Below, piece after piece: positions 1-64,000 of a DNA stretch of 64,000 nucleotides. The stretch is from Myxococcales bacterium (GTDB lineage: Bacteria > Myxococcota > Myxococcia > Myxococcales > Myxococcaceae). Position 1 is the stretch's first letter. Every line of letters begins with the position of its first letter. The position numbers and the translations under genes were made by a program. The stretch is taken from positions 62,001 to 126,000 of the forward strand of contig JACPVI010000023.1 in the NCBI GenBank assembly GCA_016191815.1, read 5' to 3'. The notes beneath the pieces are model-generated. The model was not told the DNA's origin. It ran no database searches and worked only from the letters and a program-made list of their open reading frames with translations.

Positions 1-166
1 TGGCGCCCCGGCGTGCGGTCAGCTCCTCGGCGATGCGCTCCAGCTCCCAGGTGGAGACCCCAGGCCCCGCCGCCCGCTCCATGGCGTCGAGCACCTCGAT
101 GACGATCCGGCTCGCATCGCGCATCAGGGAGATCTCGTCGGCCGTCTTGATCACCACCTGCGACAT
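1..166 (-). CDS. map: Methionine aminopeptidase type I, N-terminal part (cut by window edge)
   Basis: The first 55 codons are present and the rest lies beyond position 1. The reading starts at an ATG at 164-166 and gives MSQVVIKTADEISLMRDA, followed by a helical stretch with the Glu/Arg-rich pattern of MetAP N-termini (ISLMR is characteristic). MetAP removes the initiator Met from new proteins in the cytosol. It starts 21 bp downstream of the adk stop, which is the usual secY-adk-map order at the end of spc operons and supports the call. Metal-binding residues would lie outside the window. Confidence 0.88.
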   Translation of the reverse strand, partial: MSQVVIKTADEISLMRDASRIVIEVLDAMERAAGPGVSTWELERIAEELTARRGA

Positions 167-187
167 GGTCGTCTGGCCGCCGGCGGC

Positions 188-832
188 CTACTTCCCCAGG
201 GCCAACCTGATCTCGGAGTAGATCCGCTCGGGGCTCCCCACCCCGTCGATCGTCCGGAGCAAGCCACGCTTCTCGTAGTAGGCCTTCACCGGGGCGGTCT
301 GCTTCGCGTAGACCTCCTGGCGGGCCCGAGCGCTCTTTGGCTTGTCGTCCTCCCGCTGGACGAGCGGGGCCCCGTCTTTGTCGCATTGGCCCTGTTGCTT
401 CGGCGGGCTGTAGACGACGTGGTAGATGGTGCCACAGCTAGGGCAGCTCCTCCGGCCGGACTGGCGCTCGATCAGCAGCTCGATCGGCACCTCGAGGGAG
501 ACCGCCGCGTCGATCCTCCTGCTCGCTCTCTCGAGGGCCTGGTCGAGGGCCTCCGCCTGCGGAATCGTGCGCGGAAACCCATCGAGGACGAAGCCGCCCA
601 GGCAATCCGCCTTCTGGAGCCGCTGCTCGACGATCCCGATGATCAGCTCGTCGGGGACGAGCTTGCCCGCCTCCATCAGCGGCTTGGCTTTCTTGCCCAG
701 TAAGGTGCCCGCCGCCACCGCCTCTCGGAGGATGTCCCCGGTGGAGATCTGCGGCAGCCGGTAATCGGCGTACAGCTTCTTCGCCTGGGTGCCCTTGCCG
801 GCGCCCGGCGGGCCCATGAGCACGAGATTCAT
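188..832 (-). CDS. adk: Adenylate kinase
   Basis: A 214-residue long-form adenylate kinase that interconverts ATP + AMP and 2 ADP in the cytosol. The P-loop GPPGAGKGT is at residues 7-15 and the DGFPRT motif at 84-89. The LID domain carries Cys130, Cys133, Cys150 and Asp153, a Zn-binding set known in Gram-positive and some delta-proteobacterial enzymes. It lies between secY and map and is presumably transcribed with the ribosomal operon. Length and motifs are complete. Confidence 0.97.
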   Translation of the reverse strand: MNLVLMGPPGAGKGTQAKKLYADYRLPQISTGDILREAVAAGTLLGKKAKPLMEAGKLVPDELIIGIVEQRLQKADCLGGFVLDGFPRTIPQAEALDQALERASRRIDAAVSLEVPIELLIERQSGRRSCPSCGTIYHVVYSPPKQQGQCDKDGAPLVQREDDKPKSARARQEVYAKQTAPVKAYYEKRGLLRTIDGVGSPERIYSEIRLALGK

Positions 833-881
833 CGGTCGTCTCCCGCGCGGAAACTCCTCTCCCGCCCCCGGCCGCCGACCG

Positions 882-2231
882 CTATCCCATCACCTTGAGC
901 CGCCCGCGGATCCGCGGCCCGCGCGGGCCAGCGAAGCCGTCGTAGTTCCGGCTGATCAGGTGGCCCTCGATCTGCTGCACCGTGTCGAGCGCCACGCCCA
1001 CCACGATGAGCAGCGCGGTGCCACCGAAGGAGAAGTCGACTCCCAAGAACCCCGACACCACCTGGGGGATGACGCAGATCGCGGCCAGGTACACCGCACC
1101 GCCGAAGGTGATGCGGTTGAGCACCCGCTCGATGTAGTCCGCCGTCTGCCGGCCCGGCCTGATGCCGGGGATATACCCGCCCTGCTTCTTGATGTTGTCG
1201 GCCACGTCGTCCGGCCGGAAGGTGAGCGAGGTGTAGAAGTAGGTGAAGAAGACGATCAAGAGCACGAACACGCCGTTGTAGATCCACGCGTTCGACTGCA
1301 GGCCCCGCTGGACGTCGATCAGCCACGGGAGCCAGCTCCCCAGGGTGGCCGGGAACGACAGGAGCGCGCCGGCGAAGATCGGCGGGATCACCCCCGAGGT
1401 GTTCACCTTCATCGGGAAGTAGGTCGCCTGCCCGGCGAACATCCGCCGCCCCGCCATTCGCTTGGCGTACTGCACCGGCAGCCTTCGCATCCCCCGCTCG
1501 ATGTACACCACCACCGCCACGATGAGCAGCATGAACGCCGCCAGCCCCAAAACGCTGCCGATGCTCACCACGTCCTGCGAGGTGAGATCGTACAGCTGCT
1601 TGGAACCCGGCGGGATCCGGGCCACGATCCCGGCGAAGATGATGAGCGAGATGCCGTTGCCGATGCCGTTCTCGGTGATCCGCTCACCCAGCCACATGAT
1701 GAAGGCGGTGCCCGCGGTGAGGGTGATCACCGTCATGAAGGTGAACCAGAGGTTGTCGGTGGGCACCACCACCTGGTTCAGCTCCTGCGAGCCAGGAATC
1801 TGCGAGCGCCCCAAGGACGCCAGCCAGCGCGAGATGCCCACCCCCTGCACGATCGAGAGCACGATGGTGCCGTAGCGGGTGTACTGGTTGATCTTCTGCC
1901 GGCCGACTCCCCCCTCCTTCTGCAGCCGCTCCAGCGTGGGCACCACCACCGCGAGGAGCTGCATGATGATCGAGGCGGAGACGTACGGCATGATCCCCAG
2001 CCCGAAGATCGACATCTGCTCCAGCGCGCCGCCGGAGAAGAGGTTGAACAGGCTCACCAGCCCGCCTGCCTTCTTCTGGGCCTCCATGAAGGCGTTCATC
2101 GCCGCCCGGTCGACCCCGGGGGTGTTGATGAAGATGCCCAGCCGGTACACCGCCAAGAGCACCAGCGTGTAGAACAGCCGGGTGCGCAGCTCGGCGATCC
2201 GGAAGACGTTGGCGACCGCGTTGAGGGCCAT
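882..2231 (-). CDS. secY: Preprotein translocase subunit SecY
   Basis: A 449-residue integral membrane protein and the central channel of the SecYEG translocon. The N-terminus (MALNAVANVFRIAELRTRL) and about ten hydrophobic segments match the family. The plug region after TM1 (NTPGVDRAAM) and cytoplasmic loops such as GRRMFAGQATYFPMKVN are recognisable. It follows rplO, the conserved position near the end of the spc operon, with a 77-bp gap that could carry its own regulation. Start and length are as expected. Confidence 0.97.
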   Translation of the reverse strand: MALNAVANVFRIAELRTRLFYTLVLLAVYRLGIFINTPGVDRAAMNAFMEAQKKAGGLVSLFNLFSGGALEQMSIFGLGIMPYVSASIIMQLLAVVVPTLERLQKEGGVGRQKINQYTRYGTIVLSIVQGVGISRWLASLGRSQIPGSQELNQVVVPTDNLWFTFMTVITLTAGTAFIMWLGERITENGIGNGISLIIFAGIVARIPPGSKQLYDLTSQDVVSIGSVLGLAAFMLLIVAVVVYIERGMRRLPVQYAKRMAGRRMFAGQATYFPMKVNTSGVIPPIFAGALLSFPATLGSWLPWLIDVQRGLQSNAWIYNGVFVLLIVFFTYFYTSLTFRPDDVADNIKKQGGYIPGIRPGRQTADYIERVLNRITFGGAVYLAAICVIPQVVSGFLGVDFSFGGTALLIVVGVALDTVQQIEGHLISRNYDGFAGPRGPRIRGRLKVMG

Positions 2232-2308
2232 TCCCTTTCAGTCCTTCGCGCCTACTGAGGGCGCGCAACACTACACGAGCGCTTCGCGCGCGGCCACCGC
2301 GAGTCGCC

Positions 2309-2830
2309 TCAGGCCTGCGCGGCCGCCGCCTTGACGCCCTTGCCGGCGTGCGCCTTCGCGGCCGACTCCGGCTTGTGGACCACCAGTGGCAGCTCCTCGG
2401 CCTTGCCCCCGGCGGACTCGATGGCTTGCTTGGCTCGCGCGGAGAACCGGTTCGCCCGTACGGTGAGCTTCCTCCTGAGTTCCCCGTCCCCGAGGATCTT
2501 CACTCCGTCCGGCCGGCCCTTCAAAAGCCCCCGGGCCCTGAGCGCCGCTTCGTCCACCGTGGCGCCGTCGCCGAACCGCTCGAGCTCGCGCAGGTTGACC
2601 ACCGCCCAGTGCAGCCGGTTGGGCGAATGGAACCCGAACTTCGGCAGCCGCCGCTGCAGCGGCATCTGGCCGCCCTCGAAGCCCTCGAAGTGCATGTTGC
2701 CGGTGCGGGCCTTCTGCCCCTTGCCGCCCCGCCCGGCCGTCTTGCCGAGGCCGCTGCCCTGTCCCCGGCCCACCCGCTTCTTGGAGTGCCTGGACCTCGG
2801 CGGCGCCTTCAGGGTGCTCAGCGTGCTCAT
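2309..2830 (-). CDS. rplO: 50S ribosomal protein L15
   Basis: 173 residues. The Gly/Lys-rich N-terminus (KKRVGRGQGSGLGKTAGRGG) that threads into 23S rRNA is typical of L15, as is the FEGGQMPLQRRLPKFGF segment. The protein is somewhat longer than the usual ~145-150 because of an Ala/Lys-rich C-terminal tail (residues ~155-173). It lies 25 bp downstream of rpmD and ahead of secY, in standard spc order. Confidence 0.96.
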   Translation of the reverse strand: MSTLSTLKAPPRSRHSKKRVGRGQGSGLGKTAGRGGKGQKARTGNMHFEGFEGGQMPLQRRLPKFGFHSPNRLHWAVVNLRELERFGDGATVDEAALRARGLLKGRPDGVKILGDGELRRKLTVRANRFSARAKQAIESAGGKAEELPLVVHKPESAAKAHAGKGVKAAAAQA

Positions 2831-2855
2831 CTTTGCCGTCCTCTCTGCGAAGAAA

Positions 2856-3113
2856 CTACCTGGCGGCCTCGGCCCGCTTCGCGTCCCGCTCCCGGACCCT
2901 CCGGGGCTTGATGCGCTTGCGGGCGTTCGGCTCCTGGGCCACCACCTCCTGGCGGACCAGGTGCTGGACGTGGAACACCATCCCGCGAATGGCGGGGGTG
3001 TCCTTGAGCAGCCGCTCCTGCCCCAGCTTCCTCAGCCCGAGCCCGCGGATCATCCGGAGCTGCCGCTCGGAGGCCCCGGCGTAACTCTTCACCAGCTTGA
3101 TCTTGAGTCCCAT
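2856..3113 (-). CDS. rpmD: 50S ribosomal protein L30
   Basis: 85 residues. The core [19 protein letters not shown] and the LGLRKLGQ motif identify L30. The bacterial core is about 60 residues; here a basic extension of roughly 20 residues ([20 protein letters not shown]) follows, probably contacting rRNA or lying on the surface. It lies 13 bp after rpsE, as in other spc operons. Confidence 0.94.
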
Positions 3114-3126
3114 CTCGACCTCCGGC

Positions 3127-3651
3127 TCAGCTTCGCGACTCGGCGCCCTTGGGCGCGATGTAGGAAATCTCGCGGCCCCTTATCCGGCTCACCTGGTCCG
3201 GGGACCTCAGGTGCTTGAGCCCCGCCACGGTGGCCTTGAGCACGTTGTGGGGGTTGCGGGAGCCCTGGCACTTGGTGAGGATGTTGCGGATCCCCGCCGC
3301 CTCCAGGACCGCCCGCACCGGACCGCCGGCGATCACCCCAGTGCCTTCCATCGCCGGCTTGAGGAGCACCCTCCCCGCCCCGAAGTGCCCCACCACCTCG
3401 TGGGGAATGGTGTGGCCCACCAGGGGCACCTTGAACAGCCTCTTCTTGGCGTTCTCGCCGCCCTTGCGAATGGCTTCCGGCACCTCGTTGGCCTTGCCCA
3501 GGCCCACGCCGACGTGTCCGGCGCCGTCGCCCACCACCACCAGGGCGCTGAAGGAGAACCTTCGCCCGCCCTTCACCACCTTGGCGACACGGTTGATGTT
3601 CACCACCCGGTCGCTGAGGTCCAGCTCGTTGGGATTGATAGGAGCAGCCAC
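3127..3651 (-). CDS. rpsE: 30S ribosomal protein S5
   Basis: 174 residues. The N-terminal dsRBD-like domain ([20 protein letters not shown]) and the [20 protein letters not shown] loop are S5 signatures. The protein contributes to decoding accuracy and mRNA entry. Its position between rplR and rpmD is conserved. Nothing is missing. Confidence 0.97.
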
Positions 3652-3671
3652 TTTTCTTCCTCTCGTGAAAG

Positions 3672-4025
3672 CTAGAACCTAAGCCCGCCTTCCCTGGCCG
3701 CCGTGGCCACCGCGGCGATCCTCCCGTGGTAGGGGAAGCCGTTCCGGTCGAACACCACCTTCTCCAACTTGGCCAACTTGCACTTCTCGGCGATGAGCTT
3801 GCCCACCCGCTTGGCGTCGGCCTTCTTGTCGCCCTCGTTCTGCCCTTTCAGCTCCTTGGAGAGCGAAGAGGCGAACGCCAGGGTCCGCCCGTTGGAGTCG
3901 TCCACCACCTGGGCGTAGATGTGCTTGAGCGACTTGTACACCGACAGCCGCGGGCGCTCGGCCGTCCCGGCGATCTTCTTTCGGACGCGGGCCTTCCTTC
4001 GGATCCTCGGTTCGTTGCTCGACAT
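3672..4025 (-). CDS. rplR: 50S ribosomal protein L18
   Basis: 117 residues beginning with [18 protein letters not shown]. The open frame extends further upstream, but the Arg/Lys-rich start of L18, the normal family length and the gap to rplF all fix the ATG at 4023-4025. Motifs [17 protein letters not shown] and the C-terminal [20 protein letters not shown] are typical. L18 binds 5S rRNA together with L5 (rplE), encoded in the same operon. Confidence 0.96.
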
Positions 4026-4087
4026 GGCGATTGCCTCCTCCTTCCGGGCCGGATCGGGACCTCCCGGCGCGGATGATGGCGTGCTTC

Positions 4088-4657
4088 CTAGGTGGTGCCG
4101 GTCTTCCCTTCCTTCCGGCGCACCCTCTCCGCGGTGTACTTGATTCCCTTGCCCTTGTACGGCTCGGGGGGCCGAAGCGCCCGGATGCGCACCGCGGTCG
4201 CCCCCAGCAGCTCCCGGTTCACCGACCGCAAGGTGAGATCGAGGGTCGGTAGCCCGTCCTCGTTCCGCGGCTGCTTGCCCACCTCGGCGTCCACCCCGTC
4301 GGGCAGGTCGAACACCACCGGGTGGGAGTAGCCCAGCGCGAAGTGGATCTGACGGCCCTTCACCTCCGCCCGAAAGCCCACCCCACGCACCGCCAGCCGG
4401 CGCTCGAACCCCTGCGACACTCCCTTCACCGCGTTCGCCAGGATGGAGCGGGTCAGCCCGTGCAGCGCCTTCGCCCTCCGCGAGTCCGAGGGCCGGCTCA
4501 CGCAAAGCTGCCCGTCCTTCACCTCGGCCTTGATCTCCGGGTGGGGGAGCTTCACCGCCAGCTTCCCCTTCGGACCTTCGAAGTTGACCACCTGGCCGGC
4601 GATCGTGGCCTTCACCTTCTCCACCAACTTCACCGGCAACTTTCCGATGCGGCTCAT
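4088..4657 (-). CDS. rplF: 50S ribosomal protein L6
   Basis: 189 residues, starting [15 protein letters not shown]. Two L6 repeats are visible. The C-terminal signature [13 protein letters not shown] is present near residues 163-175. L6 sits by the sarcin-ricin loop at the factor-binding site. It is slightly longer than the usual ~178 because of a short basic tail ([15 protein letters not shown]). Standard position between rpsH and rplR. Confidence 0.96.
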
Positions 4658-4666
4658 GACTTCCTC

Positions 4667-5065
4667 TCAGTACACCGTGCAGATCAGCTCTCCCCCGACG
4701 TTCTCCTTGCGCGCCTGGTGGTCCACCATCACGCCCCTGGAGGTCGAGAGAATGGAAACGCCCAGCCCGCCCAGCACCCGGGGGATGTCCCCCACTCGCA
4801 CGTAGCGGCGCAGGCCAGGCTTGGAGACGCGGCGGATGCCCTGGATCGCCGGCTGCCGGTCTGCTCCGTATTTGAGCATCACGGTGATCTCCCCCTGGGG
4901 CTTGGCCTCGTGGGCCACGAAGTCGGCCACGAAGCCCTCCTCCTTGAGGACCTTGATCACCTCCAGCTTGAGCCTCGACCTGGGGATCACCATCTTGTCG
5001 TGCCGCGCGCGCACCGCGTTCCGGATGCGGGTGAGCATGTCGCCGACTGGATCATTGACCGGCAT
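4667..5065 (-). CDS. rpsH: 30S ribosomal protein S8
   Basis: 132 residues, starting [18 protein letters not shown], the S8 N-terminal signature. The C-terminal [20 protein letters not shown] contains the conserved STSxG rRNA-binding motif. S8 nucleates 16S rRNA folding and in E. coli represses the spc operon by binding its mRNA near rplE; whether that applies here cannot be seen. It ends 9 bp before rplF. Confidence 0.97.
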
Positions 5066-5219
5066 GTGCTTCCTTCTCCTCTTTCGGCCCGGGCAGCCAG
5101 CCGCTCACTCGTCGCGCCGGCCTTCTTTCCAGGCTCTCTCTCGGGGGGCTCTCCCCCGCCCGCGGGCCTCGTGCGCCTTCCGGGCCCATCCCGGTGGTTC
5201 GCGTCGGCCGTGCTCTTCA

Positions 5220-5405
5220 CTACCAGGACGACTTGATGAGGCCGGTCACCTCGCCGGCCAGCGCCCTCTTCCGCAAACAGATGCGGCACATCTTGAACTT
5301 CCTCAGGAAAGCCCGCGGCCGGCCGCAGAGCGGGCAGCGGTTGTACTTGCGCACCGCGAACTTCGGCTTCCGCTTGGCCTGCGCGATCTTCGATAGCTTC
5401 GCCAC
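5220..5405 (-). CDS. rpsZ: 30S ribosomal protein S14 type Z (zinc-binding)
   Basis: 61 residues with a GTG start at 5403-5405, preceded by an AGGAG ribosome-binding site about nine bases upstream. The open frame extends upstream of this without a better start. Zn ligands are the two CxxC pairs CPLC and CRIC, which mark the short zinc form of S14. It ends in the characteristic GLIKSSW. It lies between rplE and rpsH as expected. Confidence 0.95.
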
Positions 5406-5421
5406 GGCTTTCAGTCTCCTC

Positions 5422-6321
5422 TCACTGCTTGAAGGGCATGCCAAGGTGCTTGAGCAGCGCCAGCCCCTGCTCGTCGTTCCTGGCGGTCGTCACGATGCTG
5501 ACGTTCAGCCCCTTCACCTTCTCGATGGTGTCGTAGTTGATCTCCGGGAAGATGATCTGCTCCCGGATGCCAATGGTGTAGTTGCCCCGGCCGTCGAACG
5601 CCTTGGTGGAGACTCCCTTGAAGTCGCGCACCCGCGGCAGGGCGACGTTGATCAACCGGTCGAAAAACTCGTACATCCGGTCCGCCCGCAAGGTCACCGC
5701 CGCTCCGATGCTCTGGCCCTGGCGCAGCTTGAAGTTGGCGATCGACTTTCTCGCCTTGGTCACCACCGGCTTTTGCCCGGTGATCGCCGCGAGCTGATCC
5801 ACCGCCGACTCCATCATCTTGGCGTTGGCCAACGCCTCGCCCAGCCCCATGTTGATGACGATCTTCTCCAGCCGGGGCACCTGGTTGGGGTTCTTGAACC
5901 CCAGCTCCTTCATCAGGGAGGGCACCACCTCGTCCCGGTACCTGACCTTCAGCCGGGCGGGCTTGGCCAAAAGCCCTTCCTCGATGTTGGGAGCGTAGCC
6001 GGCGCGGCGGGCCTCGTCCCTCTTCTTGCCCTTGTCCGCCTTCTTGCCCTTGCCCTCAGACTTCTCGGCCTTGGCCTTCTTAACGCCCTTGGCCTCCTCG
6101 GACGGCTTGGCCTCGGCCTTCTCCGGCTTCGCAGCCTTGGCCTCGGCCTTCTCCGGCTTCGCAGCCTTGGCCTCGGCCTTCTCCGGCTTCGCAGCCTTGG
6201 CCTCGGCCCTCTCCGGCTTCGCAGCCTTGGCCTCGGCCTTCTCCGGCTTCGCAGCCTTGGCCTCGGCCCTCTCCGGCTTCGGGGGCTTGGCCTGCTCCTT
6301 CTTTTCCTGTTCGTCAGCCAT
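5422..6321 (-). CDS. rplE: 50S ribosomal protein L5 with a long repetitive N-terminal extension
   Basis: 299 residues, against ~180 for ordinary L5. The L5 core starts near residue 118 ([20 protein letters not shown]) and is complete through [15 protein letters not shown] and the C-terminal [18 protein letters not shown]. The first ~115 residues are almost only Ala, Lys, Glu and Pro, with a decapeptide ([10 protein letters not shown]-like) repeated in tandem. The start ATG at 6319-6321 has no in-frame competitor close to the core, and the extension stays in frame throughout. L5 binds 5S rRNA and P-site tRNA; the tail is probably disordered. See the repeat entry and finding. Confidence 0.93.
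6104..6292 (-). repeat. 30-bp tandem repeat inside rplE
   Basis: Five full 30-bp units begin at 6121, 6151, 6181, 6211 and 6241, with partial units on both sides. Units differ only by a ctt/cct change (Lys/Arg). Each encodes ten residues of the Lys/Ala/Glu/Pro extension of L5. The near identity of the units indicates recent slippage or unequal recombination. Confidence 0.93.
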
Positions 6322-6371
6322 CGCTTCGTCCTGGGCCCAAAGGGCGCGGATAGATGCCCGAACCGCTCGGG

Positions 6372-6698
6372 CTAGTCAATCTGGGCCTCACACCTCTTGC
6401 AGAACCGGGCCCGCTTCTCACCGTCGATCTTGACGCTCACCCGGGTGGGCTTGTCGCACTTGGGGCAGACCACCGCCACCGCCGCCAGCGCGATCGTCCC
6501 CGGCTTCTCCAGCCGGCCGCCCTCGGGGTTGCTGCGGTCGCGGCCCTTCTTCACGTGGCGGGTGACCAGCCTCAACCCCTCCACCCGGACCCGCCCGGCC
6601 TCCCGGTCGATCCCGATGATCTTCCCCCGCTTGGACTTGGCGGTGCGCTCCGCGCCCGCCGTCACCTGCACCAGATCTCCGACCTTGAGCTTCTGCAT
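6372..6698 (-). CDS. rplX: 50S ribosomal protein L24
   Basis: 108 residues from the ATG at 6696-6698 ([19 protein letters not shown]). The KOW motif ([22 protein letters not shown]) is at residues 5-33. The C-terminal half carries CPKC and CKRC pairs (residues ~78-103), a zinc-ribbon-like feature found in part of the L24 family. The frame extends upstream across rplN, but the normal L24 start and a 2-bp gap to the rplN stop fix this start. Confidence 0.95.
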
Positions 6699-6700
6699 GG

Positions 6701-7069
6701 CTACAACACCTCGGGGGCGAGGGAGATGATCTTCATGAACTTCCGGGCCCTCAGCTCCCTGGCCACCGGCCCGAAGATGCGGGTGCCCACCGGCTCCAGC
6801 TCCTTGCTGATCAGCACCGCCGAGTTCCCGTCGAACTTGATGAAGCTGCCGTCCGGGCGGCCCACCTCGCGCTTGGTGCGGACGATCACCGCCCGCGAGA
6901 TGTCGCCCTTCTTCACCTTCGAATTGGGCAACGCCTCCCTCACCGACACGACGATCACGTCGCCGATCGAGGCGTACCTCCTCCTCGAGCCGCCCAGCAC
7001 CTTGATGCAGAAGACCTTCTTGGCGCCGGAGTTGTCGGCCACGTCGAGCACGGTCGTCATCTGGATCAT
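6701..7069 (-). CDS. rplN: 50S ribosomal protein L14
   Basis: 122 residues, the exact length usual for L14. It starts [19 protein letters not shown], the L14 signature, and ends with [20 protein letters not shown]14 is part of the intersubunit bridge and the binding site for silencing and biogenesis factors. It is followed after 2 bp by rplX, suggesting tight coupling. Confidence 0.98.
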
Positions 7070-7106
7070 CGCAGTCGCTCCTTGGCCTCACTCGACTCGA
7101 ACGCAG

Positions 7107-7415
7107 TTACACCTTCGCGGCCCGCTCGAGCACCTCCACCACCCGCCAGCGCTTATCCTTGGAAGTCGGACGGGTCTCGGCGATGCGCACCTTGTCGCCT
7201 TCGTTGAGGGTGATCTTCTTCGGGTAGTCGTGGCCCTCGGCGTGCGCCTTGAACTTCGACCGCTGGGTGATGATCTTCCCGTACTCCTTGTGGGCGGTCC
7301 TCCGCGACACCGTCACCACCACCGTCTTCTGCATCTTGTTGGAGGTCACCACCCCGATCCGCTCCTTGGGGCGGCCGCGGGAGGGTTGGGCCTTCTGTGG
7401 GGTCTGTTCAGCCAT
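7107..7415 (-). CDS. rpsQ: 30S ribosomal protein S17
   Basis: 102 residues. The OB-fold core ([20 protein letters not shown] ... [18 protein letters not shown]) is unmistakable. An N-terminal Gln/Pro-rich addition of about 17 residues ([17 protein letters not shown]) makes it longer than the usual ~85. It lies between rpmC and rplN. Confidence 0.96.
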
Positions 7416-7430
7416 CGCAGTCCTTCCCTA

Positions 7431-7643
7431 TCAGGCCTTCGCCTTTTGGGCGGCCTTCTCCTTCTGGGTCAACACCGTGAGCACCCGGGCCAGATCGCGC
7501 CGGTGCCTGGTCCGCTCCGCCGGGCTGTCCAGGGTGCCGGTCCGCAGCTTCAGCCGGTCCTGGAAGAGCGCCTGCCGAAGCTCGTCGGCCCGACGCCTGA
7601 GGTCGTCCACCGTCAGCTCGTGGAGCTCCTTCGCGGTCGCCAT
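7431..7643 (-). CDS. rpmC: 50S ribosomal protein L29
   Basis: 70 residues forming the two-helix L29 fold, with the motif [20 protein letters not shown] and the following [20 protein letters not shown]. It ends with a short Lys/Ala tail. It is located near the exit tunnel, where it helps dock trigger factor and SRP. It lies 16 bp after rplP and 15 bp before rpsQ. Confidence 0.95.
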
Positions 7644-7659
7644 CGTTTCCTCCGAGGCC

Positions 7660-8079
7660 CTACAGGCCCTGCTCCCCCCGGTGCACCATGCGGGTCAACA
7701 CCGGCAGCTTCGCCGCGGCCCGCCTGAACGCCGACTGGGCCATCGCCTCCTCGGTCCCGGACATCTCGTAGAGGATCCGGCCGGGGTGGACCACCGCCAC
7801 GTAATACTCCACCGTCCCCTTGCCGGTGCCCATTCGGGTCTCCGCCGGCTTCTTGGTGATCGGCTTGTCCGGGAAGACGCGGATCCACAGCTTTCCGCCC
7901 CGCTTGACGTGCCGGGCAATGGCGACGCGGCCGGCCTCGATCTGCCGCGAGGTGAGAAACCCCGGCTGCAGGGTCATCAGCCCGTACTCGCCGAAGGCGA
8001 GGGTGTTGCCGCGGTAGGCCTTTCCCCGCATGCGGCCCTTCTGCATCTTCCGGTGTTTCGTTCGCGCTGGCTGAAGCAT
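7660..8079 (-). CDS. rplP: 50S ribosomal protein L16
   Basis: 139 residues, starting [19 protein letters not shown], typical of L16. The motifs [22 protein letters not shown] and the [11 protein letters not shown] segment are present. L16 shapes the A-site and peptidyl transferase centre. Length is normal and the order rpsC-rplP-rpmC is conserved. Confidence 0.97.
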
Positions 8080-8113
8080 GTCTTCCTCGCCGCCGAGTAG
8101 AGGCGGTCGCTCC

Positions 8114-8770
8114 TCACCTCGTCGTCGCTTGGCCGGGCCCCTTGGTCGGCAACACCTCGCCCCGGCAGACCCACACCTTGCAGCCGATCTTCCCGTAAGT
8201 GGTCTTGGCCTCGGAGAAGCCGTAGTCGATGTCCGCCCTGAGCGTATGCAACGGCACCCGGCCCTCGCGGTACCACTCGTAGCGGGCCATCTCCGCCCCC
8301 CCCAGCCGCCCGGAGCAGGCCACCCGGATTCCCTTGGCGCCGAACTTCATCGCCGTCTGGACCGCCTTCTTCATCGCCCGCCGGAAGGCGATGCGCCGCT
8401 CGAGCTGGGTGGCGATGTTCTCCGCCACCAGCTGGGCGTCGGTCTCGGCCTTGCGCACCTCGACGATGTTCAGGAAGACCTCGTTCTTGGTGAACTGCTG
8501 CAGGTCCTTCTTGATCGTCTCGATCCCCGCGCCCCGCTTGCCGATCACGATGCCCGGCCGCGCGGTGTGCACGTTCACCTTCACCTTGTTGACGGCGCGC
8601 TCGATCTCCACCTTCGACACCCCGGCGTGGCCGAGGGACTTCTTGACGAACTCGCGGATCCCGATGTCCTCGTGCAGCCACTGGGCGTAGTTCTTCTCCT
8701 CGTACCACTTGGAGTCCCAGGTCTTGATGATCCCCAGGCGGAACCCGATCGGATGTACTTTCTGTCCCAC
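8114..8770 (-). CDS. rpsC: 30S ribosomal protein S3
   Basis: 218 residues. It starts [20 protein letters not shown]; the KH domain contains [16 protein letters not shown] (residues ~75-90). The C-terminal signature [26 protein letters not shown] is present. S3 forms part of the mRNA entry channel and helicase site. Complete, in standard order. Confidence 0.98.
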
Positions 8771-8789
8771 TTTTGCTCCTGTCTTCTCG

Positions 8790-9137
8790 TTACTTCCGCT
8801 TCTCGTCCGAAAGAATCACGTGCACGTGGCTCGACTTCTTGTTGATCCGCGTGGCCCGGCCCATCGCCCGGGGCAGGTAGCGCCTGAGCGTCTTGCCCTG
8901 GTCCACACAGATGGTCTTCACGTAGAGCTGGTCCACGTCCACCGCCCCCTTGGAGAGGTCGGTGGCGTTGGCGACCGCGCTCTTGATGAGCTTGGCCATC
9001 GGGGCCGCCGCCGACCGGCGGGTGAACCGGAGGATGCCCAGCGCCGCGCCGACCGCCTTTCCCCTCACCAGCGCCGCCACCAGCGCCACCTTGCGGGGCG
9101 ACATCCTCAGATGCCTCAGATGTGCGTTCGCTTCCAT
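8790..9137 (-). CDS. rplV: 50S ribosomal protein L22
   Basis: 115 residues. The start [21 protein letters not shown] and the tunnel-lining beta-hairpin region ([20 protein letters not shown]) are characteristic. It ends [13 protein letters not shown]22 lines the nascent-peptide tunnel, where macrolide-resistance mutations arise in other bacteria; no such change can be judged here. Confidence 0.97.
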
Positions 9138-9153
9138 CTCGTCATTCCCCCGT

Positions 9154-9519
9154 TCACTTGGCCGGCGGCGCCGCGGGCGCCGCAGCAGGGGCGGCCGGAG
9201 TCGGTGCGCCCGGCGTCGCGGGGGCTCCGGGCGCCGCGGGCCCGGCCTTGACCACCTTCCGCTCCGCCGAGTGGGCGGTGAAGGTCCGGGTGGGACTGAA
9301 CTCGCCCAGCTTGTGGCCGACCATGTTCTCGGTCACGTACACGGGGACGAACTTCCGCCCGTTGTGGACCACGAAAGTGTGGCCCAGAAACTCGGGGATG
9401 ACGGTCGACCTGCGCGACCAGGTCTTGATCGGCTTCTTCTGGTTCGACCGGTTCATCTCCTCCACCTTCTTGAGGAGGTGCTTGTCGACGAACGGGCCTT
9501 TCTTGAGCGAACGAGCCAT
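9154..9519 (-). CDS. rpsS: 30S ribosomal protein S19 with Ala/Pro-rich C-terminal tail
   Basis: 121 residues against the usual ~92. The core is intact: [20 protein letters not shown], then [18 protein letters not shown] and [14 protein letters not shown]. After about residue 90 comes a tail of ~30 residues made almost entirely of Ala, Pro, Gly and Thr ([20 protein letters not shown]). No stop codon is present at the usual end. S19 contacts the A-site finger; its C-terminus faces the A-site tRNA in known ribosomes, so the tail is notable. Confidence 0.96.
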
Positions 9520-9551
9520 GGCTATTCCAATCTTTGGGGTTTAGGAGACGC

Positions 9552-10397
9552 TTACTGGCTCCTCACTCCGGCGCGGCGGCCGGAGACGATGAATTTGTCG
9601 GTGCGCTTGTTCTTGCGGGTGGTGTAGCCCTTGGTCTTCTGGCCCCACGGCGAGACCGGGTGCGGGTTCCCTTGCCCGGACTTGCCCTCGCCGCCCCCGT
9701 GCGGGTGGTCCACCGGGTTCATCGCCAGGCCCCGCACCGTGGGGCGGACGCCCAGCCACCGCCGCCGCCCCGCCTTGCCGATCCGGATGATCTCGTGGTC
9801 GATGTTCCCGAGCTGCCCTACCGTGGCCCGGCACTCGATCAGCACCTTGCGCACCGCGCCCGAGGGGAGCCGCACCTGAGCGTAGCGGTCCTCCTTGGCC
9901 ATCAGCTGGCCCCAGGAGCCCGCCGAGCGAATCATCTGCGCGCCCCGCCCCGGCTTGAGCTCGACGTTGTGAATGACCGTTCCCACCGGGATGCTCTGCA
10001 ACGGCAGCGAGTTGCCCGGCCGGATGTCGGCGTTCTGCCCGGCGAAGAGCGTGTCGCCCACCGACAGCCCCACCGGCGCGAGGATGTAGCGCTTCTCGCC
10101 GTCCGCGTAGTGCAACAGGGCGATGTTGGCGCTGCGGTTGGGGTCGTACTCCACGCTGGCCACCTTGGCCGGCACCCCGTCCTTGTCGCGGCGCTTGAAG
10201 TCGATCACCCGGTAGCGGCGCTTGTGGCCGCCGCCGGCGTGCCGCCGGGTGATGTGCCCGTGCACGTTCCGCCCGCCCGTCTTCCGCAACGGCTGGGTGA
10301 GCCGCTTCTCGGGCACCTGACGGGTGATCTCGGTGAAGTCCGACGCCGTCATCAGGCGGCGGGCGGCGGAGGTCGGCTTGTATTTCTTGATGCCCAT
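9552..10397 (-). CDS. rplB: 50S ribosomal protein L2
   Basis: 281 residues. The start [20 protein letters not shown] and the C-terminal signature [19 protein letters not shown], containing the conserved HPHGGG with the peptidyl-transferase His, are both present. L2 is needed for subunit association and tRNA binding. Normal length and order (rplW-rplB-rpsS). Confidence 0.98.
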
Positions 10398-10434
10398 TTT
10401 GGTCGCCTCTTGAGGGTGGCCGCTCGAGCGGCGC

Positions 10435-10728
10435 TTACACCGCGCCTCCCTCGAACAGCTCGATCTTGTCCCCCTCCTTCAGGGTGACGATCGCCTTCTT
10501 GTAGTTGGGCCGCTTCCCCACCGAGCGGCCGATCCGCTTCACCTTGCCGCGCACCAGGTTGGTGCGGACCCCCTCCACGGTGACCTTGAAGAGGTTCTCC
10601 ACCGCCTTCGCCACGTCGTGCTTGCTCGCGTCGCGGTCCACCACGAAGGAGTACTGGCGGAACTTCTCCCGGGCCCGGTCCAGCTTCTCGGTGATCAGCG
10701 GTCCTTTGATGACGTCGTGGATGCGCAT
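10435..10728 (-). CDS. rplW: 50S ribosomal protein L23
   Basis: 97 residues. It starts [20 protein letters not shown] (IxxPxITEK is the family signature); the basic loop [20 protein letters not shown] is typical. L23 docks trigger factor and SRP at the tunnel exit. Its ATG overlaps the rplD stop by one base (TGATG), implying translational coupling. Confidence 0.97.
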
Positions 10729-11381
10729 CAGCTCGCCTCCCTCGCGGCTTCGGCCCGCCGCCTGAGCAGCGCCGCCTCCAGGGCCTTGGCCGCCATGGTG
10801 GTGAGCACCAGCGTCGACCGGCGGAGCACCGATTCCAGGTTCAACCCCTCCGGGGCGAGGACGTCGAAGCGCTCGAGGTTGCGCACCGAGCGGTGCAACT
10901 GCTCGTTCTTCGCCTCGTCCACCACCAGCGCGTCGGAGAGCTTGAGCCGCCCGGTGAGCGCCTCGAGCGCCTTCTTGCTCTTCCCGTCGGGGACCGGGAA
11001 GGCGTCGAGGATGAGCAGGTTCTTCTCCCTCGCCCTCAAAGAGAGCGCCGCCTTGAGGGCGCCCCGCCGCACCTTCAAAGGAGGCCGGTAGAAATAGTCG
11101 CGGGCCTTGGGGCCCATCGCCTTCCCCCCGCCCACCCAGTGGGAGGCGCGGATCGACCCCTGGCGGGCGCGCCCGGTGCCCTTCTGGCGCCAGGGCTTCT
11201 TGCCGCCGCCGGACACCAGCGAGGTGTTCTTCACCCCCAAGGTGCCCCGCCGCCGGTTGATCTGCTGCATCTTCGCCACTTCGTAGAAGAGGTGGCCGTT
11301 CGGCTCGGCGCCGAACACCTCGTCGGAGAGGTCGATCTCCGAGACCTTCTTCCTGTCCAAATCCACGACGTCGAACTTCAT
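10728..11381 (-). CDS. rplD: 50S ribosomal protein L4
   Basis: 217 residues. The conserved extended loop [21 protein letters not shown] (residues ~59-79) that lines the exit tunnel is intact. In E. coli L4 also represses the S10 operon. Its ATG lies only 11 bp after the rpsJ stop: the rplC gene that normally separates rpsJ and rplD is absent here (see findings). Confidence 0.97.
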
Positions 11382-11392
11382 GGCGCCCTCGG

Positions 11393-11701
11393 CTAGCTCT
11401 TGATCTCCACGTCCACCCCGGCCGACAGGTCGAGCTTCATCAGCGCGTCGAGCGTCTGCTGGGTCGGCTCGAGGATGTCGAGCATCCGCTTGTGCGTGCG
11501 GATCTCGAACTGCTCCCTGCTCTTCTTGTCCACGTGCGGGCTGCGGAGCACGGTGAACTTGTTGATGCGGGTCGGCAGAGGGATCGGTCCCGCCACCTTC
11601 GCGCCAGTGCGCTTGGCGGTCTCGACGATCTCTCCTGCAGACTGGTCCAAGAGCTTCGAGTCGTACGCCTTCAGCCGGATTCGGATCTTCTGTTTCGCCA
11701 T
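11393..11701 (-). CDS. rpsJ: 30S ribosomal protein S10
   Basis: 102 residues from the ATG at 11699-11701 ([20 protein letters not shown]). The frame runs 13 codons further upstream, but this Met matches family starts. The motif [29 protein letters not shown] is canonical. S10 is in 30S and also serves NusB-S10 antitermination in other bacteria. A 143-bp gap containing a hairpin separates it from tuf. Confidence 0.97.
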
Positions 11702-11803
11702 TCCTCGAGTTCCTTCTTCGGCAACTCCCAAAAGCCTCAATGTGCGCCCGCCGGGCTGACCGTGCGACCGATGCGCCTGGTTGTCACAGAACCCTGCGGC
11801 GAA

Positions 11804-11830
11804 GGGGCGCGGCTTCTACCACCGCGCCCC
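11804..11830 (-). terminator. GC-rich hairpin between tuf and rpsJ
   Basis: A perfect 9-bp inverted repeat (GGGGCGCGG / CCGCGCCCC) with a 9-nt loop lies 15 bp after the tuf stop codon. There is no long T-run after the stem on the minus strand, so it may be a weak terminator, an attenuator or a processing site that adjusts tuf versus rpsJ-operon expression. Confidence 0.45.
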
Positions 11831-11844
11831 ACCCAATTGCAACC

Positions 11845-13047
11845 TCAGGCGATGATGTCCACCACCACCCCCGCGCCCACGGTGCGACCACCCTCGCGGA
11901 TGGCGAAGCGCATCTCCTTCTCCAGCGCCACCGGGGTGATCAGCTCCACCGTGGCGGAGATGTTGTCGCCCGGCATCACCATCTCCACGTTGTCGGGGAG
12001 CTTGAGCGAGCCGGTCACGTCGGTGGTGCGGAAGTAGAACTGCGGCCGGTACCCGTTGAAGAACGGGGTGTGCCGCCCGCCCTCTTCCTTGGTGAGCACG
12101 TAGAACTGGCAGCTGAACTTGGAGTGGGGGGTGATGCTGCCCGGCTTGGCGAGCACCTGGCCGCGCTCCACCTCCTCGCGGGCCACGCCGCGCAGCAGGC
12201 AGCCCACGTTGTCGCCGGCGATCCCCTCGTCGAGGATCTTGTTGAACATCTCCACTCCGGTCACCACCGTCTTGCGAGTCTCCCTGAAACCGACGATCTC
12301 GGCCTCCTCGCCCACCTTCACCTTGCCCCTCTCCACTCGCCCGGTCACCACCGTGCCGCGGCCGGAGATCGAGAACACGTCCTCGATCGGCATCAGGAAG
12401 GGCTTGTCGGTGATCCGCACCGGCTCGGGGATGGCGGTGTCCAAGGCCTCCATCAGCTTGAGGATGCACTCGGTCCCCTCCTTGCCCTGCGTCTGGTAGG
12501 GCTTGAGGGCGTTCCCCCGGATGACCGGCACCTTGTCGCCGGGGAACTTGTACTTGGTGAGCAGCTCGCGGATCTCCATCTCCACCAGATCCAAGAGCTC
12601 GGGGTCGTCGATCACGTCGATCTTGTTGAGGAACACCACCAGGGCCGGCACGTTCACCTGGCGGGCGAGCAGCACGTGCTCGCGGGTCTGGGGCATCGGG
12701 CCGTCGGCGGCCGACACCACCAGGATCGCCCCGTCCATCTGGGCGGCGCCGGTGATCATGTTCTTCACGTAGTCGGCGTGCCCCGGGCAGTCCACGTGGG
12801 CGTAGTGCCGCTTCTCCGACTCGTACTCCACGTGGGCGGAGTCGATGGTGAGGATCTTGGTCGCGTCGCGGCGGCCCTGGGCGATCGAGGCCTTGGCGAT
12901 GTCGTCGTAGCTCCGCGCCTTGGCCAGACCCTTCTGCGCCATCGTCATGGTGATCGCGGCGGTCAGGGTGGTCTTCCCATGGTCCACGTGGCCGATGGTG
13001 CCGACGTTGACGTGGGGCTTCTTCCTTTCGAATTTTTCCTTGCTCAT
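11845..13047 (-). CDS. tuf: Elongation factor Tu, with atypical switch I
   Basis: 400 residues. It delivers aminoacyl-tRNA to the ribosome. G1 GHVDHGKT is at residues 19-26, DCPGHADY at ~86-93 and NKID at ~141-144. Domains II and III are complete, through [13 protein letters not shown]-like and [12 protein letters not shown] segments. The switch I/G2 region, normally ending in ERGITI, instead reads [12 protein letters not shown] (residues ~58-69), although the Thr-Ile survives. From memory a similar RDATK-type replacement exists in planctomycete EF-Tu. It sits between fusA and rpsJ. Confidence 0.96.
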
Positions 13048-13152
13048 CGGTTCCGTTCTCCGTCTGTCTGGTTCGGGGTGGGTTGTATAGCCTCGCTTTG
13101 TCCTGGAATCTCCAACAATCGCCGGGCCGGTCGCCTCACTGCCGGGCGCCGG

Positions 13153-15240
13153 CTAATACCCCCTCATCTTCGAAACGATCTCGTCTCCCACGTTCTTCGG
13201 CACCTGGGCGTAGTGGGCGAACTGCATGGTGTAGGTCGCCCGGCCCTGGGTCCTCGAGCGAAGGTCGGTGGCATAACCGAACATCTGCGCCAAGGGAACC
13301 TCGGCGTCGATCACCTGCACACCCGCGCGCGGGTGCATGCCCAAGATCTTCCCTCGCCGGCTGTTGAGGTCGCCGATCACGTCCCCCATGAACTCCTCGG
13401 GGGTGACCACCTCGCACTTCATGATCGGCTCGAGCAGGACGGCGCCCGCCCGGTTGCACGCGTCCTTGAAGGCCATCGAGCCGGCGATCTTGAAGGCCAT
13501 CTCGCTCGAGTCCACCTCGTGGTAGCTGCCGTGGAACAGCTCCACCTTCACGTCCACCATCGGGTAGCCGGCCAAGACCCCGCTGGAGGTCGCCTCCGCG
13601 ATCCCCCGCGCCACCGCCGGGATGAACTCCTTGGGGACCACCCCGCCGACGATCGCGTTCACGAACTCGAAGCCCTTGCCCGGGTTGGGGTGGACCTTGA
13701 TCCAGCAGTGGCCGTACTGCCCCCTCCCGCCGGTCTGCCGGATGTAGCGGCCCTCGGCCTTGGCCATCCGGGTGATGGTCTCCCGGTAGGCGACCTGCGG
13801 CTTGCCGACGTTGGCGCTGACCTTGAACTCCCGGAGCAGCCGGTCGACGATGATCTCGAGGTGCAGCTCGCCCATCCCGGCGATGATCGTCTGGGCGGTC
13901 TCCTCGTCCACGCGCACCCGGAACGAGGGGTCCTCCACCGCCAGCTTCTGCAGCGAGGCGGCGAGCCGGTCCTGGTCGTCCTTGGACTTGGGCTCCAGCG
14001 CCAGGTCGATCACCGGCTGGGGGAACTCCATGCGCTCGAGGACGATCGGATGGTCCCCGTCGCACAAGGTGTCTCCGGTGGTGACGCCCTTGAGGCCGAC
14101 GATGGCGCAGATGTCGCCCGCGAAGCACTCGTCGATCTCGTCGCGCTTCTCCGCCTTCATCTGCACCAGGCGGCCGACGCGCTCCTTGCGCCCCTTGGTG
14201 GAGTTGAGGACGTGCGAGCCCGCCTCCAGTCGCCCGGAGTACACCCGAATGAAGGTGAGCGTCCCAACGTAGGGGTCGGTCATGATCTTGAACGCCAGCG
14301 CGGAGAAGGGGGCCTTGTCGCTGGTCTCGCGGGTGGCGTCCTTGCCCTTGAGATCCTTGCCGGTGACCGGGGGGATGTCGACGGGCGAGGGCAGGTAGTC
14401 GACCACCGCGTCCGTGAGCGGCTGCACGCCCTTGTGCCGGTAGGCGGACCCGCACAGCACCGGGAACAGCTTCATCTCGATGCAGGCTTTGCGGACAGCG
14501 CGGCGGATGTCGTCCTCGGACAGCTCGTGGTCGAGCAGGTATTTCTCGGTCAGCTGGTCGTCCAGCTCGGCCGCCTGCTCGAGCAGCCTGGCGTGGTAGC
14601 GCTGCGCCAAGGGCAGCTGATCGGCCGGAATGTCGATGACGTCGAACCGCGAGCCCAGCTCGGTGTCGTGGAAGACCAGGGCCTTCATCCGGACCAGGTC
14701 GATCACGCCGCGGAAGTTCTCCTCCGAGCCCAGCGGCAGCTGCAGCACGCACGGGGTGGCGCCCAGCTTCTCCCGGATGGACTGCACCGACATCTCGAAG
14801 TCGGCGCCCACCCGGTCCATCTTGTTGATGAAGCAGATGCGGGGGACCTGGTACTTGTCCGCCTGCCTCCAGACCGTCTCGGACTGGGGCTCGACGCCGT
14901 TCACCCCGTCGAAGAGCGCTACCGCGCCGTCGAGCACCCGCAGCGAGCGCTCCACCTCGATGGTGAAGTCGACGTGGCCCGGGGTATCGATGATGTTGAT
15001 GCGGTAGCTCTGGTCGTTTCGGGACCAGAAGGCGGTGATCGCCGCGGAGGTGATGGTGATCCCCCGTTCCCGCTCCTGGACCATCCAGTCGGTGACGGTG
15101 GTGCCTTCGTGCACCTCGCCCATCCGGTGGATGGCGCCTGTGTAGTAGAGGATCCGCTCGGTGGTCGTGGTCTTGCCCGCGTCGATGTGGGCCATGATCC
15201 CGATGTTGCGGTACCTCTCGAGTGGATGCTCCCGGGGCAT
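13153..15240 (-). CDS. fusA: Elongation factor G
   Basis: 695 residues. A translocase GTPase: G1 [12 protein letters not shown] is at residues 17-28, the switch [12 protein letters not shown] follows at ~56-67, and [10 protein letters not shown] is near 138-147. Domains II-V are complete, with [14 protein letters not shown] and the C-terminal [10 protein letters not shown] region. It is 105 bp upstream of tuf and 96 bp after rpsG, as in str operons. Confidence 0.98.
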
Positions 15241-15336
15241 GGGGTCAAAACTCCGTTGGGCGCTCCGCCGCCGGAGCGATCGACCTACGGCCTGCGGCTG
15301 TCAAAGAGCTGATCGTGCCGTCTGGCCGCCGTCTCC

Positions 15337-15807
15337 TCACCAGCGGTAATGCGCGAAGGCCTTGTTGGCCTCGGCCATCTTGTGGGTGTCCTCGCGCTTC
15401 TTCACCGCGTTCCCGCGGTTGTTGGCGGCGTCCATGATCTCGCCGGCCAGCTTCTCTTCCATCGTCTTCTCGCCGCGGGCCTTGGAGTAGTTGATGAGCC
15501 AGCGCATCCCCAGGGCGACCCGGCGGTCCTGGCGGACCTCCACCGGCACCTGGTAGGTGGCGCCGCCGACCCGGCGGGACTTCACCTCGAGGATCGGCTT
15601 CACGTTGTCCAGGGCCTTCTTGAAGGTCTTGAGGGGGTCCTCCTTGGCCCGCTCCTCGATCAGCGTGAAGGCGCCGTAGCAGATCCGCTCGGCGATCGAC
15701 TTCTTCCCCTTGCGCATGAGGTCGTTGACGAACTTGCTCACCAGCCGGTCCTGGAACTTCGGGTCCGGGAGGATCTTGCGCTTGGCAACGACGCGGCGAC
15801 GAGGCAT
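15337..15807 (-). CDS. rpsG: 30S ribosomal protein S7
   Basis: 156 residues, the normal length. It starts [20 protein letters not shown]. The motifs [19 protein letters not shown] and [24 protein letters not shown] are canonical. S7 nucleates the 30S head. In E. coli it is the str-operon autoregulator; no operator can be called here. It follows rpsL by 23 bp. Confidence 0.98.
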
Positions 15808-15830
15808 GGCGAGTCCTTTCCCTTTCGGTT

Positions 15831-16202
15831 TCAGCTCGGGCGCTTGGCTCCGTACTTGGAGCGGCCCTGCTTGCGGCCGGCGACGCCGACGGCATCGAGG
15901 GTGCCGCGGATGATGTGGTAGCGGACGCCCGGGAGGTCCTTCACTCGGCCGCCCCTGATCATCACCACCGAGTGCTCCTGGAGGTTGTGCCCCACGCCGG
16001 GGATATAAGAGGTGACCTCAATTCCGTTGGTGAGCCTGACCCGGGCGACCTTCCGGAGGGCGGAATTGGGCTTCTTGGGGGTGGTGGTGTACACGCGGGT
16101 GCACACGCCGCGCTTTTGCGGGCACTCGCGCAGGGCGGGGCTCTTGCCCTTGTAGCGGACCTTCTCGCGGCCGCGGCGGATGAGTTGGCTAATCGTCGGC
16201 AT
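15831..16202 (-). CDS. rpsL: 30S ribosomal protein S12
   Basis: 123 residues. The decoding loops are intact: [15 protein letters not shown] (Lys43 and Lys44, counting Met) and [13 protein letters not shown] (Lys88). The Lys residues at the classical streptomycin-resistance positions are therefore wild type. First gene of the superoperon; a promoter-like sequence lies 34-61 bp upstream of its ATG. Confidence 0.98.
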
Positions 16203-16236
16203 TGATTCGGAAATCCCTTCGGAGAAAGGCGGGCCG

Positions 16237-16263
16237 TTTATAGCGTCGACGCTCGGGAGTCAA
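16237..16263 (-). promoter_or_regulatory. Sigma70-like promoter of the str-S10-spc superoperon
   Basis: On the minus strand TTGACT (16258-16263) and TATAAA (16237-16242) are separated by 15 bp, one or two short of ideal. They lie 34 bp upstream of the rpsL ATG in the only sizeable gap before the operon. Position and hexamers suggest the main promoter. Confidence 0.6.
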
Positions 16264-16317
16264 GCGCTCCCCCGACGCCCGACGTGTTGCGCTCGACCCT
16301 CGACCCTCGACGCTCGA

Positions 16318-16797
16318 CTACAGATCGGCCACCATCACGATCGCGTCCTCGCCGTCGTCCGCATAGTAATTCGGCCTCACCCCTACTTCGCGGAAGCCGA
16401 ACGACTTGTATAAGCCCAGCGCCGCGGCGTTGCTTCGCCGCGCCTCGAGGGTCGCCAGCACGCACCGGTGGCGGCGCCCCCGCTCGAGCGCCGCCTGGAG
16501 CAGCGCCCGCCCCACCCCCCGCCGCCTTTGGGCCGGGGCGACCGCCACGTTGAGGACGTGCACCTCGTCGTGCACCAGCCAGAACACCATGAAGCCGAGT
16601 AGCCTCTTGCCCCCGGCGGCGTCGGCCTCCTCGGCCAGGTAGATGGTCGACCACTCGTGCGTCAGCTCCCGCCGCATCAATTCGAGCGACCAGGGGTTGC
16701 GGAAGGCGGCGCGTTCCAGCGCGTCAACCGCCGGCAAGTCCACGGGCTCCATGGCGCGGATGTGGAAGACCGGCGCCGGCTCCTCGAGCTTCCTCAC
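16318..16797 (-). CDS. rimI: Ribosomal protein S18-alanine N-acetyltransferase (RimI-type GNAT)
   Basis: 159 residues of a GNAT fold. The acetyl-CoA pyrophosphate loop RRRGVGRALL is at residues ~89-98. The RimI hallmark LEARRSNAAALGLYKSFGF..VGVRPNYYADDGEDAIVM is nearly consensus. RimI acetylates the N-terminus of S18, and location beside the ribosomal operon fits. Its ATG overlaps the stop of the SurA-N gene by 4 bp, so it is probably transcribed with it. Specificity is inferred from sequence pattern. Confidence 0.85.
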   Translation of the reverse strand: MRKLEEPAPVFHIRAMEPVDLPAVDALERAAFRNPWSLELMRRELTHEWSTIYLAEEADAAGGKRLLGFMVFWLVHDEVHVLNVAVAPAQRRRGVGRALLQAALERGRRHRCVLATLEARRSNAAALGLYKSFGFREVGVRPNYYADDGEDAIVMVADL

Positions 16798-17486
16798 TGC
16801 GAAGCCTCCGGCCGCGCGCGCGCGAACGGTGCGAGCACCCGCACGTCCGCCGCCTTCCTCGCCCGCTCCAGCTCCTGCGCCGCCAGCCTCTTGTAGCGGT
16901 CGGCGAACAGCTTCTCGCGAAGCGCGCTTCGCAGCTCCTCGTACGAGCTCGCCCCCAGCTCATGCCGGTGCTCCTCGTAGTGCCTTCTCAGGTCTACCTC
17001 GCTCACCTGGGCCTTGAGGCGGAGCTTCCCGTCCAGGAGCTTCTCCGCCCGGAGCTTCCGACTGATGAAGGTTGCAAGGAGCTGGAGGTCTGCGTCGTGG
17101 CGATCGAGGAAGCTCTGGAACTCGCGGTCGCTCTCGAAGCGGTCGCGGAAGGCTTGAAGCGCCGCCTCGACCTCCGCTTCGGAGAGCGGGTAGGCCTGCA
17201 GCTTGTCCGCCTCCGCCGCCGCGAGCCGGTGCCCGATCGCCACGTAGAGCGCGCCGGAGAGCGTCTCCTCGTTCAGTTCCTCAAAGGCCGCCCGCACCGC
17301 TCCGGCCTGCACCAGCATCGCCCGGGCTTCGAATTCCAGCTCGGAGAGGGTGATCACCCGCCCGTCCACCAGCGCCACCGCCCGATCGACCACCCTCCCC
17401 GCGTCCGCCTGGGCGAGCGCACTGGCGCCGGCGAAGAACGCTGCCAGCGCGAGTGCGCCCAAGGAGCTGGATGTGGCCTCGGCCAT
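16794..17486 (-). CDS. Periplasmic SurA N-domain-like protein
   Basis: 230 residues from the ATG at 17484-17486, which starts a signal peptide (MAEATSSSLGALALAAFFAG). The mature N-terminus VVDRAVALVDGRVITLSELE matches the SurA/PpiC chaperone N-terminal segment. There is no parvulin (PPIase) domain, so only chaperone-like function can be proposed. The rest is alpha-helical and charged. It diverges from dnaJ with 59 bp between starts, and is coupled to rimI. Role in outer-membrane protein folding is inference. Confidence 0.72.
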   Translation of the reverse strand: MAEATSSSLGALALAAFFAGASALAQADAGRVVDRAVALVDGRVITLSELEFEARAMLVQAGAVRAAFEELNEETLSGALYVAIGHRLAAAEADKLQAYPLSEAEVEAALQAFRDRFESDREFQSFLDRHDADLQLLATFISRKLRAEKLLDGKLRLKAQVSEVDLRRHYEEHRHELGASSYEELRSALREKLFADRYKRLAAQELERARKAADVRVLAPFARARPEASQ

Positions 17487-17545
17487 GCGGTGGCTTATCC
17501 TCCAAGGCTGGTTAGCTTCCACCCGTCGCTTGCGCTCAGCTCGCA

Positions 17546-18697
17546 ATGGCCGAGGACTATTACCAGATCCTGGGCGTGCCCAGGACCACCTCCCTCGAGG
17601 GGCTCAAGAAGGCCTACCGGCGCCTGGCGCGCAAGTACCACCCGGACGTCAACCCGGGGAACCGGGCGGCGGAGGAGCAGTTCAAGAAGATCAGCTCCGC
17701 CTTCGAGGTGCTCTCCAACTCGAAGAAGCGCGCCCTCTACGACGAGCTCGGCCCCGCCGCCGAAAAGATCGGCTTCGACGAGAAAAAGGCCGCCGCCTAC
17801 CGCGCCTACCGCGCCGCCCAGGCCGGCAGGGGCGCTCCGTTCGGTGGACCGGGGTTCGACGCCGAGGCCTTCGGGCGGGAGTTCGATCTGGGAGATCTCT
17901 TCGGAGACCTCTTCGGCCGCGGCTTCGGGGTGGAAGGCCCGGCCGCGCGAGCGAGGGGGCCGGCGCGCGGGGAGGATCTCCACACGAAGATCGGCGTCTC
18001 CCTGGCCGAGGCGGTGGCGGGAACCGAGCGCGTGCTTGCGGTGCGGCGAGCGGGCCGCTGCCCTGACTGCGAAGGGCGGGGGCAGGCCGGCCCCACCAGC
18101 ACCTGCCGCACCTGCCGCGGCACCGGGCGCGCGCGGCGAGCCGTCGGCGGCCTGCAGATGTCCGGCGCCTGCCCCAACTGCAACGGCACCGGCCGGAGCG
18201 GCGAGCCCTGTGGTACTTGCGCCGCCAGCGGGCTCTTGGAGGAACTCAAGCGGCTCACGGTGAAGATTCCGCCGGGGGTGCGAAGCGGTTCCCGGGTCCG
18301 GCTCGCCGGCCAGGGCGCCCAGGGGCCCGCGGGTGGCCCTCCCGGCGATCTGTTCGTGCAGACCGAAGTCTCTGAGCACCCGCTCGTTCGCAGAGAGGGG
18401 GACGATCTCCACATGGACCTGCCGATCACGGTGCCGGAGGCAATCCTCGGCGCGGAGGTCCGGGTGCCGACCTTCGGCGGCGACGTCACGGTGAAGGTGC
18501 CTCCAATCTCGCAGTCGGGGACCAAGATGCGCCTCAAGGGCCGGGGGGTGCCCGACCTGCGGAGCGGAAAGCGGGGCGATCTCTACCTGGTGCTCAAGGT
18601 GATGGTGCCGGACTCGGGGGATGGAGAGGTGCGCACCGCGGCGGAGCGGCTCAAGGGCGGCTACCGGTCCGACGTCCGCGCCGAGCTCAGGCTGTGA
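17546..18697 (+). CDS. dnaJ: Chaperone protein DnaJ
   Basis: 383 residues. J domain at the N-terminus with His32-Pro33-Asp34 (RKYHPDVN). A Gly/Phe-rich region follows ([16 protein letters not shown]). Four CxxC boxes form the two zinc centres: [24 protein letters not shown] and CGTCAASG; the last lacks the usual CxGxG but keeps both Cys. The C-terminal substrate domain is complete ([22 protein letters not shown]). It is the DnaK co-chaperone. dnaK and grpE are not adjacent. Confidence 0.93.
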
Positions 18698-18703
18698 CTG
18701 GGC

Positions 18704-18742
18704 CTTTGGGCCGGGAGCCCGGAAGGCGTCCGGGCCCCAAAG
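18704..18742 (+). terminator. Stem-loop after dnaJ
   Basis: CTTTGGG at 18704-18710 pairs with CCCAAAG at 18736-18742, enclosing a second small GC hairpin. It lies 6 bp after the dnaJ stop. No T-run follows, so the terminator role is tentative. Confidence 0.35.
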
Positions 18743-18827
18743 CGGCGTCGCGCCGAGAGTCCGTCGCCGGCCTGGCTCGGGCCGAGTGGGAACTGCTATA
18801 GACGCGGCGCGACGGAGGCGAACGGTT

Positions 18828-19553
18828 GTGGGAATCCTCGACTTCTTCGGCGGCTCGCCCGCCGACAAGGCGCTCAAGCTCAAGGCGAAGGTCACCCAGA
18901 AGTACGGAGACCCCACCGCGCGGCAGAAGGCGATCGATCAGCTCGGCGAGATGAAGGTGAAGGAGGCGGCCGGCGTCCTGCTCGCCCGCTTCACCATCAA
19001 CGTCGATCCCCAGAGCACCGATATCGAGGAGAAGGAGCACGTCTTCGAACTGGTGTGCGCCTTCGCACAAGACGCGGTGGAGCCGGTGAAGGAGTTCCTC
19101 CGCAAGACGGACCTGGGCAGCTCTTGGGCGGTGCGGCTCCTCTCCGCCATCCTCCCCGAGGAGCAGGTGATCGGCATCGCCACCGAGATGCTGGCCAAGC
19201 TCGGCGCCGAGTACACCAGGAATCCGGAGAAGAAGGCGGTCCTCCTGCATTTCGTGGAAGGGAAGACCGACCCGCGGATCGGCCCCGCGGTCCTGCCCTT
19301 CCTCGAGGACATGGCCGACGACATCAAGATCGCCGCGCTCAAGGTGTTGGGCCCGCTCAAGCTCGAGGCCGCCCGGGAGCCGATCCTCCAGCTCTTGGCC
19401 TCCGAGGAGACCGCCCGGAGGGTGAAGACCGCGGCGCTCCAGGCGCTCCACGACGCCGGCTTCGGGGTACAGGGGTACCGCGAGAAGGTCGAGGCCGCCA
19501 TCTTGGAACCCTACTTCGTCGACAAGTCCGGCGTGGTGAAGCGGCGGGGGTGA
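18828..19553 (+). CDS. HEAT-repeat protein
   Basis: 241 residues from a GTG at 18828, preceded by GGAGGCG. The frame is open upstream but composition there is not protein-like. The start VVGILDFFGGSPADKALK is followed by repeated two-helix units with HEAT character, for example RQKAIDQLGEMKVKEAAGVLL, AVLPFLEDMADDIKIAALKVL and LASEETARRVKTAALQAL. No catalytic motif or signal peptide is seen, so it is a cytosolic scaffold of unknown partner. A GAAGG-type site precedes the next gene 46 bp on. Confidence 0.75.
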   Translation: MGILDFFGGSPADKALKLKAKVTQKYGDPTARQKAIDQLGEMKVKEAAGVLLARFTINVDPQSTDIEEKEHVFELVCAFAQDAVEPVKEFLRKTDLGSSWAVRLLSAILPEEQVIGIATEMLAKLGAEYTRNPEKKAVLLHFVEGKTDPRIGPAVLPFLEDMADDIKIAALKVLGPLKLEAAREPILQLLASEETARRVKTAALQALHDAGFGVQGYREKVEAAILEPYFVDKSGVVKRRG

Positions 19554-19599
19554 GTGCCTTGAGCAGTGATTCCAGCGGCGCAGCCGTGAGAGGCCCGGG

Positions 19600-20961
19600 A
19601 TGATTCGATCTGCCATCGCCTTGTCCGCACTGGCCGCGCTGCTTGGGGGATGTCCACCTCCGCCGCCCCCCGTGGAGGACGCCGGCGCCGACGCCGGACT
19701 CCAACTCTCCGCGGTGGAGATGTGCTCGCGGATCTCCGCCGCCCGCTGCGAGCTGCTCGCGCGCTGCTATCCGGCCTTCCTCCGCCAGACCCCGGCCGCC
19801 TGCCGGGCCGAGGAGGAGGCCCGCTGCTTCGCCCAGTACGAAGCGCTCAAGCGCTCGATCGAAGGTGGAAAAACCGAAATCGACTCCGAGAAGGTCCTCT
19901 CCTGCGAACAGCGGATGAAGACCTCGTTCTGCGCGCCGACCTTCCCACCCGGCTACCGCGCGGCAGCGGTCCCCTTCGCCGACTGCGAGCTGGGCACCGG
20001 CCTGTTGCGCGGAAAGGTGCCTTCGGGCGCCACCTGCGCGGCGCAACAGGAGTGCGCCGCGGGCAGCGCCTGCATCAAGCCCGGCGGGGTGTGCTTGGGC
20101 ACCTGCTCGAGCACCTCGAAGGAAGGCGAACCCTGCGGCTTCGGCTGCTCGCCGGGGCTGTACTGCGAGACCCAGGACACCTCCGACCCCACCGACGACC
20201 GGTGCGCCCAGCCCAAGGGCCTGAACGCCTCCTGCACTTCGAGCCGCCAGTGCCATGCCGACCTTCACTGCCGCGCCGCGAGCTGCCGCCCCAGGGGGAA
20301 AGCCGGGGAGGCCTGCAGCTTCGATCCCGACCGGCTCTCCACCTGCGATCCGGGCCTGGCCTGCGACGTCACCCCGTTCGTGGCCAACCAGACCGGCGCC
20401 TGCGTGCGGCCGCTCGAGCTGGGCCAGAGCTGCCACTTCCACTGGAGCTGCGCCTCCAATCTGGTGTGCTTCGACCTCGACTTCACCGGCTTCCCCAAGG
20501 TGGCGCCCTCTGCCGGCGTCTGCCAGCGCCCGGGGCCGCCGGGAGGCAACTGCCCCTACACGCCCTACGCGTCCTACGTCGGAGATCAGTGCATCCCCGG
20601 CACCTACTGCTCCTCGGCCACGCGCAAGTGCGAGGCCGCGCCGGCCCTCGGAGAGAGCTGCGCTCCCTCCTCGCAGAGCTGCGAGGGAGTCGACGTCTTC
20701 TGCAAGCCCTCGGGGAGCGGCGACACCGGCACCTGCGCCCGCGCTCCCAACATCGGTGAGGAGTGCGCCTTCAAGGTGGACGACGGCAGGACGGTGAGCA
20801 TCCCCTGCTCCTCGGGCTGGTGCGATGACGAAGGCACCCTGCGCTGTCTGGAGGCGAACAAGCAGATCGGCGAGCTCTGCCGCTCCGACGGCGAATGCCG
20901 TTCAAATCGCTGCGCGGTGCAGCAGGACCGGACCCTCAAGTGCGCCCAGGAGTGCCTCTAG
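19600..20961 (+). CDS. Cys-rich lipoprotein of Myxococcota type
   Basis: 453 residues. A signal peptide ends in the lipobox LGGC (Cys ~18), followed by a Pro run and an Asp/Ala linker. About 40 cysteines are spread through short modules such as GATCAAQQECAAGSACIKPGGVC and CRSDGECRSNRCAVQ, resembling the Dickkopf-type Cys-rich repeats common in myxobacterial surface proteins. It is probably outer-membrane anchored and disulfide-rich. No enzymatic motif is visible; function unknown. Confidence 0.75.
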   Translation: MIRSAIALSALAALLGGCPPPPPPVEDAGADAGLQLSAVEMCSRISAARCELLARCYPAFLRQTPAACRAEEEARCFAQYEALKRSIEGGKTEIDSEKVLSCEQRMKTSFCAPTFPPGYRAAAVPFADCELGTGLLRGKVPSGATCAAQQECAAGSACIKPGGVCLGTCSSTSKEGEPCGFGCSPGLYCETQDTSDPTDDRCAQPKGLNASCTSSRQCHADLHCRAASCRPRGKAGEACSFDPDRLSTCDPGLACDVTPFVANQTGACVRPLELGQSCHFHWSCASNLVCFDLDFTGFPKVAPSAGVCQRPGPPGGNCPYTPYASYVGDQCIPGTYCSSATRKCEAAPALGESCAPSSQSCEGVDVFCKPSGSGDTGTCARAPNIGEECAFKVDDGRTVSIPCSSGWCDDEGTLRCLEANKQIGELCRSDGECRSNRCAVQQDRTLKCAQECL

Positions 20962-20973
20962 AGCACTAGCTCG

Positions 20974-22590
20974 ATGAAAGCGCCCGACCGACCCTCGCCC
21001 GCGCCGGACCAGTCCGCGCTGGAGGACGCTGTCGCCCAGATGGCCGCCCGCATCGCGGAGGCATCGAGCGGCGCCGAGGTGGAGCGCACCCTGCTCGGTC
21101 TGGTGCACGGGCTGGTCCAGCCCAGGGCTTGCTTCGTCCTTCGCTCCGCCCCGGATCGCGGGTTGCTCCAGGTCACCACCGTGCGGGGCCGGAACGATCC
21201 GCGCATCGCCGCGGTCCGGCCTGGCGAAGGGCCGGCCGGGCGCGCGTTCGCCCGCGGGAGCGTGGAGCGCGAGGGCGGCGTGGTGGCCGCCTCGCTCGGC
21301 GACCGGGGGGGAACGGGCGCGCTCGTCTTGTTGGACTCCAAGCTGACCGTCTCGGACAGCCTGGCACGCGCGCTGTCGGCCCACCTGGCCGCGGCGTCCG
21401 AGGTGGGGAGGCTCGCGGACATCGCCGCCCGGAGGACCAAGGACCTCGAGACCGCCGTCTTGGGGCTCAAGTCGCTCGAGCGCACCCGCGACGAGCTGTT
21501 GGGAGGCGTCTCGCACGATCTCAAGAATCCGCTAAGCACCATCAAGATGAACCTGGCCTTGCTGGGGCGGTCGGACCTGGGCGAGCTGACCGAGCGACAG
21601 AAAAGGGCGCTCGCCACCTGCGAGCGCAATGCCGACCGCTTGCTGCGGATGATCAACGACCTGCTCCTCATCTCGCACCTCAAGGACGGAGAGATGGAGC
21701 TGTCCGACCGGCCCTTCGGCCTCAAGGCGATGGCGGAGGAGGCAATGCAGGCCCTCGCGCCGATGACGGCCAGGGCGAAGGTGAAGCTCGCCTTCGCGCC
21801 GGCCTCCGAGGTCTTCGTCCGGGGAGACCGCGCCCACCTGCGCGAAGCGATCTCCCATCTATTGGAGTCGGCGGTGCAGCAGAGCGCCGAGGGCGACCAG
21901 GTGGAAGTGCGGACCGGCGTGGCCGACTCGAGCCTCGCCTTCCTCTCGGTGAAAGACCAAGGCCCAGACGTCGGTGAAGAAGAGTTGCGGCATCTCTTCG
22001 ACACCTATCGGCCGCACCCGCTGGAGCCACCCCGGCGCGCCGGCGGCCTCTCGCTGCCGATCGCGGCGAAGATCGTGCACCTCCACGGCGGGCGGGTGGA
22101 GGGGCTGAGCCGGCCGGGGGAAGGGCTGACGCTCACCTTCTACCTCCCGATGTTCGCCGGCGCAGTCGGTCAGGCTGGGGGAGAGCCGATCCCCCGCGGA
22201 GGCGGCATCCTGCTCGTGGAGGACGACGCGGACTGCCGGGAGGTGCTCCAGCAGCTTCTCGAGCTGGAAGGCTACCGGGTGATCTCCACCACCGGCGCGG
22301 CGCAGGCCCGGGCGATCCTCTCCCAGGTGCGGCCGGCGCTGGTGCTTTTGGACCTCAAGCTTTCGGAGGAGGACGGAATGTCGGTGCTCCATTTCATCCG
22401 TGGATCTCCCGCGCTCGCGGAGGTGGCGGTGTACATCATCTCCGGCTCGCGGGACGTGGCCTCGCTCTCGTCCGGCACCGGCCTGGAACGGATCGACGGC
22501 TTCTTCGAGAAGCCACTGCATCTGCCCAAGGTGCTCGACACCATCGGCGCGGTGGTGCGCCCGACCCGGCGCGAGCCGCCCACCATATGA
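20974..22590 (+). CDS. Hybrid sensor histidine kinase / response regulator with degenerate ATPase motifs
   Basis: 538 residues. A GAF-like sensor occupies roughly residues 15-145. The HisKA H-box SHDLKNPLSTI has His181. The HATPase region (~280-392) is recognisable by its end (GGLSLPIAAKIVHLHGG), but the N-box reads HLLESA (295-300) where NLLxNA is expected, and G1 reads DQGPD (328-332) instead of DxGxG. A receiver domain follows (~411-530) with EDD 417-419, phosphoacceptor Asp460 and Lys513. No membrane segment, so cytosolic. Its stop overlaps argS by 4 bp. Signal unknown. Confidence 0.85.
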   Translation: MKAPDRPSPAPDQSALEDAVAQMAARIAEASSGAEVERTLLGLVHGLVQPRACFVLRSAPDRGLLQVTTVRGRNDPRIAAVRPGEGPAGRAFARGSVEREGGVVAASLGDRGGTGALVLLDSKLTVSDSLARALSAHLAAASEVGRLADIAARRTKDLETAVLGLKSLERTRDELLGGVSHDLKNPLSTIKMNLALLGRSDLGELTERQKRALATCERNADRLLRMINDLLLISHLKDGEMELSDRPFGLKAMAEEAMQALAPMTARAKVKLAFAPASEVFVRGDRAHLREAISHLLESAVQQSAEGDQVEVRTGVADSSLAFLSVKDQGPDVGEEELRHLFDTYRPHPLEPPRRAGGLSLPIAAKIVHLHGGRVEGLSRPGEGLTLTFYLPMFAGAVGQAGGEPIPRGGGILLVEDDADCREVLQQLLELEGYRVISTTGAAQARAILSQVRPALVLLDLKLSEEDGMSVLHFIRGSPALAEVAVYIISGSRDVASLSSGTGLERIDGFFEKPLHLPKVLDTIGAVVRPTRREPPTI

Positions 22591-24302
22591 GCGAACCCAT
22601 CTACGCCCGCTACCGCTCGGCCTTCGCCCAGGCGCTCGCCAAGGCGCTCAACTCCCCGGTCGAGGAGGTGGAGCCCCAGGTCAAGCCCGCCGAGGCCGCC
22701 CACGGCGATCTCACCTTCGCCACCTTCCACCTCGCCAAGGCCCAGAGGAAGGCGCCCCCCGCGATCGCCTCGGCGCTGGCGAGCTCGGTGTCGGTGCCGG
22801 GCCTGGAAATCGTCCCCGCCGGGCCCTACGTCAACGCCCGCTTCGCCCTCACCCCCTTCACCGCCGAGGTGATCGACGCGGCCCGGGCCGAAGGCCGCTC
22901 CTACGGCTCCGCAGAGAGCGGGCGCGGCAAGACGGTGGTGATCGACTACTCCTCCCCCAACATCGCCAAGCCGATCGCCTACCACCACATCCGCTCCACG
23001 GTGATCGGCCACAGCCTCGCCAACCTCTACCGCTCCCAGGGCTACCGGGTGGAGGGCATCAACTACTTGGGCGACTGGGGCAAGCAGTTCGGCCTGGTGG
23101 CGGCCGGCTTCGAGGAGTACGGCGACCCCTCCCGCAAAGGCGACCTCGCCCACCTGGTCGAGGTCTACATCAAGGCCAACGACCGCGCCGAGCGCGAGCC
23201 CGCCTTCGATGACCGCGCCCGAGACTTCTTCCGCCGCATGGAGGCCGGCGAGGCCGTGGCGCTCTCTTTCTGGCGGGAGGTCCGCGAGTCCTCGGTGCGC
23301 GAGCTGGAGAAGATCTACGCTCGCCTCGGGGTCCGCTTCGAGCACTACCAGGGCGAGAGCCTCTACCAAGGCAAGACCGAAGCGGTGATCGAGGAGATCG
23401 CCCGGACCGTGGGCGTCAAGCAGTCGCAAGGCGCCCTGATCGTCGACATGCCCTACGCCGAGGGCGAGCCGCCGGTGCTGCTCAAGAAGGCGGACGGCTC
23501 CACGCTCTACGCCACCCGCGACCTGGCGGCGGCGATCGACCGCCACCAGCGCTTCGGGTTCGACCGCTCCCTGTACGTCATCTCCACCGACCAGTCCCTG
23601 CACTGCCGGCAGTTCTTCGGCGTCCTCGAGCGGATGGGGAAAGAGTGGGCCGACCGTCTGGTGCACGTCAACTTCGGCCGCGTGCACGGCATGAGCACCC
23701 GCAAGGGGAAGATCGAGCTCTTGAACGACGTCTTGGACGAGGCGAGGAACCGGGCCTTGGAGAAGGTGAAGGAGAACATCCTCGCCGGCCGCATCCACAC
23801 CGCCGATCCCGAGGGGCTGGCCGAGCAGATCGGCGTCGGCGCGATCGTCTTCGGCGACCTGAAGAACCGCCGCATCACCGACTACACCTTCGACTGGGAG
23901 GACGTCCTCAGCATGGAAGGCCACAGCGGGCCCTACCTCCAGTACGCCCACGCGAGGGCGTGCAGCATCCTCGAGAAGGGACGCCCTCCGGCGGGCTACG
24001 AAGCGGGGCGGCTCACGCTCCCCGAGGAGCAGGCTTTGGTTCGCACCGTGGCGCGCTTCCCCATCGCGGTGCGCGAGGCGGTGGAGCAGGACGAGCCCTC
24101 GGTGGTCGCCCGCCACCTTCTGGACGTCGCCGCCGCCTTCAGCCGCTGGTACACCCTCGGCAACCAGGACCGCTCCAAGCGCGTCCTCGTCGAGGAGGAC
24201 GACTCGCTCCGGGGGGCGCGGCTCGCCCTCACCGACGCGGTGCGGGCCACCCTCGCCTCGGGCCTTTCGCTGCTCGGCGTCGCCACCCCCGAGGAGATGT
24301 AG
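22587..24302 (+). CDS. argS: Arginyl-tRNA synthetase
   Basis: 571 residues. Class I synthetase that charges tRNA-Arg. The N-terminal Add1 domain precedes VIDYSSPNIAKPIAYHHIRST (residues ~118-138); the HIGH signature is divergent here, reading YHHI at 132-135. The KMSKS equivalent is MSTRKGK near residue 370. The C-terminal helical anticodon domain contains YLQYAHARACSIL and ends with LLGVATPEEM, typical of ArgRS. The ATG overlaps the kinase gene stop (ATGA), and the stop overlaps the next GTG start. Confidence 0.93.
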   Translation: MSEPIYARYRSAFAQALAKALNSPVEEVEPQVKPAEAAHGDLTFATFHLAKAQRKAPPAIASALASSVSVPGLEIVPAGPYVNARFALTPFTAEVIDAARAEGRSYGSAESGRGKTVVIDYSSPNIAKPIAYHHIRSTVIGHSLANLYRSQGYRVEGINYLGDWGKQFGLVAAGFEEYGDPSRKGDLAHLVEVYIKANDRAEREPAFDDRARDFFRRMEAGEAVALSFWREVRESSVRELEKIYARLGVRFEHYQGESLYQGKTEAVIEEIARTVGVKQSQGALIVDMPYAEGEPPVLLKKADGSTLYATRDLAAAIDRHQRFGFDRSLYVISTDQSLHCRQFFGVLERMGKEWADRLVHVNFGRVHGMSTRKGKIELLNDVLDEARNRALEKVKENILAGRIHTADPEGLAEQIGVGAIVFGDLKNRRITDYTFDWEDVLSMEGHSGPYLQYAHARACSILEKGRPPAGYEAGRLTLPEEQALVRTVARFPIAVREAVEQDEPSVVARHLLDVAAAFSRWYTLGNQDRSKRVLVEEDDSLRGARLALTDAVRATLASGLSLLGVATPEEM

Positions 24303-26881
24303 TGGACGAACGGGCGCAGCGAATGGCCGAGGCCGGGGCTTCCGAGTCACTGGTGAGCCGGCCCGAGCCGGACGGGCTCAAGGCCGAGCTGGGGCCGTTC
24401 ATCCGCGCGCTCGCGGGGAGGTACTTCGAGCCGGTCCGTTTTCCTCCCGAGGCGGAGGCCGAGCTCGCCCGCCTCAACCAGGCCGGGTTCGTGGTCCACG
24501 TGATGCGGACCACCGCCTGGGTCAATTACCTCTACCTGGCCTGGGCCCTGGCGAAGAGAGGGCTCCCGCCGATCCGCGCGGTGGTGAATCTGCGCCGGTG
24601 GCTCACCAAGCCCTGGAGGAGGGCCGCGCAGCGCGGCGAGTTCGACGTCCGCTTCACCTACGCGCGGCGGGCCGGCGGCTCGGGCCTGGTCTTCCTCAAG
24701 CAGGCCGCCTTCGGCAGCGCCCGCGGCCGCCACATCAGGGAGGATCCCTTCCCCGCCCTGGTGGCGATGGCCCGCCGCGGAGAGGGCAACGTCTTTCTGG
24801 TCCCCGAGCTGTTCGTCTGGGAGAAGTGGTCGCTCAGGCTCAAGCCCGGGATCATCGACCTGTTGTTCGGCAGCCCCGAGGCGCCCGGCTTTCTACACAC
24901 CTTGATCGCCTTCTGGCGGAACTACCAGCGGGCGCAGTTCAGGCTGGGGGAGCCGATCGACCTCAAGCGCTTCATCGCCGACAACCCCGACGACTCGGAC
25001 GAGGTTTTGGGGCGCAAGGCGCGGAGCGCGCTCCACCACCACCTCGCCCGCGAGACGCGTGCCGTCTTCGGGCCCCCGTTCAAGCCCGCCGATCGCCTGC
25101 TCGAGGAGGTGATGCGGGACCGCGGGCTTCGGAGGTCCCTGGAGGAGATCGCCTCCGCGTCAGGCCGCAAGGAGGAGTCGGTCCGAAGGCAGGCCCTGCG
25201 CGATCTCAAGTCGATCGCCGCGCGCTACCACCCGACGGTGGTGGCGCTCGCCTCTCCGGTGCTGAGCTGGGTGTTCAACCGCATCTACGACGGCGTCGAG
25301 GTCGACGAGGCCGGGCTGGAGCGGGCGATGAAGGCCGCCTCCAGGGCGCCGCTGGTGATCGTCCCCAGCCACAAGAGCCACGTGGACTATCTGGTGATGA
25401 GCTACGTGCTGTGGGCGCGCGGCTACTCCATCCCGGTGGTGGCGGCGGGGGCCAATCTCTCCTTCTGGCCCTTGGGGCCCTTCCTTCGGCGCGGCGGAGC
25501 CTTCTTCCTCCGGCGCACCTTCAAGGACGACAAGGTCTACACCGCGGCGTTCCGCGCCTACATCAAGAAGCTGGTGCACGACGGGGTGCACCAGGAATTT
25601 TTCCCCGAAGGAGGCCGCTCGCGCACCGGCAAGCTGTTGCCGCCGAAGCTCGGGATGATCACCTGGGAGGTGGACGCCATCCTCGAGGGCGCGCGCAACG
25701 ATCTGCTCTTCGTCCCGGTCGCGATCGACTACGAGAAGGTGCTGGAGTCTTCCAGCTACTCCAAGGAGCTGGCCGGAGGGGAGAAGAAGCCGGAGGACTT
25801 GAAGGCGCTGCTCTCAGCGCCGAAGGTGCTGGCGTCGCGGTACGGGCGGATCCACCTCTCGTTCGACGAGCCGATCTCGCTCCTCGAGTTCATGTCGGCG
25901 CGCGGGCTGTCACCCAAGCAGCCGATCGCCGAGGAGCAGAAACGCACCCTGGTGCGCGCGCTCGGGCACCGGATCATGTACGGGGTGAGCCGGGTCTCCA
26001 CGGTGACGCCCCAGGCGCTGGTGGCGACGGCGCTGTTGGCCCACCGGCGGAGGGGAATCTCCGCCCGCGCGCTGGCAGATTGGGTCCGCCTCCTCCGGCG
26101 GATCGCGGAGGAGGAGGGCGCCCGCCTCTCGCGCACCCTGGAGGGCTCTCCGTCGGACCCCACGGCGCTCGGCGCGGTGGGGGACGCGATGCACGCCTTC
26201 TGCTCCGACGGCATGGTGCGCGTGCACCAGGCGAAGGGCGAGCCCATCTACCAGGCCGACGAGAATCGCCGGCCCGAGCTGTCCTTCTACAAGAACACCC
26301 TGATGAACCTGATGGCGCCGCGGAGCTTGGCGGCAAACGCGGTGCTGGCGGGCGGCCAGGCGTCTCCCATCGCACAGGTGAAGGGGCGGGCGCTGTTCCT
26401 CTCGCGGCTATTCAAGCTCGAGTTCATCTACCGGGTGGGCGCCACCTTCGACCTGATCTTCGAAGAGACGCTGGCGAGCCTCACCCGCGCGGCTCTGGTC
26501 GTCAGAGACGGCGACTCGGTCTCGGTCGCCCCCGATGCGAAGGACGAGCTGGAATTCCTCGCCGGCCTGATGCGCGACTACCTGGAGGCGTACCTGCTGG
26601 CGACGCTCACGTTGGAGGAAGTCGATTCCGGCAAGCTCGACCGGAAGGACTTCATCAAGGCCGCGCTGGAGACCGGGCGCGCCGAGTACCTCGCCGGGCG
26701 CATCGCCACCTCGGAGTCCATCTCGCGCACCACCCTGGAGAACGCCGCCGCCTTTCTTCTCGAGCGGCGAGTGCTCTTGGAGGCGGACAAGAAGCTCTCG
26801 CTGGGCCCGGCGGGCGACGAGGCCTCACGAAGGAAGCTGGTGGAGGACATTCGCCGCTTCCTGACCCCCGCCGCGGACTGA
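24302..26881 (+). CDS. plsB: Glycerol-3-phosphate acyltransferase, PlsB type
   Basis: 859 residues from the GTG at 24302, which overlaps the last base of argS and has GAGGAG 6-12 bases upstream; an ATG 21 bp later is an alternative. Acyltransferase motif I is SHKSHVDYL (His357-X4-Asp362). Motifs II and III follow (FFLRRTFKDDKVYTAAF, FPEGGRSRTGK). The long flanking alpha-helical regions match membrane-associated PlsB enzymes (~800 residues) rather than PlsC. It makes lysophosphatidate in phospholipid synthesis. It converges on the selenoprotein gene with 9 bp between. Confidence 0.88.
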   Translation: MDERAQRMAEAGASESLVSRPEPDGLKAELGPFIRALAGRYFEPVRFPPEAEAELARLNQAGFVVHVMRTTAWVNYLYLAWALAKRGLPPIRAVVNLRRWLTKPWRRAAQRGEFDVRFTYARRAGGSGLVFLKQAAFGSARGRHIREDPFPALVAMARRGEGNVFLVPELFVWEKWSLRLKPGIIDLLFGSPEAPGFLHTLIAFWRNYQRAQFRLGEPIDLKRFIADNPDDSDEVLGRKARSALHHHLARETRAVFGPPFKPADRLLEEVMRDRGLRRSLEEIASASGRKEESVRRQALRDLKSIAARYHPTVVALASPVLSWVFNRIYDGVEVDEAGLERAMKAASRAPLVIVPSHKSHVDYLVMSYVLWARGYSIPVVAAGANLSFWPLGPFLRRGGAFFLRRTFKDDKVYTAAFRAYIKKLVHDGVHQEFFPEGGRSRTGKLLPPKLGMITWEVDAILEGARNDLLFVPVAIDYEKVLESSSYSKELAGGEKKPEDLKALLSAPKVLASRYGRIHLSFDEPISLLEFMSARGLSPKQPIAEEQKRTLVRALGHRIMYGVSRVSTVTPQALVATALLAHRRRGISARALADWVRLLRRIAEEEGARLSRTLEGSPSDPTALGAVGDAMHAFCSDGMVRVHQAKGEPIYQADENRRPELSFYKNTLMNLMAPRSLAANAVLAGGQASPIAQVKGRALFLSRLFKLEFIYRVGATFDLIFEETLASLTRAALVVRDGDSVSVAPDAKDELEFLAGLMRDYLEAYLLATLTLEEVDSGKLDRKDFIKAALETGRAEYLAGRIATSESISRTTLENAAAFLLERRVLLEADKKLSLGPAGDEASRRKLVEDIRRFLTPAAD

Positions 26882-26890
26882 CGAGCGCTC

Positions 26891-27439
26891 CTAAGGCGCT
26901 CGAGCCGGGGCGGTCGCGGCGAGCTCCCGCACCCTTTTCTCTAGGAATGAGCGGCTGCGCTCGCCGCTGGCGGCGGCCACCACCACGCCCTCGGAGTCGA
27001 TGAAGGCCACCGAGGGCACCTGGTTCACGCCCAGCGGCCCGAGCACCTCCCCTTCGGCGAACGCAATCTGCATCTCGAGGCCCATCCGGTCTGCCGCGTC
27101 GCGGACCTCCTTCTCGTCGGGCTCGAGGGAAACCGCCACGAACCTCGCCGCGGCCTGGTGCTCGCGGCGAACGGCGTCCAGCTCGGGCAACTCCCGAGCA
27201 CACACCCTTCACCCAGGCACCCAGAAGGCGAGCACCGCTGGCCGGCCCTTCAGCTCCGCGCGGTCGAGCACCTTCCCGCCCAGCGTCACCACCCGGAAAT
27301 CGCGCGGCAGCGGAAGGTTCGGCTTGTCGTAGTACTCGCAGCCGCCGGCCACCAGCGCCGCAATCGCGGTCAGCACAGCGCCAGCTGCTCTGTGCTCGCG
27401 TCGAGGCGCGGCTCGCCTTGCCAGGCAAACGGGTGCCAT
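26891..27439 (-). CDS. TlpA/ResA-like thioredoxin lipoprotein with in-frame TGA (probable selenocysteine, UxxC)
   Basis: The frame from the ATG at 27437-27439 to the TAG at 26891 is open except for one TGA (27209-27211, codon 77). That TGA sits where thioredoxin-fold proteins carry the first active-site Cys: FWVPG-TGA-RVC-ARELPEL gives U77-x-x-C80. The rest is a normal TlpA-like domain: LKGRPAVLAFW before the site, FVAVSLEPDEKEV after it, cis-Pro142 in VNQVPSVAFID. The N-terminus is a basic and hydrophobic signal ending in VAGGC, a plausible lipobox. A SECIS-type hairpin follows the TGA. I read a 182-residue membrane-anchored periplasmic thiol oxidoreductase. The alternatives are a nonsense-mutated pseudogene or a sequencing error. 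The start codon is uncertain because no strong ribosome-binding site is visible. Confidence 0.75.
27181..27211 (-). promoter_or_regulatory. Bacterial SECIS-like element and UGA recoding site
   Basis: Minus strand: TGA at 27211-27209, nine bases, then a perfect 7-bp stem GCUCGGG (27199-27193) and CCCGAGC (27187-27181) closing a 5-nt loop AGUUG (27192-27188). The loop starts 17 bases after the UGA and has a G in its second position. Known bacterial SECIS elements are small hairpins just 3' of the UGA, inside the coding sequence, with the loop at about this distance and a G among its first two bases; SelB binds them. The fit is very good, but it is structural inference from one sequence. Confidence 0.72.
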
Positions 27440-27619
27440 GCACCCACAGTTAGCCGCCGGCGCTCGGGGACGCAAGTGAACGACCGCTCCCTCAGCCACG
27501 CCCCGGCGCAGACTCGGCCGCGGCGGAGGGTGATCGCTCGGATTGAGCCCGGCCCTCGAGTCCGCTCGGGCCAAGCGGAGTCAAAGCCGGGTCGACCGCC
27601 ATCGGATTTGACCGGAGCC

Positions 27620-27651
27620 GTCCACGCGGGAACGGGCCGAGCCGCGTGGAC
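27620..27651 (-). terminator. Perfect 10-bp hairpin in the 243-bp gap after the Ig-like lipoprotein gene
   Basis: GTCCACGCGG at 27620-27629 and CCGCGTGGAC at 27642-27651 pair perfectly around a 12-nt loop. It lies 32 bp after the stop of the upstream minus-strand gene. No T-run follows. It could end the barrel-cytochrome-lipoprotein transcript or partly separate it from the selenoprotein gene. The remainder of 27440-27682 shows no gene. Confidence 0.4.
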
Positions 27652-27682
27652 ACTTCGGCCGACTGACGAGGCGCGACCCGAA

Positions 27683-28123
27683 TCAAGGAGTCACGCGGAA
27701 CTCGATGCGCACTTCCTCCGGGAGCGCGTTTCCTTGCGCGTCCCGGAGCGCCACCCTCAGCACCAGCACGAGGAGCCGCGGGCCGGGCTCCAGGATCCGT
27801 GCCGCCGGCCTCGCCTGCACGCCGTACGGCTGGTCCGGATCGTCCGCACGCTCCGGGCCGGGAGGCGGCGCGGCGAGGACCAGAAGCACCTCCTGCTCGT
27901 CCTCGAAGAGAGCGATACCTCCCGGCAGGCTTTCAGGCTCCATCGCCTCGGAGAAGACGACCTCCATTGGCTCGCCGCTCCGAAGTTCCGCGGCACCACC
28001 GTCGCCCGCCGCCGGCCGGGTAGCGAGGATCCTAGGTGGCTGCTCGTCCACAGACAGCAAGTGCGCCCTCCCCGGCTCGAGACAGCCGGCAGCGGCCAAC
28101 GCCAGCGCGGCGAGGCGCCTCAT
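27683..28123 (-). CDS. Lipoprotein with Ig-like (Big_5-type) domain
   Basis: 146 residues from the ATG at 28121-28123; a longer upstream frame lies inside the cytochrome gene. MRRLAALALAAAGC is a lipoprotein signal with Cys ~14. The mature part has the pattern of bacterial Ig-like domains (PPRILATRPAAGDGGAAEL, MEVVFSEAMEPESL, ALRDAQGNALPEEVRIEF). The start overlaps the cytochrome stop by 4 bp, so both are translated together. A surface structural partner of the cytochrome is plausible but unproven. Confidence 0.75.
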   Translation of the reverse strand: MRRLAALALAAAGCLEPGRAHLLSVDEQPPRILATRPAAGDGGAAELRSGEPMEVVFSEAMEPESLPGGIALFEDEQEVLLVLAAPPPGPERADDPDQPYGVQARPAARILEPGPRLLVLVLRVALRDAQGNALPEEVRIEFRVTP

Positions 28124-29280
28124 CGGCAGCCTCTGCGTTCGAGGTCGCCGGGCTGGTGACACTTGAGGCAGGCCCGGTCGTTCGAACGCGCCATCGCCCC
28201 GCAGGACTGCGCGAACCCGCTCGGGTGCGGGTTGAGCCCGCGCCCCCCGGGCTTGGCCGCGACCGAGTGGCAACGGGTGCACGACTCCTCACGATGGCAC
28301 GAGGCGCATTCGCCGATTTCTCTGGATGCGAACACCGCATGGTGCCTGGGGCCAGGCAGCTCGACCCATTCGGCGTAGCTCGGATGCACCTTGAGGTTCG
28401 TCGGCCGCAGTGAGCGGTCCGCGTCGGGGCCTACCCCTGCACGCTCATGACATGCGGCGCAGAACGATTGCGCGCGGTGGCAAGACTCGCAGCGGCTGCT
28501 CCCAGCCCTCGCCTGCACCGGGTGCACGGTGAGGTAGTCGTTGGGGTGGACTCGCAAGGGTTTGCGAAGCGCGTCGTGGCAGGACTGGCAGTCCCGTTCG
28601 GCGTGGCACTCGCCACACCAGGCCGGCGCGCGCGAGGCCTGAGCGCCGTGCGAAAGCTCGTACTGCGCACCATGGTCCAACCCCAGCGGATCGCCAGCGC
28701 CGGGCCGCAAGACGCCGCTCCCGAGGCGGACCAACAGCCGCCCGGACGGCTCAGCGAGGTGGCAGGTCGCACACCTCGATGGAGCCCGCAGGCCGTCGTG
28801 ACACGCGAGGCAGGTCCTCATCTCGGGGAGCTGGGCCCTGGTGGCCAGCCCGACGACGCCCACGTCGCCGTGGCAGATGCTGCATTCAATCTGGCGGTCG
28901 GTGTGCGCACGGTGATCGAACCGGAGGTTCGGGATCGGCATCACCACTGCCGCCGGGCGCCTCCGGGCGCTCTCGTCGAATCCGGGGTGGCACTGCCGGC
29001 ACGGCACCCCTCGCTCGCCGGCGGCGATCTCATGGCACTGGTCGCACCCGGCATGGGGTCGCTCGGCAGTACCCGGCAACAGCCGGTCGGAGGAGCGGCG
29101 GCTGGTCCTGGCGGCTGCGTGGCACGCGTCGCAACCAATACCCCTGGCGGCGTGGCGGGAGTGTTCGAACGCGAGCGGCAGCTCCTGCGGCGGATAGACC
29201 ACGGCGCTCCGCTCCCCGGCCGTGGAGGCCGATGCCAAAGTTGCGGCAAGCACCGCCGCGCTCGTCCTCCACCCGCACAT
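28120..29280 (-). CDS. Periplasmic or surface 13-heme cytochrome c
   Basis: 386 residues with a signal peptide (MCGWRTSAAVLAATLASAST). There are 13 CxxCH heme-attachment motifs: CDACH, CDQCH, CRQCH, CSICH, CLACH, CATCH, CGECH, CQSCH, CESCH, CAACH, CASCH, CTRCH, CLKCH. Many additional His residues can serve as distal ligands (HSRHA, HRAH, HPSYAEW). This density is typical of electron-transfer cytochromes of metal-reducing delta-proteobacteria. Its ATG directly abuts the stop of the barrel gene. It needs the Ccm system encoded at the end of the window. Confidence 0.92.
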   Translation of the reverse strand: MCGWRTSAAVLAATLASASTAGERSAVVYPPQELPLAFEHSRHAARGIGCDACHAAARTSRRSSDRLLPGTAERPHAGCDQCHEIAAGERGVPCRQCHPGFDESARRRPAAVVMPIPNLRFDHRAHTDRQIECSICHGDVGVVGLATRAQLPEMRTCLACHDGLRAPSRCATCHLAEPSGRLLVRLGSGVLRPGAGDPLGLDHGAQYELSHGAQASRAPAWCGECHAERDCQSCHDALRKPLRVHPNDYLTVHPVQARAGSSRCESCHRAQSFCAACHERAGVGPDADRSLRPTNLKVHPSYAEWVELPGPRHHAVFASREIGECASCHREESCTRCHSVAAKPGGRGLNPHPSGFAQSCGAMARSNDRACLKCHQPGDLERRGCR

Positions 29281-30657
29281 CTACAGCCTCGCCTCGAGAT
29301 CGAAGAGAAGGAACGCCCTCAGCTCCGCGCGGGTCAGCTCGTTCGCGTTCGCCTCGAGGATGAGCGAGGCGCGGGCCGGAGGGGCGAGCGAACGGGTCGC
29401 CCAAACCTGGGCGCCTATGAAGCGGCCGCGAAGGAGCGGGTTGAGCCGATCGGCCAGCTCGGCCGCCGACAGGCGAGCGTCCACCGAGCTGCCGCCCGGA
29501 TGCGAGTAGCCCGCGGTGAGGTCGAGCCAGAGCTGGCGGCCACGTCCCCCCTCGAAGGAAACCTCGGCGGAGTAGCGAAGCGTCCCTCGACGCCCGGTGG
29601 CGCCGGTCCTGGCGCCGGCGGCCACCTCCGGGCCCAGGGAGCCGAGCGACGCGAAGAGCAGGCCCTCCCGGTTCAGCTCGAGGTGGTACGCGCGCGCCGA
29701 CACCTCCGAGTGCAGCCGCACCTCGCCGATTGACCACTCCGCCCGGAGCCTCGCCTCGTCCCTGGGAGCGGTGGCGAAGTAGAGGAAGACCGAGTCCGCG
29801 GAAAAGACCGGGCGGATCCTCGCGGCCTCCGCGGCGGCCGAAAAGGCATCTCCGTCGAAGCGGGCGGAGAGACGCAGGTTGGCAAGGCGCTGCGCGAAGA
29901 GATCGTGCTCGAGCGCTCCCCACAGCCGGATCCGATGGAGCGAGTAGCCCAGCTGTGCGGCGGCCCGGTCCAGATTCACCTTCCCCGCGAGGTAGGCGCG
30001 CCGGACCTCGATCGAGCCGGAGAAGCCCGAGGCGCGATCGAGGAACACCCTCGCGCCCCAAACGGGCTCGAAGTCGTCCAGCTCCGGGGAGGCGCCCGGG
30101 ACCAGGGCCACCAGGCGGCGGGCGTCGCTCTCCCGGGTGCCGTCGGGCTGGTAGGCCGGCGATCCGAGGAGGCTTGCGCCTTTCACCCACAGCCCCCCGA
30201 AGGCCTCCGCCCCGACGCCCGAGCCGAGCAGGTGCCGGAGCTTCACTCCGTCGAAGGCCATGAAGTCGGTGAAGTCGATCTGGAGCTGCCGGCCGAGGCG
30301 CACCTCGGTCCTCGGACCGCGGTAGCTCAGGTTGGCGTAGAGGAGATCCGCCTCCTCGGAGCGAACCCCGTCGAGCGCCGCCGCATCGCCGCGCGGGAGC
30401 CCGAGGTCCGCGAGCACCCGCAACGACGACTCGAAGCCGATCGGCTGCCCGGGGACGAGCTCGAAGACGTCGAGGCCCAACTGCTGCACCAGCCTGCGCC
30501 GAGGGAGAAGTACCGGTCGGGACGGGTCGCTCCCTCGATAGGCGCGGAGCTGGTACGCCTGGGCCTCGGTGCGCGCCTGGAGGTAGTAGGCCGCGCCGGT
30601 TCCGGCCGCCGGCATAAGACACGCCGCGATGGCGACGACCGGTGCGAAGGCTTTCAA
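29281..30657 (-). CDS. Outer-membrane beta-barrel protein, partner of the multiheme cytochrome
   Basis: 458 residues if translation begins at the TTG at 30655-30657, which starts a signal peptide (KAFAPVVAIAACLMPAAGTG). The frame is open ~50 codons further, but that part has no protein-like composition and overlaps the divergent promoter region. The mature protein alternates short polar and aromatic strands (ADLLYANLSYRGPRTEVRLGR, FGGLWVKGASL, LRYSAEVSFEG) and ends in a beta strand (RAFLLFDLEARL), as in porins. Directly followed by the 13-heme cytochrome, it resembles porin-cytochrome electron conduits. The start is uncertain. Confidence 0.7.
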   Translation of the reverse strand: MKAFAPVVAIAACLMPAAGTGAAYYLQARTEAQAYQLRAYRGSDPSRPVLLPRRRLVQQLGLDVFELVPGQPIGFESSLRVLADLGLPRGDAAALDGVRSEEADLLYANLSYRGPRTEVRLGRQLQIDFTDFMAFDGVKLRHLLGSGVGAEAFGGLWVKGASLLGSPAYQPDGTRESDARRLVALVPGASPELDDFEPVWGARVFLDRASGFSGSIEVRRAYLAGKVNLDRAAAQLGYSLHRIRLWGALEHDLFAQRLANLRLSARFDGDAFSAAAEAARIRPVFSADSVFLYFATAPRDEARLRAEWSIGEVRLHSEVSARAYHLELNREGLLFASLGSLGPEVAAGARTGATGRRGTLRYSAEVSFEGGRGRQLWLDLTAGYSHPGGSSVDARLSAAELADRLNPLLRGRFIGAQVWATRSLAPPARASLILEANANELTRAELRAFLLFDLEARL

Positions 30658-30805
30658 CCGCGCGCAGTATAGCGGCGCTGGAGCCACGGGAGCGGGCGAC
30701 TCGAGCCGCTCCGGCGAAAAGCGAGCTGCTGGTGCCGTGGGCGCCGAGCGCGAACTTTCCGAATCTGCGTCCCGTGCGGGCGGCGCGCTTGACGCACGCC
30801 GGGGC

Positions 30806-31942
30806 GTGGCCAAGAGTCGCGAAGCCTTGGAGACACGCCCGCCGGCGATCCGATCGCCCTATTCGCTCGCGCTGGTGCTGTGCCTGGTCACGCTCGTCCT
30901 CTTCATCTTCGTCGGCGGGCCGCTCCAGGCGCTGAACGTCGCCTTCGGGTTGTGGTTCTCCGAGGTGTTCATCTTCTTCGGGGCACCGTGGGTCGCCCTT
31001 CGCCTGAGCGGCCGCGATCCGGTCCGGTACGCGGGGCTTCCCTTCTCCGGCTGGCAGGCTGCCGCCTTCGGATTCCTCCTCGGGGTCGCCAATTTCTTCG
31101 CGCTGGTGGTGCCGCTGCAGTACCTCGCGCTCCTGGTCACGCCCGACTGGCTCGAGGAGCTGGTGGATCCCAGCCGGATCTTCCGCGACGCCACTCCGGT
31201 GGAGCTGTTCTTCATCGTCGCCGGAGTCGGGGTGACCGCCCCCTTGTGCGAGGAGTACTTCTTCCGGGGAGTCTTCCAGCAGGGGCTCGCGTCGCGGCGG
31301 CCGCCGGCGTCGGCGGTGGTGCTCACCGCGCTCATCTTCAGCGCCTTTCACCTCGACCCGGTGGGCTTCCTCGCGCGCTTCGAGCTTGGACTCTTGTTCG
31401 GGTTCCTCTTCCTGCGCAGCGGCTCCCTCTGGCCCGGGGTGATGGCGCACGCGGCGAACAACCTCGTCTCCACCGCGCTCTACTTCGGCTTCGAGGAGTC
31501 GATCGCTTCGGGCGAGGAGACAGACCCGGTCGGAGTGCTGCTCGTCTCGGGCCTGGGCCTGCTTGCGCTCTCCGGGCTATTGAGGACGCTGCGCGCGAGG
31601 CCGCTGTTGCTCGCTGTGGCCGAGCCTGCCCGGGACATTCCGGCGGGGCTGCCCGCCAGCCGAGGCGCGGTGATCTGGCCGTGGGTCGCCGGCGCCGCCA
31701 CCTCGATCGCGCTCTTGGTCGCGGTGGACTGGCGCGGGATCAGGCTCGCGCAGATTGACGCGCGGAATCCGCTGCCGCGGCTCGGCCTGCGCCCAACCGA
31801 GGCCGACAAGGCACAGCGAGAGCAGCTGCGCGAGCTAAGGCGAAAAGCACGCGCAGGCGGAGTGCCGCTCGAGCAGTACGCGGAAGCCCGCCGGGCACTG
31901 AGGGAGGCCGCCAACGGCAAAGGAGGCGCCGGCCGGGACTGA
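30806..31942 (+). CDS. CPBP family intramembrane metalloprotease (Rce1/AbiI-like)
   Basis: 378 residues from the GTG at 30806 (start uncertain; the frame is open upstream). About eight transmembrane segments. The three CPBP motifs are intact: Glu149-Glu150-x3-Arg154 (CEEYFFRG), FxxxH with His182 (FSAFHLDP) and HxxxN with His215/Asn219 (AHAANN). A charged cytosolic C-terminus of ~70 residues follows the last TM (ADKAQREQLRELRRKAR). Family members cleave membrane substrates such as prenylated or bacteriocin-related proteins; the substrate here is unknown. Divergent from the barrel gene. Confidence 0.85.
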   Translation: MAKSREALETRPPAIRSPYSLALVLCLVTLVLFIFVGGPLQALNVAFGLWFSEVFIFFGAPWVALRLSGRDPVRYAGLPFSGWQAAAFGFLLGVANFFALVVPLQYLALLVTPDWLEELVDPSRIFRDATPVELFFIVAGVGVTAPLCEEYFFRGVFQQGLASRRPPASAVVLTALIFSAFHLDPVGFLARFELGLLFGFLFLRSGSLWPGVMAHAANNLVSTALYFGFEESIASGEETDPVGVLLVSGLGLLALSGLLRTLRARPLLLAVAEPARDIPAGLPASRGAVIWPWVAGAATSIALLVAVDWRGIRLAQIDARNPLPRLGLRPTEADKAQREQLRELRRKARAGGVPLEQYAEARRALREAANGKGGAGRD

Positions 31943-32049
31943 TCGCGGCGTTCCGTTCCAACGACCAGGGTTTCGACTCCCCTGGGCGAGCACGGTCGGG
32001 GCGCCGGCACGGACCGAGAGACCGCAGCGGGGTTACGCCGAACGGGTCG

Positions 32050-32406
32050 CTAGCGGTCCGACTGGCCCTTCTCGAGCGCGGCGACCCTGTCGTCGAGCCT
32101 GCGGAAGGAGCTGCCGATCGTCTCGATGACGTTGTCGAGCCGCTTGCTCAGCCGCTGATCGAGCCGATCCACCTTGTCGTTCAGTGCGACCAGCTTCTGG
32201 TCCACGGACTGGAACCGCTGATCGATGGACTGGAACCGCTGATCGATGGACTGGAACCTCCGGTCGATGGACTGGAACCCCTCCGCGACGTTCGCAAAGC
32301 CCCGGTTCACCTGGGATTGGAGCTGGCGAATCATCGAGGCGAGATCGTCGCCGCCGCCACCGTTCCGGCCGTCGCCGGCTCCGTCTCCGTTGCCTGATTC
32401 GCCCAT
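32050..32406 (-). CDS. Small coiled-coil protein with FQSIDQR repeats
   Basis: 118 residues. A Gly/Asp/Asn-rich start (~20 residues) is followed by a continuous heptad pattern: LQSQVNRGFANVAEGFQSID, then four FQS(I/V)D(Q/R)(R/K) units, then LNDKVDRLDQRLSKRLDNVI. No membrane segment or signal peptide. Likely a long parallel coiled coil that oligomerises. Isolated between convergent and same-strand neighbours; function unknown. Confidence 0.6.
   Translation of the reverse strand: MGESGNGDGAGDGRNGGGGDDLASMIRQLQSQVNRGFANVAEGFQSIDRRFQSIDQRFQSIDQRFQSVDQKLVALNDKVDRLDQRLSKRLDNVIETIGSSFRRLDDRVAALEKGQSDR
32203..32280 (-). repeat. 21-bp tandem repeat encoding heptads
   Basis: Nearly four consecutive 21-bp units (core gatggactggaaccgctgatc) give the FQSIDQR heptads of the coiled-coil protein. 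Differences are few and mostly keep the heptad pattern. Copy number may vary between strains. Confidence 0.85.
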
Positions 32407-32464
32407 ACCGGTCGGGACCGCCAGGTCATCGTACCACGACCCGAGCCGACCAGCCGCGCCCGGT

Positions 32465-32680
32465 TCACAGGAACCGGTACCTCCGCACGTTGAAGACTGG
32501 TCCGACCATCGCCGAGGTCAGAGCGGCTTCGTCCACCTCGCCGTCCGCCTCGATGCGCGAGCCGATCTTCTTGATCTTCCGGTCGCCGCCCGCGAGCTGG
32601 TAGATGCGGCCGTCATCGCCCTCCAGGACCCACACGCCGGTCTCGATGTCCCGGAAGGCGACTTTCCCTGAGAGCCTCAT
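32465..32680 (-). CDS. Small OB-like protein, function unknown
   Basis: 71 residues from the ATG at 32678-32680, which overlaps the stop of the protease gene by 4 bp. The sequence (MRLSGKVAFRDIETGVWVLE, then GRIYQLAGGDRKIKKIGSRI) has the alternating strands and GxV..DxxTGVWVLE pattern of small beta-barrel proteins that bind or coat other molecules. No signal peptide. Translation is coupled to the subtilase gene, so it may act with it or be its cytosolic companion. Confidence 0.6.
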   Translation of the reverse strand: MRLSGKVAFRDIETGVWVLEGDDGRIYQLAGGDRKIKKIGSRIEADGEVDEAALTSAMVGPVFNVRRYRFL

Positions 32681-34581
32681 TTTCGCTCCGCCTTCAGCAT
32701 CGCCCGAGCGATGAACACGCAGGCCAGGGCGTTCACCACCAGCCAGGGGATCGCCAGGAAGGTGAATGGCAGATAGGCCAGCGCGGGCGCCTTGGCCCAC
32801 ACCGAATAGGCGAGGAAGCCGGCGAACCCGAGCGCCAGCCCGCCGATCACCGGCCGCACGCCCCTCCACTTGATCGCCAGGAAGGAGCAGGCGAGCGGGA
32901 TGAGCGCGCTGTAGAAGAGCGGGTTGGCGAGCTTGCCGCGGCCGAAGATGATCTTCTGCCAGTCCGGCAGCGGCAGCGAGGCGGCGTCCACCGCGTCGCC
33001 GGCGAGCCCGCTCGAGGCGCCGAACAGCCAGCGGACGAAGAAGAACCCCACGGTGGCCGCCACCAGCGGCAAGAGGAAGGACGGCCGGACCAGGATGTTG
33101 AGGTAGCCGGGGCGCTCCTTGCGGCCGAGCGTGACCAGCACCAGCGCGAGCAGGCCGAGCGCCCACACCAACGGGCCGTAGCTCACCTCGGCGAAGGTCT
33201 CGGGCAGCTCGCGCGAGCCGAGCGCCTTGAGCGACGCCTGGGCGTTGAGGATGCCGTGCCCGAAGTGCTCGTTCCACCCGCTCTGGCCCGGGGCCGCCCG
33301 GGCGCCGGCGTAGAGCGCCTTCTCCACCTCGTCGGGATTCTTCGCTCCCGCGGCGAACAAGAGCGCCGCCCCGGCGGCCACGTGCGGCGTGGCCATGCTG
33401 GTGCCTTGGTAGTAGGCGTAGACGGACTTCGAGGGTTCCCGCGGATCGATGGTGTTCTGCAGCACGCCTCCCTCCGGCCCCTGGCGCTTGTCCCCGCCGG
33501 GCGCGGCGAGGTCGAGCTGCTTGCCCCACGAGGAATACGGCGCCCGGGTGCGGTCCGGCCCGATCGCCGCCACCGCGACCGCTCCGGGATAGGCGGCCGG
33601 GAACTCCACCTGTCCGTGGCCGGTATTCCCCGCCGCCGCGACCACCACCACGTCCTTCTTCCGCGCGTAGCCGACCGCGCGCTCCATCACCTCGGAGCGG
33701 CCGCCGCCGCCCAAGGACATGTTGATCACATTCGCGCCGTGGTCCGCCGCCCAGCGGATCGCGTCGGCGATGTCCGCCGAGGTGCCGCTGCCGAAGTGGT
33801 TGAGCACCTTCACCGGCATCAGGGTGGCCTCGAAGGCCACCCCGGCCACGCCCTCCTTGTTGTCGGTGGCCTGGGCGATGGTCCCCGCCACGTGCGTGCC
33901 GTGGCCGTGGTCGTCGTTGGGGTGGCTGTCCTTGTTCACGAAGTCGTAGCCCTTCGCGAACTTCGCGGCCTTGAGATCCGGCACCTGCTTGAAGCCGTCG
34001 TGGTCCTCGTAGGCGATGCCCGTGTCGAGCACCGCCACCACCACGCCCTTGCCCCGGCTCTTCTTCCAAGCCTTGGGCATGTCGACCAGCCGCAGGTTCC
34101 ACTGCTGCGGGTACATCGGATCGTTGGGGGTGAAGCCCTCCTCCTCCGGCGCGGGAGCGAACGGGCCGGGCGCCTCGGAGATCGCCTCGTCGGGCGGAAC
34201 CCGGAAGGTCATCATCGGCTCGGCGACCTCCACCTCGGCGTGGCCGCGGATCTGCGAGAGCACCTCCTCCACCTCGTCCACCCCGACCGCCACGGTGATG
34301 CCGTCCTCGGTGTCCTGGTCGGAGACGAATTCCAGGTCCACTCCCCAGCCCTTCTCCCACTCGTCGAACTGTGCCTTGGTGGTGCCGTCCTTGAAGTCGA
34401 CCACGATGGCGCCGGGAATCCGCGCCGCTGGATCGTCGTAGGCGTCGGCCGAGGTGAATTCCGGCCGCGTGAGGTCAGCCGCCGGCTCGTCGCTGGCCGC
34501 GGGCTTGTCGGTGGTGCACGAGGCAAAGGCGAACAGCGCCGTCCCCATCAGCGCGGCGCGGAGAATGCCCTGGTTCCGCAT
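32677..34581 (-). CDS. Subtilisin-like serine protease (S8) lipoprotein with C-terminal membrane domain
   Basis: 634 residues. The signal peptide ends in a lipobox with Cys22 (FAFASC). An inhibitor I9-like propeptide region covers ~55-130. The catalytic triad is complete: Asp186 (VLDTGIA), His227 (HGHGTHVAG) and Ser395 (GTSMATPH); oxyanion Asn319. After the protease domain (~455) come about five to six hydrophobic segments (ALGLLALVLVTLG, FLLPLVAATVGFFFV and others) to the end. This layout anchors the protease at the inner membrane with a multi-spanning tail, unusual for S8 enzymes. Confidence 0.88.
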   Translation of the reverse strand: MRNQGILRAALMGTALFAFASCTTDKPAASDEPAADLTRPEFTSADAYDDPAARIPGAIVVDFKDGTTKAQFDEWEKGWGVDLEFVSDQDTEDGITVAVGVDEVEEVLSQIRGHAEVEVAEPMMTFRVPPDEAISEAPGPFAPAPEEEGFTPNDPMYPQQWNLRLVDMPKAWKKSRGKGVVVAVLDTGIAYEDHDGFKQVPDLKAAKFAKGYDFVNKDSHPNDDHGHGTHVAGTIAQATDNKEGVAGVAFEATLMPVKVLNHFGSGTSADIADAIRWAADHGANVINMSLGGGGRSEVMERAVGYARKKDVVVVAAAGNTGHGQVEFPAAYPGAVAVAAIGPDRTRAPYSSWGKQLDLAAPGGDKRQGPEGGVLQNTIDPREPSKSVYAYYQGTSMATPHVAAGAALLFAAGAKNPDEVEKALYAGARAAPGQSGWNEHFGHGILNAQASLKALGSRELPETFAEVSYGPLVWALGLLALVLVTLGRKERPGYLNILVRPSFLLPLVAATVGFFFVRWLFGASSGLAGDAVDAASLPLPDWQKIIFGRGKLANPLFYSALIPLACSFLAIKWRGVRPVIGGLALGFAGFLAYSVWAKAPALAYLPFTFLAIPWLVVNALACVFIARAMLKAERK

Positions 34582-34695
34582 AGGTCTCCCTTCGACAGGT
34601 CCCTCTACGAACGATCGCTACAACGATTGGGTCTGCCGAATCATCCGCAGGCCCGCACCGGCGGTGCATTCTAATGTTCCCGCGCACTTGGCGCG

Positions 34696-35352
34696 TCAGT
34701 CTCCCAGCTCCTCCTCGAGAGACTTCAAGAAGGCGACCACCGCGGCGCCCACCCGGGGGAGGTTTCTGGTGTAGGAGCGGTCCGCCCCTTCGATCACCTC
34801 CAGCGTGCCTCCGGCCTCGGCGAGGGCGGCGGCGAGCGCGGCGCGGGGGACGAGCGGATCGTGCTCCGGCACCACGGCGCACAGGCGCAAGCGCGAGCGG
34901 ATCAGATCCTCCGGCTGGAGCTGGAGCGGGCTGACCAGACAAAGTCCCACCACGCTCGGGTGTCGGCGGGAAAGGGCCAGTGCGACTTGCGCCGAGCCGC
35001 CGATCGCCGCGACCGCGGTGGGGACGCCGACCTCGACGCCGCCGCTGGCGTTCTCTCCCAGGAGGCGGAGCGCGGCCTGGGCATCGTCGGCGAGCTGCTC
35101 GCCAGTGCCGCGCTTGCCCTGGCTGGCGCCGACTCCGCGGAAGTTGAAGCGGAGCGTCGGGTGGCCGGCGGTGGCAGCGGCCCAGGCGATCTCCGCGGCG
35201 AGGACGTGATCCATGCTGCCGCCCTCGTCGGGCCGCGGTGGAAGGATGAGCAGCGGAGGCCTTCCCTCGCCGCGGTGGGAGAGACCCTCGAGGACCAGCC
35301 GCTCGACCGGAATGAGCGTTGCCCGCTCGAGGAACTGGCCTTTGAGCACCAC
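34696..35352 (-). CDS. Alpha/beta-hydrolase-like protein
   Basis: 218 residues from the GTG at 35350-35352, with AAGG upstream. An ATG 66 bp further up is open but lies beyond the terminator hairpin at 35382-35408, which rules it out. Fold markers: LLILPPRPDEGGSMDH, LRFNFRGVGASQG (residues 67-79) and a nucleophile-like Ser120 in AAIGGSAQVAL. The acid/His region (VIEGADRSYTRN) has Arg where the catalytic His is normally found, so it may not be a classical hydrolase. It resembles the YFRGVGxSxG dienelactone-hydrolase-like group. Substrate unknown. Confidence 0.68.
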   Translation of the reverse strand: MVLKGQFLERATLIPVERLVLEGLSHRGEGRPPLLILPPRPDEGGSMDHVLAAEIAWAAATAGHPTLRFNFRGVGASQGKRGTGEQLADDAQAALRLLGENASGGVEVGVPTAVAAIGGSAQVALALSRRHPSVVGLCLVSPLQLQPEDLIRSRLRLCAVVPEHDPLVPRAALAAALAEAGGTLEVIEGADRSYTRNLPRVGAAVVAFLKSLEEELGD

Positions 35353-35381
35353 CTGGGAAACCTTCGCACACCTGACAGAAA

Positions 35382-35408
35382 GGCCCACGGGAAGACGTCC
35401 CGTGGGCC
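35382..35408 (-). terminator. Rho-independent terminator of the 35437-36000 gene
   Basis: A perfect 11-bp stem (GGCCCACGGGA / TCCCGTGGGCC) with a 5-nt loop lies 28 bp after the stop codon. On the minus strand it is followed directly by TTTCTGTC. This is the best intrinsic terminator in the window. Confidence 0.8.
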
Positions 35409-35436
35409 CGGCCGGCAACCTGCGGCGGCGCTCGTC

Positions 35437-36000
35437 CTAGATCTGCGGGCTGTAGCCGCTGATGTACTGGGTGTCGACGCGGCGGCCGACGAAGTTCAGC
35501 TTCGCGGCGCAGTTCACCTTGTTGTCGTTGTTGTTGCACTGCGTGCAGGTGTACTGCGAGGACGCGTCGATCGTGCCCTTCGGCGCGGGGCCCATGTCGT
35601 CGAAGGTGACGATGAGCGAGAGCGTCTTGGTGTAGGTGTACTGCGAGCCGGGGTCCGGGAGCTTCTGCTCGACGTACTGGCCGGAGAATACGCGGTCCTG
35701 CCCCTCGATCATGCTGCCCACCTTCACGGTCTCGGCGTCCCCCATGGTCACGCTCAGGCCGCCGGTGTCGAGATACATCTTGTTTTCCACGCCGTCCCAC
35801 ACCACCCATTGGGTCTCCGACCGCAGATTCGTGCCGATCACCCGGAGCGTGCTCACCGTGTTGTTCCGGTAGCACGAGGGCGGAAGGCTCGCGAGCGGAG
35901 ACGGGTCGATCGCGATCCTATAGGTCCGCGGCTGCCCCGTGTTGCAGCCAATAGCCCCGAGAACGGCCAGCACCGCTACTGCGTGATGAACCCGAACCAT
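35437..36000 (-). CDS. Lipoprotein, function unknown
   Basis: 187 residues. Signal peptide with lipobox LGAIGC (Cys ~19). The mature part is beta-rich with a single CTQC pair near the C-terminus (SSQYTCTQCNNNDNKVNC). An AGGGG ribosome-binding site lies upstream of the ATG, with a well-formed promoter 51-79 bp upstream and an intrinsic terminator downstream, so it is a single-gene transcript. No family recognised; probably periplasmic or outer-membrane face. Confidence 0.75.
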   Translation of the reverse strand: MVRVHHAVAVLAVLGAIGCNTGQPRTYRIAIDPSPLASLPPSCYRNNTVSTLRVIGTNLRSETQWVVWDGVENKMYLDTGGLSVTMGDAETVKVGSMIEGQDRVFSGQYVEQKLPDPGSQYTYTKTLSLIVTFDDMGPAPKGTIDASSQYTCTQCNNNDNKVNCAAKLNFVGRRVDTQYISGYSPQI

Positions 36001-36050
36001 GTTCGTGGACCCCTTTTCTGTTGTGGCTCTTCGGAATCGCCCGGGGCGCG

Positions 36051-36079
36051 TTTATCGCAGCGCTTCGCCCCGGAGTCAA
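36051..36079 (-). promoter_or_regulatory. Sigma70-like promoter of the 35437-36000 lipoprotein gene
   Basis: Minus strand TTGACT (36074-36079) and GATAAA (36051-36056) with an exact 17-bp spacer, 50 bp upstream of the ATG. This is the cleanest sigma70 consensus seen in the window. Confidence 0.7.
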
Positions 36080-36117
36080 CGAATGCGAACGGGGCACGGC
36101 CCGGACAGCCCCTCCCA

Positions 36118-36351
36118 CTGAAGGTCTCGTGGCAGGTCACGGGCATCCGCAAGGATGCGTTCGCCGCGAAGAACCGCCTGCCGATCGAGCACGCGAAGCC
36201 CGCTGAGGAGCGAGGCAGGTACCTGCACCCAGAGGCGCACGGCTATCCGGCATCGATGGGCATGACCAAGCCGATCCAGGCCATGCCGACCACGGCGGAT
36301 GCCGTGGCGGATCCGGTCCAGACGCCGCAGAAGCGGTGGTGGTGGCGGTAG
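36118..36351 (+). pseudogene. C-terminal remnant of a tail-domain (S74-like) protein
   Basis: The frame ending in a TAG at 36349-36351 reads LKVSWQVTGIRKDAFAAKNR, then PIEHAKPAEERGRYLHPEAHG. This resembles the conserved C-terminal tail (VSWQVTGIRxDAxA..E.KP..E.G.YLHPE) of long surface or phage-tail-like proteins with endosialidase-chaperone type ends. Only about 78 codons remain; upstream is a promoter for the opposite strand, and no start or body is present. I read it as a leftover after deletion or insertion. Confidence 0.55.
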
Positions 36352-36613
36352 TTCACAACGCCGGCAACACCGACGCCTGCGGGCAAGGTACGTAGGCCTG
36401 GGGCGCGCATGCCCGTGAAGCCGCGTGGCGGGCGAAGGGGAGCCTACCCACTCTCCCCTTCACCGCTGTGTCGTCCGTCCCAGCCTCCTTGGCCCGCAAG
36501 TTTCCTTGGCGCCGCTGTCTGAAGCGCTGTGGTCGCGCGCCCGAGCGGAAGAGCGGAAGAGGGTTGCGGCAGTCCACTGCGCGTGATACTTGTCCAGTTC
36601 GGGAGGGTCCTTC

Positions 36614-37390
36614 ATGCCCCATGATCAAGAGTTCGAGTTTGATCCGACGCCCTACATGCGCCCGCCCGTGCTTGGCGTAGCCGATGCCGTGAGCCTCTCC
36701 GTCGCCCTGCTGACGGCCATGCCCAAGAATGCCGGACCGGGGCCGCGCAGTGAGGCCAAGAAGCTGCGGAAGGGCGCGTTGGAGTTGCAAGAAGCCTGGG
36801 GCGCGCGCGAAGCATCGGCAGCGGGTGAGGACCCACGTCCGGCGGACACCGCGGTCGATCGCGCCTGGTCGTGGCTCCACGACCGCCTTGCACCGTGTTC
36901 GGCCCTACCCAAGGAGCGTCACCCGAGGGCTGCTCGGGCGCAGGAACTCTTGACTAAGCTCTTCCCCGACGGGCTCAAGTTCCTGACCCTGACCTTCACC
37001 ACCGAGTGGGCCGAGAGCAAGCGGCGCCTGGACCTGATCGATAAGGAGCACCTCGAGACCGACCTCAACGCCCTTGCCGGGCCCGAGTACCTCTCCGAGG
37101 TGAAGCTGGCGCACAAGCGTTACGGCGAAGTGCTCAAGATCACCAAACCGGACGGCAACACCACGGTGAACCTAGCCAAGCACCTCAAAGAGGTGACGAG
37201 GGTCGTCCCCGACTACGCGCTCCAGGTCATCGCTGAGGCGAAACGCAGCGAAATCACGATGGCGCAGGCGGCGGATGCCCTGCGCCCGATCGACTTGTTC
37301 CGCGCCAACGCCGCCTCGCGCGCGGCGGGCGCCGAGAAACCGCTCTCCTCGACTCCGACCACGCCCATCCCCGAAGTCCCCGACAACTGA
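36614..37390 (+). CDS. Hypothetical protein, accessory region
   Basis: 258 residues from the ATG at 36614 with a GGGAGGG site 7-13 bp upstream. N-terminus MPHDQEFEFDPTPYMRPPVL; the rest is mostly helical, with charged segments (FTTEWAESKRRLDLIDKEHLE, KRYGEVLKITKPDGNTTVNLA) and a Pro/Thr-rich end. No signal peptide, membrane segment or known motif. Its stop codon lies inside a perfect hairpin terminator. It is single, next to a gene remnant and low-information DNA, so probably acquired. Function unknown. Confidence 0.65.
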   Translation: MPHDQEFEFDPTPYMRPPVLGVADAVSLSVALLTAMPKNAGPGPRSEAKKLRKGALELQEAWGAREASAAGEDPRPADTAVDRAWSWLHDRLAPCSALPKERHPRAARAQELLTKLFPDGLKFLTLTFTTEWAESKRRLDLIDKEHLETDLNALAGPEYLSEVKLAHKRYGEVLKITKPDGNTTVNLAKHLKEVTRVVPDYALQVIAEAKRSEITMAQAADALRPIDLFRANAASRAAGAEKPLSSTPTTPIPEVPDN

Positions 37391-37406
37391 GGGGTTCACC
37401 CCTCAG
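37387..37406 (+). terminator. Hairpin terminator overlapping the stop codon of the 258-residue gene
   Basis: CTGAGGGG (37387-37394) and CCCCTCAG (37399-37406) form a perfect 8-bp stem with a TTCA loop. The TGA stop is in the left arm. There is no T-run, but stability and position suggest a transcript end. Confidence 0.5.
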
Positions 37407-38032
37407 CCGGGCCACTGGGGATCTCGCCTCCCGACTGGCGCGCCGTCAGGGGGGCGGCGCCGGGTGTCGATTCCATCCTCCCCGCGGTTCCCCCGCCGAG
37501 GTTGAACCGCGCTTCGATGGAACCGTGCGGGTGCCATGAAGACGGGTGGGGTTCCCACGCTGACGTGGGACCTCTGCTTCCGAGCCTTCTGCCGCTGCAC
37601 CTTCGGCAGTGCGCGTCGCCGCATCGAACCTCCCCGGCTTGCGGGGCGCGAACATCGCTCGAGTTGGGAAGCCTGGGTGCAGGGGCGGGCGGGCGGCTCT
37701 CTCAGGGCTTCGCGAGGGGAACGACGGCCTTCCGAGGCCAGGGGATGATGAGGGCGAGCAGGATTGCCCGGCGGAGCGAAGCGGTTCTCCGCTGGACCAC
37801 ACCCTGGGGGCTGCACGGGTCCCACGAGCCGCCCCGCGCTGAAAGGCCGGCGCTCCCTTCCGCAGTCCAGAGGTGACTCCGCTCGAGATCGAAGGCTCCG
37901 TCGGCTCGCGCATTGCCACGGTCCGGAGAACCCGGCTACCAGCGTGAGCACACCCGTGGGGCGCGGTCCTTCGCCAGAGCGATCGAGCACTGCCGGCGTC
38001 GCCTGGGAGCGCTCGAATGCTCGATCACTCGA
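37407..38032 (+). other. About 630 bp without a recognisable gene
   Basis: Open frames here on both strands have Arg/Pro/Ser/Ala-rich translations without domains and no credible ribosome-binding sites. A small perfect hairpin (TCCCACG / CGTGGGA, CTGA loop) sits at 37553-37570. The region could hold decayed genes or an unrecognised structured RNA. I see nothing I can name. Confidence 0.4.
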
Positions 38033-38320
38033 TCACTCCGTGATCGCTTGTTCCACGATCTGGCGCGTTCTGCTGGCGTCGTGGTCGCAGCTCAGGATCT
38101 TGAAGAGATCCTCGCCCTTGACCCCGACCGACCGGGCATTGGCCCTGATCTCGTCCACGCGAATCTCCCGGGCGTTACGCGAGAGCTTCGTCCAGAAACT
38201 CGTCTTCTTGCCGTCCAGGTGGAAGAAGAACATTTCGTGATCGCGCGATCCCGAAGCTTCGAGGAATCCCTTCTCTCGCACGGACCTACGAAAGGTACTC
38301 GCGTCAACCGGCTTGATCAC
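38033..38320 (-). CDS. Small HicA-like protein (possible toxin)
   Basis: 95 residues. The pattern VDASTFRRSVREKGFLEAS, then HEMFFFHLDGKKTSFWTKLS with NAREIRVDEIRANARSVGV resembles a family of small HicA/YcfA-like proteins in which an (H/R)xxFFxxxDGKxT strand pair is followed by two helices. Those relatives are linked to toxin-antitoxin systems; a direct match cannot be claimed. Its ATG overlaps the upstream gene by 4 bp. Codon use is less GC-rich than the surrounding housekeeping genes. Confidence 0.55.
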   Translation of the reverse strand: MIKPVDASTFRRSVREKGFLEASGSRDHEMFFFHLDGKKTSFWTKLSRNAREIRVDEIRANARSVGVKGEDLFKILSCDHDASRTRQIVEQAITE

Positions 38321-38682
38321 GCGAAGTAGAGGCGCAAGCGCCGCAGCGCTTGCTTGGCGCTCGCATGCAGCCGGGACTCCCCGGTGCGAGAGAATTCCTC
38401 GAAGAGCGACAGCGCGGTGTTGAACAGGTCGGTCATCGCGCGGCCCTCATCGGGGCCCGCGCCTCCGACGAGAATGGCCGGCGCAAAAGCGATGATACCT
38501 TCCTCTCCCGGGGAGAGCTCAATCTTCAGCGGCACTGCGAATCGATGCTCTCGGTTCCGAAATCGGTAAGAGTTCAGGTAGACGACCGCACTCTCAGACC
38601 ACCGCTCTGCCGGTTTCACGACAGAGGATTCTTCCAGCAGGTCGACGTCTACCAGATGCGCCTCGGCGTTCCCGCTCACCAT
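38317..38682 (-). CDS. Hypothetical protein of a three-gene module
   Basis: 121 residues. It starts MVSGNAEAHLVDVDLLEESS at a 1-base overlap with the upstream TIGR04255 gene and overlaps the downstream gene by 4 bp. The N-terminal half is beta-like (VVYLNSYRFRNREHRFAVPL), and the C-terminal half is helical (GRAMTDLFNTALSLFEEFSR, then SAKQALRRLRLYF). No known motif recognised. Tight packing shows that it works with its two neighbours. Confidence 0.6.
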   Translation of the reverse strand: MVSGNAEAHLVDVDLLEESSVVKPAERWSESAVVYLNSYRFRNREHRFAVPLKIELSPGEEGIIAFAPAILVGGAGPDEGRAMTDLFNTALSLFEEFSRTGESRLHASAKQALRRLRLYFA

Positions 38683-39431
38683 CAGGCCTCTCCTCTCAGG
38701 TACCTATGGAACGATTCCGTGATCAGTCCCAAGAAAGCCTCCTCTATCAATTCATGGGCGACCCTCAAGAAGCTAGGGACTTGGCTGGGCCCAAGCTCCC
38801 CCGTCCGGTAGGCATCCAAGTCTAGCCGAGTGCCGGCCGCAGGCGAGAGCTGCAGCTCCTTGCCGCCAGGCTGGATGCGAATCTCGGGGACGCGCGGCTC
38901 TGGTGTCGAGACGGTAACCCTCAAGCGGATCTCTGATTGCTCCGTTTCGAATGTCACTTGAGGCCTGCCGGCGACATGGAGCTCTTTTTTGTGCCAGCCA
39001 GAGAATCCGAGCTTCAAACCAGGGTGCAGGTGCCCAGAGGTCTCGTCCGGAGGGAATTCGGGGGGAAGGTCGTTGATGTAGCGAAGCCCGACACGGGAGA
39101 TCGGCCCATGCGCGCAGGAGCGTCGAAAAGTCCGATAGAGCGCCAGGAAACGATCCCGGAATGCGCCCCAGCTTTCGTACCGACCGGTCGCGACGGCAAA
39201 TGAGTTGATAGCGAGCATCACCACCGTCTGGCCGTCCGAGCTCCCAAGGCGGAGTGCCTGTAGCAACGGAGATGTGCCCACGACGGCGCCGGGGACGAGC
39301 AGCTTCGGGAACTGAGCTCTCACACTCCGCTGGAACACACCCCAGGTGCGAAGCAAGCTCAGGTCCCCATGGAACCGGACCTCTGCGGAAGCCTCGGCGA
39401 GCGGTGAGTTCGGCAAGATCGGGCGAGGCAT
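38682..39431 (-). CDS. TIGR04255 family protein
   Basis: 249 residues from the ATG at 39429-39431. The family pattern is recognisable: an N-terminal PNSPLAEASAEVRF, the central RVGLRYINDL (residues ~113-122) and a C-terminal HELIEEAFLGLITESFHRYL. TIGR04255 proteins are uncharacterised, scattered across bacteria and often in accessory islands. No catalytic residues are known. It is the first gene of the three-gene module. Confidence 0.75.
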   Translation of the reverse strand: MPRPILPNSPLAEASAEVRFHGDLSLLRTWGVFQRSVRAQFPKLLVPGAVVGTSPLLQALRLGSSDGQTVVMLAINSFAVATGRYESWGAFRDRFLALYRTFRRSCAHGPISRVGLRYINDLPPEFPPDETSGHLHPGLKLGFSGWHKKELHVAGRPQVTFETEQSEIRLRVTVSTPEPRVPEIRIQPGGKELQLSPAAGTRLDLDAYRTGELGPSQVPSFLRVAHELIEEAFLGLITESFHRYLRGEA

Positions 39432-39563
39432 GGAGAATGCCGGCTGACGGGCGAGCCCTCTAGCGTGCGAGGCCAACGGCAGTCCACCGTTTTTTCTGAG
39501 CATGTCGAATCAACGACCAGGGCGCTCCGCGCGCCCTCGGCTTCGGCCCGGCAGCCCGCACGA

Positions 39564-40754
39564 TCATGGCAGGCCCAAGACCAGGAACTTGAGGTAGCGG
39601 CCTTCCGGGAACTGAAGCCGGATGGGGTGATCCGGCGGCTGGTAGCGCTCCTCCACCAACGCGAGGTCCACGCCCACCTTGTAGGCCGCCTCCTTCACCG
39701 CGCCGAGGAAGGCCTCCGGGCTCACGCGCGCCGAGCAGGAAGCGGTCGCCAGCAGCCCGCCCTCCCGCACCAGCGCGAGCGCCTGCCGGTTCAAGGAGGC
39801 GTAGCCGTCGATCGCCGCCTGCACCGCCCGCTGCGCCTTCGCGAACGCCGGAGGATCGAGGATCACCAGATCGAAGGTCCGGCCCTCCTTGCGGAAGGAG
39901 GCGATCAGCTCGAAGACGTCCGCCGCCAGGAAGTCGTGCGCCGCCGCATCGAGCCCGTTCAGCTCGAAGTTCTGCCGCGCCAGGGCGATCGCGCCGGCGT
40001 CCTGGTCCACCGAGAACACTGATCTCGCTCCACCCAGCGCCGCGTTCACCGAAAAGCCCCCGGTGAACGAGAAGCAGTTCAGCACCTCGCGGCCTCTGGC
40101 CAGCCGGCGGATGAGGGCGCGGTTCTCCCGCTGGTCCAGGAAGAAGCCCGTCTTCTGCCCGCCGTAGGCGTCGACCCAAAACCGCGCTCCCCGCTCGCGG
40201 ATCTCGATCAGCTCCGGCGCCGGCCTTCCCCACAGCATCCGCCCGGAGCCCTTCCCCTCGCGCTCCTCCTGCTCCGGCACCTCGTCTCGCCCGATCACGC
40301 CCAAAAGCTCCGGCACCCTCCGGGAGAGCGCCTCCACCAGCATCTCCCGGTAGGGCCGGAGGCCCGCCGAGTACAACCTCACCACCGCGAAACCCGCGTA
40401 GAGGTCCACCACCACCCCGGGCAGCCCATCCCCCTCGCCGTGCAAAAGGCGGAAGCTGTCGGTACCCTCGAGATCGATGAGCGCGCGCCGGAGCTCGAGG
40501 GCGGCGGCCACCTTGCGCTCGAAGAAGCAGAGGTCGATCGCCTCCGAGGCGTCGCGCGTGAGCACGCGCACCGAGATCGGAGAGAGCGGATCGAAATAGC
40601 CGCGGGCGACGAAGCGCCCGGCCTCCACCAGATCCACCACGCTTCCCGCCGGGACCTTCGGCGCGTGCTCGATGGCCTTGCGAAAAACCCACGGGTGCCC
40701 TGCGCGGATGTGCTTGCCGAGGCCCGTCCTCAGGCTGAGCTTGAGGACGCTCAT
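39564..40754 (-). CDS. rlmI: Class I SAM-dependent rRNA methyltransferase, RlmI-like
   Basis: 396 residues from the ATG at 40752-40754, which overlaps the HAD gene stop (ATGA). The N-terminal PUA domain contains GKHIRAGHPWVFRKAIE. A Rossmann methyltransferase follows: GGQKTGFFLDQRENRALIR, VLNCFSFTGGFSVNAALGGA (SAM motif I), VDQDAGAI and the catalytic-loop LDPPAFAK. This order is that of RlmI/RlmK enzymes that make m5C in 23S rRNA. The exact target is inferred. A small GC hairpin lies at 39519-39537 downstream. Confidence 0.87.
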   Translation of the reverse strand: MSVLKLSLRTGLGKHIRAGHPWVFRKAIEHAPKVPAGSVVDLVEAGRFVARGYFDPLSPISVRVLTRDASEAIDLCFFERKVAAALELRRALIDLEGTDSFRLLHGEGDGLPGVVVDLYAGFAVVRLYSAGLRPYREMLVEALSRRVPELLGVIGRDEVPEQEEREGKGSGRMLWGRPAPELIEIRERGARFWVDAYGGQKTGFFLDQRENRALIRRLARGREVLNCFSFTGGFSVNAALGGARSVFSVDQDAGAIALARQNFELNGLDAAAHDFLAADVFELIASFRKEGRTFDLVILDPPAFAKAQRAVQAAIDGYASLNRQALALVREGGLLATASCSARVSPEAFLGAVKEAAYKVGVDLALVEERYQPPDHPIRLQFPEGRYLKFLVLGLP

Positions 40755-41587
40755 CGCCGCGCCGCCAGCACCGATTCGGCCAGCTCCTCGAAGCCTTTGC
40801 CCTCGGGCGAGGGGGTGACGAACGCCGGCGGGTGTTCGATGCGCCCGAGCACCGCCCGCACGTTGGCCACTCCGACCGAGAGGTGGAAGGCCCCGAACAT
40901 CGGCGAGTCGTTGAAGGAGTCCCCCACGTAGACGAAGCGCGCATCGCGCCGGCGCAAGGACAGCCCCCACTCGCGGCTCACGAAGTGACGCACCGCGGAC
41001 AGCTTGTCGAAGCGGCCGATCCAGCAGTTCACGTGGACCGAAGAGCGCACCGCCGTGACTCCTCGGGACCTGAGGTGACGCTCCAGCTCGTCTGTCGCCC
41101 GCTGCCCAAGGCGCGCCTCCTCGTGGTAGTCGATCGCCAGGTCCACCTCGGTGTAGGCGCTGTCCGAAGACAGGCGCGCGCCGGGGACCCGAGCCATCGC
41201 CGCCTCCACCTCGCGCTCGAGGCGGCGGCGATTGGCGATGCGCTCCGGCGCCGGTTGCAGGTACACCTTCCGCAGCCGCCCCCGCCTGCCGGGAGCGAAG
41301 TACAACCCGCCGTTCTCCACGATCACCCCCCGCACCGGCAGGCACCGCGCCCAGCACTCCCCCCACCCCGCCGGCCGGCCGCTCACCAGCACCACCCCGA
41401 TGCCCGCCTCTTCCAGCCGCTCCAGCGCGCGCACCGTCGAGCCGGCGAGCTTCCCCAAAGTGGTGAGGGTGGCGTCGACATCGGTGAAGACCGCCTCCGC
41501 ACGGCCGAAGTCTGCCTCACAGAGCGCGCGGGGCCCCTCACCCTGTCCCTCCCCCGGAGGGAGAGGGGACCTTCTTCGAGCACGCAC
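40751..41587 (-). CDS. HAD-superfamily phosphatase
   Basis: 278 residues from a GTG at 41585-41587 with a GAGGTG site upstream. HAD motifs are complete: DVDATLT (DxDxT), VLVSGRP, a Lys in FDKLSAV and GDSFNDSPMF. The C2-type cap between them resembles the Cof / mannosyl-3-phosphoglycerate phosphatase / sucrose phosphatase group. Residues 8-18 (PLPPGEGQGEG) are encoded by an intergenic-type repeat that has become part of the gene. It is coupled to rlmI downstream. Substrate unknown. Confidence 0.8.
   Translation of the reverse strand: MRARRRSPLPPGEGQGEGPRALCEADFGRAEAVFTDVDATLTTLGKLAGSTVRALERLEEAGIGVVLVSGRPAGWGECWARCLPVRGVIVENGGLYFAPGRRGRLRKVYLQPAPERIANRRRLEREVEAAMARVPGARLSSDSAYTEVDLAIDYHEEARLGQRATDELERHLRSRGVTAVRSSVHVNCWIGRFDKLSAVRHFVSREWGLSLRRRDARFVYVGDSFNDSPMFGAFHLSVGVANVRAVLGRIEHPPAFVTPSPEGKGFEELAESVLAARR
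41535..41570. repeat. Intergenic-type palindromic repeat (CCCTCACCCT family), copy 1
   Basis: The segment carries cccctcaccctgtccctccc followed by a complementary ggagggagagggg. TCCCTCC (41546-41552) and GGAGGGA (41556-41562) form a hairpin. A related sequence is at 45075-45104. Repeats of this type (ccctcaccct..ccctctccc) are frequent in GC-rich proteobacterial genomes. This copy lies within the 5' coding part of the HAD gene. Confidence 0.65.
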
Positions 41588-41599
41588 GCGCGGCCCACC

Positions 41600-42775
41600 T
41601 CAATAGAGCTGCAGGTTCGCCAGGAGCGCCACCAGCCGCTCCAGATTCTCTGCCACGTCCGTTCCAGTCGGGGCCGCCTTGCGCGACTTCCGGAGGAAGG
41701 CGTCCAGCTCCGGGTCGCGGCCGTACAAGGATTGCGCCTTCGCGATCGCCTCGCCCAGCGCCGCCGCAGCGCCCTCCGGATCGGTGCTCAAGAGCTGGCC
41801 GGCACGCTCCACTCCCACTCCGCATTCCGCCATCGCCTCCCGGTCGTGGATGAGCAGCATCTCCCGGCTGTTCACCCCGGCCAGCGAGCGCACGAACTCG
41901 TCGAACGGCTCGACGATCTGCAACAGGCCGCGCCTGGAGGGGTTAGGCCGGCCCAACAGGCCCCGCAGCTCGTCGCGGAGCTCGATGAGGCGGCGCTTGT
42001 CGTGCGCGCGGAAGGCTCGATACGCCGGAGTCCGGCCGAAGGAGTCCATCTCCTTCTCGAGCTGCGTGGCGTTCCACTGCACGTCCTCCGGCTCGGCCTC
42101 CCGGATCTGCTCGAGCCGCGAGCCGAACAGGCGGATGAGGTCCGCCACCGTGCCGCGCACCGTGACCGCCGCCTTCACTTCCTGATCGAAGAACGGGACC
42201 ACGTCCTTCCGTTGCACCTCCGCGAAGACCAGCGCGGTGTTGAACACCAGATCGCCGATCTGCTCGCGGAATCGGGCGCGGTGTGACTGAAGCTCGGCCA
42301 GGAGGTTCCACCGGTCGGACATCACTTGCGGGCTTCGCATCGCCTCGCCGAGCTGGGTGACCTGCGTGGCGAGCTGCTGGGCCGCGCCCTGGAGGGCCGC
42401 CTCCGCCTCGCCCGCCCGTCGCGCGCCCGCCGAGCTCGCGCCCGGCCCGGTCTCCTCCAGCACCCGCGAGAGCGTGTCGCCCAGCCCGCCCGGAGGGTGC
42501 GCCGGAAACTGCTCGCGGATCACCATCAGCAGATTGTTGACGTCCATCACCGTGTCGCGGATGACGGGCGCCATCTCCTCCCAGAGGGCGAGGTCCGGCG
42601 AGCCCTCCACGGTGGGCGCCTCGTACTTCACCAGGTCGAGATCGAACAGGCGCCAGATGGCGGTGGCGGCCGCCTCGTACACCTTGCGCAGCCGCGCGGA
42701 GTAGGCGCGGTCGGGGATCTGCCCCAGCACCGATTCCAGAGAAGGAGTGAGCCGGTTGGCTTCCACGCTGGCCAC
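41600..42775 (-). CDS. Conserved helical protein, function unknown
   Basis: 391 residues, nearly all alpha-helical and charged, with no signal peptide or membrane segment. It begins MASVEANRLTPSLESVLGQI. Recognisable pieces include RDTVMDVNNLLMVIREQFPA and KDVVPFFDQEVKAAVTVRGT. I do not recognise a domain. It ends 12 bp before the HAD gene start and probably forms one operon with HAD and rlmI. It diverges from corA. Confidence 0.65.
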   Translation of the reverse strand: MASVEANRLTPSLESVLGQIPDRAYSARLRKVYEAAATAIWRLFDLDLVKYEAPTVEGSPDLALWEEMAPVIRDTVMDVNNLLMVIREQFPAHPPGGLGDTLSRVLEETGPGASSAGARRAGEAEAALQGAAQQLATQVTQLGEAMRSPQVMSDRWNLLAELQSHRARFREQIGDLVFNTALVFAEVQRKDVVPFFDQEVKAAVTVRGTVADLIRLFGSRLEQIREAEPEDVQWNATQLEKEMDSFGRTPAYRAFRAHDKRRLIELRDELRGLLGRPNPSRRGLLQIVEPFDEFVRSLAGVNSREMLLIHDREAMAECGVGVERAGQLLSTDPEGAAAALGEAIAKAQSLYGRDPELDAFLRKSRKAAPTGTDVAENLERLVALLANLQLY

Positions 42776-42860
42776 GGCTCCCGAGTCTATTCACAACCTC
42801 GGCCGCGGGCTCCCTTTCCGTCTGGAAAAAAGGGGCGTTTGCCGGTAGGAGCGCCCCGCC

Positions 42861-43826
42861 ATGGAGACCGGAGGGGGCGCCAGGATCAGCATCTGGGCGT
42901 ACGCGGACGGCCGCCTCCGGGCCGGCGGGGCCGAGCTGCTCGAGGCGCCCGGCATCAAGTGGATCGACCTCACCGGCCCGGACGAGCCGACGCTCCGGGT
43001 GCTGGCGCACCGCTTCGGGCTGCACACCCTGGCGCTGGAGGACTGCCTCCACCTCGACCAGCGGCCCAAGCTCGAGGAGTACCCGGGCCATCACTTCATC
43101 GTCCTGCAGTCTTTCTCCACTCCGGCCGACAAGGCGCGCGGCCTCTCGCTGGTGGAGATGCACTTCTTCCTCGGCTCGGAGTTTCTGATCACCGTGCACG
43201 CGGGGCCGACTTCGGCGGTGGACCAGGCGAAGAGGCGGGTCGAGGAGGACGCGCCAGGGACGATCGGCCGCGGGCCCGACTTCGTGCTCTACCTGGTGGC
43301 CGATGCCCTGGTCGATCTGAACTTCCCGCCGCTGGACGCCATCGCGGAGGAGCTGGAGGAGCTGGAGACGCGGGTCTTCCGGCTCCCGGACCAGCGGCAG
43401 CTCCAGCGGGCGTTCGACCTCAAGCGTGACCTGGTGGTGATGAGGCGGGTGCTTTCCCCCCAGCGCGACGTGGTGGCGCTGCTCGCCAAGCGCGCGCTGC
43501 CGATCGTCAGCGAGCGCACCGCGCTCTACTTCCGAGACGTGTACGACCACCTGGTGAGGGTGTACGAGCAGATCGAGAGCGCGCGGGACCTCCTCTCCAA
43601 CGTGATGGACGCCTACCTCTCGGTGGTGGCGAATCGGACCAACGACATCAGCAAGCAGCTCACCATCTTCGCCACCATCTTCCTGCCCCTGTCGTTCATC
43701 ACCGGCTTCTTCGGGCAGAACTTCGATGTCTTGTCGGGAAAGAGTTTCTTCGTCTTGATGCTGGCGCTGACCGGGTTGCTCCCGGCGGGGATGTTGTATT
43801 GGTTCCGCTGGCGCAAGTGGCTTTGA
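42861..43826 (+). CDS. corA: CorA-family divalent cation transporter
   Basis: 321 residues. A large cytosolic N-terminal domain with coiled coil (EELEELETRVFRLPDQRQLQ) is followed by two C-terminal TM helices (ISKQLTIFATIFLPLSFITG and FFVLMLALTGLLPAGMLYWF). The selectivity signature between them is GFFGQNFD, a GQN version of the usual GMN; GQN variants occur in the family. A pentameric Mg/Co channel by homology. A TAGGAG site precedes the ATG. Ends with basic residues. Confidence 0.87.
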   Translation: METGGGARISIWAYADGRLRAGGAELLEAPGIKWIDLTGPDEPTLRVLAHRFGLHTLALEDCLHLDQRPKLEEYPGHHFIVLQSFSTPADKARGLSLVEMHFFLGSEFLITVHAGPTSAVDQAKRRVEEDAPGTIGRGPDFVLYLVADALVDLNFPPLDAIAEELEELETRVFRLPDQRQLQRAFDLKRDLVVMRRVLSPQRDVVALLAKRALPIVSERTALYFRDVYDHLVRVYEQIESARDLLSNVMDAYLSVVANRTNDISKQLTIFATIFLPLSFITGFFGQNFDVLSGKSFFVLMLALTGLLPAGMLYWFRWRKWL

Positions 43827-43843
43827 GCCTTCGGGAGCTGGCG

Positions 43844-44626
43844 ATGCCGACCATCCAGCGCGACCATGTGACGATCTTCTTCCGCGACAACGGGCGGGGG
43901 CTGCCGGTGCTGCTGTTGCACCCCTTCCCGATGACCTCCGAGGAGCTTGGGCCGCAGCTCGAGGGCCTTTCGGCGAGGTACCGGCTCATCGCCCCCGATC
44001 ACCGCGGCTTCGGGAAGAGCGGAGCGGGCGCTGGTCCGACGGAGATGTCCACCATCGCGGCCGACGCGCTGGCGGTGCTCGACTCGCTCGGGATCGACTC
44101 GGCGGTGGTGGGAGGGGTGTCGATGGGCGGCTACGCCGCGCTCGCCTTGCTCCGGCTCGCTCCCCGGCGGGTGAAGGGGCTGGTGCTGGCTGACACGCAG
44201 GCCGGACCCGACGACGAGGAGGGCAGGCGGCGGCGGCTGGAGATCGCCTCGAGGGTGGAAGCAAGCGGAATGAGCCCGCTGCTCGAGCTGGTGCCCAAGC
44301 TGCTCGGCCCCAGGGTGGATCCAGCAGTGCGGGCCCAGGTGGAGGCGATGATCCGCGGCAACCAGCCTGCCGGCGCGGCCGCGGCACAGCGTGGCATGGC
44401 CGCCCGGCCAGACAGCCGGGAGTTGCTCTCGAGATTCGATGGGCCGGTGTTGATCATCGTCGGCGAGCTTGATCCGCTGACCACGCCGGAGAAGGCGCGG
44501 GAGATGGCGGCGCTGGCCCGCCGGGCGCGCGTGGTGGAGATTCCCGGCGTCGGTCACCTCGCCAACTACGAGGCGCCGGAGGCCTTCAACCGGGCGCTCG
44601 AGGAATTCCTCGCCGGAATCGAGTGA
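43844..44626 (+). CDS. Alpha/beta hydrolase
   Basis: 260 residues from the ATG at 43844, with GGGAG about seven bases upstream; the frame is open upstream into corA. Hydrolase motifs: LLLHPFPM oxyanion loop, PDHRGFGKSG (residues 51-60), nucleophile Ser93 in GGVSMGGYAAL, acid Asp in IIVGELDPLTTP and catalytic His in IPGVGHLANYE. All of the triad is present. The sequence resembles 3-oxoadipate enol-lactonase-like and haloperoxidase-like enzymes; the substrate is unknown. Confidence 0.82.
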   Translation: MPTIQRDHVTIFFRDNGRGLPVLLLHPFPMTSEELGPQLEGLSARYRLIAPDHRGFGKSGAGAGPTEMSTIAADALAVLDSLGIDSAVVGGVSMGGYAALALLRLAPRRVKGLVLADTQAGPDDEEGRRRRLEIASRVEASGMSPLLELVPKLLGPRVDPAVRAQVEAMIRGNQPAGAAAAQRGMAARPDSRELLSRFDGPVLIIVGELDPLTTPEKAREMAALARRARVVEIPGVGHLANYEAPEAFNRALEEFLAGIE

Positions 44627-44630
44627 GCGC

Positions 44631-45053
44631 ATGCCCCCCGCGAGGCGAATCCGTCAGGCGGTTATCGGGCGCCTGTACGAGTTCACTCGCCATGCGCTCG
44701 AGGAGATGGACGACGATGGCCTGTCCGAAACTGACGTGCGATTCGCGCTTCTGCGAGGCGAGGTGGTCGCAAGCTTGGGGGACGACCGTGTACACTGTCG
44801 CGTGACGATGAAGCCGGACTTCTGCGAGTACTGTAACGGGGCGCTCCAGACCGGTGAGCGGTTGGTCACGGTTCACCGGCATGTCGGAGATCGGCACTTC
44901 ATCTTCGAGCGTGTCCCGGCCCGGGTGTGCCCGCGGTGCGGCGAGCGCTACTTCTCGGCGGCCATCGTCCGCAAGATGGACCGTGAGATGAAACACCGCA
45001 GGCGGACTTCGCTCCGGCCTGTTCCGATCATCTCTTTGAGTCCTGAAGGCTAG
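44631..45053 (+). CDS. Fused DUF4258-like and YgiT-type zinc-finger protein (toxin-antitoxin-like)
   Basis: 140 residues. The N-terminal part (YEFTRHALEEMDDDGLSETD) matches DUF4258, a RelE/BrnT-like family, but stops after ~55 residues. From Met60 (44808) it is a YgiT/MqsA-type zinc finger with CEYC and CPRC and the conserved VPARVCPRCGERYFS. In many genomes these two are separate neighbouring genes (toxin and antitoxin). Here one frame joins a shortened first part to a complete second part. Translation could also start at 44808. Confidence 0.65.
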   Translation: MPPARRIRQAVIGRLYEFTRHALEEMDDDGLSETDVRFALLRGEVVASLGDDRVHCRVTMKPDFCEYCNGALQTGERLVTVHRHVGDRHFIFERVPARVCPRCGERYFSAAIVRKMDREMKHRRRTSLRPVPIISLSPEG

Positions 45054-45074
45054 ACCTCGGTAGTGGTGAGAGCC

Positions 45075-45104
45075 ACCCTCACCCTCCCGCCAGGGGAGAG
45101 GGAT
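45075..45104. repeat. Intergenic palindromic repeat (CCCTCACCCT family), copy 2
   Basis: ccctcaccctcccgcc followed by aggggagaggg, partly self-complementary. It matches the core of copy 1 at 41535-41570. It lies between two convergent genes and could act as a bidirectional transcription end. Confidence 0.6.
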
Positions 45105-45113
45105 TCGCCGACC

Positions 45114-45488
45114 TTACTGCTGGCAGGCGATCTGGTCCCCGGTGACCGTGCAGGTGATGCAGTCGTTCGTCTTCCGGAGCACCCCCTCGCGGCACTCCAG
45201 CGTGGCGGTCTGGGTGGAGTTGCACAGGCCCTTGCCCTCCGCGGTCGATGCGCAGGCGTCGCCTTCGAGGTTCCCGCTCATGTCGCACTTGATGAGCTCG
45301 CCCTCGCGCTTGCAGCCGCCCGGCCCCTTGCAGGGGAGCTTGGTCCATCGCTCGGCCTTGCACTCCAGCGCGGCGCTCGAGTCGAGGCAGAGGAACCCGG
45401 TCTGGCTGCAGGAGTCGCCCTCCTTCGGCGCCCCGCAACCGGCGAGGAACCACAGGGCGAAGGCCACGCTGAGGAGATGGGTGCGCAT
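45114..45488 (-). CDS. Small Cys-rich lipoprotein
   Basis: 124 residues. Signal peptide with lipobox LAGC (Cys ~18). Twelve further Cys in the mature part, in patterns such as GDSCSQTGFLCLD, LPCKGPGGCKREG and DCITCTVTGDQIACQ. It is like a short version of the Cys-rich lipoprotein at 19600-20961. Probably disulfide-bonded and surface or periplasmic. Function unknown. Confidence 0.72.
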   Translation of the reverse strand: MRTHLLSVAFALWFLAGCGAPKEGDSCSQTGFLCLDSSAALECKAERWTKLPCKGPGGCKREGELIKCDMSGNLEGDACASTAEGKGLCNSTQTATLECREGVLRKTNDCITCTVTGDQIACQQ

Positions 45489-45557
45489 GAGTTTCCCGAA
45501 TCGGTGATGCCGGCCCGTCGAAGCGGCGGCCGAATATCCTCGGCCCTCCTTCGAGCG

Positions 45558-46589
45558 TCAACGGGGTCGGGCGCCGAGCACCTCGCCGAAGAAACGGCGG
45601 AGGTTGCCGCCGGCGATCTTCTCCACCAGCGCCTCCGGGTGCCCACGCCGGAGCAGCGCCTCGGTCACCAGCGGGAGGTCCCTCACGTCCCGCATCGGGC
45701 GGGGAAGCGGCACCATCCCGTCGAAGTCCGAGCCGAAGCCAACCGCGTCCTCCCCGGCCACCCGCACCGCGTGCTCGATGTGCCTGGCGAGGTCGTCCAG
45801 CCGGTCGCCTCCGAGGAAGACTGTGCCGAAGATGATGCCCACCACTCCGCCGCGGTCGGCGAGCCGCCGCAGCACCTCGTCCGACAGGTTCCGCCAAGAT
45901 CGATGCGCCCCGTTGACGCCGGTGTGCGAGCAGAAGGGCCGCGCCGGATGCTCGAGGATCTCCGCCAGCGTCTTCCTCGAAGCGTGCGCCACGTCGACCG
46001 CCATCCCGAGGCGGGCCATCTCGTCTAAAACCTCGCGCCCGAGCGGGGTGAGGCTCCGGTTTCCCATCATCGGAAACGAGGAGCCGCCCAGCTCGTTGTT
46101 CCCCAGGTGGGTGAGCCCCATGAAGCGCACGCCGCGCCGGTGAAGCTCCGCCACTCGATCCACCCTGCCCTCGCAGGCGTGGGCGCCCTCCACTCCGAGG
46201 ACGGCCGAGAGGCGACCTGCGGCGAGGTTGCCCGCCAGCTCCTCCGCGGTCGAGGTGATCGACACTTCCCCGCCCGCGCGGCGGCACATCTGGGCCAGCC
46301 GGTCGATCTGCCAGGTGGCCCTCGCCCATTCGCCCCACCTCGCCCTTCTGGGCCAGCCCCGCCGCGCCGCGAAGAGCGGAAACATCCCGACCACCGGCAG
46401 GCCTCTGGTCACCACGGTGAAGCACTGGATCTTGACCCCGGCCTGCTTGAGGCGCGCGAAGTCGACGTGGCCCTCCTCGGAGACCACGGTGAGGTCCCGG
46501 TTCCACATCAAGGCGTCGGCGTGCGCGTCAGCCACGCAACAGCGGAGGTGGAGCGCCAAGGCCTCGGTCACCTCCGCAGTGTCGCGCAA
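45558..46589 (-). CDS. Membrane dipeptidase-like metallopeptidase (M19)
   Basis: 343 residues. Zinc-binding DAHAD (His23, Asp25) is near the N-terminus, the bridging Glu is in LGVEGAHA and further metal ligands are in VDVAHASRKT and FCSHTGVNGAHRSWRNLSD. GFGSDFDG near the C-terminus is also a family signature. M19 enzymes hydrolyse dipeptides, some with D-residues. No signal peptide is seen, so cytosolic. It diverges from the calpain gene. Confidence 0.88.
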   Translation of the reverse strand: MRDTAEVTEALALHLRCCVADAHADALMWNRDLTVVSEEGHVDFARLKQAGVKIQCFTVVTRGLPVVGMFPLFAARRGWPRRARWGEWARATWQIDRLAQMCRRAGGEVSITSTAEELAGNLAAGRLSAVLGVEGAHACEGRVDRVAELHRRGVRFMGLTHLGNNELGGSSFPMMGNRSLTPLGREVLDEMARLGMAVDVAHASRKTLAEILEHPARPFCSHTGVNGAHRSWRNLSDEVLRRLADRGGVVGIIFGTVFLGGDRLDDLARHIEHAVRVAGEDAVGFGSDFDGMVPLPRPMRDVRDLPLVTEALLRRGHPEALVEKIAGGNLRRFFGEVLGARPR

Positions 46590-46645
46590 CTGCGGGCCGG
46601 CGCGGTACGATGATGGTGACGAGCCTTCCCCAAAGGGGGACGTGT

Positions 46646-47638
46646 ATGCCCAGTCGGATCGGCACTATCGCGGAGCGAGCCCTCGCCGATCTCCGCGTCA
46701 CCGAGGCGGAGGTGGACGAGCTGGTCCAGGAGGCGAAGACCGACCGCAAGCTGAGCCACCAGGAGAAGGCCGATCTCGCGCAGGTCATCCAGCAGCACTC
46801 GGACCGCTTCGACGCGGCCGCGAAGGCCAAGCTCGAGGGCTTCCTCGCTTCGAACGCGGGGGTGATGGACCTCGCCGATCCGGCGGTGCTGAACAAGGAC
46901 TCGGGCTCGCTGGGTTACAGCGCGGTGGAGGGCGGGCAGCTCTTCGTCGAAAGCGCCTCGTACGACGACGTGGTCCAGGGCTCGATCGCCAACTGCTACA
47001 TGGTGAGCGCCTTCTCCGCGCTGGCGCACGCGAATCCGGACCTGGTGAAGAACGCGATCCGTGACAACGGTGACGGCAGCTTCACCGTGCGCTTCCACGA
47101 GCAGCGCGGCTATGGCGGGGCGCCGCAGCCGGTCGAGGTGGTCGTGGACGGCGACCTGCCCTCCTCGGCTTTAGGACCCTCGCGCTACGGCAAGGCGCGG
47201 GAGTCCAAGGAGCTGTGGGTGTCCATCCTGGAAAAGGCCTACGCGCAGTGGAAGGGCGGCTACGAGAACATCGGCAACGGCGGGCGGGCGGGCGAGGTGA
47301 TGTCCGCGGTCACCGGCCGGAGCTCCAACTGGTACTCGATCGGCAGCACGGGGGCAGACGCGCTGTTCCGGACCATCCGTGACGGGGCGGCGTCCCACCG
47401 GCCGATGACCGCCGGCACGCACGGCAAGGACTCCGGCGTGGACTACAGCGGCACCGGCGTCTACGCCTGGCACTCCTACACCGTCCTCGGGGCCTCGGAG
47501 GAGAACGGCGAGAAGTACGTCCAGCTTCGAAATCCGTGGGGACGCACCGAGCCGGGAAGCGATGGCAGGGACGACGGCATCTTCAAGATGAAGCTGTCGG
47601 ACTTCCAGCGGCTGTACAACTCGCTCTACCTCGGTTGA
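46646..47638 (+). CDS. Calpain-like cysteine protease (C2)
   Basis: 330 residues from the ATG at 46646 with AGGGGGA upstream. After ~85 helical residues comes a calpain catalytic domain. The triad is complete: Cys117 (VVQGSIANCYMVSAFSALA, with the oxyanion Gln), His276 (AWHSYTVLGA) and Asn296 (LRNPWG). No calcium-binding EF-hand or C2L domain and no signal peptide, so cytosolic unless exported otherwise. The N-terminal helical part could be a pro- or regulatory segment. Target unknown. Confidence 0.85.
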   Translation: MPSRIGTIAERALADLRVTEAEVDELVQEAKTDRKLSHQEKADLAQVIQQHSDRFDAAAKAKLEGFLASNAGVMDLADPAVLNKDSGSLGYSAVEGGQLFVESASYDDVVQGSIANCYMVSAFSALAHANPDLVKNAIRDNGDGSFTVRFHEQRGYGGAPQPVEVVVDGDLPSSALGPSRYGKARESKELWVSILEKAYAQWKGGYENIGNGGRAGEVMSAVTGRSSNWYSIGSTGADALFRTIRDGAASHRPMTAGTHGKDSGVDYSGTGVYAWHSYTVLGASEENGEKYVQLRNPWGRTEPGSDGRDDGIFKMKLSDFQRLYNSLYLG

Positions 47639-47701
47639 CGCGAGGCCGCCGCGCCTGCGCCGTCGATTGACACCACCTCCCCTCGCTTGTAGAGGGCCGC
47701 C

Positions 47702-47902
47702 GTGACGCTGACCATCAACGGCGAGCCCCGCGAGGTGCCCGAGGGCATCACCGTCGAACGGCTGCTGTCGATGCTCGAGGTCCGCGCCGAGCGCCTGGCC
47801 GTCGAGGTCAACCAGGAGATCGTCCGGCGCGCGCGGCACCCCGAGCACCGCCTCCATGCCGGAGATCGCGTGGAGATCGTCACCTTCGTCGGCGGCGGCT
47901 AG
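47702..47902 (+). CDS. thiS: Sulfur carrier protein ThiS
   Basis: 66 residues from a GTG start. The ubiquitin-like fold pattern ([20 protein letters not shown]) ends in the required FVGGG, whose terminal Gly-Gly is thiocarboxylated and gives sulfur to the thiazole ring of thiamine. It is 16 bp upstream of thiG. ThiF and other thiamine genes are not in the window. Confidence 0.93.
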
Positions 47903-47918
47903 AAGGCGCGGAGGAACC

Positions 47919-48698
47919 ATGCAGGACAAACCCCTCACCATCGCCGGCAAGAGCTTCGGCTCGAGGCTCTTCATCGGGACCGGCAAGTACCCGAGCTTCG
48001 AGGTGATGAAGCGATGCCACGAGGCCTCCGGCGCCGAGGTGGCCACGGTGGCGGTGCGGAGGCTGGATCTGGCCGCCAAGGGCGAGGCCTCGCTGATGCA
48101 CTGGATCGACGGCTCGCGGATCACCGTCCTGCCCAACACCGCCGGCTGCTACACCGTCGAGGACGCGGTGCATACCTGCCGCCTCGCCGAGGAGCTGGGG
48201 CTTTGCCGGTGGGTGAAGCTCGAGGTCCTGGGCGACGAGAAGACGCTCTTTCCCGACGTGGAGAAGACGCTCGAGGCGGCCCGGCTCCTGGTCAAGGACG
48301 GCTTCACCGTCCTGCCGTACACCTCGGACGACCCGATCGCCGCCCGCAAGCTGGAGGACGCCGGCTGCGCGGCGGTGATGCCGCTGGCGGCGCCTATCGG
48401 CTCGGGCCTCGGCATCCGCAACCCCTACAACCTCCGCATCATCCTGGAGAGCGCGAAGGTGCCGGTGATCGTCGACGCCGGAGTGGGCACGGCCTCGGAC
48501 GCGTCGATCGCCCTGGAGCTCGGCTGCGACGCGGTGCTGATGAACACCGCCATCGCCAAGGCGAAGGACCCGGTGCGAATGGCCCGGGCGATGAGGCAGG
48601 CGGTGGAGGCAGGTCGCGACGCCTTCCTCGCCGGCCGCATCCCGAGGAAGCTGTACGGCTCGGCCTCGAGCCCGATCGACGGCCTGGTCGGCTCGTGA
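47919..48698 (+). CDS. thiG: Thiazole synthase ThiG
   Basis: 259 residues from the ATG at 47919 with GGAGG upstream. The TIM-barrel enzyme builds the thiazole phosphate from DXP, dehydroglycine and ThiS thiocarboxylate. Signatures: [36 protein letters not shown] (Schiff-base Lys region), [20 protein letters not shown] and [13 protein letters not shown]. Its stop overlaps the thiE GTG start by 3 bases (GTGA). Confidence 0.96.
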
Positions 48699-49300
48699 GC
48701 CCGCTCCCCTTCCGGCTGATCGTCATCACCGACTGGTCGCTCGGCCGCGAAAAGCTCTTGGACGCGCTGGGCGCGGCTTGCTCCCTGGGCCCGGGGGTGG
48801 CAGTCCAGCTGCGCCATCCCGAGGCGAAGACGCGCGAGCTTCTGGAGGAGGGCAAGGCGGTCGCGGAAGTCTGCTCGCGCTTCGGAAACGCCCTGTTCGT
48901 CAACGGGCGGCTGGACCTGGCGCTGCTCCTCGGCGCTCACCTGCACCTTTCGGGTTGGGGCGTGCCGCCGGCCAGCGCGCGCGCCCACCTCGACGGGAAG
49001 CTCCTCAGCGTGGCGGTGCATCAGGGAGAAGAAGAGGCCGCCGCCGGGGCGGACATGGCGCTGGTCAGCCCGGTGTTCCCCGCCGGCTCCAAGCCGACCG
49101 ACCCGCGCCCGCCGCTCGGGCCCCATGGCTTCTCGGAGCTGGCCGCACGGCTCCCCTGCCCTTCGTTCGCCCTGGGGGGCATCGGCCCAGACACGGCGCG
49201 GAGGCTGGCCGGGCGCGCGGCGGGAGCGGCGGCCGTGTCGGGAGTGCTCCGCGCCGCCGATCCGAAGAAGGCCGCGGCGGCGATCCTCTCGGCGATGTAG
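48695..49300 (+). CDS. thiE: Thiamine-phosphate synthase-like protein (ThiE/TenI)
   Basis: 201 residues from the GTG at 48695. Motifs: [11 protein letters not shown] at the N-terminus, [41 protein letters not shown] and ALGGIGPD near the end. The usual QLR(E/D)K reads QLRHPEAKT, and the loops are short, so TenI-like specificity is possible. ThiE couples thiazole and pyrimidine phosphates. Coupled to thiG. Confidence 0.82.
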
Positions 49301-49314
49301 AGTCGCGCTGCTCG

Positions 49315-50337
49315 ATGAGCGCGCCCGGCAGTGAGCTTCGGCCCATGGCGATGGGCGAGATGGTGGACCGCGCCGCGTCGTTCTGGCGCGCGCGGTTCTG
49401 GCCGCTCTTCAAGCTGTACCTGCCCTTCCAGCTCGCGCAGTACGTCCTGGTGAAGGCCTATCAGCTCGCGATCATCGCCTGGCTGCCGTTGATGCGGGGC
49501 GGAGCGCGCACCAACGAGGCTTTGCAGAGCAACCCCACCGAGGTGCTGAGGCAGATGGCGCTCGGCGGCGCGGGCGCAGGCGGGGTGATGCTGCTGTACT
49601 TCGCGGTGGGGTGGCTCGCCGGAGTGGCGGGCACCCGCTACGTGATGCCGGCCTTCCTCGGCGAGGAGGTCAGCCTGGGCGAGTCGGCTCGCCGGCTCGG
49701 GAAAAGGGCGGGGACGGTGATAGGGAGTTTCCTCCTCTCCCTCCTCTGGTGCGCCGGGGTCGGCGTGGGGCTGATGCTCCCCGGGCTGGTGCTCACCGTG
49801 CTCGCGGGCGCGGCGATGGAGCCCGGCCCGGGAGCGGCGGCCCTGGGAGTCGCCGGAGTCCTCGCCGTCTTCTTCGGCCTGCTGGTGGCAGCGCTCTGGT
49901 ACTTCCTGCGCTTTTTCCTCACCGCCCAGGTGATCGCCATGGAGGACCTAGGCGCGGTGGCCTCGGTGCGCCGCTCGGGCCGACTCGTCTCCGGCCGCGT
50001 GGGTCCGGGCGTGATGAACCTGGTGAAGATGCGCGCCACGGTGCTGATCACCGTGGTGGTGCTGATTCTCACTGCGGTGAGCGTGATCGCCGGGCTACCA
50101 GCGCTGATTCTCCAGTTCGCCTACGGAAAGCCGTTCGATCCGGCCAACGCCGACCCGTACGCGGTGCCCCAGGCGCTCCTGGTGCCGGCGGAGCTGATCC
50201 AGGTGATCGCCCAGTCCGCCTTCGGTCCCCTGTATGTGGCCTTCGGGGTGCTCTTCTACCTGGACATGCGGGTGCGCCGTGAAGGGCTGGACCTGGAGCG
50301 CAGGCTGGAAGCCCTCGGTCCGAGGGCCGCGGCGTGA
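49315..50337 (+). CDS. Multi-pass membrane protein of a DUF4129/DUF4350 operon
   Basis: 340 residues from the ATG at 49315. About six TM helices (for example GGVMLLYFAVGWLAGVAGTR, AGVLAVFFGLLVAALWYFLR). The region AMEDLGAVASVRRSGRLVSGR resembles the membrane domain of glycerophosphodiester phosphodiesterase-related proteins. Its stop overlaps the next gene (GTGA). First gene of a three-gene, translationally coupled operon; role unknown. Confidence 0.7.
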   Translation: MSAPGSELRPMAMGEMVDRAASFWRARFWPLFKLYLPFQLAQYVLVKAYQLAIIAWLPLMRGGARTNEALQSNPTEVLRQMALGGAGAGGVMLLYFAVGWLAGVAGTRYVMPAFLGEEVSLGESARRLGKRAGTVIGSFLLSLLWCAGVGVGLMLPGLVLTVLAGAAMEPGPGAAALGVAGVLAVFFGLLVAALWYFLRFFLTAQVIAMEDLGAVASVRRSGRLVSGRVGPGVMNLVKMRATVLITVVVLILTAVSVIAGLPALILQFAYGKPFDPANADPYAVPQALLVPAELIQVIAQSAFGPLYVAFGVLFYLDMRVRREGLDLERRLEALGPRAAA

Positions 50338-51200
50338 CTGGCATCGCCCTGGCCATCGCCCTGGCCGCGCTGCCGATCTGCGAGGATCCCTTGGCGCAGG
50401 CCGCGAAGCTCCAGAGCGCCGCCGGGACGCCCGGGCTGGAAACCGCCATCGCAAGCGCCGAGCTCGAGCTGGGTCAACCTCTGCTGCTCCCGGACGAGGC
50501 TTCCTCGCTTCCCCTGCGTAGAGCGCAACTGGCCGCCCGGCGGCTGCCGGAGGCCTGCGCGCTGCTCCGGGACGGCCGGGTCGCGGCGACTCCGGATCGT
50601 GCCCGGCTGGCCGCCATCCTCGACCGGCCGGAGCTTGCGAACGCCCGGCGGAGGAGCTCGGGAGCGCTCGCGCTGCTCCTTTCGCGCCTGTGGGACTGGC
50701 TCTACTCGCTGCTCGGGACGTCCGAAGCGGGTAGCTTCTCGAGGGCCGCCCGAACGGCGGTGCTCGCGGGGGCCCTGGCAGTCGTGATTGGCGGAGCGCT
50801 CAGGCTGCTCCGGGCGCGATTGAGGCGCCCTCGGCCGGCCGCAGCAAAGCCGCACGCCGACCGCTTGAAGCTGGAGGATCCGCTGGAGCACCTGTCGCGG
50901 GCTCGCGCGGCGCTCGGTGCGGATGCGCGCGAGGCGATCCGGCAAGGGCTGTTCTGCCTGCTCTCGGCGCTGGAAAAGAGAAGACTCGCGCGGCCGGACC
51001 GGGTGAAGACCAACCGCGAGCTGGCCGCCGAGTTGCCGGTCCGAGGGGCGACGCCCGAGTTGCACGCGGAGGTCTCCGAGCTGCTCCGGTGGTACGACCG
51101 CACCTTCTACTCCCTCGAGCCGGTCGCGGCGGCGGAGGCCGCCCGGTTCGTCGATGACGTCGGGCGGCTCCGCCAGTTGCTGGGGGAATCGGCCGCATGA
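50334..51200 (+). CDS. DUF4129 domain protein
   Basis: 288 residues, GTG start. An N-terminal hydrophobic signal-like stretch, an extracytoplasmic part and one TM (TAVLAGALAVVIGGALRLL, ~140-158). The C-terminal DUF4129 domain shows RVKTNRELAAELPVRG and LLRWYDRTFYSLEPV. Such proteins often sit beside transglutaminase, MoxR and DUF58 genes. Overlaps its neighbours on both sides by 4 bp. Confidence 0.78.
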   Translation: MTGIALAIALAALPICEDPLAQAAKLQSAAGTPGLETAIASAELELGQPLLLPDEASSLPLRRAQLAARRLPEACALLRDGRVAATPDRARLAAILDRPELANARRRSSGALALLLSRLWDWLYSLLGTSEAGSFSRAARTAVLAGALAVVIGGALRLLRARLRRPRPAAAKPHADRLKLEDPLEHLSRARAALGADAREAIRQGLFCLLSALEKRRLARPDRVKTNRELAAELPVRGATPELHAEVSELLRWYDRTFYSLEPVAAAEAARFVDDVGRLRQLLGESAA

Positions 51201-52366
51201 GGGGGCTCAAGACTTGGCTCCTGTACGGACTCTTGCTCGCCCTGGCGGGTGCCGCGGCGCTCGCCGGCCGAAGCGGGACACCCTCGGATTCACCGGTGCC
51301 TTCGATCGAAAACCCCGGGCCCCGAGGAGCCAGGGCGCTCTACCTTTACCTTTTGGAATCCGGGCGAAGGCCTTTGGCGCTCGAGGATCCGCTCACCGAG
51401 CTTCCCGGCGACCTGGCGGCCCTCGTCATCGCCGCTCCGGCAGAGCGGACCATCGACCCCGACGAGGTGGCTGCCATCGAGCGCTTCGTCCGCGGCGGTG
51501 GCACGCTGGTGTACCTGGCGCCCCGCCCCCACCAGGACCAGAGGCGGATGTCCAAATGGCTGGAGCTGTCGGCCGGACCAGCGGCTCGAGCCGATGCCCT
51601 CGAGGGAGAGTGGGGGGATCCGGGCGGAGCCTCCAGCTTGGCGCTCGCGAAGACCGGTGCTCTCGCCGGAGTCGGCCGGTTGAGGATCACTGCCGCCTCA
51701 TCCGTGGTGGTGGACGACCCCTCGTCCGTGCCGGTCGCGAGCGGCGGCGCGCTGTGGTGGAAGCGGCTCGGGGAAGGCGAGATCTGGATCGGCAGCGGGC
51801 CCGACCTGGTGCAGAGCGATCGGATCGAGCTGCTGGACAACGCGGTCTTCTGGGAGAACCTCGCCGCCTTGGGCCGAATCGGATTCGACGAGCATCACCA
51901 CCGTTCCGAGCCGCCGCCGCCGATCTCCAATGGGCTGCTCGCCTTCGGCCTGCAGTTTCTCGCCTGCTTCGCCTTCTTCGCCTACGCGCGCGGAAGCCGC
52001 CTGGGCCCACCCCGGGCCGAGCTGCTCGAACGCCACCGGTCCACCCGCGAGTACCTGGACTCGCTCGCCCACCTCACCCGGCGCGCGAAGGTGGAGCGCG
52101 AGCTGGTGCCGGAGCTGGCCCACCGGCTCAGGGTGCTCATGCAGGACCGGCTGGGGATCGCGCTCTCCCTCTCCGAAGCCGACGCCGCGCAGGAGGTGGA
52201 GCGGCGCTGCCAGGTGCCGTCCGCGAAGCTCACCTCGCTGTTGGCCCGGGCCAGGACAGAGGCGCCGGCCGCTGGCCCGCGGGAGTTCGCGCGGATCGCG
52301 CGCGAGATCGCCCAGCTCGAGCGTGTGATCACCGGGCGAGCGGGAGCTCACGCTCGGCTGGGTTGA
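51197..52366 (+). CDS. DUF4350 domain membrane protein
   Basis: 389 residues. An N-terminal TM (WLLYGLLLALAGAAALAG) is followed by a DUF4350-type domain (GARALYLYLLESGRRPLALE, DPDEVAAIERFVRGGGTLVYL) and a second TM (LLAFGLQFLACFAFFAYARG). The cytosolic C-terminus is helical. Usually next to a MoxR ATPase, but here the operon ends with it. Its 3' end overlaps the convergent glycosyltransferase by 38 bp. Confidence 0.78.
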   Translation: MRGLKTWLLYGLLLALAGAAALAGRSGTPSDSPVPSIENPGPRGARALYLYLLESGRRPLALEDPLTELPGDLAALVIAAPAERTIDPDEVAAIERFVRGGGTLVYLAPRPHQDQRRMSKWLELSAGPAARADALEGEWGDPGGASSLALAKTGALAGVGRLRITAASSVVVDDPSSVPVASGGALWWKRLGEGEIWIGSGPDLVQSDRIELLDNAVFWENLAALGRIGFDEHHHRSEPPPPISNGLLAFGLQFLACFAFFAYARGSRLGPPRAELLERHRSTREYLDSLAHLTRRAKVERELVPELAHRLRVLMQDRLGIALSLSEADAAQEVERRCQVPSAKLTSLLARARTEAPAAGPREFARIAREIAQLERVITGRAGAHARLG

Positions 52367-53582
52367 TCGGCGCAGCCCTCTCCGCCGCCCTCCGCGCGCG
52401 GTGGAGCAGGGCGTCCTCCACGTGGCGGCGGATCTCGTCGACGCGAACGTCCCAGCTCTCGTGACGGATGCGCCGCGCACGCTCGAGCGAACAGCCCGGC
52501 CCCTCGGCCAGGCACTCGGCGACCTTGAGGGGGAACTCCCCTGGGCGGTCGGCGATGCGGCAGAGCCCGAGCCGCTGCACCTCCGGTACCGCCGAGGACA
52601 CCACCGGCAGGCCCGCGGCGAGGTATTCCCTCACCTTGAGCGGGTTCGCGTTGAGCGTCAGCTCACTGATGCGGAACGGCATCAGCGCCACGTCGAGGCC
52701 TTTGCAGAACCCGGGCAGCGAGGAATATGGCCGCCGGCCCAGGAGGAGCACGTTCGGCAGCGCGGAAAGGCGCGAGAGATCCACACCGGGCGCAACCTTG
52801 CCGATCACCGCCAGCGAGCCACCTGGAAAGGCGCGGGCACAGGCGGCCATCGCGTCGAGGTCCACCCACTCGGCCACCAGCCCGATGAAGCCCATCACCG
52901 GGCGCGGAGCCGCCGACAGTTCCTCTGGCACCACGGTGGCCGGGTCGCAGGCCTTCACGAAGTGATCGAAATCCACACCGTGGCGGACGAGCACCGTGCT
53001 CGCGCTCACCTGCCGCTTGCTCTCGAACAGCCGCTCCGCCGAGGTGATGACCAGGTCGGCCTTCGCCAATAGCTCCCGCTCGAGGGCGGCGATCTGCCGG
53101 CCGTTGGCGTCGGCGAACGCCGAGAACTCGTCGACGCACTGGTAGACCACCAGTTCCTCGCCGAGCGTCCCGGCCACCGGCGCCGAGGCAGGCAGGAAGG
53201 ACCAGGAGATGGGGCGGCGGAAGTCGAGCCAGCGAAGAGCCAGGTGAAGCTGGGCCCTGAGCAGCTGCTTGTTGAGCCCCCGCGCCGCTGCGCTGAAGAG
53301 CGGGACGATGAGCGGCGAGAGCACGAAGATGTTCCGTTCCACTTCCCTGACGCCGCGGAGGAATCCTCGAAGCTTGTCGGCGATCCTGCGGGCATCGTGC
53401 GCGTTCGCCCGGGGGGCACGGTTGCCGATGCTGTTCACCCAAAGCACCCGGTTGTCTCGCGCCAGCCGGCGCATGATGTGCACCTTCGAGAGCGGGTCGC
53501 CGCCCCAGTCGTTCGAGAACACCACCAGGTCCCGCCCCCTCAGCGCATGCCGCGACCGCTCGAAGTCCCCCGCCCGCTGCAT
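52329..53582 (-). CDS. Glycosyltransferase (GT-B, group 1-like)
   Basis: 417 residues from the ATG at 53580-53582, preceded by GGGAGGGG; a GTG 33 bp upstream is open but lacks such a site. The N-terminal domain shows LVVFSNDWGGDPLSKVHIMR. The C-terminal domain has VMGFIGLVAEWVDLDAMAAC, LLGRRPYSSLPGF and the donor-site-like ANPLKVREYLAAGLPVVSS. This is the layout of exopolysaccharide glycosyltransferases that use nucleotide sugars. It groups with the downstream polysaccharide genes on the same strand. Confidence 0.83.
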   Translation of the reverse strand: MQRAGDFERSRHALRGRDLVVFSNDWGGDPLSKVHIMRRLARDNRVLWVNSIGNRAPRANAHDARRIADKLRGFLRGVREVERNIFVLSPLIVPLFSAAARGLNKQLLRAQLHLALRWLDFRRPISWSFLPASAPVAGTLGEELVVYQCVDEFSAFADANGRQIAALERELLAKADLVITSAERLFESKRQVSASTVLVRHGVDFDHFVKACDPATVVPEELSAAPRPVMGFIGLVAEWVDLDAMAACARAFPGGSLAVIGKVAPGVDLSRLSALPNVLLLGRRPYSSLPGFCKGLDVALMPFRISELTLNANPLKVREYLAAGLPVVSSAVPEVQRLGLCRIADRPGEFPLKVAECLAEGPGCSLERARRIRHESWDVRVDEIRRHVEDALLHRARRAAERAAPINPAERELPLAR

Positions 53583-53634
53583 CGGCCCCTCCCTGGACAG
53601 AGTCAGATTTTCCACTCCAAAACGTTATCGCCGA

Positions 53635-53762
53635 GGTGAACGTGGTCGTGGTCGGCGACGTGAACGTGGTCGGGACCCACGTCGCCATCGCCATCGCCGT
53701 CGCCGTCGCCGTCGCCGCCCACGTCAACGCCCACGTCAACGCTGCCGTCAACGCTCGCGCTG
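53635..53762. repeat. Degenerate hexanucleotide repeat tract
   Basis: Units related to gtcgcc, gtgaac and gtcaac alternate through about 130 bp (gacgtgaacgtggtcg ... gccatcgccgtcgccgtcgcc ... cacgtcaacgcccacgtcaac). Both strands have open frames only because the period is a multiple of three. It lies between two glycosyltransferase genes. Simple-sequence expansion is the likely origin. Confidence 0.8.
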
Positions 53763-53793
53763 GCGAAATGACCATCGATCAAGGCGAGGATGT

Positions 53794-54936
53794 TCAGTTC
53801 GCCTCCCGGTGCCCGAACAGCGCCTTTCCCGCAAGCTCTTCGTAAAGCCGGAGCAGGAATAGCCCCGCATCTGGTGCGGCGACCCGCGGTGGCGGCTCAC
53901 CCAGCGCCCGAAGAAGCTTCTCCGCAAGATCCTCCGGGTCCCCGGAGCGGAAAGTCACCGTTCCCTCAGGCCGCGCGGAAGCGTCGCTGGCCACGCAGCG
54001 GACCCCCAGCGCGAGCGCCTCGCGGACCGACATCGAGTCGCCGTCGGCGGTGGTTGGCCGGACCAGCGCCTCGCAGCGCGCGATCAGGCCCAGCGCGCCG
54101 GGGTGAGCCAGCTCTCCGAAACTCACCACCCTCGTTCCCAGGCCAGCCGCCCTCACAGCCGCGGCGAACTCCTCGGACCGCGTCCCCGGTCCAAAGGCGG
54201 CCAGGCCGACGCCGGGAAGGTGGTGGGCGGCGAGCCGCAACGCCCCAAGCATCAGCTCCCGGCCGTACACCGGGGAGGGGTGATGGGCGAAGGCAAGAAG
54301 CGGCGAGTGGCGCTTGCGGAATTCCCAAAGACCCGGAGGCGGAGGCCCAGGCCGGACCTGCGACGGAATGAACGCGGGGCACACCGTCAGCCGCTCCTGG
54401 GCGACGCCACACGCCGACAGCACCCCAGCCAACTCGCACGAGACGGCGATCACTCGCGAGTAGCCCGCCAGCGCCGCGCGGGCCGCGAGCCGCCTGGCCA
54501 AGGAGGCGCGGAGGAAAGGGCGAGAGAGCCCCGAGTGGATGGTGATGAGTCGCCCGGGACCGAGCGGCTGCGCGATCAGCCCTGCCGCCGCGAGCGCCCA
54601 GGCCTTGCGGTTGTTGCCGCTGGTGTGCAGGTGCACGAGCCAACCCTCGGCGGAGAAGCGCGCGAGGCGAAGGGCGAGCGCAGCGGCCGAGCGGGTGGGT
54701 ACCACCTCCGCAGTGGCGTTTCCGCCCTTGCCGACGTCCAGCACGCGCGCCACCACGCCCCGCTCGGAGAGGAACGCGAGCAGCTGACCGACGTGGACCG
54801 CCACCCCTCCGGGCGGCGGTGGATAGTCGCCGACCAACAACACCCTCACGGCCGCCTCCAGCCCGCGGAAGGTGGGGATCGCCCGCACGATCCGGAAGCC
54901 CCGCGCCCCTCGCCGCGCCAGCCACTCAGCTCTCAT
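53794..54936 (-). CDS. Glycosyltransferase family 4-like
   Basis: 380 residues from the ATG at 54934-54936, overlapping the flippase stop by 4 bp. The GT4 N-terminal signature VRVLLVGDYPPPPGGVAVHV (residues ~30-49) and the C-terminal RPTTADGDSMSVREALALGV with the donor-binding Glu are present. A GTG at the VRVLL position is an alternative start. It would add a sugar to a lipid-linked or polymer intermediate. Confidence 0.85.
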   Translation of the reverse strand: MRAEWLARRGARGFRIVRAIPTFRGLEAAVRVLLVGDYPPPPGGVAVHVGQLLAFLSERGVVARVLDVGKGGNATAEVVPTRSAAALALRLARFSAEGWLVHLHTSGNNRKAWALAAAGLIAQPLGPGRLITIHSGLSRPFLRASLARRLAARAALAGYSRVIAVSCELAGVLSACGVAQERLTVCPAFIPSQVRPGPPPPGLWEFRKRHSPLLAFAHHPSPVYGRELMLGALRLAAHHLPGVGLAAFGPGTRSEEFAAAVRAAGLGTRVVSFGELAHPGALGLIARCEALVRPTTADGDSMSVREALALGVRCVASDASARPEGTVTFRSGDPEDLAEKLLRALGEPPPRVAAPDAGLFLLRLYEELAGKALFGHREAN

Positions 54937-56441
54937 GCGCGCGACGCCCTCCTGCTCAGCACCAGCGAAAGACTTCCGGCCACGCGGACGCCCACCAATC
55001 GAAGCGCGAGCAGGTATCCGACCGAGAACGCAAGGCCGGCCAGCGCAAGCGGGAGAAGCCTGAGACCGAAGGACGCGGGCAGCGACGCCCATGCGTCCGG
55101 CCATGCCCACCGCGCCACGAACACCGGCGCGCCCGCGGCGAGCGCGGCGGCTCCCGCCTTGCCAAAGGAGGCCCAGGGCATCATCCCGCCCAGCCCGAGC
55201 GGGTGCTGTTTGGTGGAGAGCGCCGAGGGCACGCGGGCGAGCAAGAAACCCTTCCCCACTACCTCCGCGATGGCCCAGGACCCGATTCCCCCCATCATCC
55301 CGAACGCCTTGACCCCGAACCACACCAAGGGACCTGTCACCGCCGCCTTCACCAGGTAGCTCACGAAGATGTGACGCGTCTCGTTGCGGGCCCGCAGCGT
55401 TCCGTCCAGAGGCAGCACGGCCAGAGGGATGCAACAGACCACCACCCGGAAGATCGGCACCGCCGCCAGGAAGCGCGGCCCGAAGAACGCGGCGATCAGC
55501 TCCGGTGCCGCCGCGAAGAGGAAGGCGGCGAGAGGGAGGAACACGTAGGCGAGCTTCGAGGCCGCCTCGCGAAACGCGAGCACCCCTTCCGCGGCCCTGC
55601 CCTCCGCGTCCAATTCGCCCAGCCGCACCATCAGCACCTCGCTGGTCGGGGTGTAGAGCAGGTCCACCAGCGGCAGCTGGAAGCAGCCCGCGGCGTAGAT
55701 GGCGAAGAGCGCAGGCCCCACCTCGCTCGAGACGACGAACTGGTGCGCGTACTGCTGCGGCACGCTGAGCAAGACCGCCGCGCCGAAGGGCGCCGCGTAT
55801 GCGAGCTGGCTCACGAACAGGCGCCGGTCGAACAGCCGCCCCTTGGACCTGCCCAGCATCAGCACCCAGGCCGCCGCAAGGCGCAGGGCGGCCCAGGCCA
55901 CCACCGCGGCCATCATCCCGTGCAGCCCTGCCCCGAGCAGCACCGGCACCACGAGGGCCGCGGCCCGGAGCAGGTCCGAGACGAGGTAGGTGAGCGCGGA
56001 CTCCCGCGTCTTCCCCTGGCTCGTCATCGACAATTCCAGAGGGAAAGCCCCGACAGCGAGGGCGCAGAAGAGCGCCAGCTCCAAGCGGTGCTCGGCAAGG
56101 GCCGGGTTGTTGAGCGCCGAGGCGATGCGCGGCCCGAGCCCAAAGAGGAGCGCTCCGGCCGCCGCTCCCGCGAAGGCGAGGAACACCAGAGTCTGTCCGA
56201 AATAGGGCCGTCGCTCGCCGACCCTGGGAGCGAAGAAGTAGAGGCTCTGCGCCACCCCGAACGGCAGCACGTAGTAGAGCGTCTGCGAAATGAGGAAGAG
56301 CTGCTTGTAGGTCCCGTACTCGGCCAGGTCGAGCGCGCGGGCGAGGACGAGAGGGATTGCCACCGTGATGCACGCCGAGGCGAGTCTCGCCGCCACCAGC
56401 GGGCGAACCCTCCCGAAAAGGCTGTCGCCGCCGGTCGCCAC
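54933..56441 (-). CDS. Wzx-type polysaccharide flippase (MOP superfamily)
   Basis: 502 residues with about twelve to fourteen TM helices. The start RLASACITVAIPLVLARALD and YKQLFLISQTLYYVLPFGVA are typical of oligosaccharide flippases that move undecaprenyl-linked repeat units across the inner membrane. It starts 6 bp after the deacetylase stop. The specific substrate cannot be told. Confidence 0.83.
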   Translation of the reverse strand: MATGGDSLFGRVRPLVAARLASACITVAIPLVLARALDLAEYGTYKQLFLISQTLYYVLPFGVAQSLYFFAPRVGERRPYFGQTLVFLAFAGAAAGALLFGLGPRIASALNNPALAEHRLELALFCALAVGAFPLELSMTSQGKTRESALTYLVSDLLRAAALVVPVLLGAGLHGMMAAVVAWAALRLAAAWVLMLGRSKGRLFDRRLFVSQLAYAAPFGAAVLLSVPQQYAHQFVVSSEVGPALFAIYAAGCFQLPLVDLLYTPTSEVLMVRLGELDAEGRAAEGVLAFREAASKLAYVFLPLAAFLFAAAPELIAAFFGPRFLAAVPIFRVVVCCIPLAVLPLDGTLRARNETRHIFVSYLVKAAVTGPLVWFGVKAFGMMGGIGSWAIAEVVGKGFLLARVPSALSTKQHPLGLGGMMPWASFGKAGAAALAAGAPVFVARWAWPDAWASLPASFGLRLLPLALAGLAFSVGYLLALRLVGVRVAGSLSLVLSRRASRA

Positions 56442-56447
56442 GGTGGC

Positions 56448-57566
56448 TCAGGTCGATCGCCGCGGAGGCCGCCTGCCGATCACCGCCGGCCGCAGCCCCA
56501 GCATGCCGAAGATGCCATCGAGCTGGCAGGCGGTGAGCGAGGGCGAATAGTCGCCCAACATCCCGAGCGAGAAGTTCTCCCACAGCACCCCCCGCCTGAG
56601 GGCGAAAGGATCTCCTCCCACCACGTTGGGCAGATCCTCAGTGGTCACCGCCGACCGGAAGCCCTGCCGTACCAGCGACCGCACCACCTCGTCCGAGTAC
56701 CATCCGTTGCAGTAGGCGAAGTGCTGCACGCGGTGACCCGTCTCCCGCTCGATGGCCTCCTTCGATGCCGCGATCTCCGCGTCGACCCGCTCCCGCGGCT
56801 CATGGGTGAGCACCACGTGCTCCGAGGTATGCGCGCCCAGTTGGAAGCCGCGGGCCGCCATCCGCCGCGCCTCCTCCCAGCTCAAGAGCTCACCTTGCTC
56901 GGGGAGGAGCCCCTGCCCGCCGCCAAGCTGAGCCTCCAGGGCCACGACCACCTCGCCCATCTCCCGCGCCGGATGCTCGGAGATGAATCTGTCCAGCGCC
57001 GCGGAGATGGAGCTTCGTCCCGAAAGCACGGGCTCGATCAGCGCGGCCGCCGGGGCCGGCATCGCCGCGTACAGCGGCCGGAGCCGGCGCGCCCTCACCA
57101 GGCGGGCGAGATGGTAGAGCCGGTCGTGGTCGAGCCGCCGCCCCGTGCCGACCAGGCCGGTGGACAGGTAGAAGATCGCCGGCACGCCCATGCGCTCGAG
57201 CACCGGCACCGCGTGCAGGTAGGCGTCGCGATACCCGTCGTCGAAGGTGACGACGAAGAGGTCCTTGTTGCCTAACCCGGTGCCGGCCAGCGCCTCCAGC
57301 GCCTGGTCGATGGTTGCGAATCGGTAACCGGCTGCGTGGGCCTCCTCGAGGTGCCGCCGGAACGTCTCCTTCGAGACGAGCAGCCCGGGGATCGAGCGCC
57401 GAAGCTCACCCTCGAAGTCCTCGACCACCCGGTGGTAGCTGACGATGGCGATCCGCCGGCCTCCGGAGCGGCGGCGCTGGATGGACCTCATCGCCCCGCG
57501 CAAACCGCTGTAGTGGACCAGCCAGGCGGCCAAGCCCTTCGCCACCCGGCGTGCGATGGCGCCCAT
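56448..57566 (-). CDS. Polysaccharide deacetylase (NodB domain)
   Basis: 372 residues. NodB motif 1 TFDDGYRD (Asp109, Asp110) and motif 2 GAHTSEHVVL (metal His pair) are present, with the third motif region FAYCNGWYSDEVVRSLVRQG. An N-terminal helix (GLAAWLVHYSGLRG) may be membrane associated. It probably removes N-acetyl groups from the exopolysaccharide made by the neighbouring enzymes. First gene of the cluster on this strand; divergent from ccmA with ~180 bp between. Confidence 0.86.
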   Translation of the reverse strand: MGAIARRVAKGLAAWLVHYSGLRGAMRSIQRRRSGGRRIAIVSYHRVVEDFEGELRRSIPGLLVSKETFRRHLEEAHAAGYRFATIDQALEALAGTGLGNKDLFVVTFDDGYRDAYLHAVPVLERMGVPAIFYLSTGLVGTGRRLDHDRLYHLARLVRARRLRPLYAAMPAPAAALIEPVLSGRSSISAALDRFISEHPAREMGEVVVALEAQLGGGQGLLPEQGELLSWEEARRMAARGFQLGAHTSEHVVLTHEPRERVDAEIAASKEAIERETGHRVQHFAYCNGWYSDEVVRSLVRQGFRSAVTTEDLPNVVGGDPFALRRGVLWENFSLGMLGDYSPSLTACQLDGIFGMLGLRPAVIGRRPPRRST

Positions 57567-57745
57567 TGCTCTCCTCTCCCGCGTGACGCTGCAGGGCCGG
57601 TGCCAGCGCTCGCTCCGCTCGGGTCCACCGGGTCCGAGAGGGCAACGGCTTTCCCATCCGAGGAACGCCCTTTCCCTCCCACGGCGCGAGGGGAAATGTG
57701 GTAGGTCGGCGGGCGGTTTTCGCCTCGACTGCGCGTCGCGCCCCC

Positions 57746-58438
57746 ATGCCTGCCACCGCCGGAGCTGTCTCCACCGCTGCGCAGCCTGCCGCCGCTTCCC
57801 TCGCGCTGGACATCCGCGACGTGAGCAAGCGCTTTGGTCCGAGGTGGGCGCTGGCCCGGCTGAGCTACACGCTCCCCTGCGGCCTGTCGCTTTTGCTCAC
57901 CGGCCACAACGGCTCGGGGAAGACGACCCTCTTGCGAATGCTGGCCACCGCCATCGCGCCGAGCGCCGGGAAGCTCCTCGTCCTCGGGCGGGACGCGGTG
58001 GCGGAACGCGAGGAGGTGCGCCGCGACATCGGCCTGCTCTCCCACTCGAGCTTCCTCTACGAGGACCTGACCGCGGAGCAGAACCTGGTGGTGCTGGCGC
58101 GGCTGTTGGGCATCGCCTCGCCCAAGGACGTGGCCGGACAGCTCCTCACCCGGGTCGGGCTCACCGCCCGGTCGAACAACCCGGTGCGTCAATTCTCCGC
58201 CGGCATGCGAAAGCGCCTGGCCATCGCACGGCTGTTGCTCAAATCGCCAAGGGTGGCGCTGCTCGACGAGCCGTTCAGCGAGCTGGATCCGGCCGGCATC
58301 GCCGAGGTGGAGAAGCTGATCGTCACCTTGCGAGAGGCCGGCACCACGGTGGTGCTGGCCACTCATCTCATCGAGCAGGGCCGGGCGCTCACCGAGACGC
58401 GGCTCCACCTCACCGAGGGAAGGGGGATGGGCGAATGA
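57746..58438 (+). CDS. ccmA: Heme exporter ATP-binding protein CcmA
   Basis: 230 residues from the ATG at 57746; a GTG at 57698 with GAGGGG close upstream is an alternative start. Walker A is GHNGSGKTT, the ABC signature reads FSAGMRKRLAIARLL and Walker B is VALLDEPFSELD, with His in LATH. CcmA with CcmB powers release of holo-CcmE in System I cytochrome c maturation. Its stop overlaps the ccmB ATG by 4 bp. Confidence 0.88.
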   Translation: MPATAGAVSTAAQPAAASLALDIRDVSKRFGPRWALARLSYTLPCGLSLLLTGHNGSGKTTLLRMLATAIAPSAGKLLVLGRDAVAEREEVRRDIGLLSHSSFLYEDLTAEQNLVVLARLLGIASPKDVAGQLLTRVGLTARSNNPVRQFSAGMRKRLAIARLLLKSPRVALLDEPFSELDPAGIAEVEKLIVTLREAGTTVVLATHLIEQGRALTETRLHLTEGRGMGE

Positions 58439-59139
58439 GCGCCTCCTTCGCCATACGGCCCATCGGGCTTTTGCGCGCCGCCGGCATCATCCTCGGCAAG
58501 GACCTGCTCATCGAGTGGCGCACCCGCGCGCGCATCAACGCGCTCGTCTTCTTCGCGGTCGCCACCCTGCTCCTGTTCTCCTTCGCGCTCGGCCCGGACG
58601 TTGACCTGCTCCGGCAGAACGCCGCCGGGTACATGTGGCTGGGGATCCTCTTCGCCAGCGTGCTCTCCCTGAGCGAGTCCTTCCGCGTGGAGGCCGAGAA
58701 CGCCACCTTGGAGGGCCTAAAGCTCGTCCCCACCGACCCCCGGGCGGTGTTCCTCGGCAAGGCCTGCGGCAACGCGGTGATGATCTTCGCCCTCTGCCTC
58801 ATCCTGCTCCCGGTGATGGTGGCCATCTACGACGTCTCCATCGCCGAGGGGCTCCCCAAGCTCTCGCTCGTGCTGGCGATCGGCTGCCTGGCCATCAGCG
58901 CGCCGGGCACGATCTTCGCGGCCATCTCGGCCAACGCGCGGGCGCGGGACGTTCTGCTCCCGCTGTTGTTGTTCCCGATGCTCGTGCCTGCCCTGCTCTC
59001 GGTGGTGAAAGCCACCGCCCTGGTGCTCCAGGGAGACCTCCAGGACTCGCTCCGCTCCTGGCTCGGCCTTTTGTGCTGCTTCAGCGTGATCTACTGGGCG
59101 CTCGGGTTTGCCGTCTTCCCGAAGGTGATCGAGGACTGA
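58435..59139 (+). CDS. ccmB: Heme exporter membrane subunit CcmB
   Basis: 234 residues from the ATG at 58435 (the frame is open much further upstream inside ccmA, which is a shadow). Six TM helices. Recognisable pieces are GKDLLIEWRTRARINALVFF, the ENATLEGLKLVP loop and LLLFPMLVPALLS. Membrane partner of CcmA. Followed 3 bp later by ccmC. Confidence 0.9.
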   Translation: MSASFAIRPIGLLRAAGIILGKDLLIEWRTRARINALVFFAVATLLLFSFALGPDVDLLRQNAAGYMWLGILFASVLSLSESFRVEAENATLEGLKLVPTDPRAVFLGKACGNAVMIFALCLILLPVMVAIYDVSIAEGLPKLSLVLAIGCLAISAPGTIFAAISANARARDVLLPLLLFPMLVPALLSVVKATALVLQGDLQDSLRSWLGLLCCFSVIYWALGFAVFPKVIED

Positions 59140-59142
59140 CCG

Positions 59143-59907
59143 ATGCTGTACGTGACGATCGCACTCTTCGCGCTGGCGGTCGGGCTGTTTGCGCTGCACC
59201 TCTTCTGGGCGAAGGCGCGCGGCTGGGTTTGGAAAGCGGTGGCGGTGCTTGGAGGAGCCATGCTCCCGGCGGGCGCTTACTTCGGCCTCTCCTGGGCACC
59301 CTCCGAGCAGGACATGGGAGAGGTCTACCGGATCATCTTCGTCCACGTGCCGATGGTCTGGGCGGCGCTTTTGGCGCTGGTGGTCAACTTCGTGGCCTCC
59401 GCGGCCTACTTGTTCAAGCGGAGCTGGACCTCGGATTCCCTGGGAGAGGCGGGGGCGGAGGTGGGCGTCGTCTTCGGAGTGGTGGGCCTGTTGCTCGGCT
59501 CGATCTGGGGCCGGCCCACCTGGGGCGTGTGGTGGGACTGGGACCCGCGGCTGACCACCACCGCGATCATGCTCGTCCTCTACACGGGCTACCTGGCGCT
59601 CCGGAAGTTCGTGGACGACCCAGAGAAGCGCGCCACCTGGTCCGCGGTGGTGGGCGTCATCGCCGCGGTGGACCTGCCCATCGTCTGGTTCTCGGTGAGG
59701 TGGTGGAAGAGCATCCACCAGGTGCAGTCGAACCCGAAGACCATCGACCGGTCGATGTTCGTGGTGCTGGTCTTCAACGTGGTCGCCTTCATGTGCGCGC
59801 TCTTCGTCTACCTCTGGCACCGCTTCCTGATCGCGAAGGCGGCGCGGGCGAGGGAGGTGGCGCTGCCCTCGGCGCTTCCTCCCGCCGGGCCGCAGGAGGC
59901 CGCATGA
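59143..59907 (+). CDS. ccmC: Heme handling protein CcmC
   Basis: 254 residues with six TM helices. The Trp-rich WWD motif WGVWWDWDPRLTTT (residues ~127-140) binds heme at the periplasmic face, and the flanking His (VHVPMVW) is present. CcmC loads heme on CcmE. The C-terminus carries an Ala/Pro tail. The stop overlaps the ccmD ATG by 4 bp. Confidence 0.93.
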   Translation: MLYVTIALFALAVGLFALHLFWAKARGWVWKAVAVLGGAMLPAGAYFGLSWAPSEQDMGEVYRIIFVHVPMVWAALLALVVNFVASAAYLFKRSWTSDSLGEAGAEVGVVFGVVGLLLGSIWGRPTWGVWWDWDPRLTTTAIMLVLYTGYLALRKFVDDPEKRATWSAVVGVIAAVDLPIVWFSVRWWKSIHQVQSNPKTIDRSMFVVLVFNVVAFMCALFVYLWHRFLIAKAARAREVALPSALPPAGPQEAA

Positions 59908-60074
59908 GCTTCCTCACCCACGCGATGCTGGCGCAGGTCGGCCAGGGCCGGATCGAAGGCGGCTGGGAATACATCTGGGCCGCCTACGGCCTGACCTGGC
60001 TTTCCCTGGCGCTGTACGGGGTTTCTCTTTGGCTCCGGCGCAGGTCCGGCGAGCCACCCAAGGAGCTGTCATGA
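59904..60074 (+). CDS. ccmD: CcmD-like small membrane protein
   Basis: 56 residues. One TM helix (WEYIWAAYGLTWLSLALYGVSLWL, shown here only as positions ~22-45) followed by a basic cytosolic end (RRRSG). CcmD proteins have little sequence conservation; size, topology and exact position between ccmC and ccmE make the call. Overlaps both neighbours by 4 bp. Confidence 0.82.
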   Translation: MSFLTHAMLAQVGQGRIEGGWEYIWAAYGLTWLSLALYGVSLWLRRRSGEPPKELS

Positions 60075-60541
60075 CACCTGGCGCGCGAAACCGCTTCATC
60101 CTCGCCGTCGCCTTGCTGGTCGCCGCGGGCGCGCTGGCCTTCATCGCCTTCGGGGACATCGGAAAGAACCTCGTCTACTACTGGAGCCCGAGCGAGATGC
60201 TGGCCCAGGGCGAGCGCGCGTTCGGCCCCACCATCCGGCTGGGCGGGGTGGTGCAGCCCGGCAGCGTCGAGTGGAGCGCGCAGAAGACGAGCGTGAAGTT
60301 CCGGGTGGCCGACAGCCACAAGTCCGAGTCGGCCTCGGTGGTGGTGCACTGCGAGCAGACCCCGCCCCAGATGTTCCGCGAGGGCATCGGGGTGGTGGTG
60401 GAGGGCACCTTGGACAAGTCGCAGGTGTTCAAGTCGAAGAGGCTGATGGTGAACCACTCCAACGAGTACCGGCCTCCCAAGGAAGGGGAGAAGCCCGCCG
60501 ATTGGAAGGGCTCGGTCTCCGAGGCGGCGGAGCAAAAGTGA
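60071..60541 (+). CDS. ccmE: Heme chaperone CcmE
   Basis: 156 residues from the ATG at 60071. An N-terminal TM anchor (FILAVALLVAAGALAFIAFG) is followed by an OB-fold domain (IRLGGVVQPGSVEW, GVVVEGTLDKSQVFKSKRLM). The heme-attachment His lies in NHSNEYRP, the equivalent of HDENYxP. It carries heme covalently to CcmF. Its stop overlaps the ccmF GTG. Confidence 0.92.
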   Translation: MTPGARNRFILAVALLVAAGALAFIAFGDIGKNLVYYWSPSEMLAQGERAFGPTIRLGGVVQPGSVEWSAQKTSVKFRVADSHKSESASVVVHCEQTPPQMFREGIGVVVEGTLDKSQVFKSKRLMVNHSNEYRPPKEGEKPADWKGSVSEAAEQK

Positions 60542-62574
60542 GCTCGCTGATCGGCTACGGCCTGGTGCTGGGCGGCCTGGGCTGCGGCATCTTCGGCGCG
60601 GTGGTGGGGCTGTGGGGAGGGCTCGCCCGCCGCGAAGCCGCGCTCATCTGGGTGCAGCGCGCGGTCTACGGCTTCGCGCTCTGCATGATCGGCTCCAACC
60701 TGGCGATGATCGCCGCCCTGCTCTCCCACGACTTCTCGGTGAAGTACGTGGCGCAGGTGGGCAGCCGATCGACGCCGGTGCTGTTCACCGTGGTGTCGCT
60801 CTGGTCGGCGCTCGAGGGCTCCATCCTCTTCTGGGGAGGCATCCTCGGGGTGTACCTGCTGGCGTTCGCGCTCTTGCACCGCCGCGCTCCGGCGAGGAGC
60901 CTCCAGCTCGCCATGGGGGTGATGTGCGCGGTGGCGGTCTTCTTCGCCTTCCTCATCGCCGGGCCGGCGAACCCCTGGGCGCACATTCCCAACCCGCTGC
61001 CGGACGGGCCGGGGCCGAACCCGCTGCTTCAGAATCACCCGCTGATGATCGTCCACCCGCCGATGCTCTACCTTGGCTATGTGGGCATGACGGTGCCCTT
61101 CGGGATCGCCGCCGGGGCGCTGATCGCCGGGGAGATGGGCGAGTCCTGGACCGCACCCTTGCGCAAGTGGACGCTGGCGCCCTGGCTGTTCCTCACCCTG
61201 GGGGTCATCCTCGGCTCCTGGTGGGCCTACGCGGTGCTCGGCTGGGGCGGCTACTGGGCGTGGGATCCGGTGGAGAACGCCTCGTTCTTGCCCTGGCTCA
61301 CCGCCACCGCCTTCATGCACTCCACCATGGTCCTCGAGCGCCGGCGGATGCTGAAGCTGTGGACGCTGGCGCTGGCGCTGGGGAGCTTCGTGCTCACCGT
61401 GATCGGCACCTTCATGACCCGGAGCGGCGTCTTCAACTCGGTGCACTCCTTCACGCAGTCGGACATCGGGCCCACCTTCCTCGTCTTCATCGGGGTGACC
61501 TTCCTCTTCTCCATCGTCCTCCTCGTCGCGCGCGGGCATCTGCTCTTGGCCGAGAGCCAGCTCGACTCGATCTTCTCGAGGGAGGGGGCGATCCTGTTCC
61601 TCAACCTCCTCCTGGTGGCGTTGACCTTCACGGTGTTCACCGGGACCACCTTCCCGCTGTTCGTCGAGGCCCTGCTGAACAAACGGATGAGCGTGGGCGA
61701 GCCGTACTTCAACCGTTTTGCGGTTCCGGGAGGGTTCCTGCTGCTGGCGCTCTTGGGCGCCTGCCCGCTGTTGCCCTGGGGATCGGCGGACCCGCGGAAG
61801 GTCCTGCGCCAGGTGGTGGCTCCCGGCGCGGCCGCGGTGGGGACGGTGGCGCTCTGCGCGATCGCGGGGCTGCGCGGTTTCTGGCCGCTCGCCATCTTCG
61901 GGGTCGCCGCATTCGCCGGAGTGGTCACCCTGGCCGAGCTGTTCCTCCCCGCTCGCCAGCGCATCGCCCACCACGGCGAGGGCGCGCTCACCGCCCTGGC
62001 CCAGAGCGTCTCTCGCGCATCGCGCCGGTTCGGCGGCTACGTGGTCCACGTCGGGGTGATCGTGATCGTCGTCGCCATTGCCGCCTCCTCCGCGTACAAG
62101 ATCCACGCGAGCGGCACGGTGAAGGCTGGCCAGGCCCTCGAGGTCGGCGACTATCAGGTACGCTTCGACGGGCTCTCCAGCGGCTCTGAGCCGCACCGGA
62201 GCTGGACGGCGGCCAACGTCACCATCCTCGGACCCGGGGGCGAGTCGCACTCGCTCGCCGGGAAGGACGGTCCGCGGATGAACTTCTACGAGCGCAGCAC
62301 CGATCCGGTCGGCTCGCCGGCGGTGAAGCTCGAGCTGGCGAGAGATGTCTACGTGTCGCTCTTGGCCTTCGACCCCCAGGCGAATACGGCGAGCTTCAAC
62401 GCCTGGGTGTTCCCGCTGGTCGGGTGGATCTGGTACGCGATCCCCATCCTGGTGCTCGGCTCGGCGATCGCGCTCTGGCCGCAGCGGAGGAGGGAGGTGG
62501 CGGCTGAGGCGGCGGCTCCGCCTGGCGCCGGGGCGCCTCCGGTGAGCCCGGGCCTTTCGGCTGGTGCCCCATGA
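60538..62574 (+). CDS. ccmF: Cytochrome c heme lyase subunit CcmF
   Basis: 678 residues from the GTG at 60538. About fifteen TM helices. The WWD-type motif [18 protein letters not shown] (residues ~236-253) and several conserved His ([16 protein letters not shown]) are present. CcmF receives heme from CcmE and joins it to CxxCH of apocytochromes with CcmH. The C-terminal Ala/Pro tail is slightly long. The CcmG ATG overlaps the stop. Confidence 0.94.
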
Positions 62575-63155
62575 GTGATGTTGCCCGGCCAGCTCCACCG
62601 CGGCGCACCCTGCTCTGGCTGTTCGCGGCCGGGGCGTGCCTGTTCGTGCTCGGCGTGCTCGCCGTCTGGTGGAAGGCCTTCGGGACGGATCCGCACCGCG
62701 TCCCGTTCGAGCTGGAGGGCCAGCCGGCCCCGACCTTCACCCTGCGCCGGCTGGACAACGGCGAGCCGGTCTCCTTCGACAAGCTCAAGGGCAACCCGCT
62801 GGTGCTGAATTTCTGGGCGACCTGGTGCGGGCCGTGCCGTCAGGAGCACCCGGTGCTGGAGTGGGCCGCCGGCCGCTTCGGCGACAAGGTGCAGTTCTAC
62901 GGCGTAGTGTTCGAGGATTCGGAGGAAAACGCGCGGAGGTTCATCGCGGAGCACGGGGCGCGGTATCCCCAGCTCATCGATCCCACCTCGACCATGGCGG
63001 TGGACTACGGGGTGACCGGCGTGCCGGAGACCTACTTCATCGACCGGGATGGGATCATTCGCGGGAAGGTGGCGCAGCCCATCGACCCGCAGACCATGAC
63101 CGAGCGGATTCGCGAGCTAGTCGCGCCTCCCGCGCCTGATGGAGGTTCGCCATGA
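62571..63155 (+). CDS. ccmG: Thiol-disulfide oxidoreductase CcmG (DsbE/ResA-like)
   Basis: 194 residues. An N-terminal TM anchor ([20 protein letters not shown]) precedes a thioredoxin domain. The active site is [15 protein letters not shown] with two normal Cys; cis-Pro is in [12 protein letters not shown]. It keeps apocytochrome or CcmH thiols reduced. It contrasts with the TGA-containing relative at 26891-27439. Overlaps ccmF and ccmH by 4 bp each. Confidence 0.92.
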
Positions 63156-63664
63156 CTCTCGCTCCTCTCTTGGCGGCGATCCTGGCGGTGACCGGCTCGG
63201 GGCTGGCGGAGCCGCCTGTCATCGCCGAACCCCTGGCGCCGCAGCGGCTGGCCGGAGAACCGCTGGATCCGGCGCGCGAGGCGCGGGTCCAGGCGCTCGC
63301 CAAGGTGCTCCGCTGCCCGGTGTGCCAGGGGCTGTCGATCGCCGACTCGCCCTCCTCGATGGCGCGGGCGCAGCTCGAGAAGGTCCGCGAGCTGGTGCGC
63401 GAGGGAAAGACGGACCAGGAGATCTTCGCCTACTTCGAGGCGCGCTACGGCGAGTTCGCCCTTCTGGAGCCGAAGGCCCAGGGCATCAACCTTTTGGCCT
63501 GGGTCGGGCCCATGGCGCTTTTGCTCTTCGGCTTCTTCGTCATCCTCAGCCAGGTGCGACGCCGGGGCTCGGCGGTGTCCCCGGCCCAGGGCGGGCCGCC
63601 TGCCGCCGCGCCACCCGCCGAAGACGAGTACCTAAGGCAGGTCCGCTCGGAGATTGAGCGATGA
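63152..63664 (+). CDS. ccmH: Cytochrome c maturation protein CcmH
   Basis: 170 residues. Signal peptide at the N-terminus, then the invariant LRCPVCQGLSIADSPSSMA motif (redox Cys pair), a three-helix domain and a C-terminal TM (LLAWVGPMALLLFGFFVILS). CcmH reduces the CxxCH cysteines for heme ligation. The cytosolic end is Ala/Pro-rich. Overlaps the next gene by 4 bp. Confidence 0.94.
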   Translation: MTLAPLLAAILAVTGSGLAEPPVIAEPLAPQRLAGEPLDPAREARVQALAKVLRCPVCQGLSIADSPSSMARAQLEKVRELVREGKTDQEIFAYFEARYGEFALLEPKAQGINLLAWVGPMALLLFGFFVILSQVRRRGSAVSPAQGGPPAAAPPAEDEYLRQVRSEIER

Positions 63665-64000
63665 CCGAGACGAGCTGGATTCCGGGTCTGGTCGTCTTGG
63701 TAGCGGGCCTCATGGCTGGCTTGCTGTTCGTGCTGGTGAACCGGCGCGGAGGAAAGGCCGCCGCTCTGCCCACGGAGGATCGGCGGGCAGATCTGGACCA
63801 GCGGTACCGCCAACTGATCGGGCAGCTCAAGGAGCTGAACGCCGACCGCCACCTGTTGGGCGAGGAGAGATTCCTGGCGGAGCGGGCGCGGCTGGAGCGG
63901 GAGGCGGCGGACGCGCTCCGGGCCCGTGACGGGTTAGTCAAGGAAAGGCCGGCCGCCGCCAAGGAGCCGGCCAGGGCTCTGGCGGCGGACCAGCCGCGTT
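63661..64000 (+). CDS. CcmI-like protein, N-terminal part (cut by window edge)
   Basis: 113 codons are visible. One TM helix (IPGLVVLVAGLMAGLLFVLV) is followed by a basic stop-transfer and a coiled-coil stretch (LDQRYRQLIGQLKELNADRH, LERARLEREAADALRARDG-like). Position after ccmH and topology fit CcmI/CycH, whose C-terminal TPR domain would lie beyond the window. Identity is inferred from context. Confidence 0.65.
   Translation, partial: MTETSWIPGLVVLVAGLMAGLLFVLVNRRGGKAAALPTEDRRADLDQRYRQLIGQLKELNADRHLLGEERFLAERARLEREAADALRARDGLVKERPAAAKEPARALAADQPR

Follow-up and report, generated by a model that had tools for sequence, protein, structure and literature searches.

At this locus a single in-frame TGA cuts a short gene in two at the active site of a thioredoxin-like domain. 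Does it mark the end of a damaged or bipartite gene, or is it read as selenocysteine (Sec)? The window analyzed here is a 64,000-nt stretch (positions 62001-126000 of contig C22) from a Myxococcales bacterium whose draft genome (89 contigs) totals 6.77 Mb.

A thioredoxin-fold gene with one in-frame TGA

On the minus strand of the window, a frame extends from ATG to TAG with the TGA triplet as its sole interruption (Table 1). The residues on either side read FWVPG-U-RVCARELP. When the sequence was re-read, the frame, the TGA, the UxxC context and the cis-Pro were all as given in a preliminary description of this DNA. Ordinary ORF calling yields two truncated pieces, one spanning 27209-27574 and the other, started by GTG, 26891-27205; such a split had also been anticipated. 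Hence the gene would be split or missed by ordinary gene callers, even though cultured bacteria carry it, a Myxococcus xanthus strain among them.

Taken as a whole, the comparisons described below lead us to regard the locus as a real selenoprotein gene, with a probability of about 0.93. We propose that UGA codon 77 is read as Sec because a hairpin starting 9 nt downstream would recruit SelB together with Sec-tRNA(Sec).

Table 1. Features of the predicted selenoprotein gene (positions in the window).
Feature	Position	Strand	Basis
Selenoprotein gene (predicted), 182-aa ResA/TlpA-type thioredoxin-fold protein, Sec77	26891..27439	(-)	Translation with TGA = U; Pfam; AlphaFold2 model
TAG stop	26891-26893	(-)	Translation
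Sec (UGA) codon 77, aligned with ResA Cys74	27209..27211	(-)	Profile alignment with ResA; orthologue codons
Resolving cysteine Cys80 (UxxC)	27200..27202	(-)	Invariant in alignment
Glu83, aligned with ResA Glu80	27191..27193	(-)	Nearly invariant; profile alignment
cis-Pro loop proline Pro142	27014..27016	(-)	Invariant in alignment A1
Predicted signal peptide ending in lipobox Cys34	27338..27439	(-)	Helix 17-31 in model; Cys34 conservation
bSECIS hairpin, 7-bp stem GCUCGGG/CCCGAGC, loop AGUUG	27181..27199	(-)	Sequence, fold, covariation

A conserved hairpin downstream from the TGA

The perfect 7-bp stem with its AGUUG loop, starting 9 nt past the TGA, was found exactly as first described. It leaves a gap of 16 nt between the TGA and the loop, and it forms the core of the minimum-free-energy fold of a 42-nt segment (-22.4 kcal/mol; z -4.25), a value that no shuffled sequence reached. 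Replacing the codons of the same peptide by synonymous ones according to local codon usage produced the stem in the same register in 0.7% of 20,000 recodings; an equally low free energy was obtained in 1.4% of 3,000 synonymous recodings. The hairpin exceeds what chance would give: it is rare among synonymous recodings, and TGA and hairpin recur together in 15 genera. Published rules for bacterial SECIS elements specify a loop of 3-9 nt, a stem of 4-16 bp, a G within the first two loop positions, a spacing of 16-37 nt and a minimum free energy of -7.5 or lower (PMC13188914). All features of the window hairpin fall within these bounds, with the 16-nt spacing lying at the lower limit of the model.

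Alignment of 21 distinct TGA-containing sequences allowed the stem to be followed across the family. RNAalifold independently predicted exactly the 7-bp stem, whose positions are paired in 97.3% of cells, and changes on both sides of a pair were seen in 7 cells, compared to 1.4 in shuffles. Two stem pairs vary in this manner (C-G to U-A or G-C, and U-A to C-G), and sliding the stem partner abolishes the pairing signal. The loop is also constrained, with the consensus AGUU(G/U) in the TGA genes, 16 nt past the UGA. Among the matches listed, all 28 TGA orthologues use TTG or TTT as the loop codon; in the genes of the window, TTG accounts for 10% of Leu codons and TTT for 6% of Phe codons. Orthologues with a Cys codon at the active site give a different picture. 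In three of them that were folded, the corresponding segment folds no better than shuffles; in the fourth it reads CGT GAG GTG CCC. As judged from these alignments, the TGA genes preserve the hairpin through compensatory changes, and in the Cys genes it is weak or lost.

Searched across the whole genome, the hairpin core GGGAGTTKCCC gave 12 matches; the window gene is the only one of them in which a TGA precedes the loop by 16 nt, and thus no second gene having this hairpin with this spacing was found. An Rfam search of the region returned a chance match only. One TGA orthologue (L072, genome G117) is a natural variant in which a G-to-A change both replaces the Glu following the UxxC motif by Lys and opens the hairpin's top pair.

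Sec machinery and the distribution of TGA and Cys orthologues

All four genes for which the preliminary description had recommended a search are present in the same genome: selA (4.7e-171), selB (1.8e-99), selD (2.4e-108) and a tRNA-Sec gene scoring 77.9 bits, which ARAGORN reads as tRNA-SeC with anticodon UCA. The selD gene itself (contig C6, 22128-23057, minus strand) contains an in-frame TGA in the context CAGUAAKI and is a predicted selenoprotein gene; a strong stem can be drawn by eye downstream from this TGA. On another contig (C17, 18935-19917), four tRNA-Ser genes and one tRNA-Arg gene lie within about 1 kb, the first tRNA-Ser exceeding the Rfam gathering score for tRNA-Sec, a false match.

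Orthologues were sought in 60 relatives and then in 195 Myxococcota genomes. The latter contain at least 32 loci with E-values between 2e-68 and 2e-44, a clear gap setting them apart from all following matches (1.5e-29 or weaker); on the strength of this gap, the 32 loci were taken as orthologues. Among the matches listed, the active-site codon is TGA in 28, spanning 15 genera of four families, and a Cys codon in four (genomes G021, G024, G005 and G070), so that both TGA and Cys do stand at this site in other species, the two possibilities that had been singled out for checking. Some carriers of the TGA are single-contig genomes, and some are cultured strains with names. Myxococcus xanthus AM003, Myxococcus sp. 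CA023 and RHSTA-1-4, Corallococcus sicarius and an Archangium metagenome-assembled genome are among the named carriers. The Cys orthologues have one continuous frame across the active site. Within the searches made, the orthologous group was confined to Myxococcota; phage records searched for the protein gave no match, and no additional orthologue was found in the class of G070, represented by two genomes. In the pairs compared, dN was lower than dS both before and after the TGA, and clearly lower in close pairs, which indicates at the sequence level that purifying selection goes on beyond the TGA.

The selA gene was found in 150 of the 195 genomes. Among the matches listed, it accompanies every TGA orthologue (28/28) and one of the four Cys orthologues (Fisher's exact p = 0.0008, a value that is indicative since the genomes are related and not independent). 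The Cys genomes lacking a selA match are G021, G024 and G070. The fourth, G005, has selA, making the correspondence with the Sec machinery imperfect; at this locus (L033/L077) the hairpin is lost and selA kept, an instance of Sec replaced by Cys with the machinery retained. In the tree, Cys rows are scattered among Sec rows and do not form a single group, and supported branches force at least two changes. The tree suits a repeated change from Sec to Cys, other histories being also compatible. With this set of orthologues, the Sec-to-Cys switch can be set against the disappearance of the Sec machinery.

A lone in-frame stop in a short gene from a draft assembly of many contigs is what a pseudogene would display, or else a sequencing error by which TGC or TGT was misread. 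Such an origin is refuted, as far as the assemblies tell, by the recurrence of the same TGA in 28 of them, across genera and in single-contig genomes and cultured strains, and the low dN/dS beyond the TGA also speaks against it; we regard it as practically negligible. Scarcely more credible is that the TGA simply ends a short product and that another polypeptide begins with the GTG at 27205, with no recoding involved. Both pieces are indeed open frames, but the division would place a break inside the thioredoxin active site, with residues 77 and 80 on either side of it, while the Cys orthologues encode the two parts as one, and a covarying hairpin would be left without a purpose. Recoding of the UGA as Sec accordingly remains our reading of the locus. 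The Sec-containing thiol oxidoreductase originally suggested is supported by the machinery, by the TGA and Cys orthologues and by the hairpin, with Sec insertion itself a prediction from sequence.

Predicted fold, export and activity

The translated protein matches two Pfam families, Redoxin (PF08534; 2.9e-11, 43.8 bits against a gathering score of 26.6) and AhpC-TSA (PF00578; 4.1e-11, 43.3 bits against 26). An AlphaFold2 model, made from the window protein and 12 loci, has a mean pLDDT of 88.3 and displays an N-terminal helix followed by a thioredoxin fold. The best PDB matches, both by sequence and by fold, are ResA proteins. The profile alignment matches Sec77 with ResA Cys74, Cys80 with Cys77 and Glu83 with Glu80 (second of each pair in ResA numbering).

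The lipobox Cys34 is kept in 16 of the 17 orthologue rows of alignment A1, and several orthologues have classical lipoboxes (LASGC, LVAGC, LLGAC). Together with the hydrophobic helix of the model, the conserved Cys suggests a lipoprotein. The earlier assignment to this class is thus supported by the Cys kept in nearly all orthologues, although the own box of the window protein, VAGGC, is atypical at position -3 and not classical.

In the scheme that we envisage, the product would be exported and probably anchored in the membrane as a lipoprotein, and Sec77 would take the place of the attacking cysteine in a ResA/TlpA-type thioredoxin fold. Cys80 would then resolve the selenenylsulfide, with Glu83 predicted to occupy the position of the active-site glutamate of ResA. 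The protein would most likely act as an extracytoplasmic thiol-disulfide reductase and be re-reduced by a transporter of the CcdA/DsbD type. Granted that it is a selenoprotein, we consider the reductase role more probable than not. The genome encodes a single member of the DsbD transmembrane family (DsbD_TM; contig C74), which is a possible electron donor. None of the neighboring genes is conserved in a way that points to a substrate or an electron donor.

Relation to known selenoproteins

That thioredoxin-like UxxC proteins form a recognized class of selenoproteins, as the preliminary description stated, agrees with published catalogs, in which UxxC members of PF00578 and PF08534 already appear (PMC9312934, PMC13188914). 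The relatives listed there are a Prx-like thiol:disulfide oxidoreductase (PF00578, UxxC/UxxU) and a Redoxin family protein (PF08534, UxxC); WP_010940744.1 and HEU0032618.1 stand as representatives of these nearest families. The window protein resembles them in Pfam families, in the UxxC motif, in having Cys homologues and in the kind of predictive evidence; judging from the descriptions, it is set apart by its putative lipobox and by the motif W-x-P-x-U-x-x-C-x-R-E-(L/F)-P.

ResA of Bacillus (PDB 4nmu, 1st9, 1su9) shares with the window protein the fold (with 4nmu_D, a target TM-score of 0.87), the position of the nucleophile, the equivalent of Glu80, the cis-Pro and an extracytoplasmic location, the last predicted for the window protein. 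However, identity is about 22-26%, and whereas Cys-x-x-Cys follows Trp in ResA, Sec follows Gly, Arg, Leu or Thr in the window family, in which Pro75 is invariant (alignment A1). The NCBIfam ResA model (NF002854) gives 49.5 bits, below its cut-off of 170. Another model, NF041054 (WAxxUGC_long, ResA-like WAxxUGC motif-containing protein), also describes a ResA-like selenoprotein, but one that is longer and has a UGC motif instead of UxxC; here the score is 27.5 bits, short of the cut-off of 300. The VPGUxxT family of thioredoxin-like proteins (NF041383) has the letters VPGU up to Sec in common with the window protein but continues as UxxT, and gives no match at E <= 1. No NCBIfam model was reached by the window protein, and nothing relevant on selenoproteins in myxobacteria was retrieved from the literature searched.

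Announced at the outset as a probable new selenoprotein, the protein thus appears to be an undescribed family or member inside the established class of UxxC redoxin/TlpA-like selenoproteins; novelty is limited to that level, and the surprise is moderate because the class is known. The gene adds a predicted extracytoplasmic selenoprotein to a model bacterial group.

Genomic neighborhood and alternative roles

A multihaem cytochrome of the Cytochrome_C7 family is encoded next door (28120-29280). Four syntenic relatives keep the flanking PlsB gene, and three of these also keep the genes for a CAAX-type protease and a subtilase; the block containing the cytochrome gene (27683-30813) has no match in any of the four. 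Because no match to the block was found in these relatives, we rejected the idea that the gene is an operon partner of the multihaem cytochrome. In Myxococcus and Corallococcus, the selenoprotein gene lies in other surroundings. Further along the window, on the plus strand, is an apparent ccmABC-E-FGH cytochrome c maturation operon (57698-63664) with a CxxC CcmG at 62571-63155, the names being read from translations.

These data bear on two narrower roles for a selenoprotein. It could serve specifically as an apocytochrome c reductase, in the manner of ResA or CcmG, acting with the neighboring multihaem cytochrome. The ResA nature of the nearest solved relatives, the match of Glu83 to ResA Glu80 and the adjoining Cytochrome_C7 gene would all suit this role, which we nonetheless judge unlikely given that the apparent ccm operon supplies a CcmG of its own and that the syntenic relatives retain the flanking genes with the cytochrome block unmatched. 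Slightly less likely still is a Prx-like peroxidase: the top Pfam families are Redoxin and AhpC-TSA, some Sec proteins of which are peroxidases, but the UxxC motif with cis-Pro and Glu83 differs from the peroxiredoxin motif PxxxTxxU (PMC13188914), and the nearest solved structures are oxidoreductases of the ResA type. The apparent ccm operon with its CcmG and the unmatched cytochrome block lead us to favor a general extracytoplasmic thiol-disulfide reductase.

More speculatively, myxobacteria might possess a selenium-dependent pathway of extracytoplasmic thiol reduction apart from Ccm/CcmG, with the Sec lipoprotein at its center and substrates of its own, in which Cys would have replaced Sec repeatedly, mostly upon loss of selA. 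We hold this scheme to be doubtful; if it were true, predation, development and envelope repair would be examples of contexts for the substrates.

The block at 27683-30813 (minus strand) encodes, besides the cytochrome, a 510-aa protein and a small protein, both without a Pfam match, and the genes on either side of it keep their order in relatives. The block has the look of a lineage-specific insertion, and possibly represents a porin-cytochrome system.
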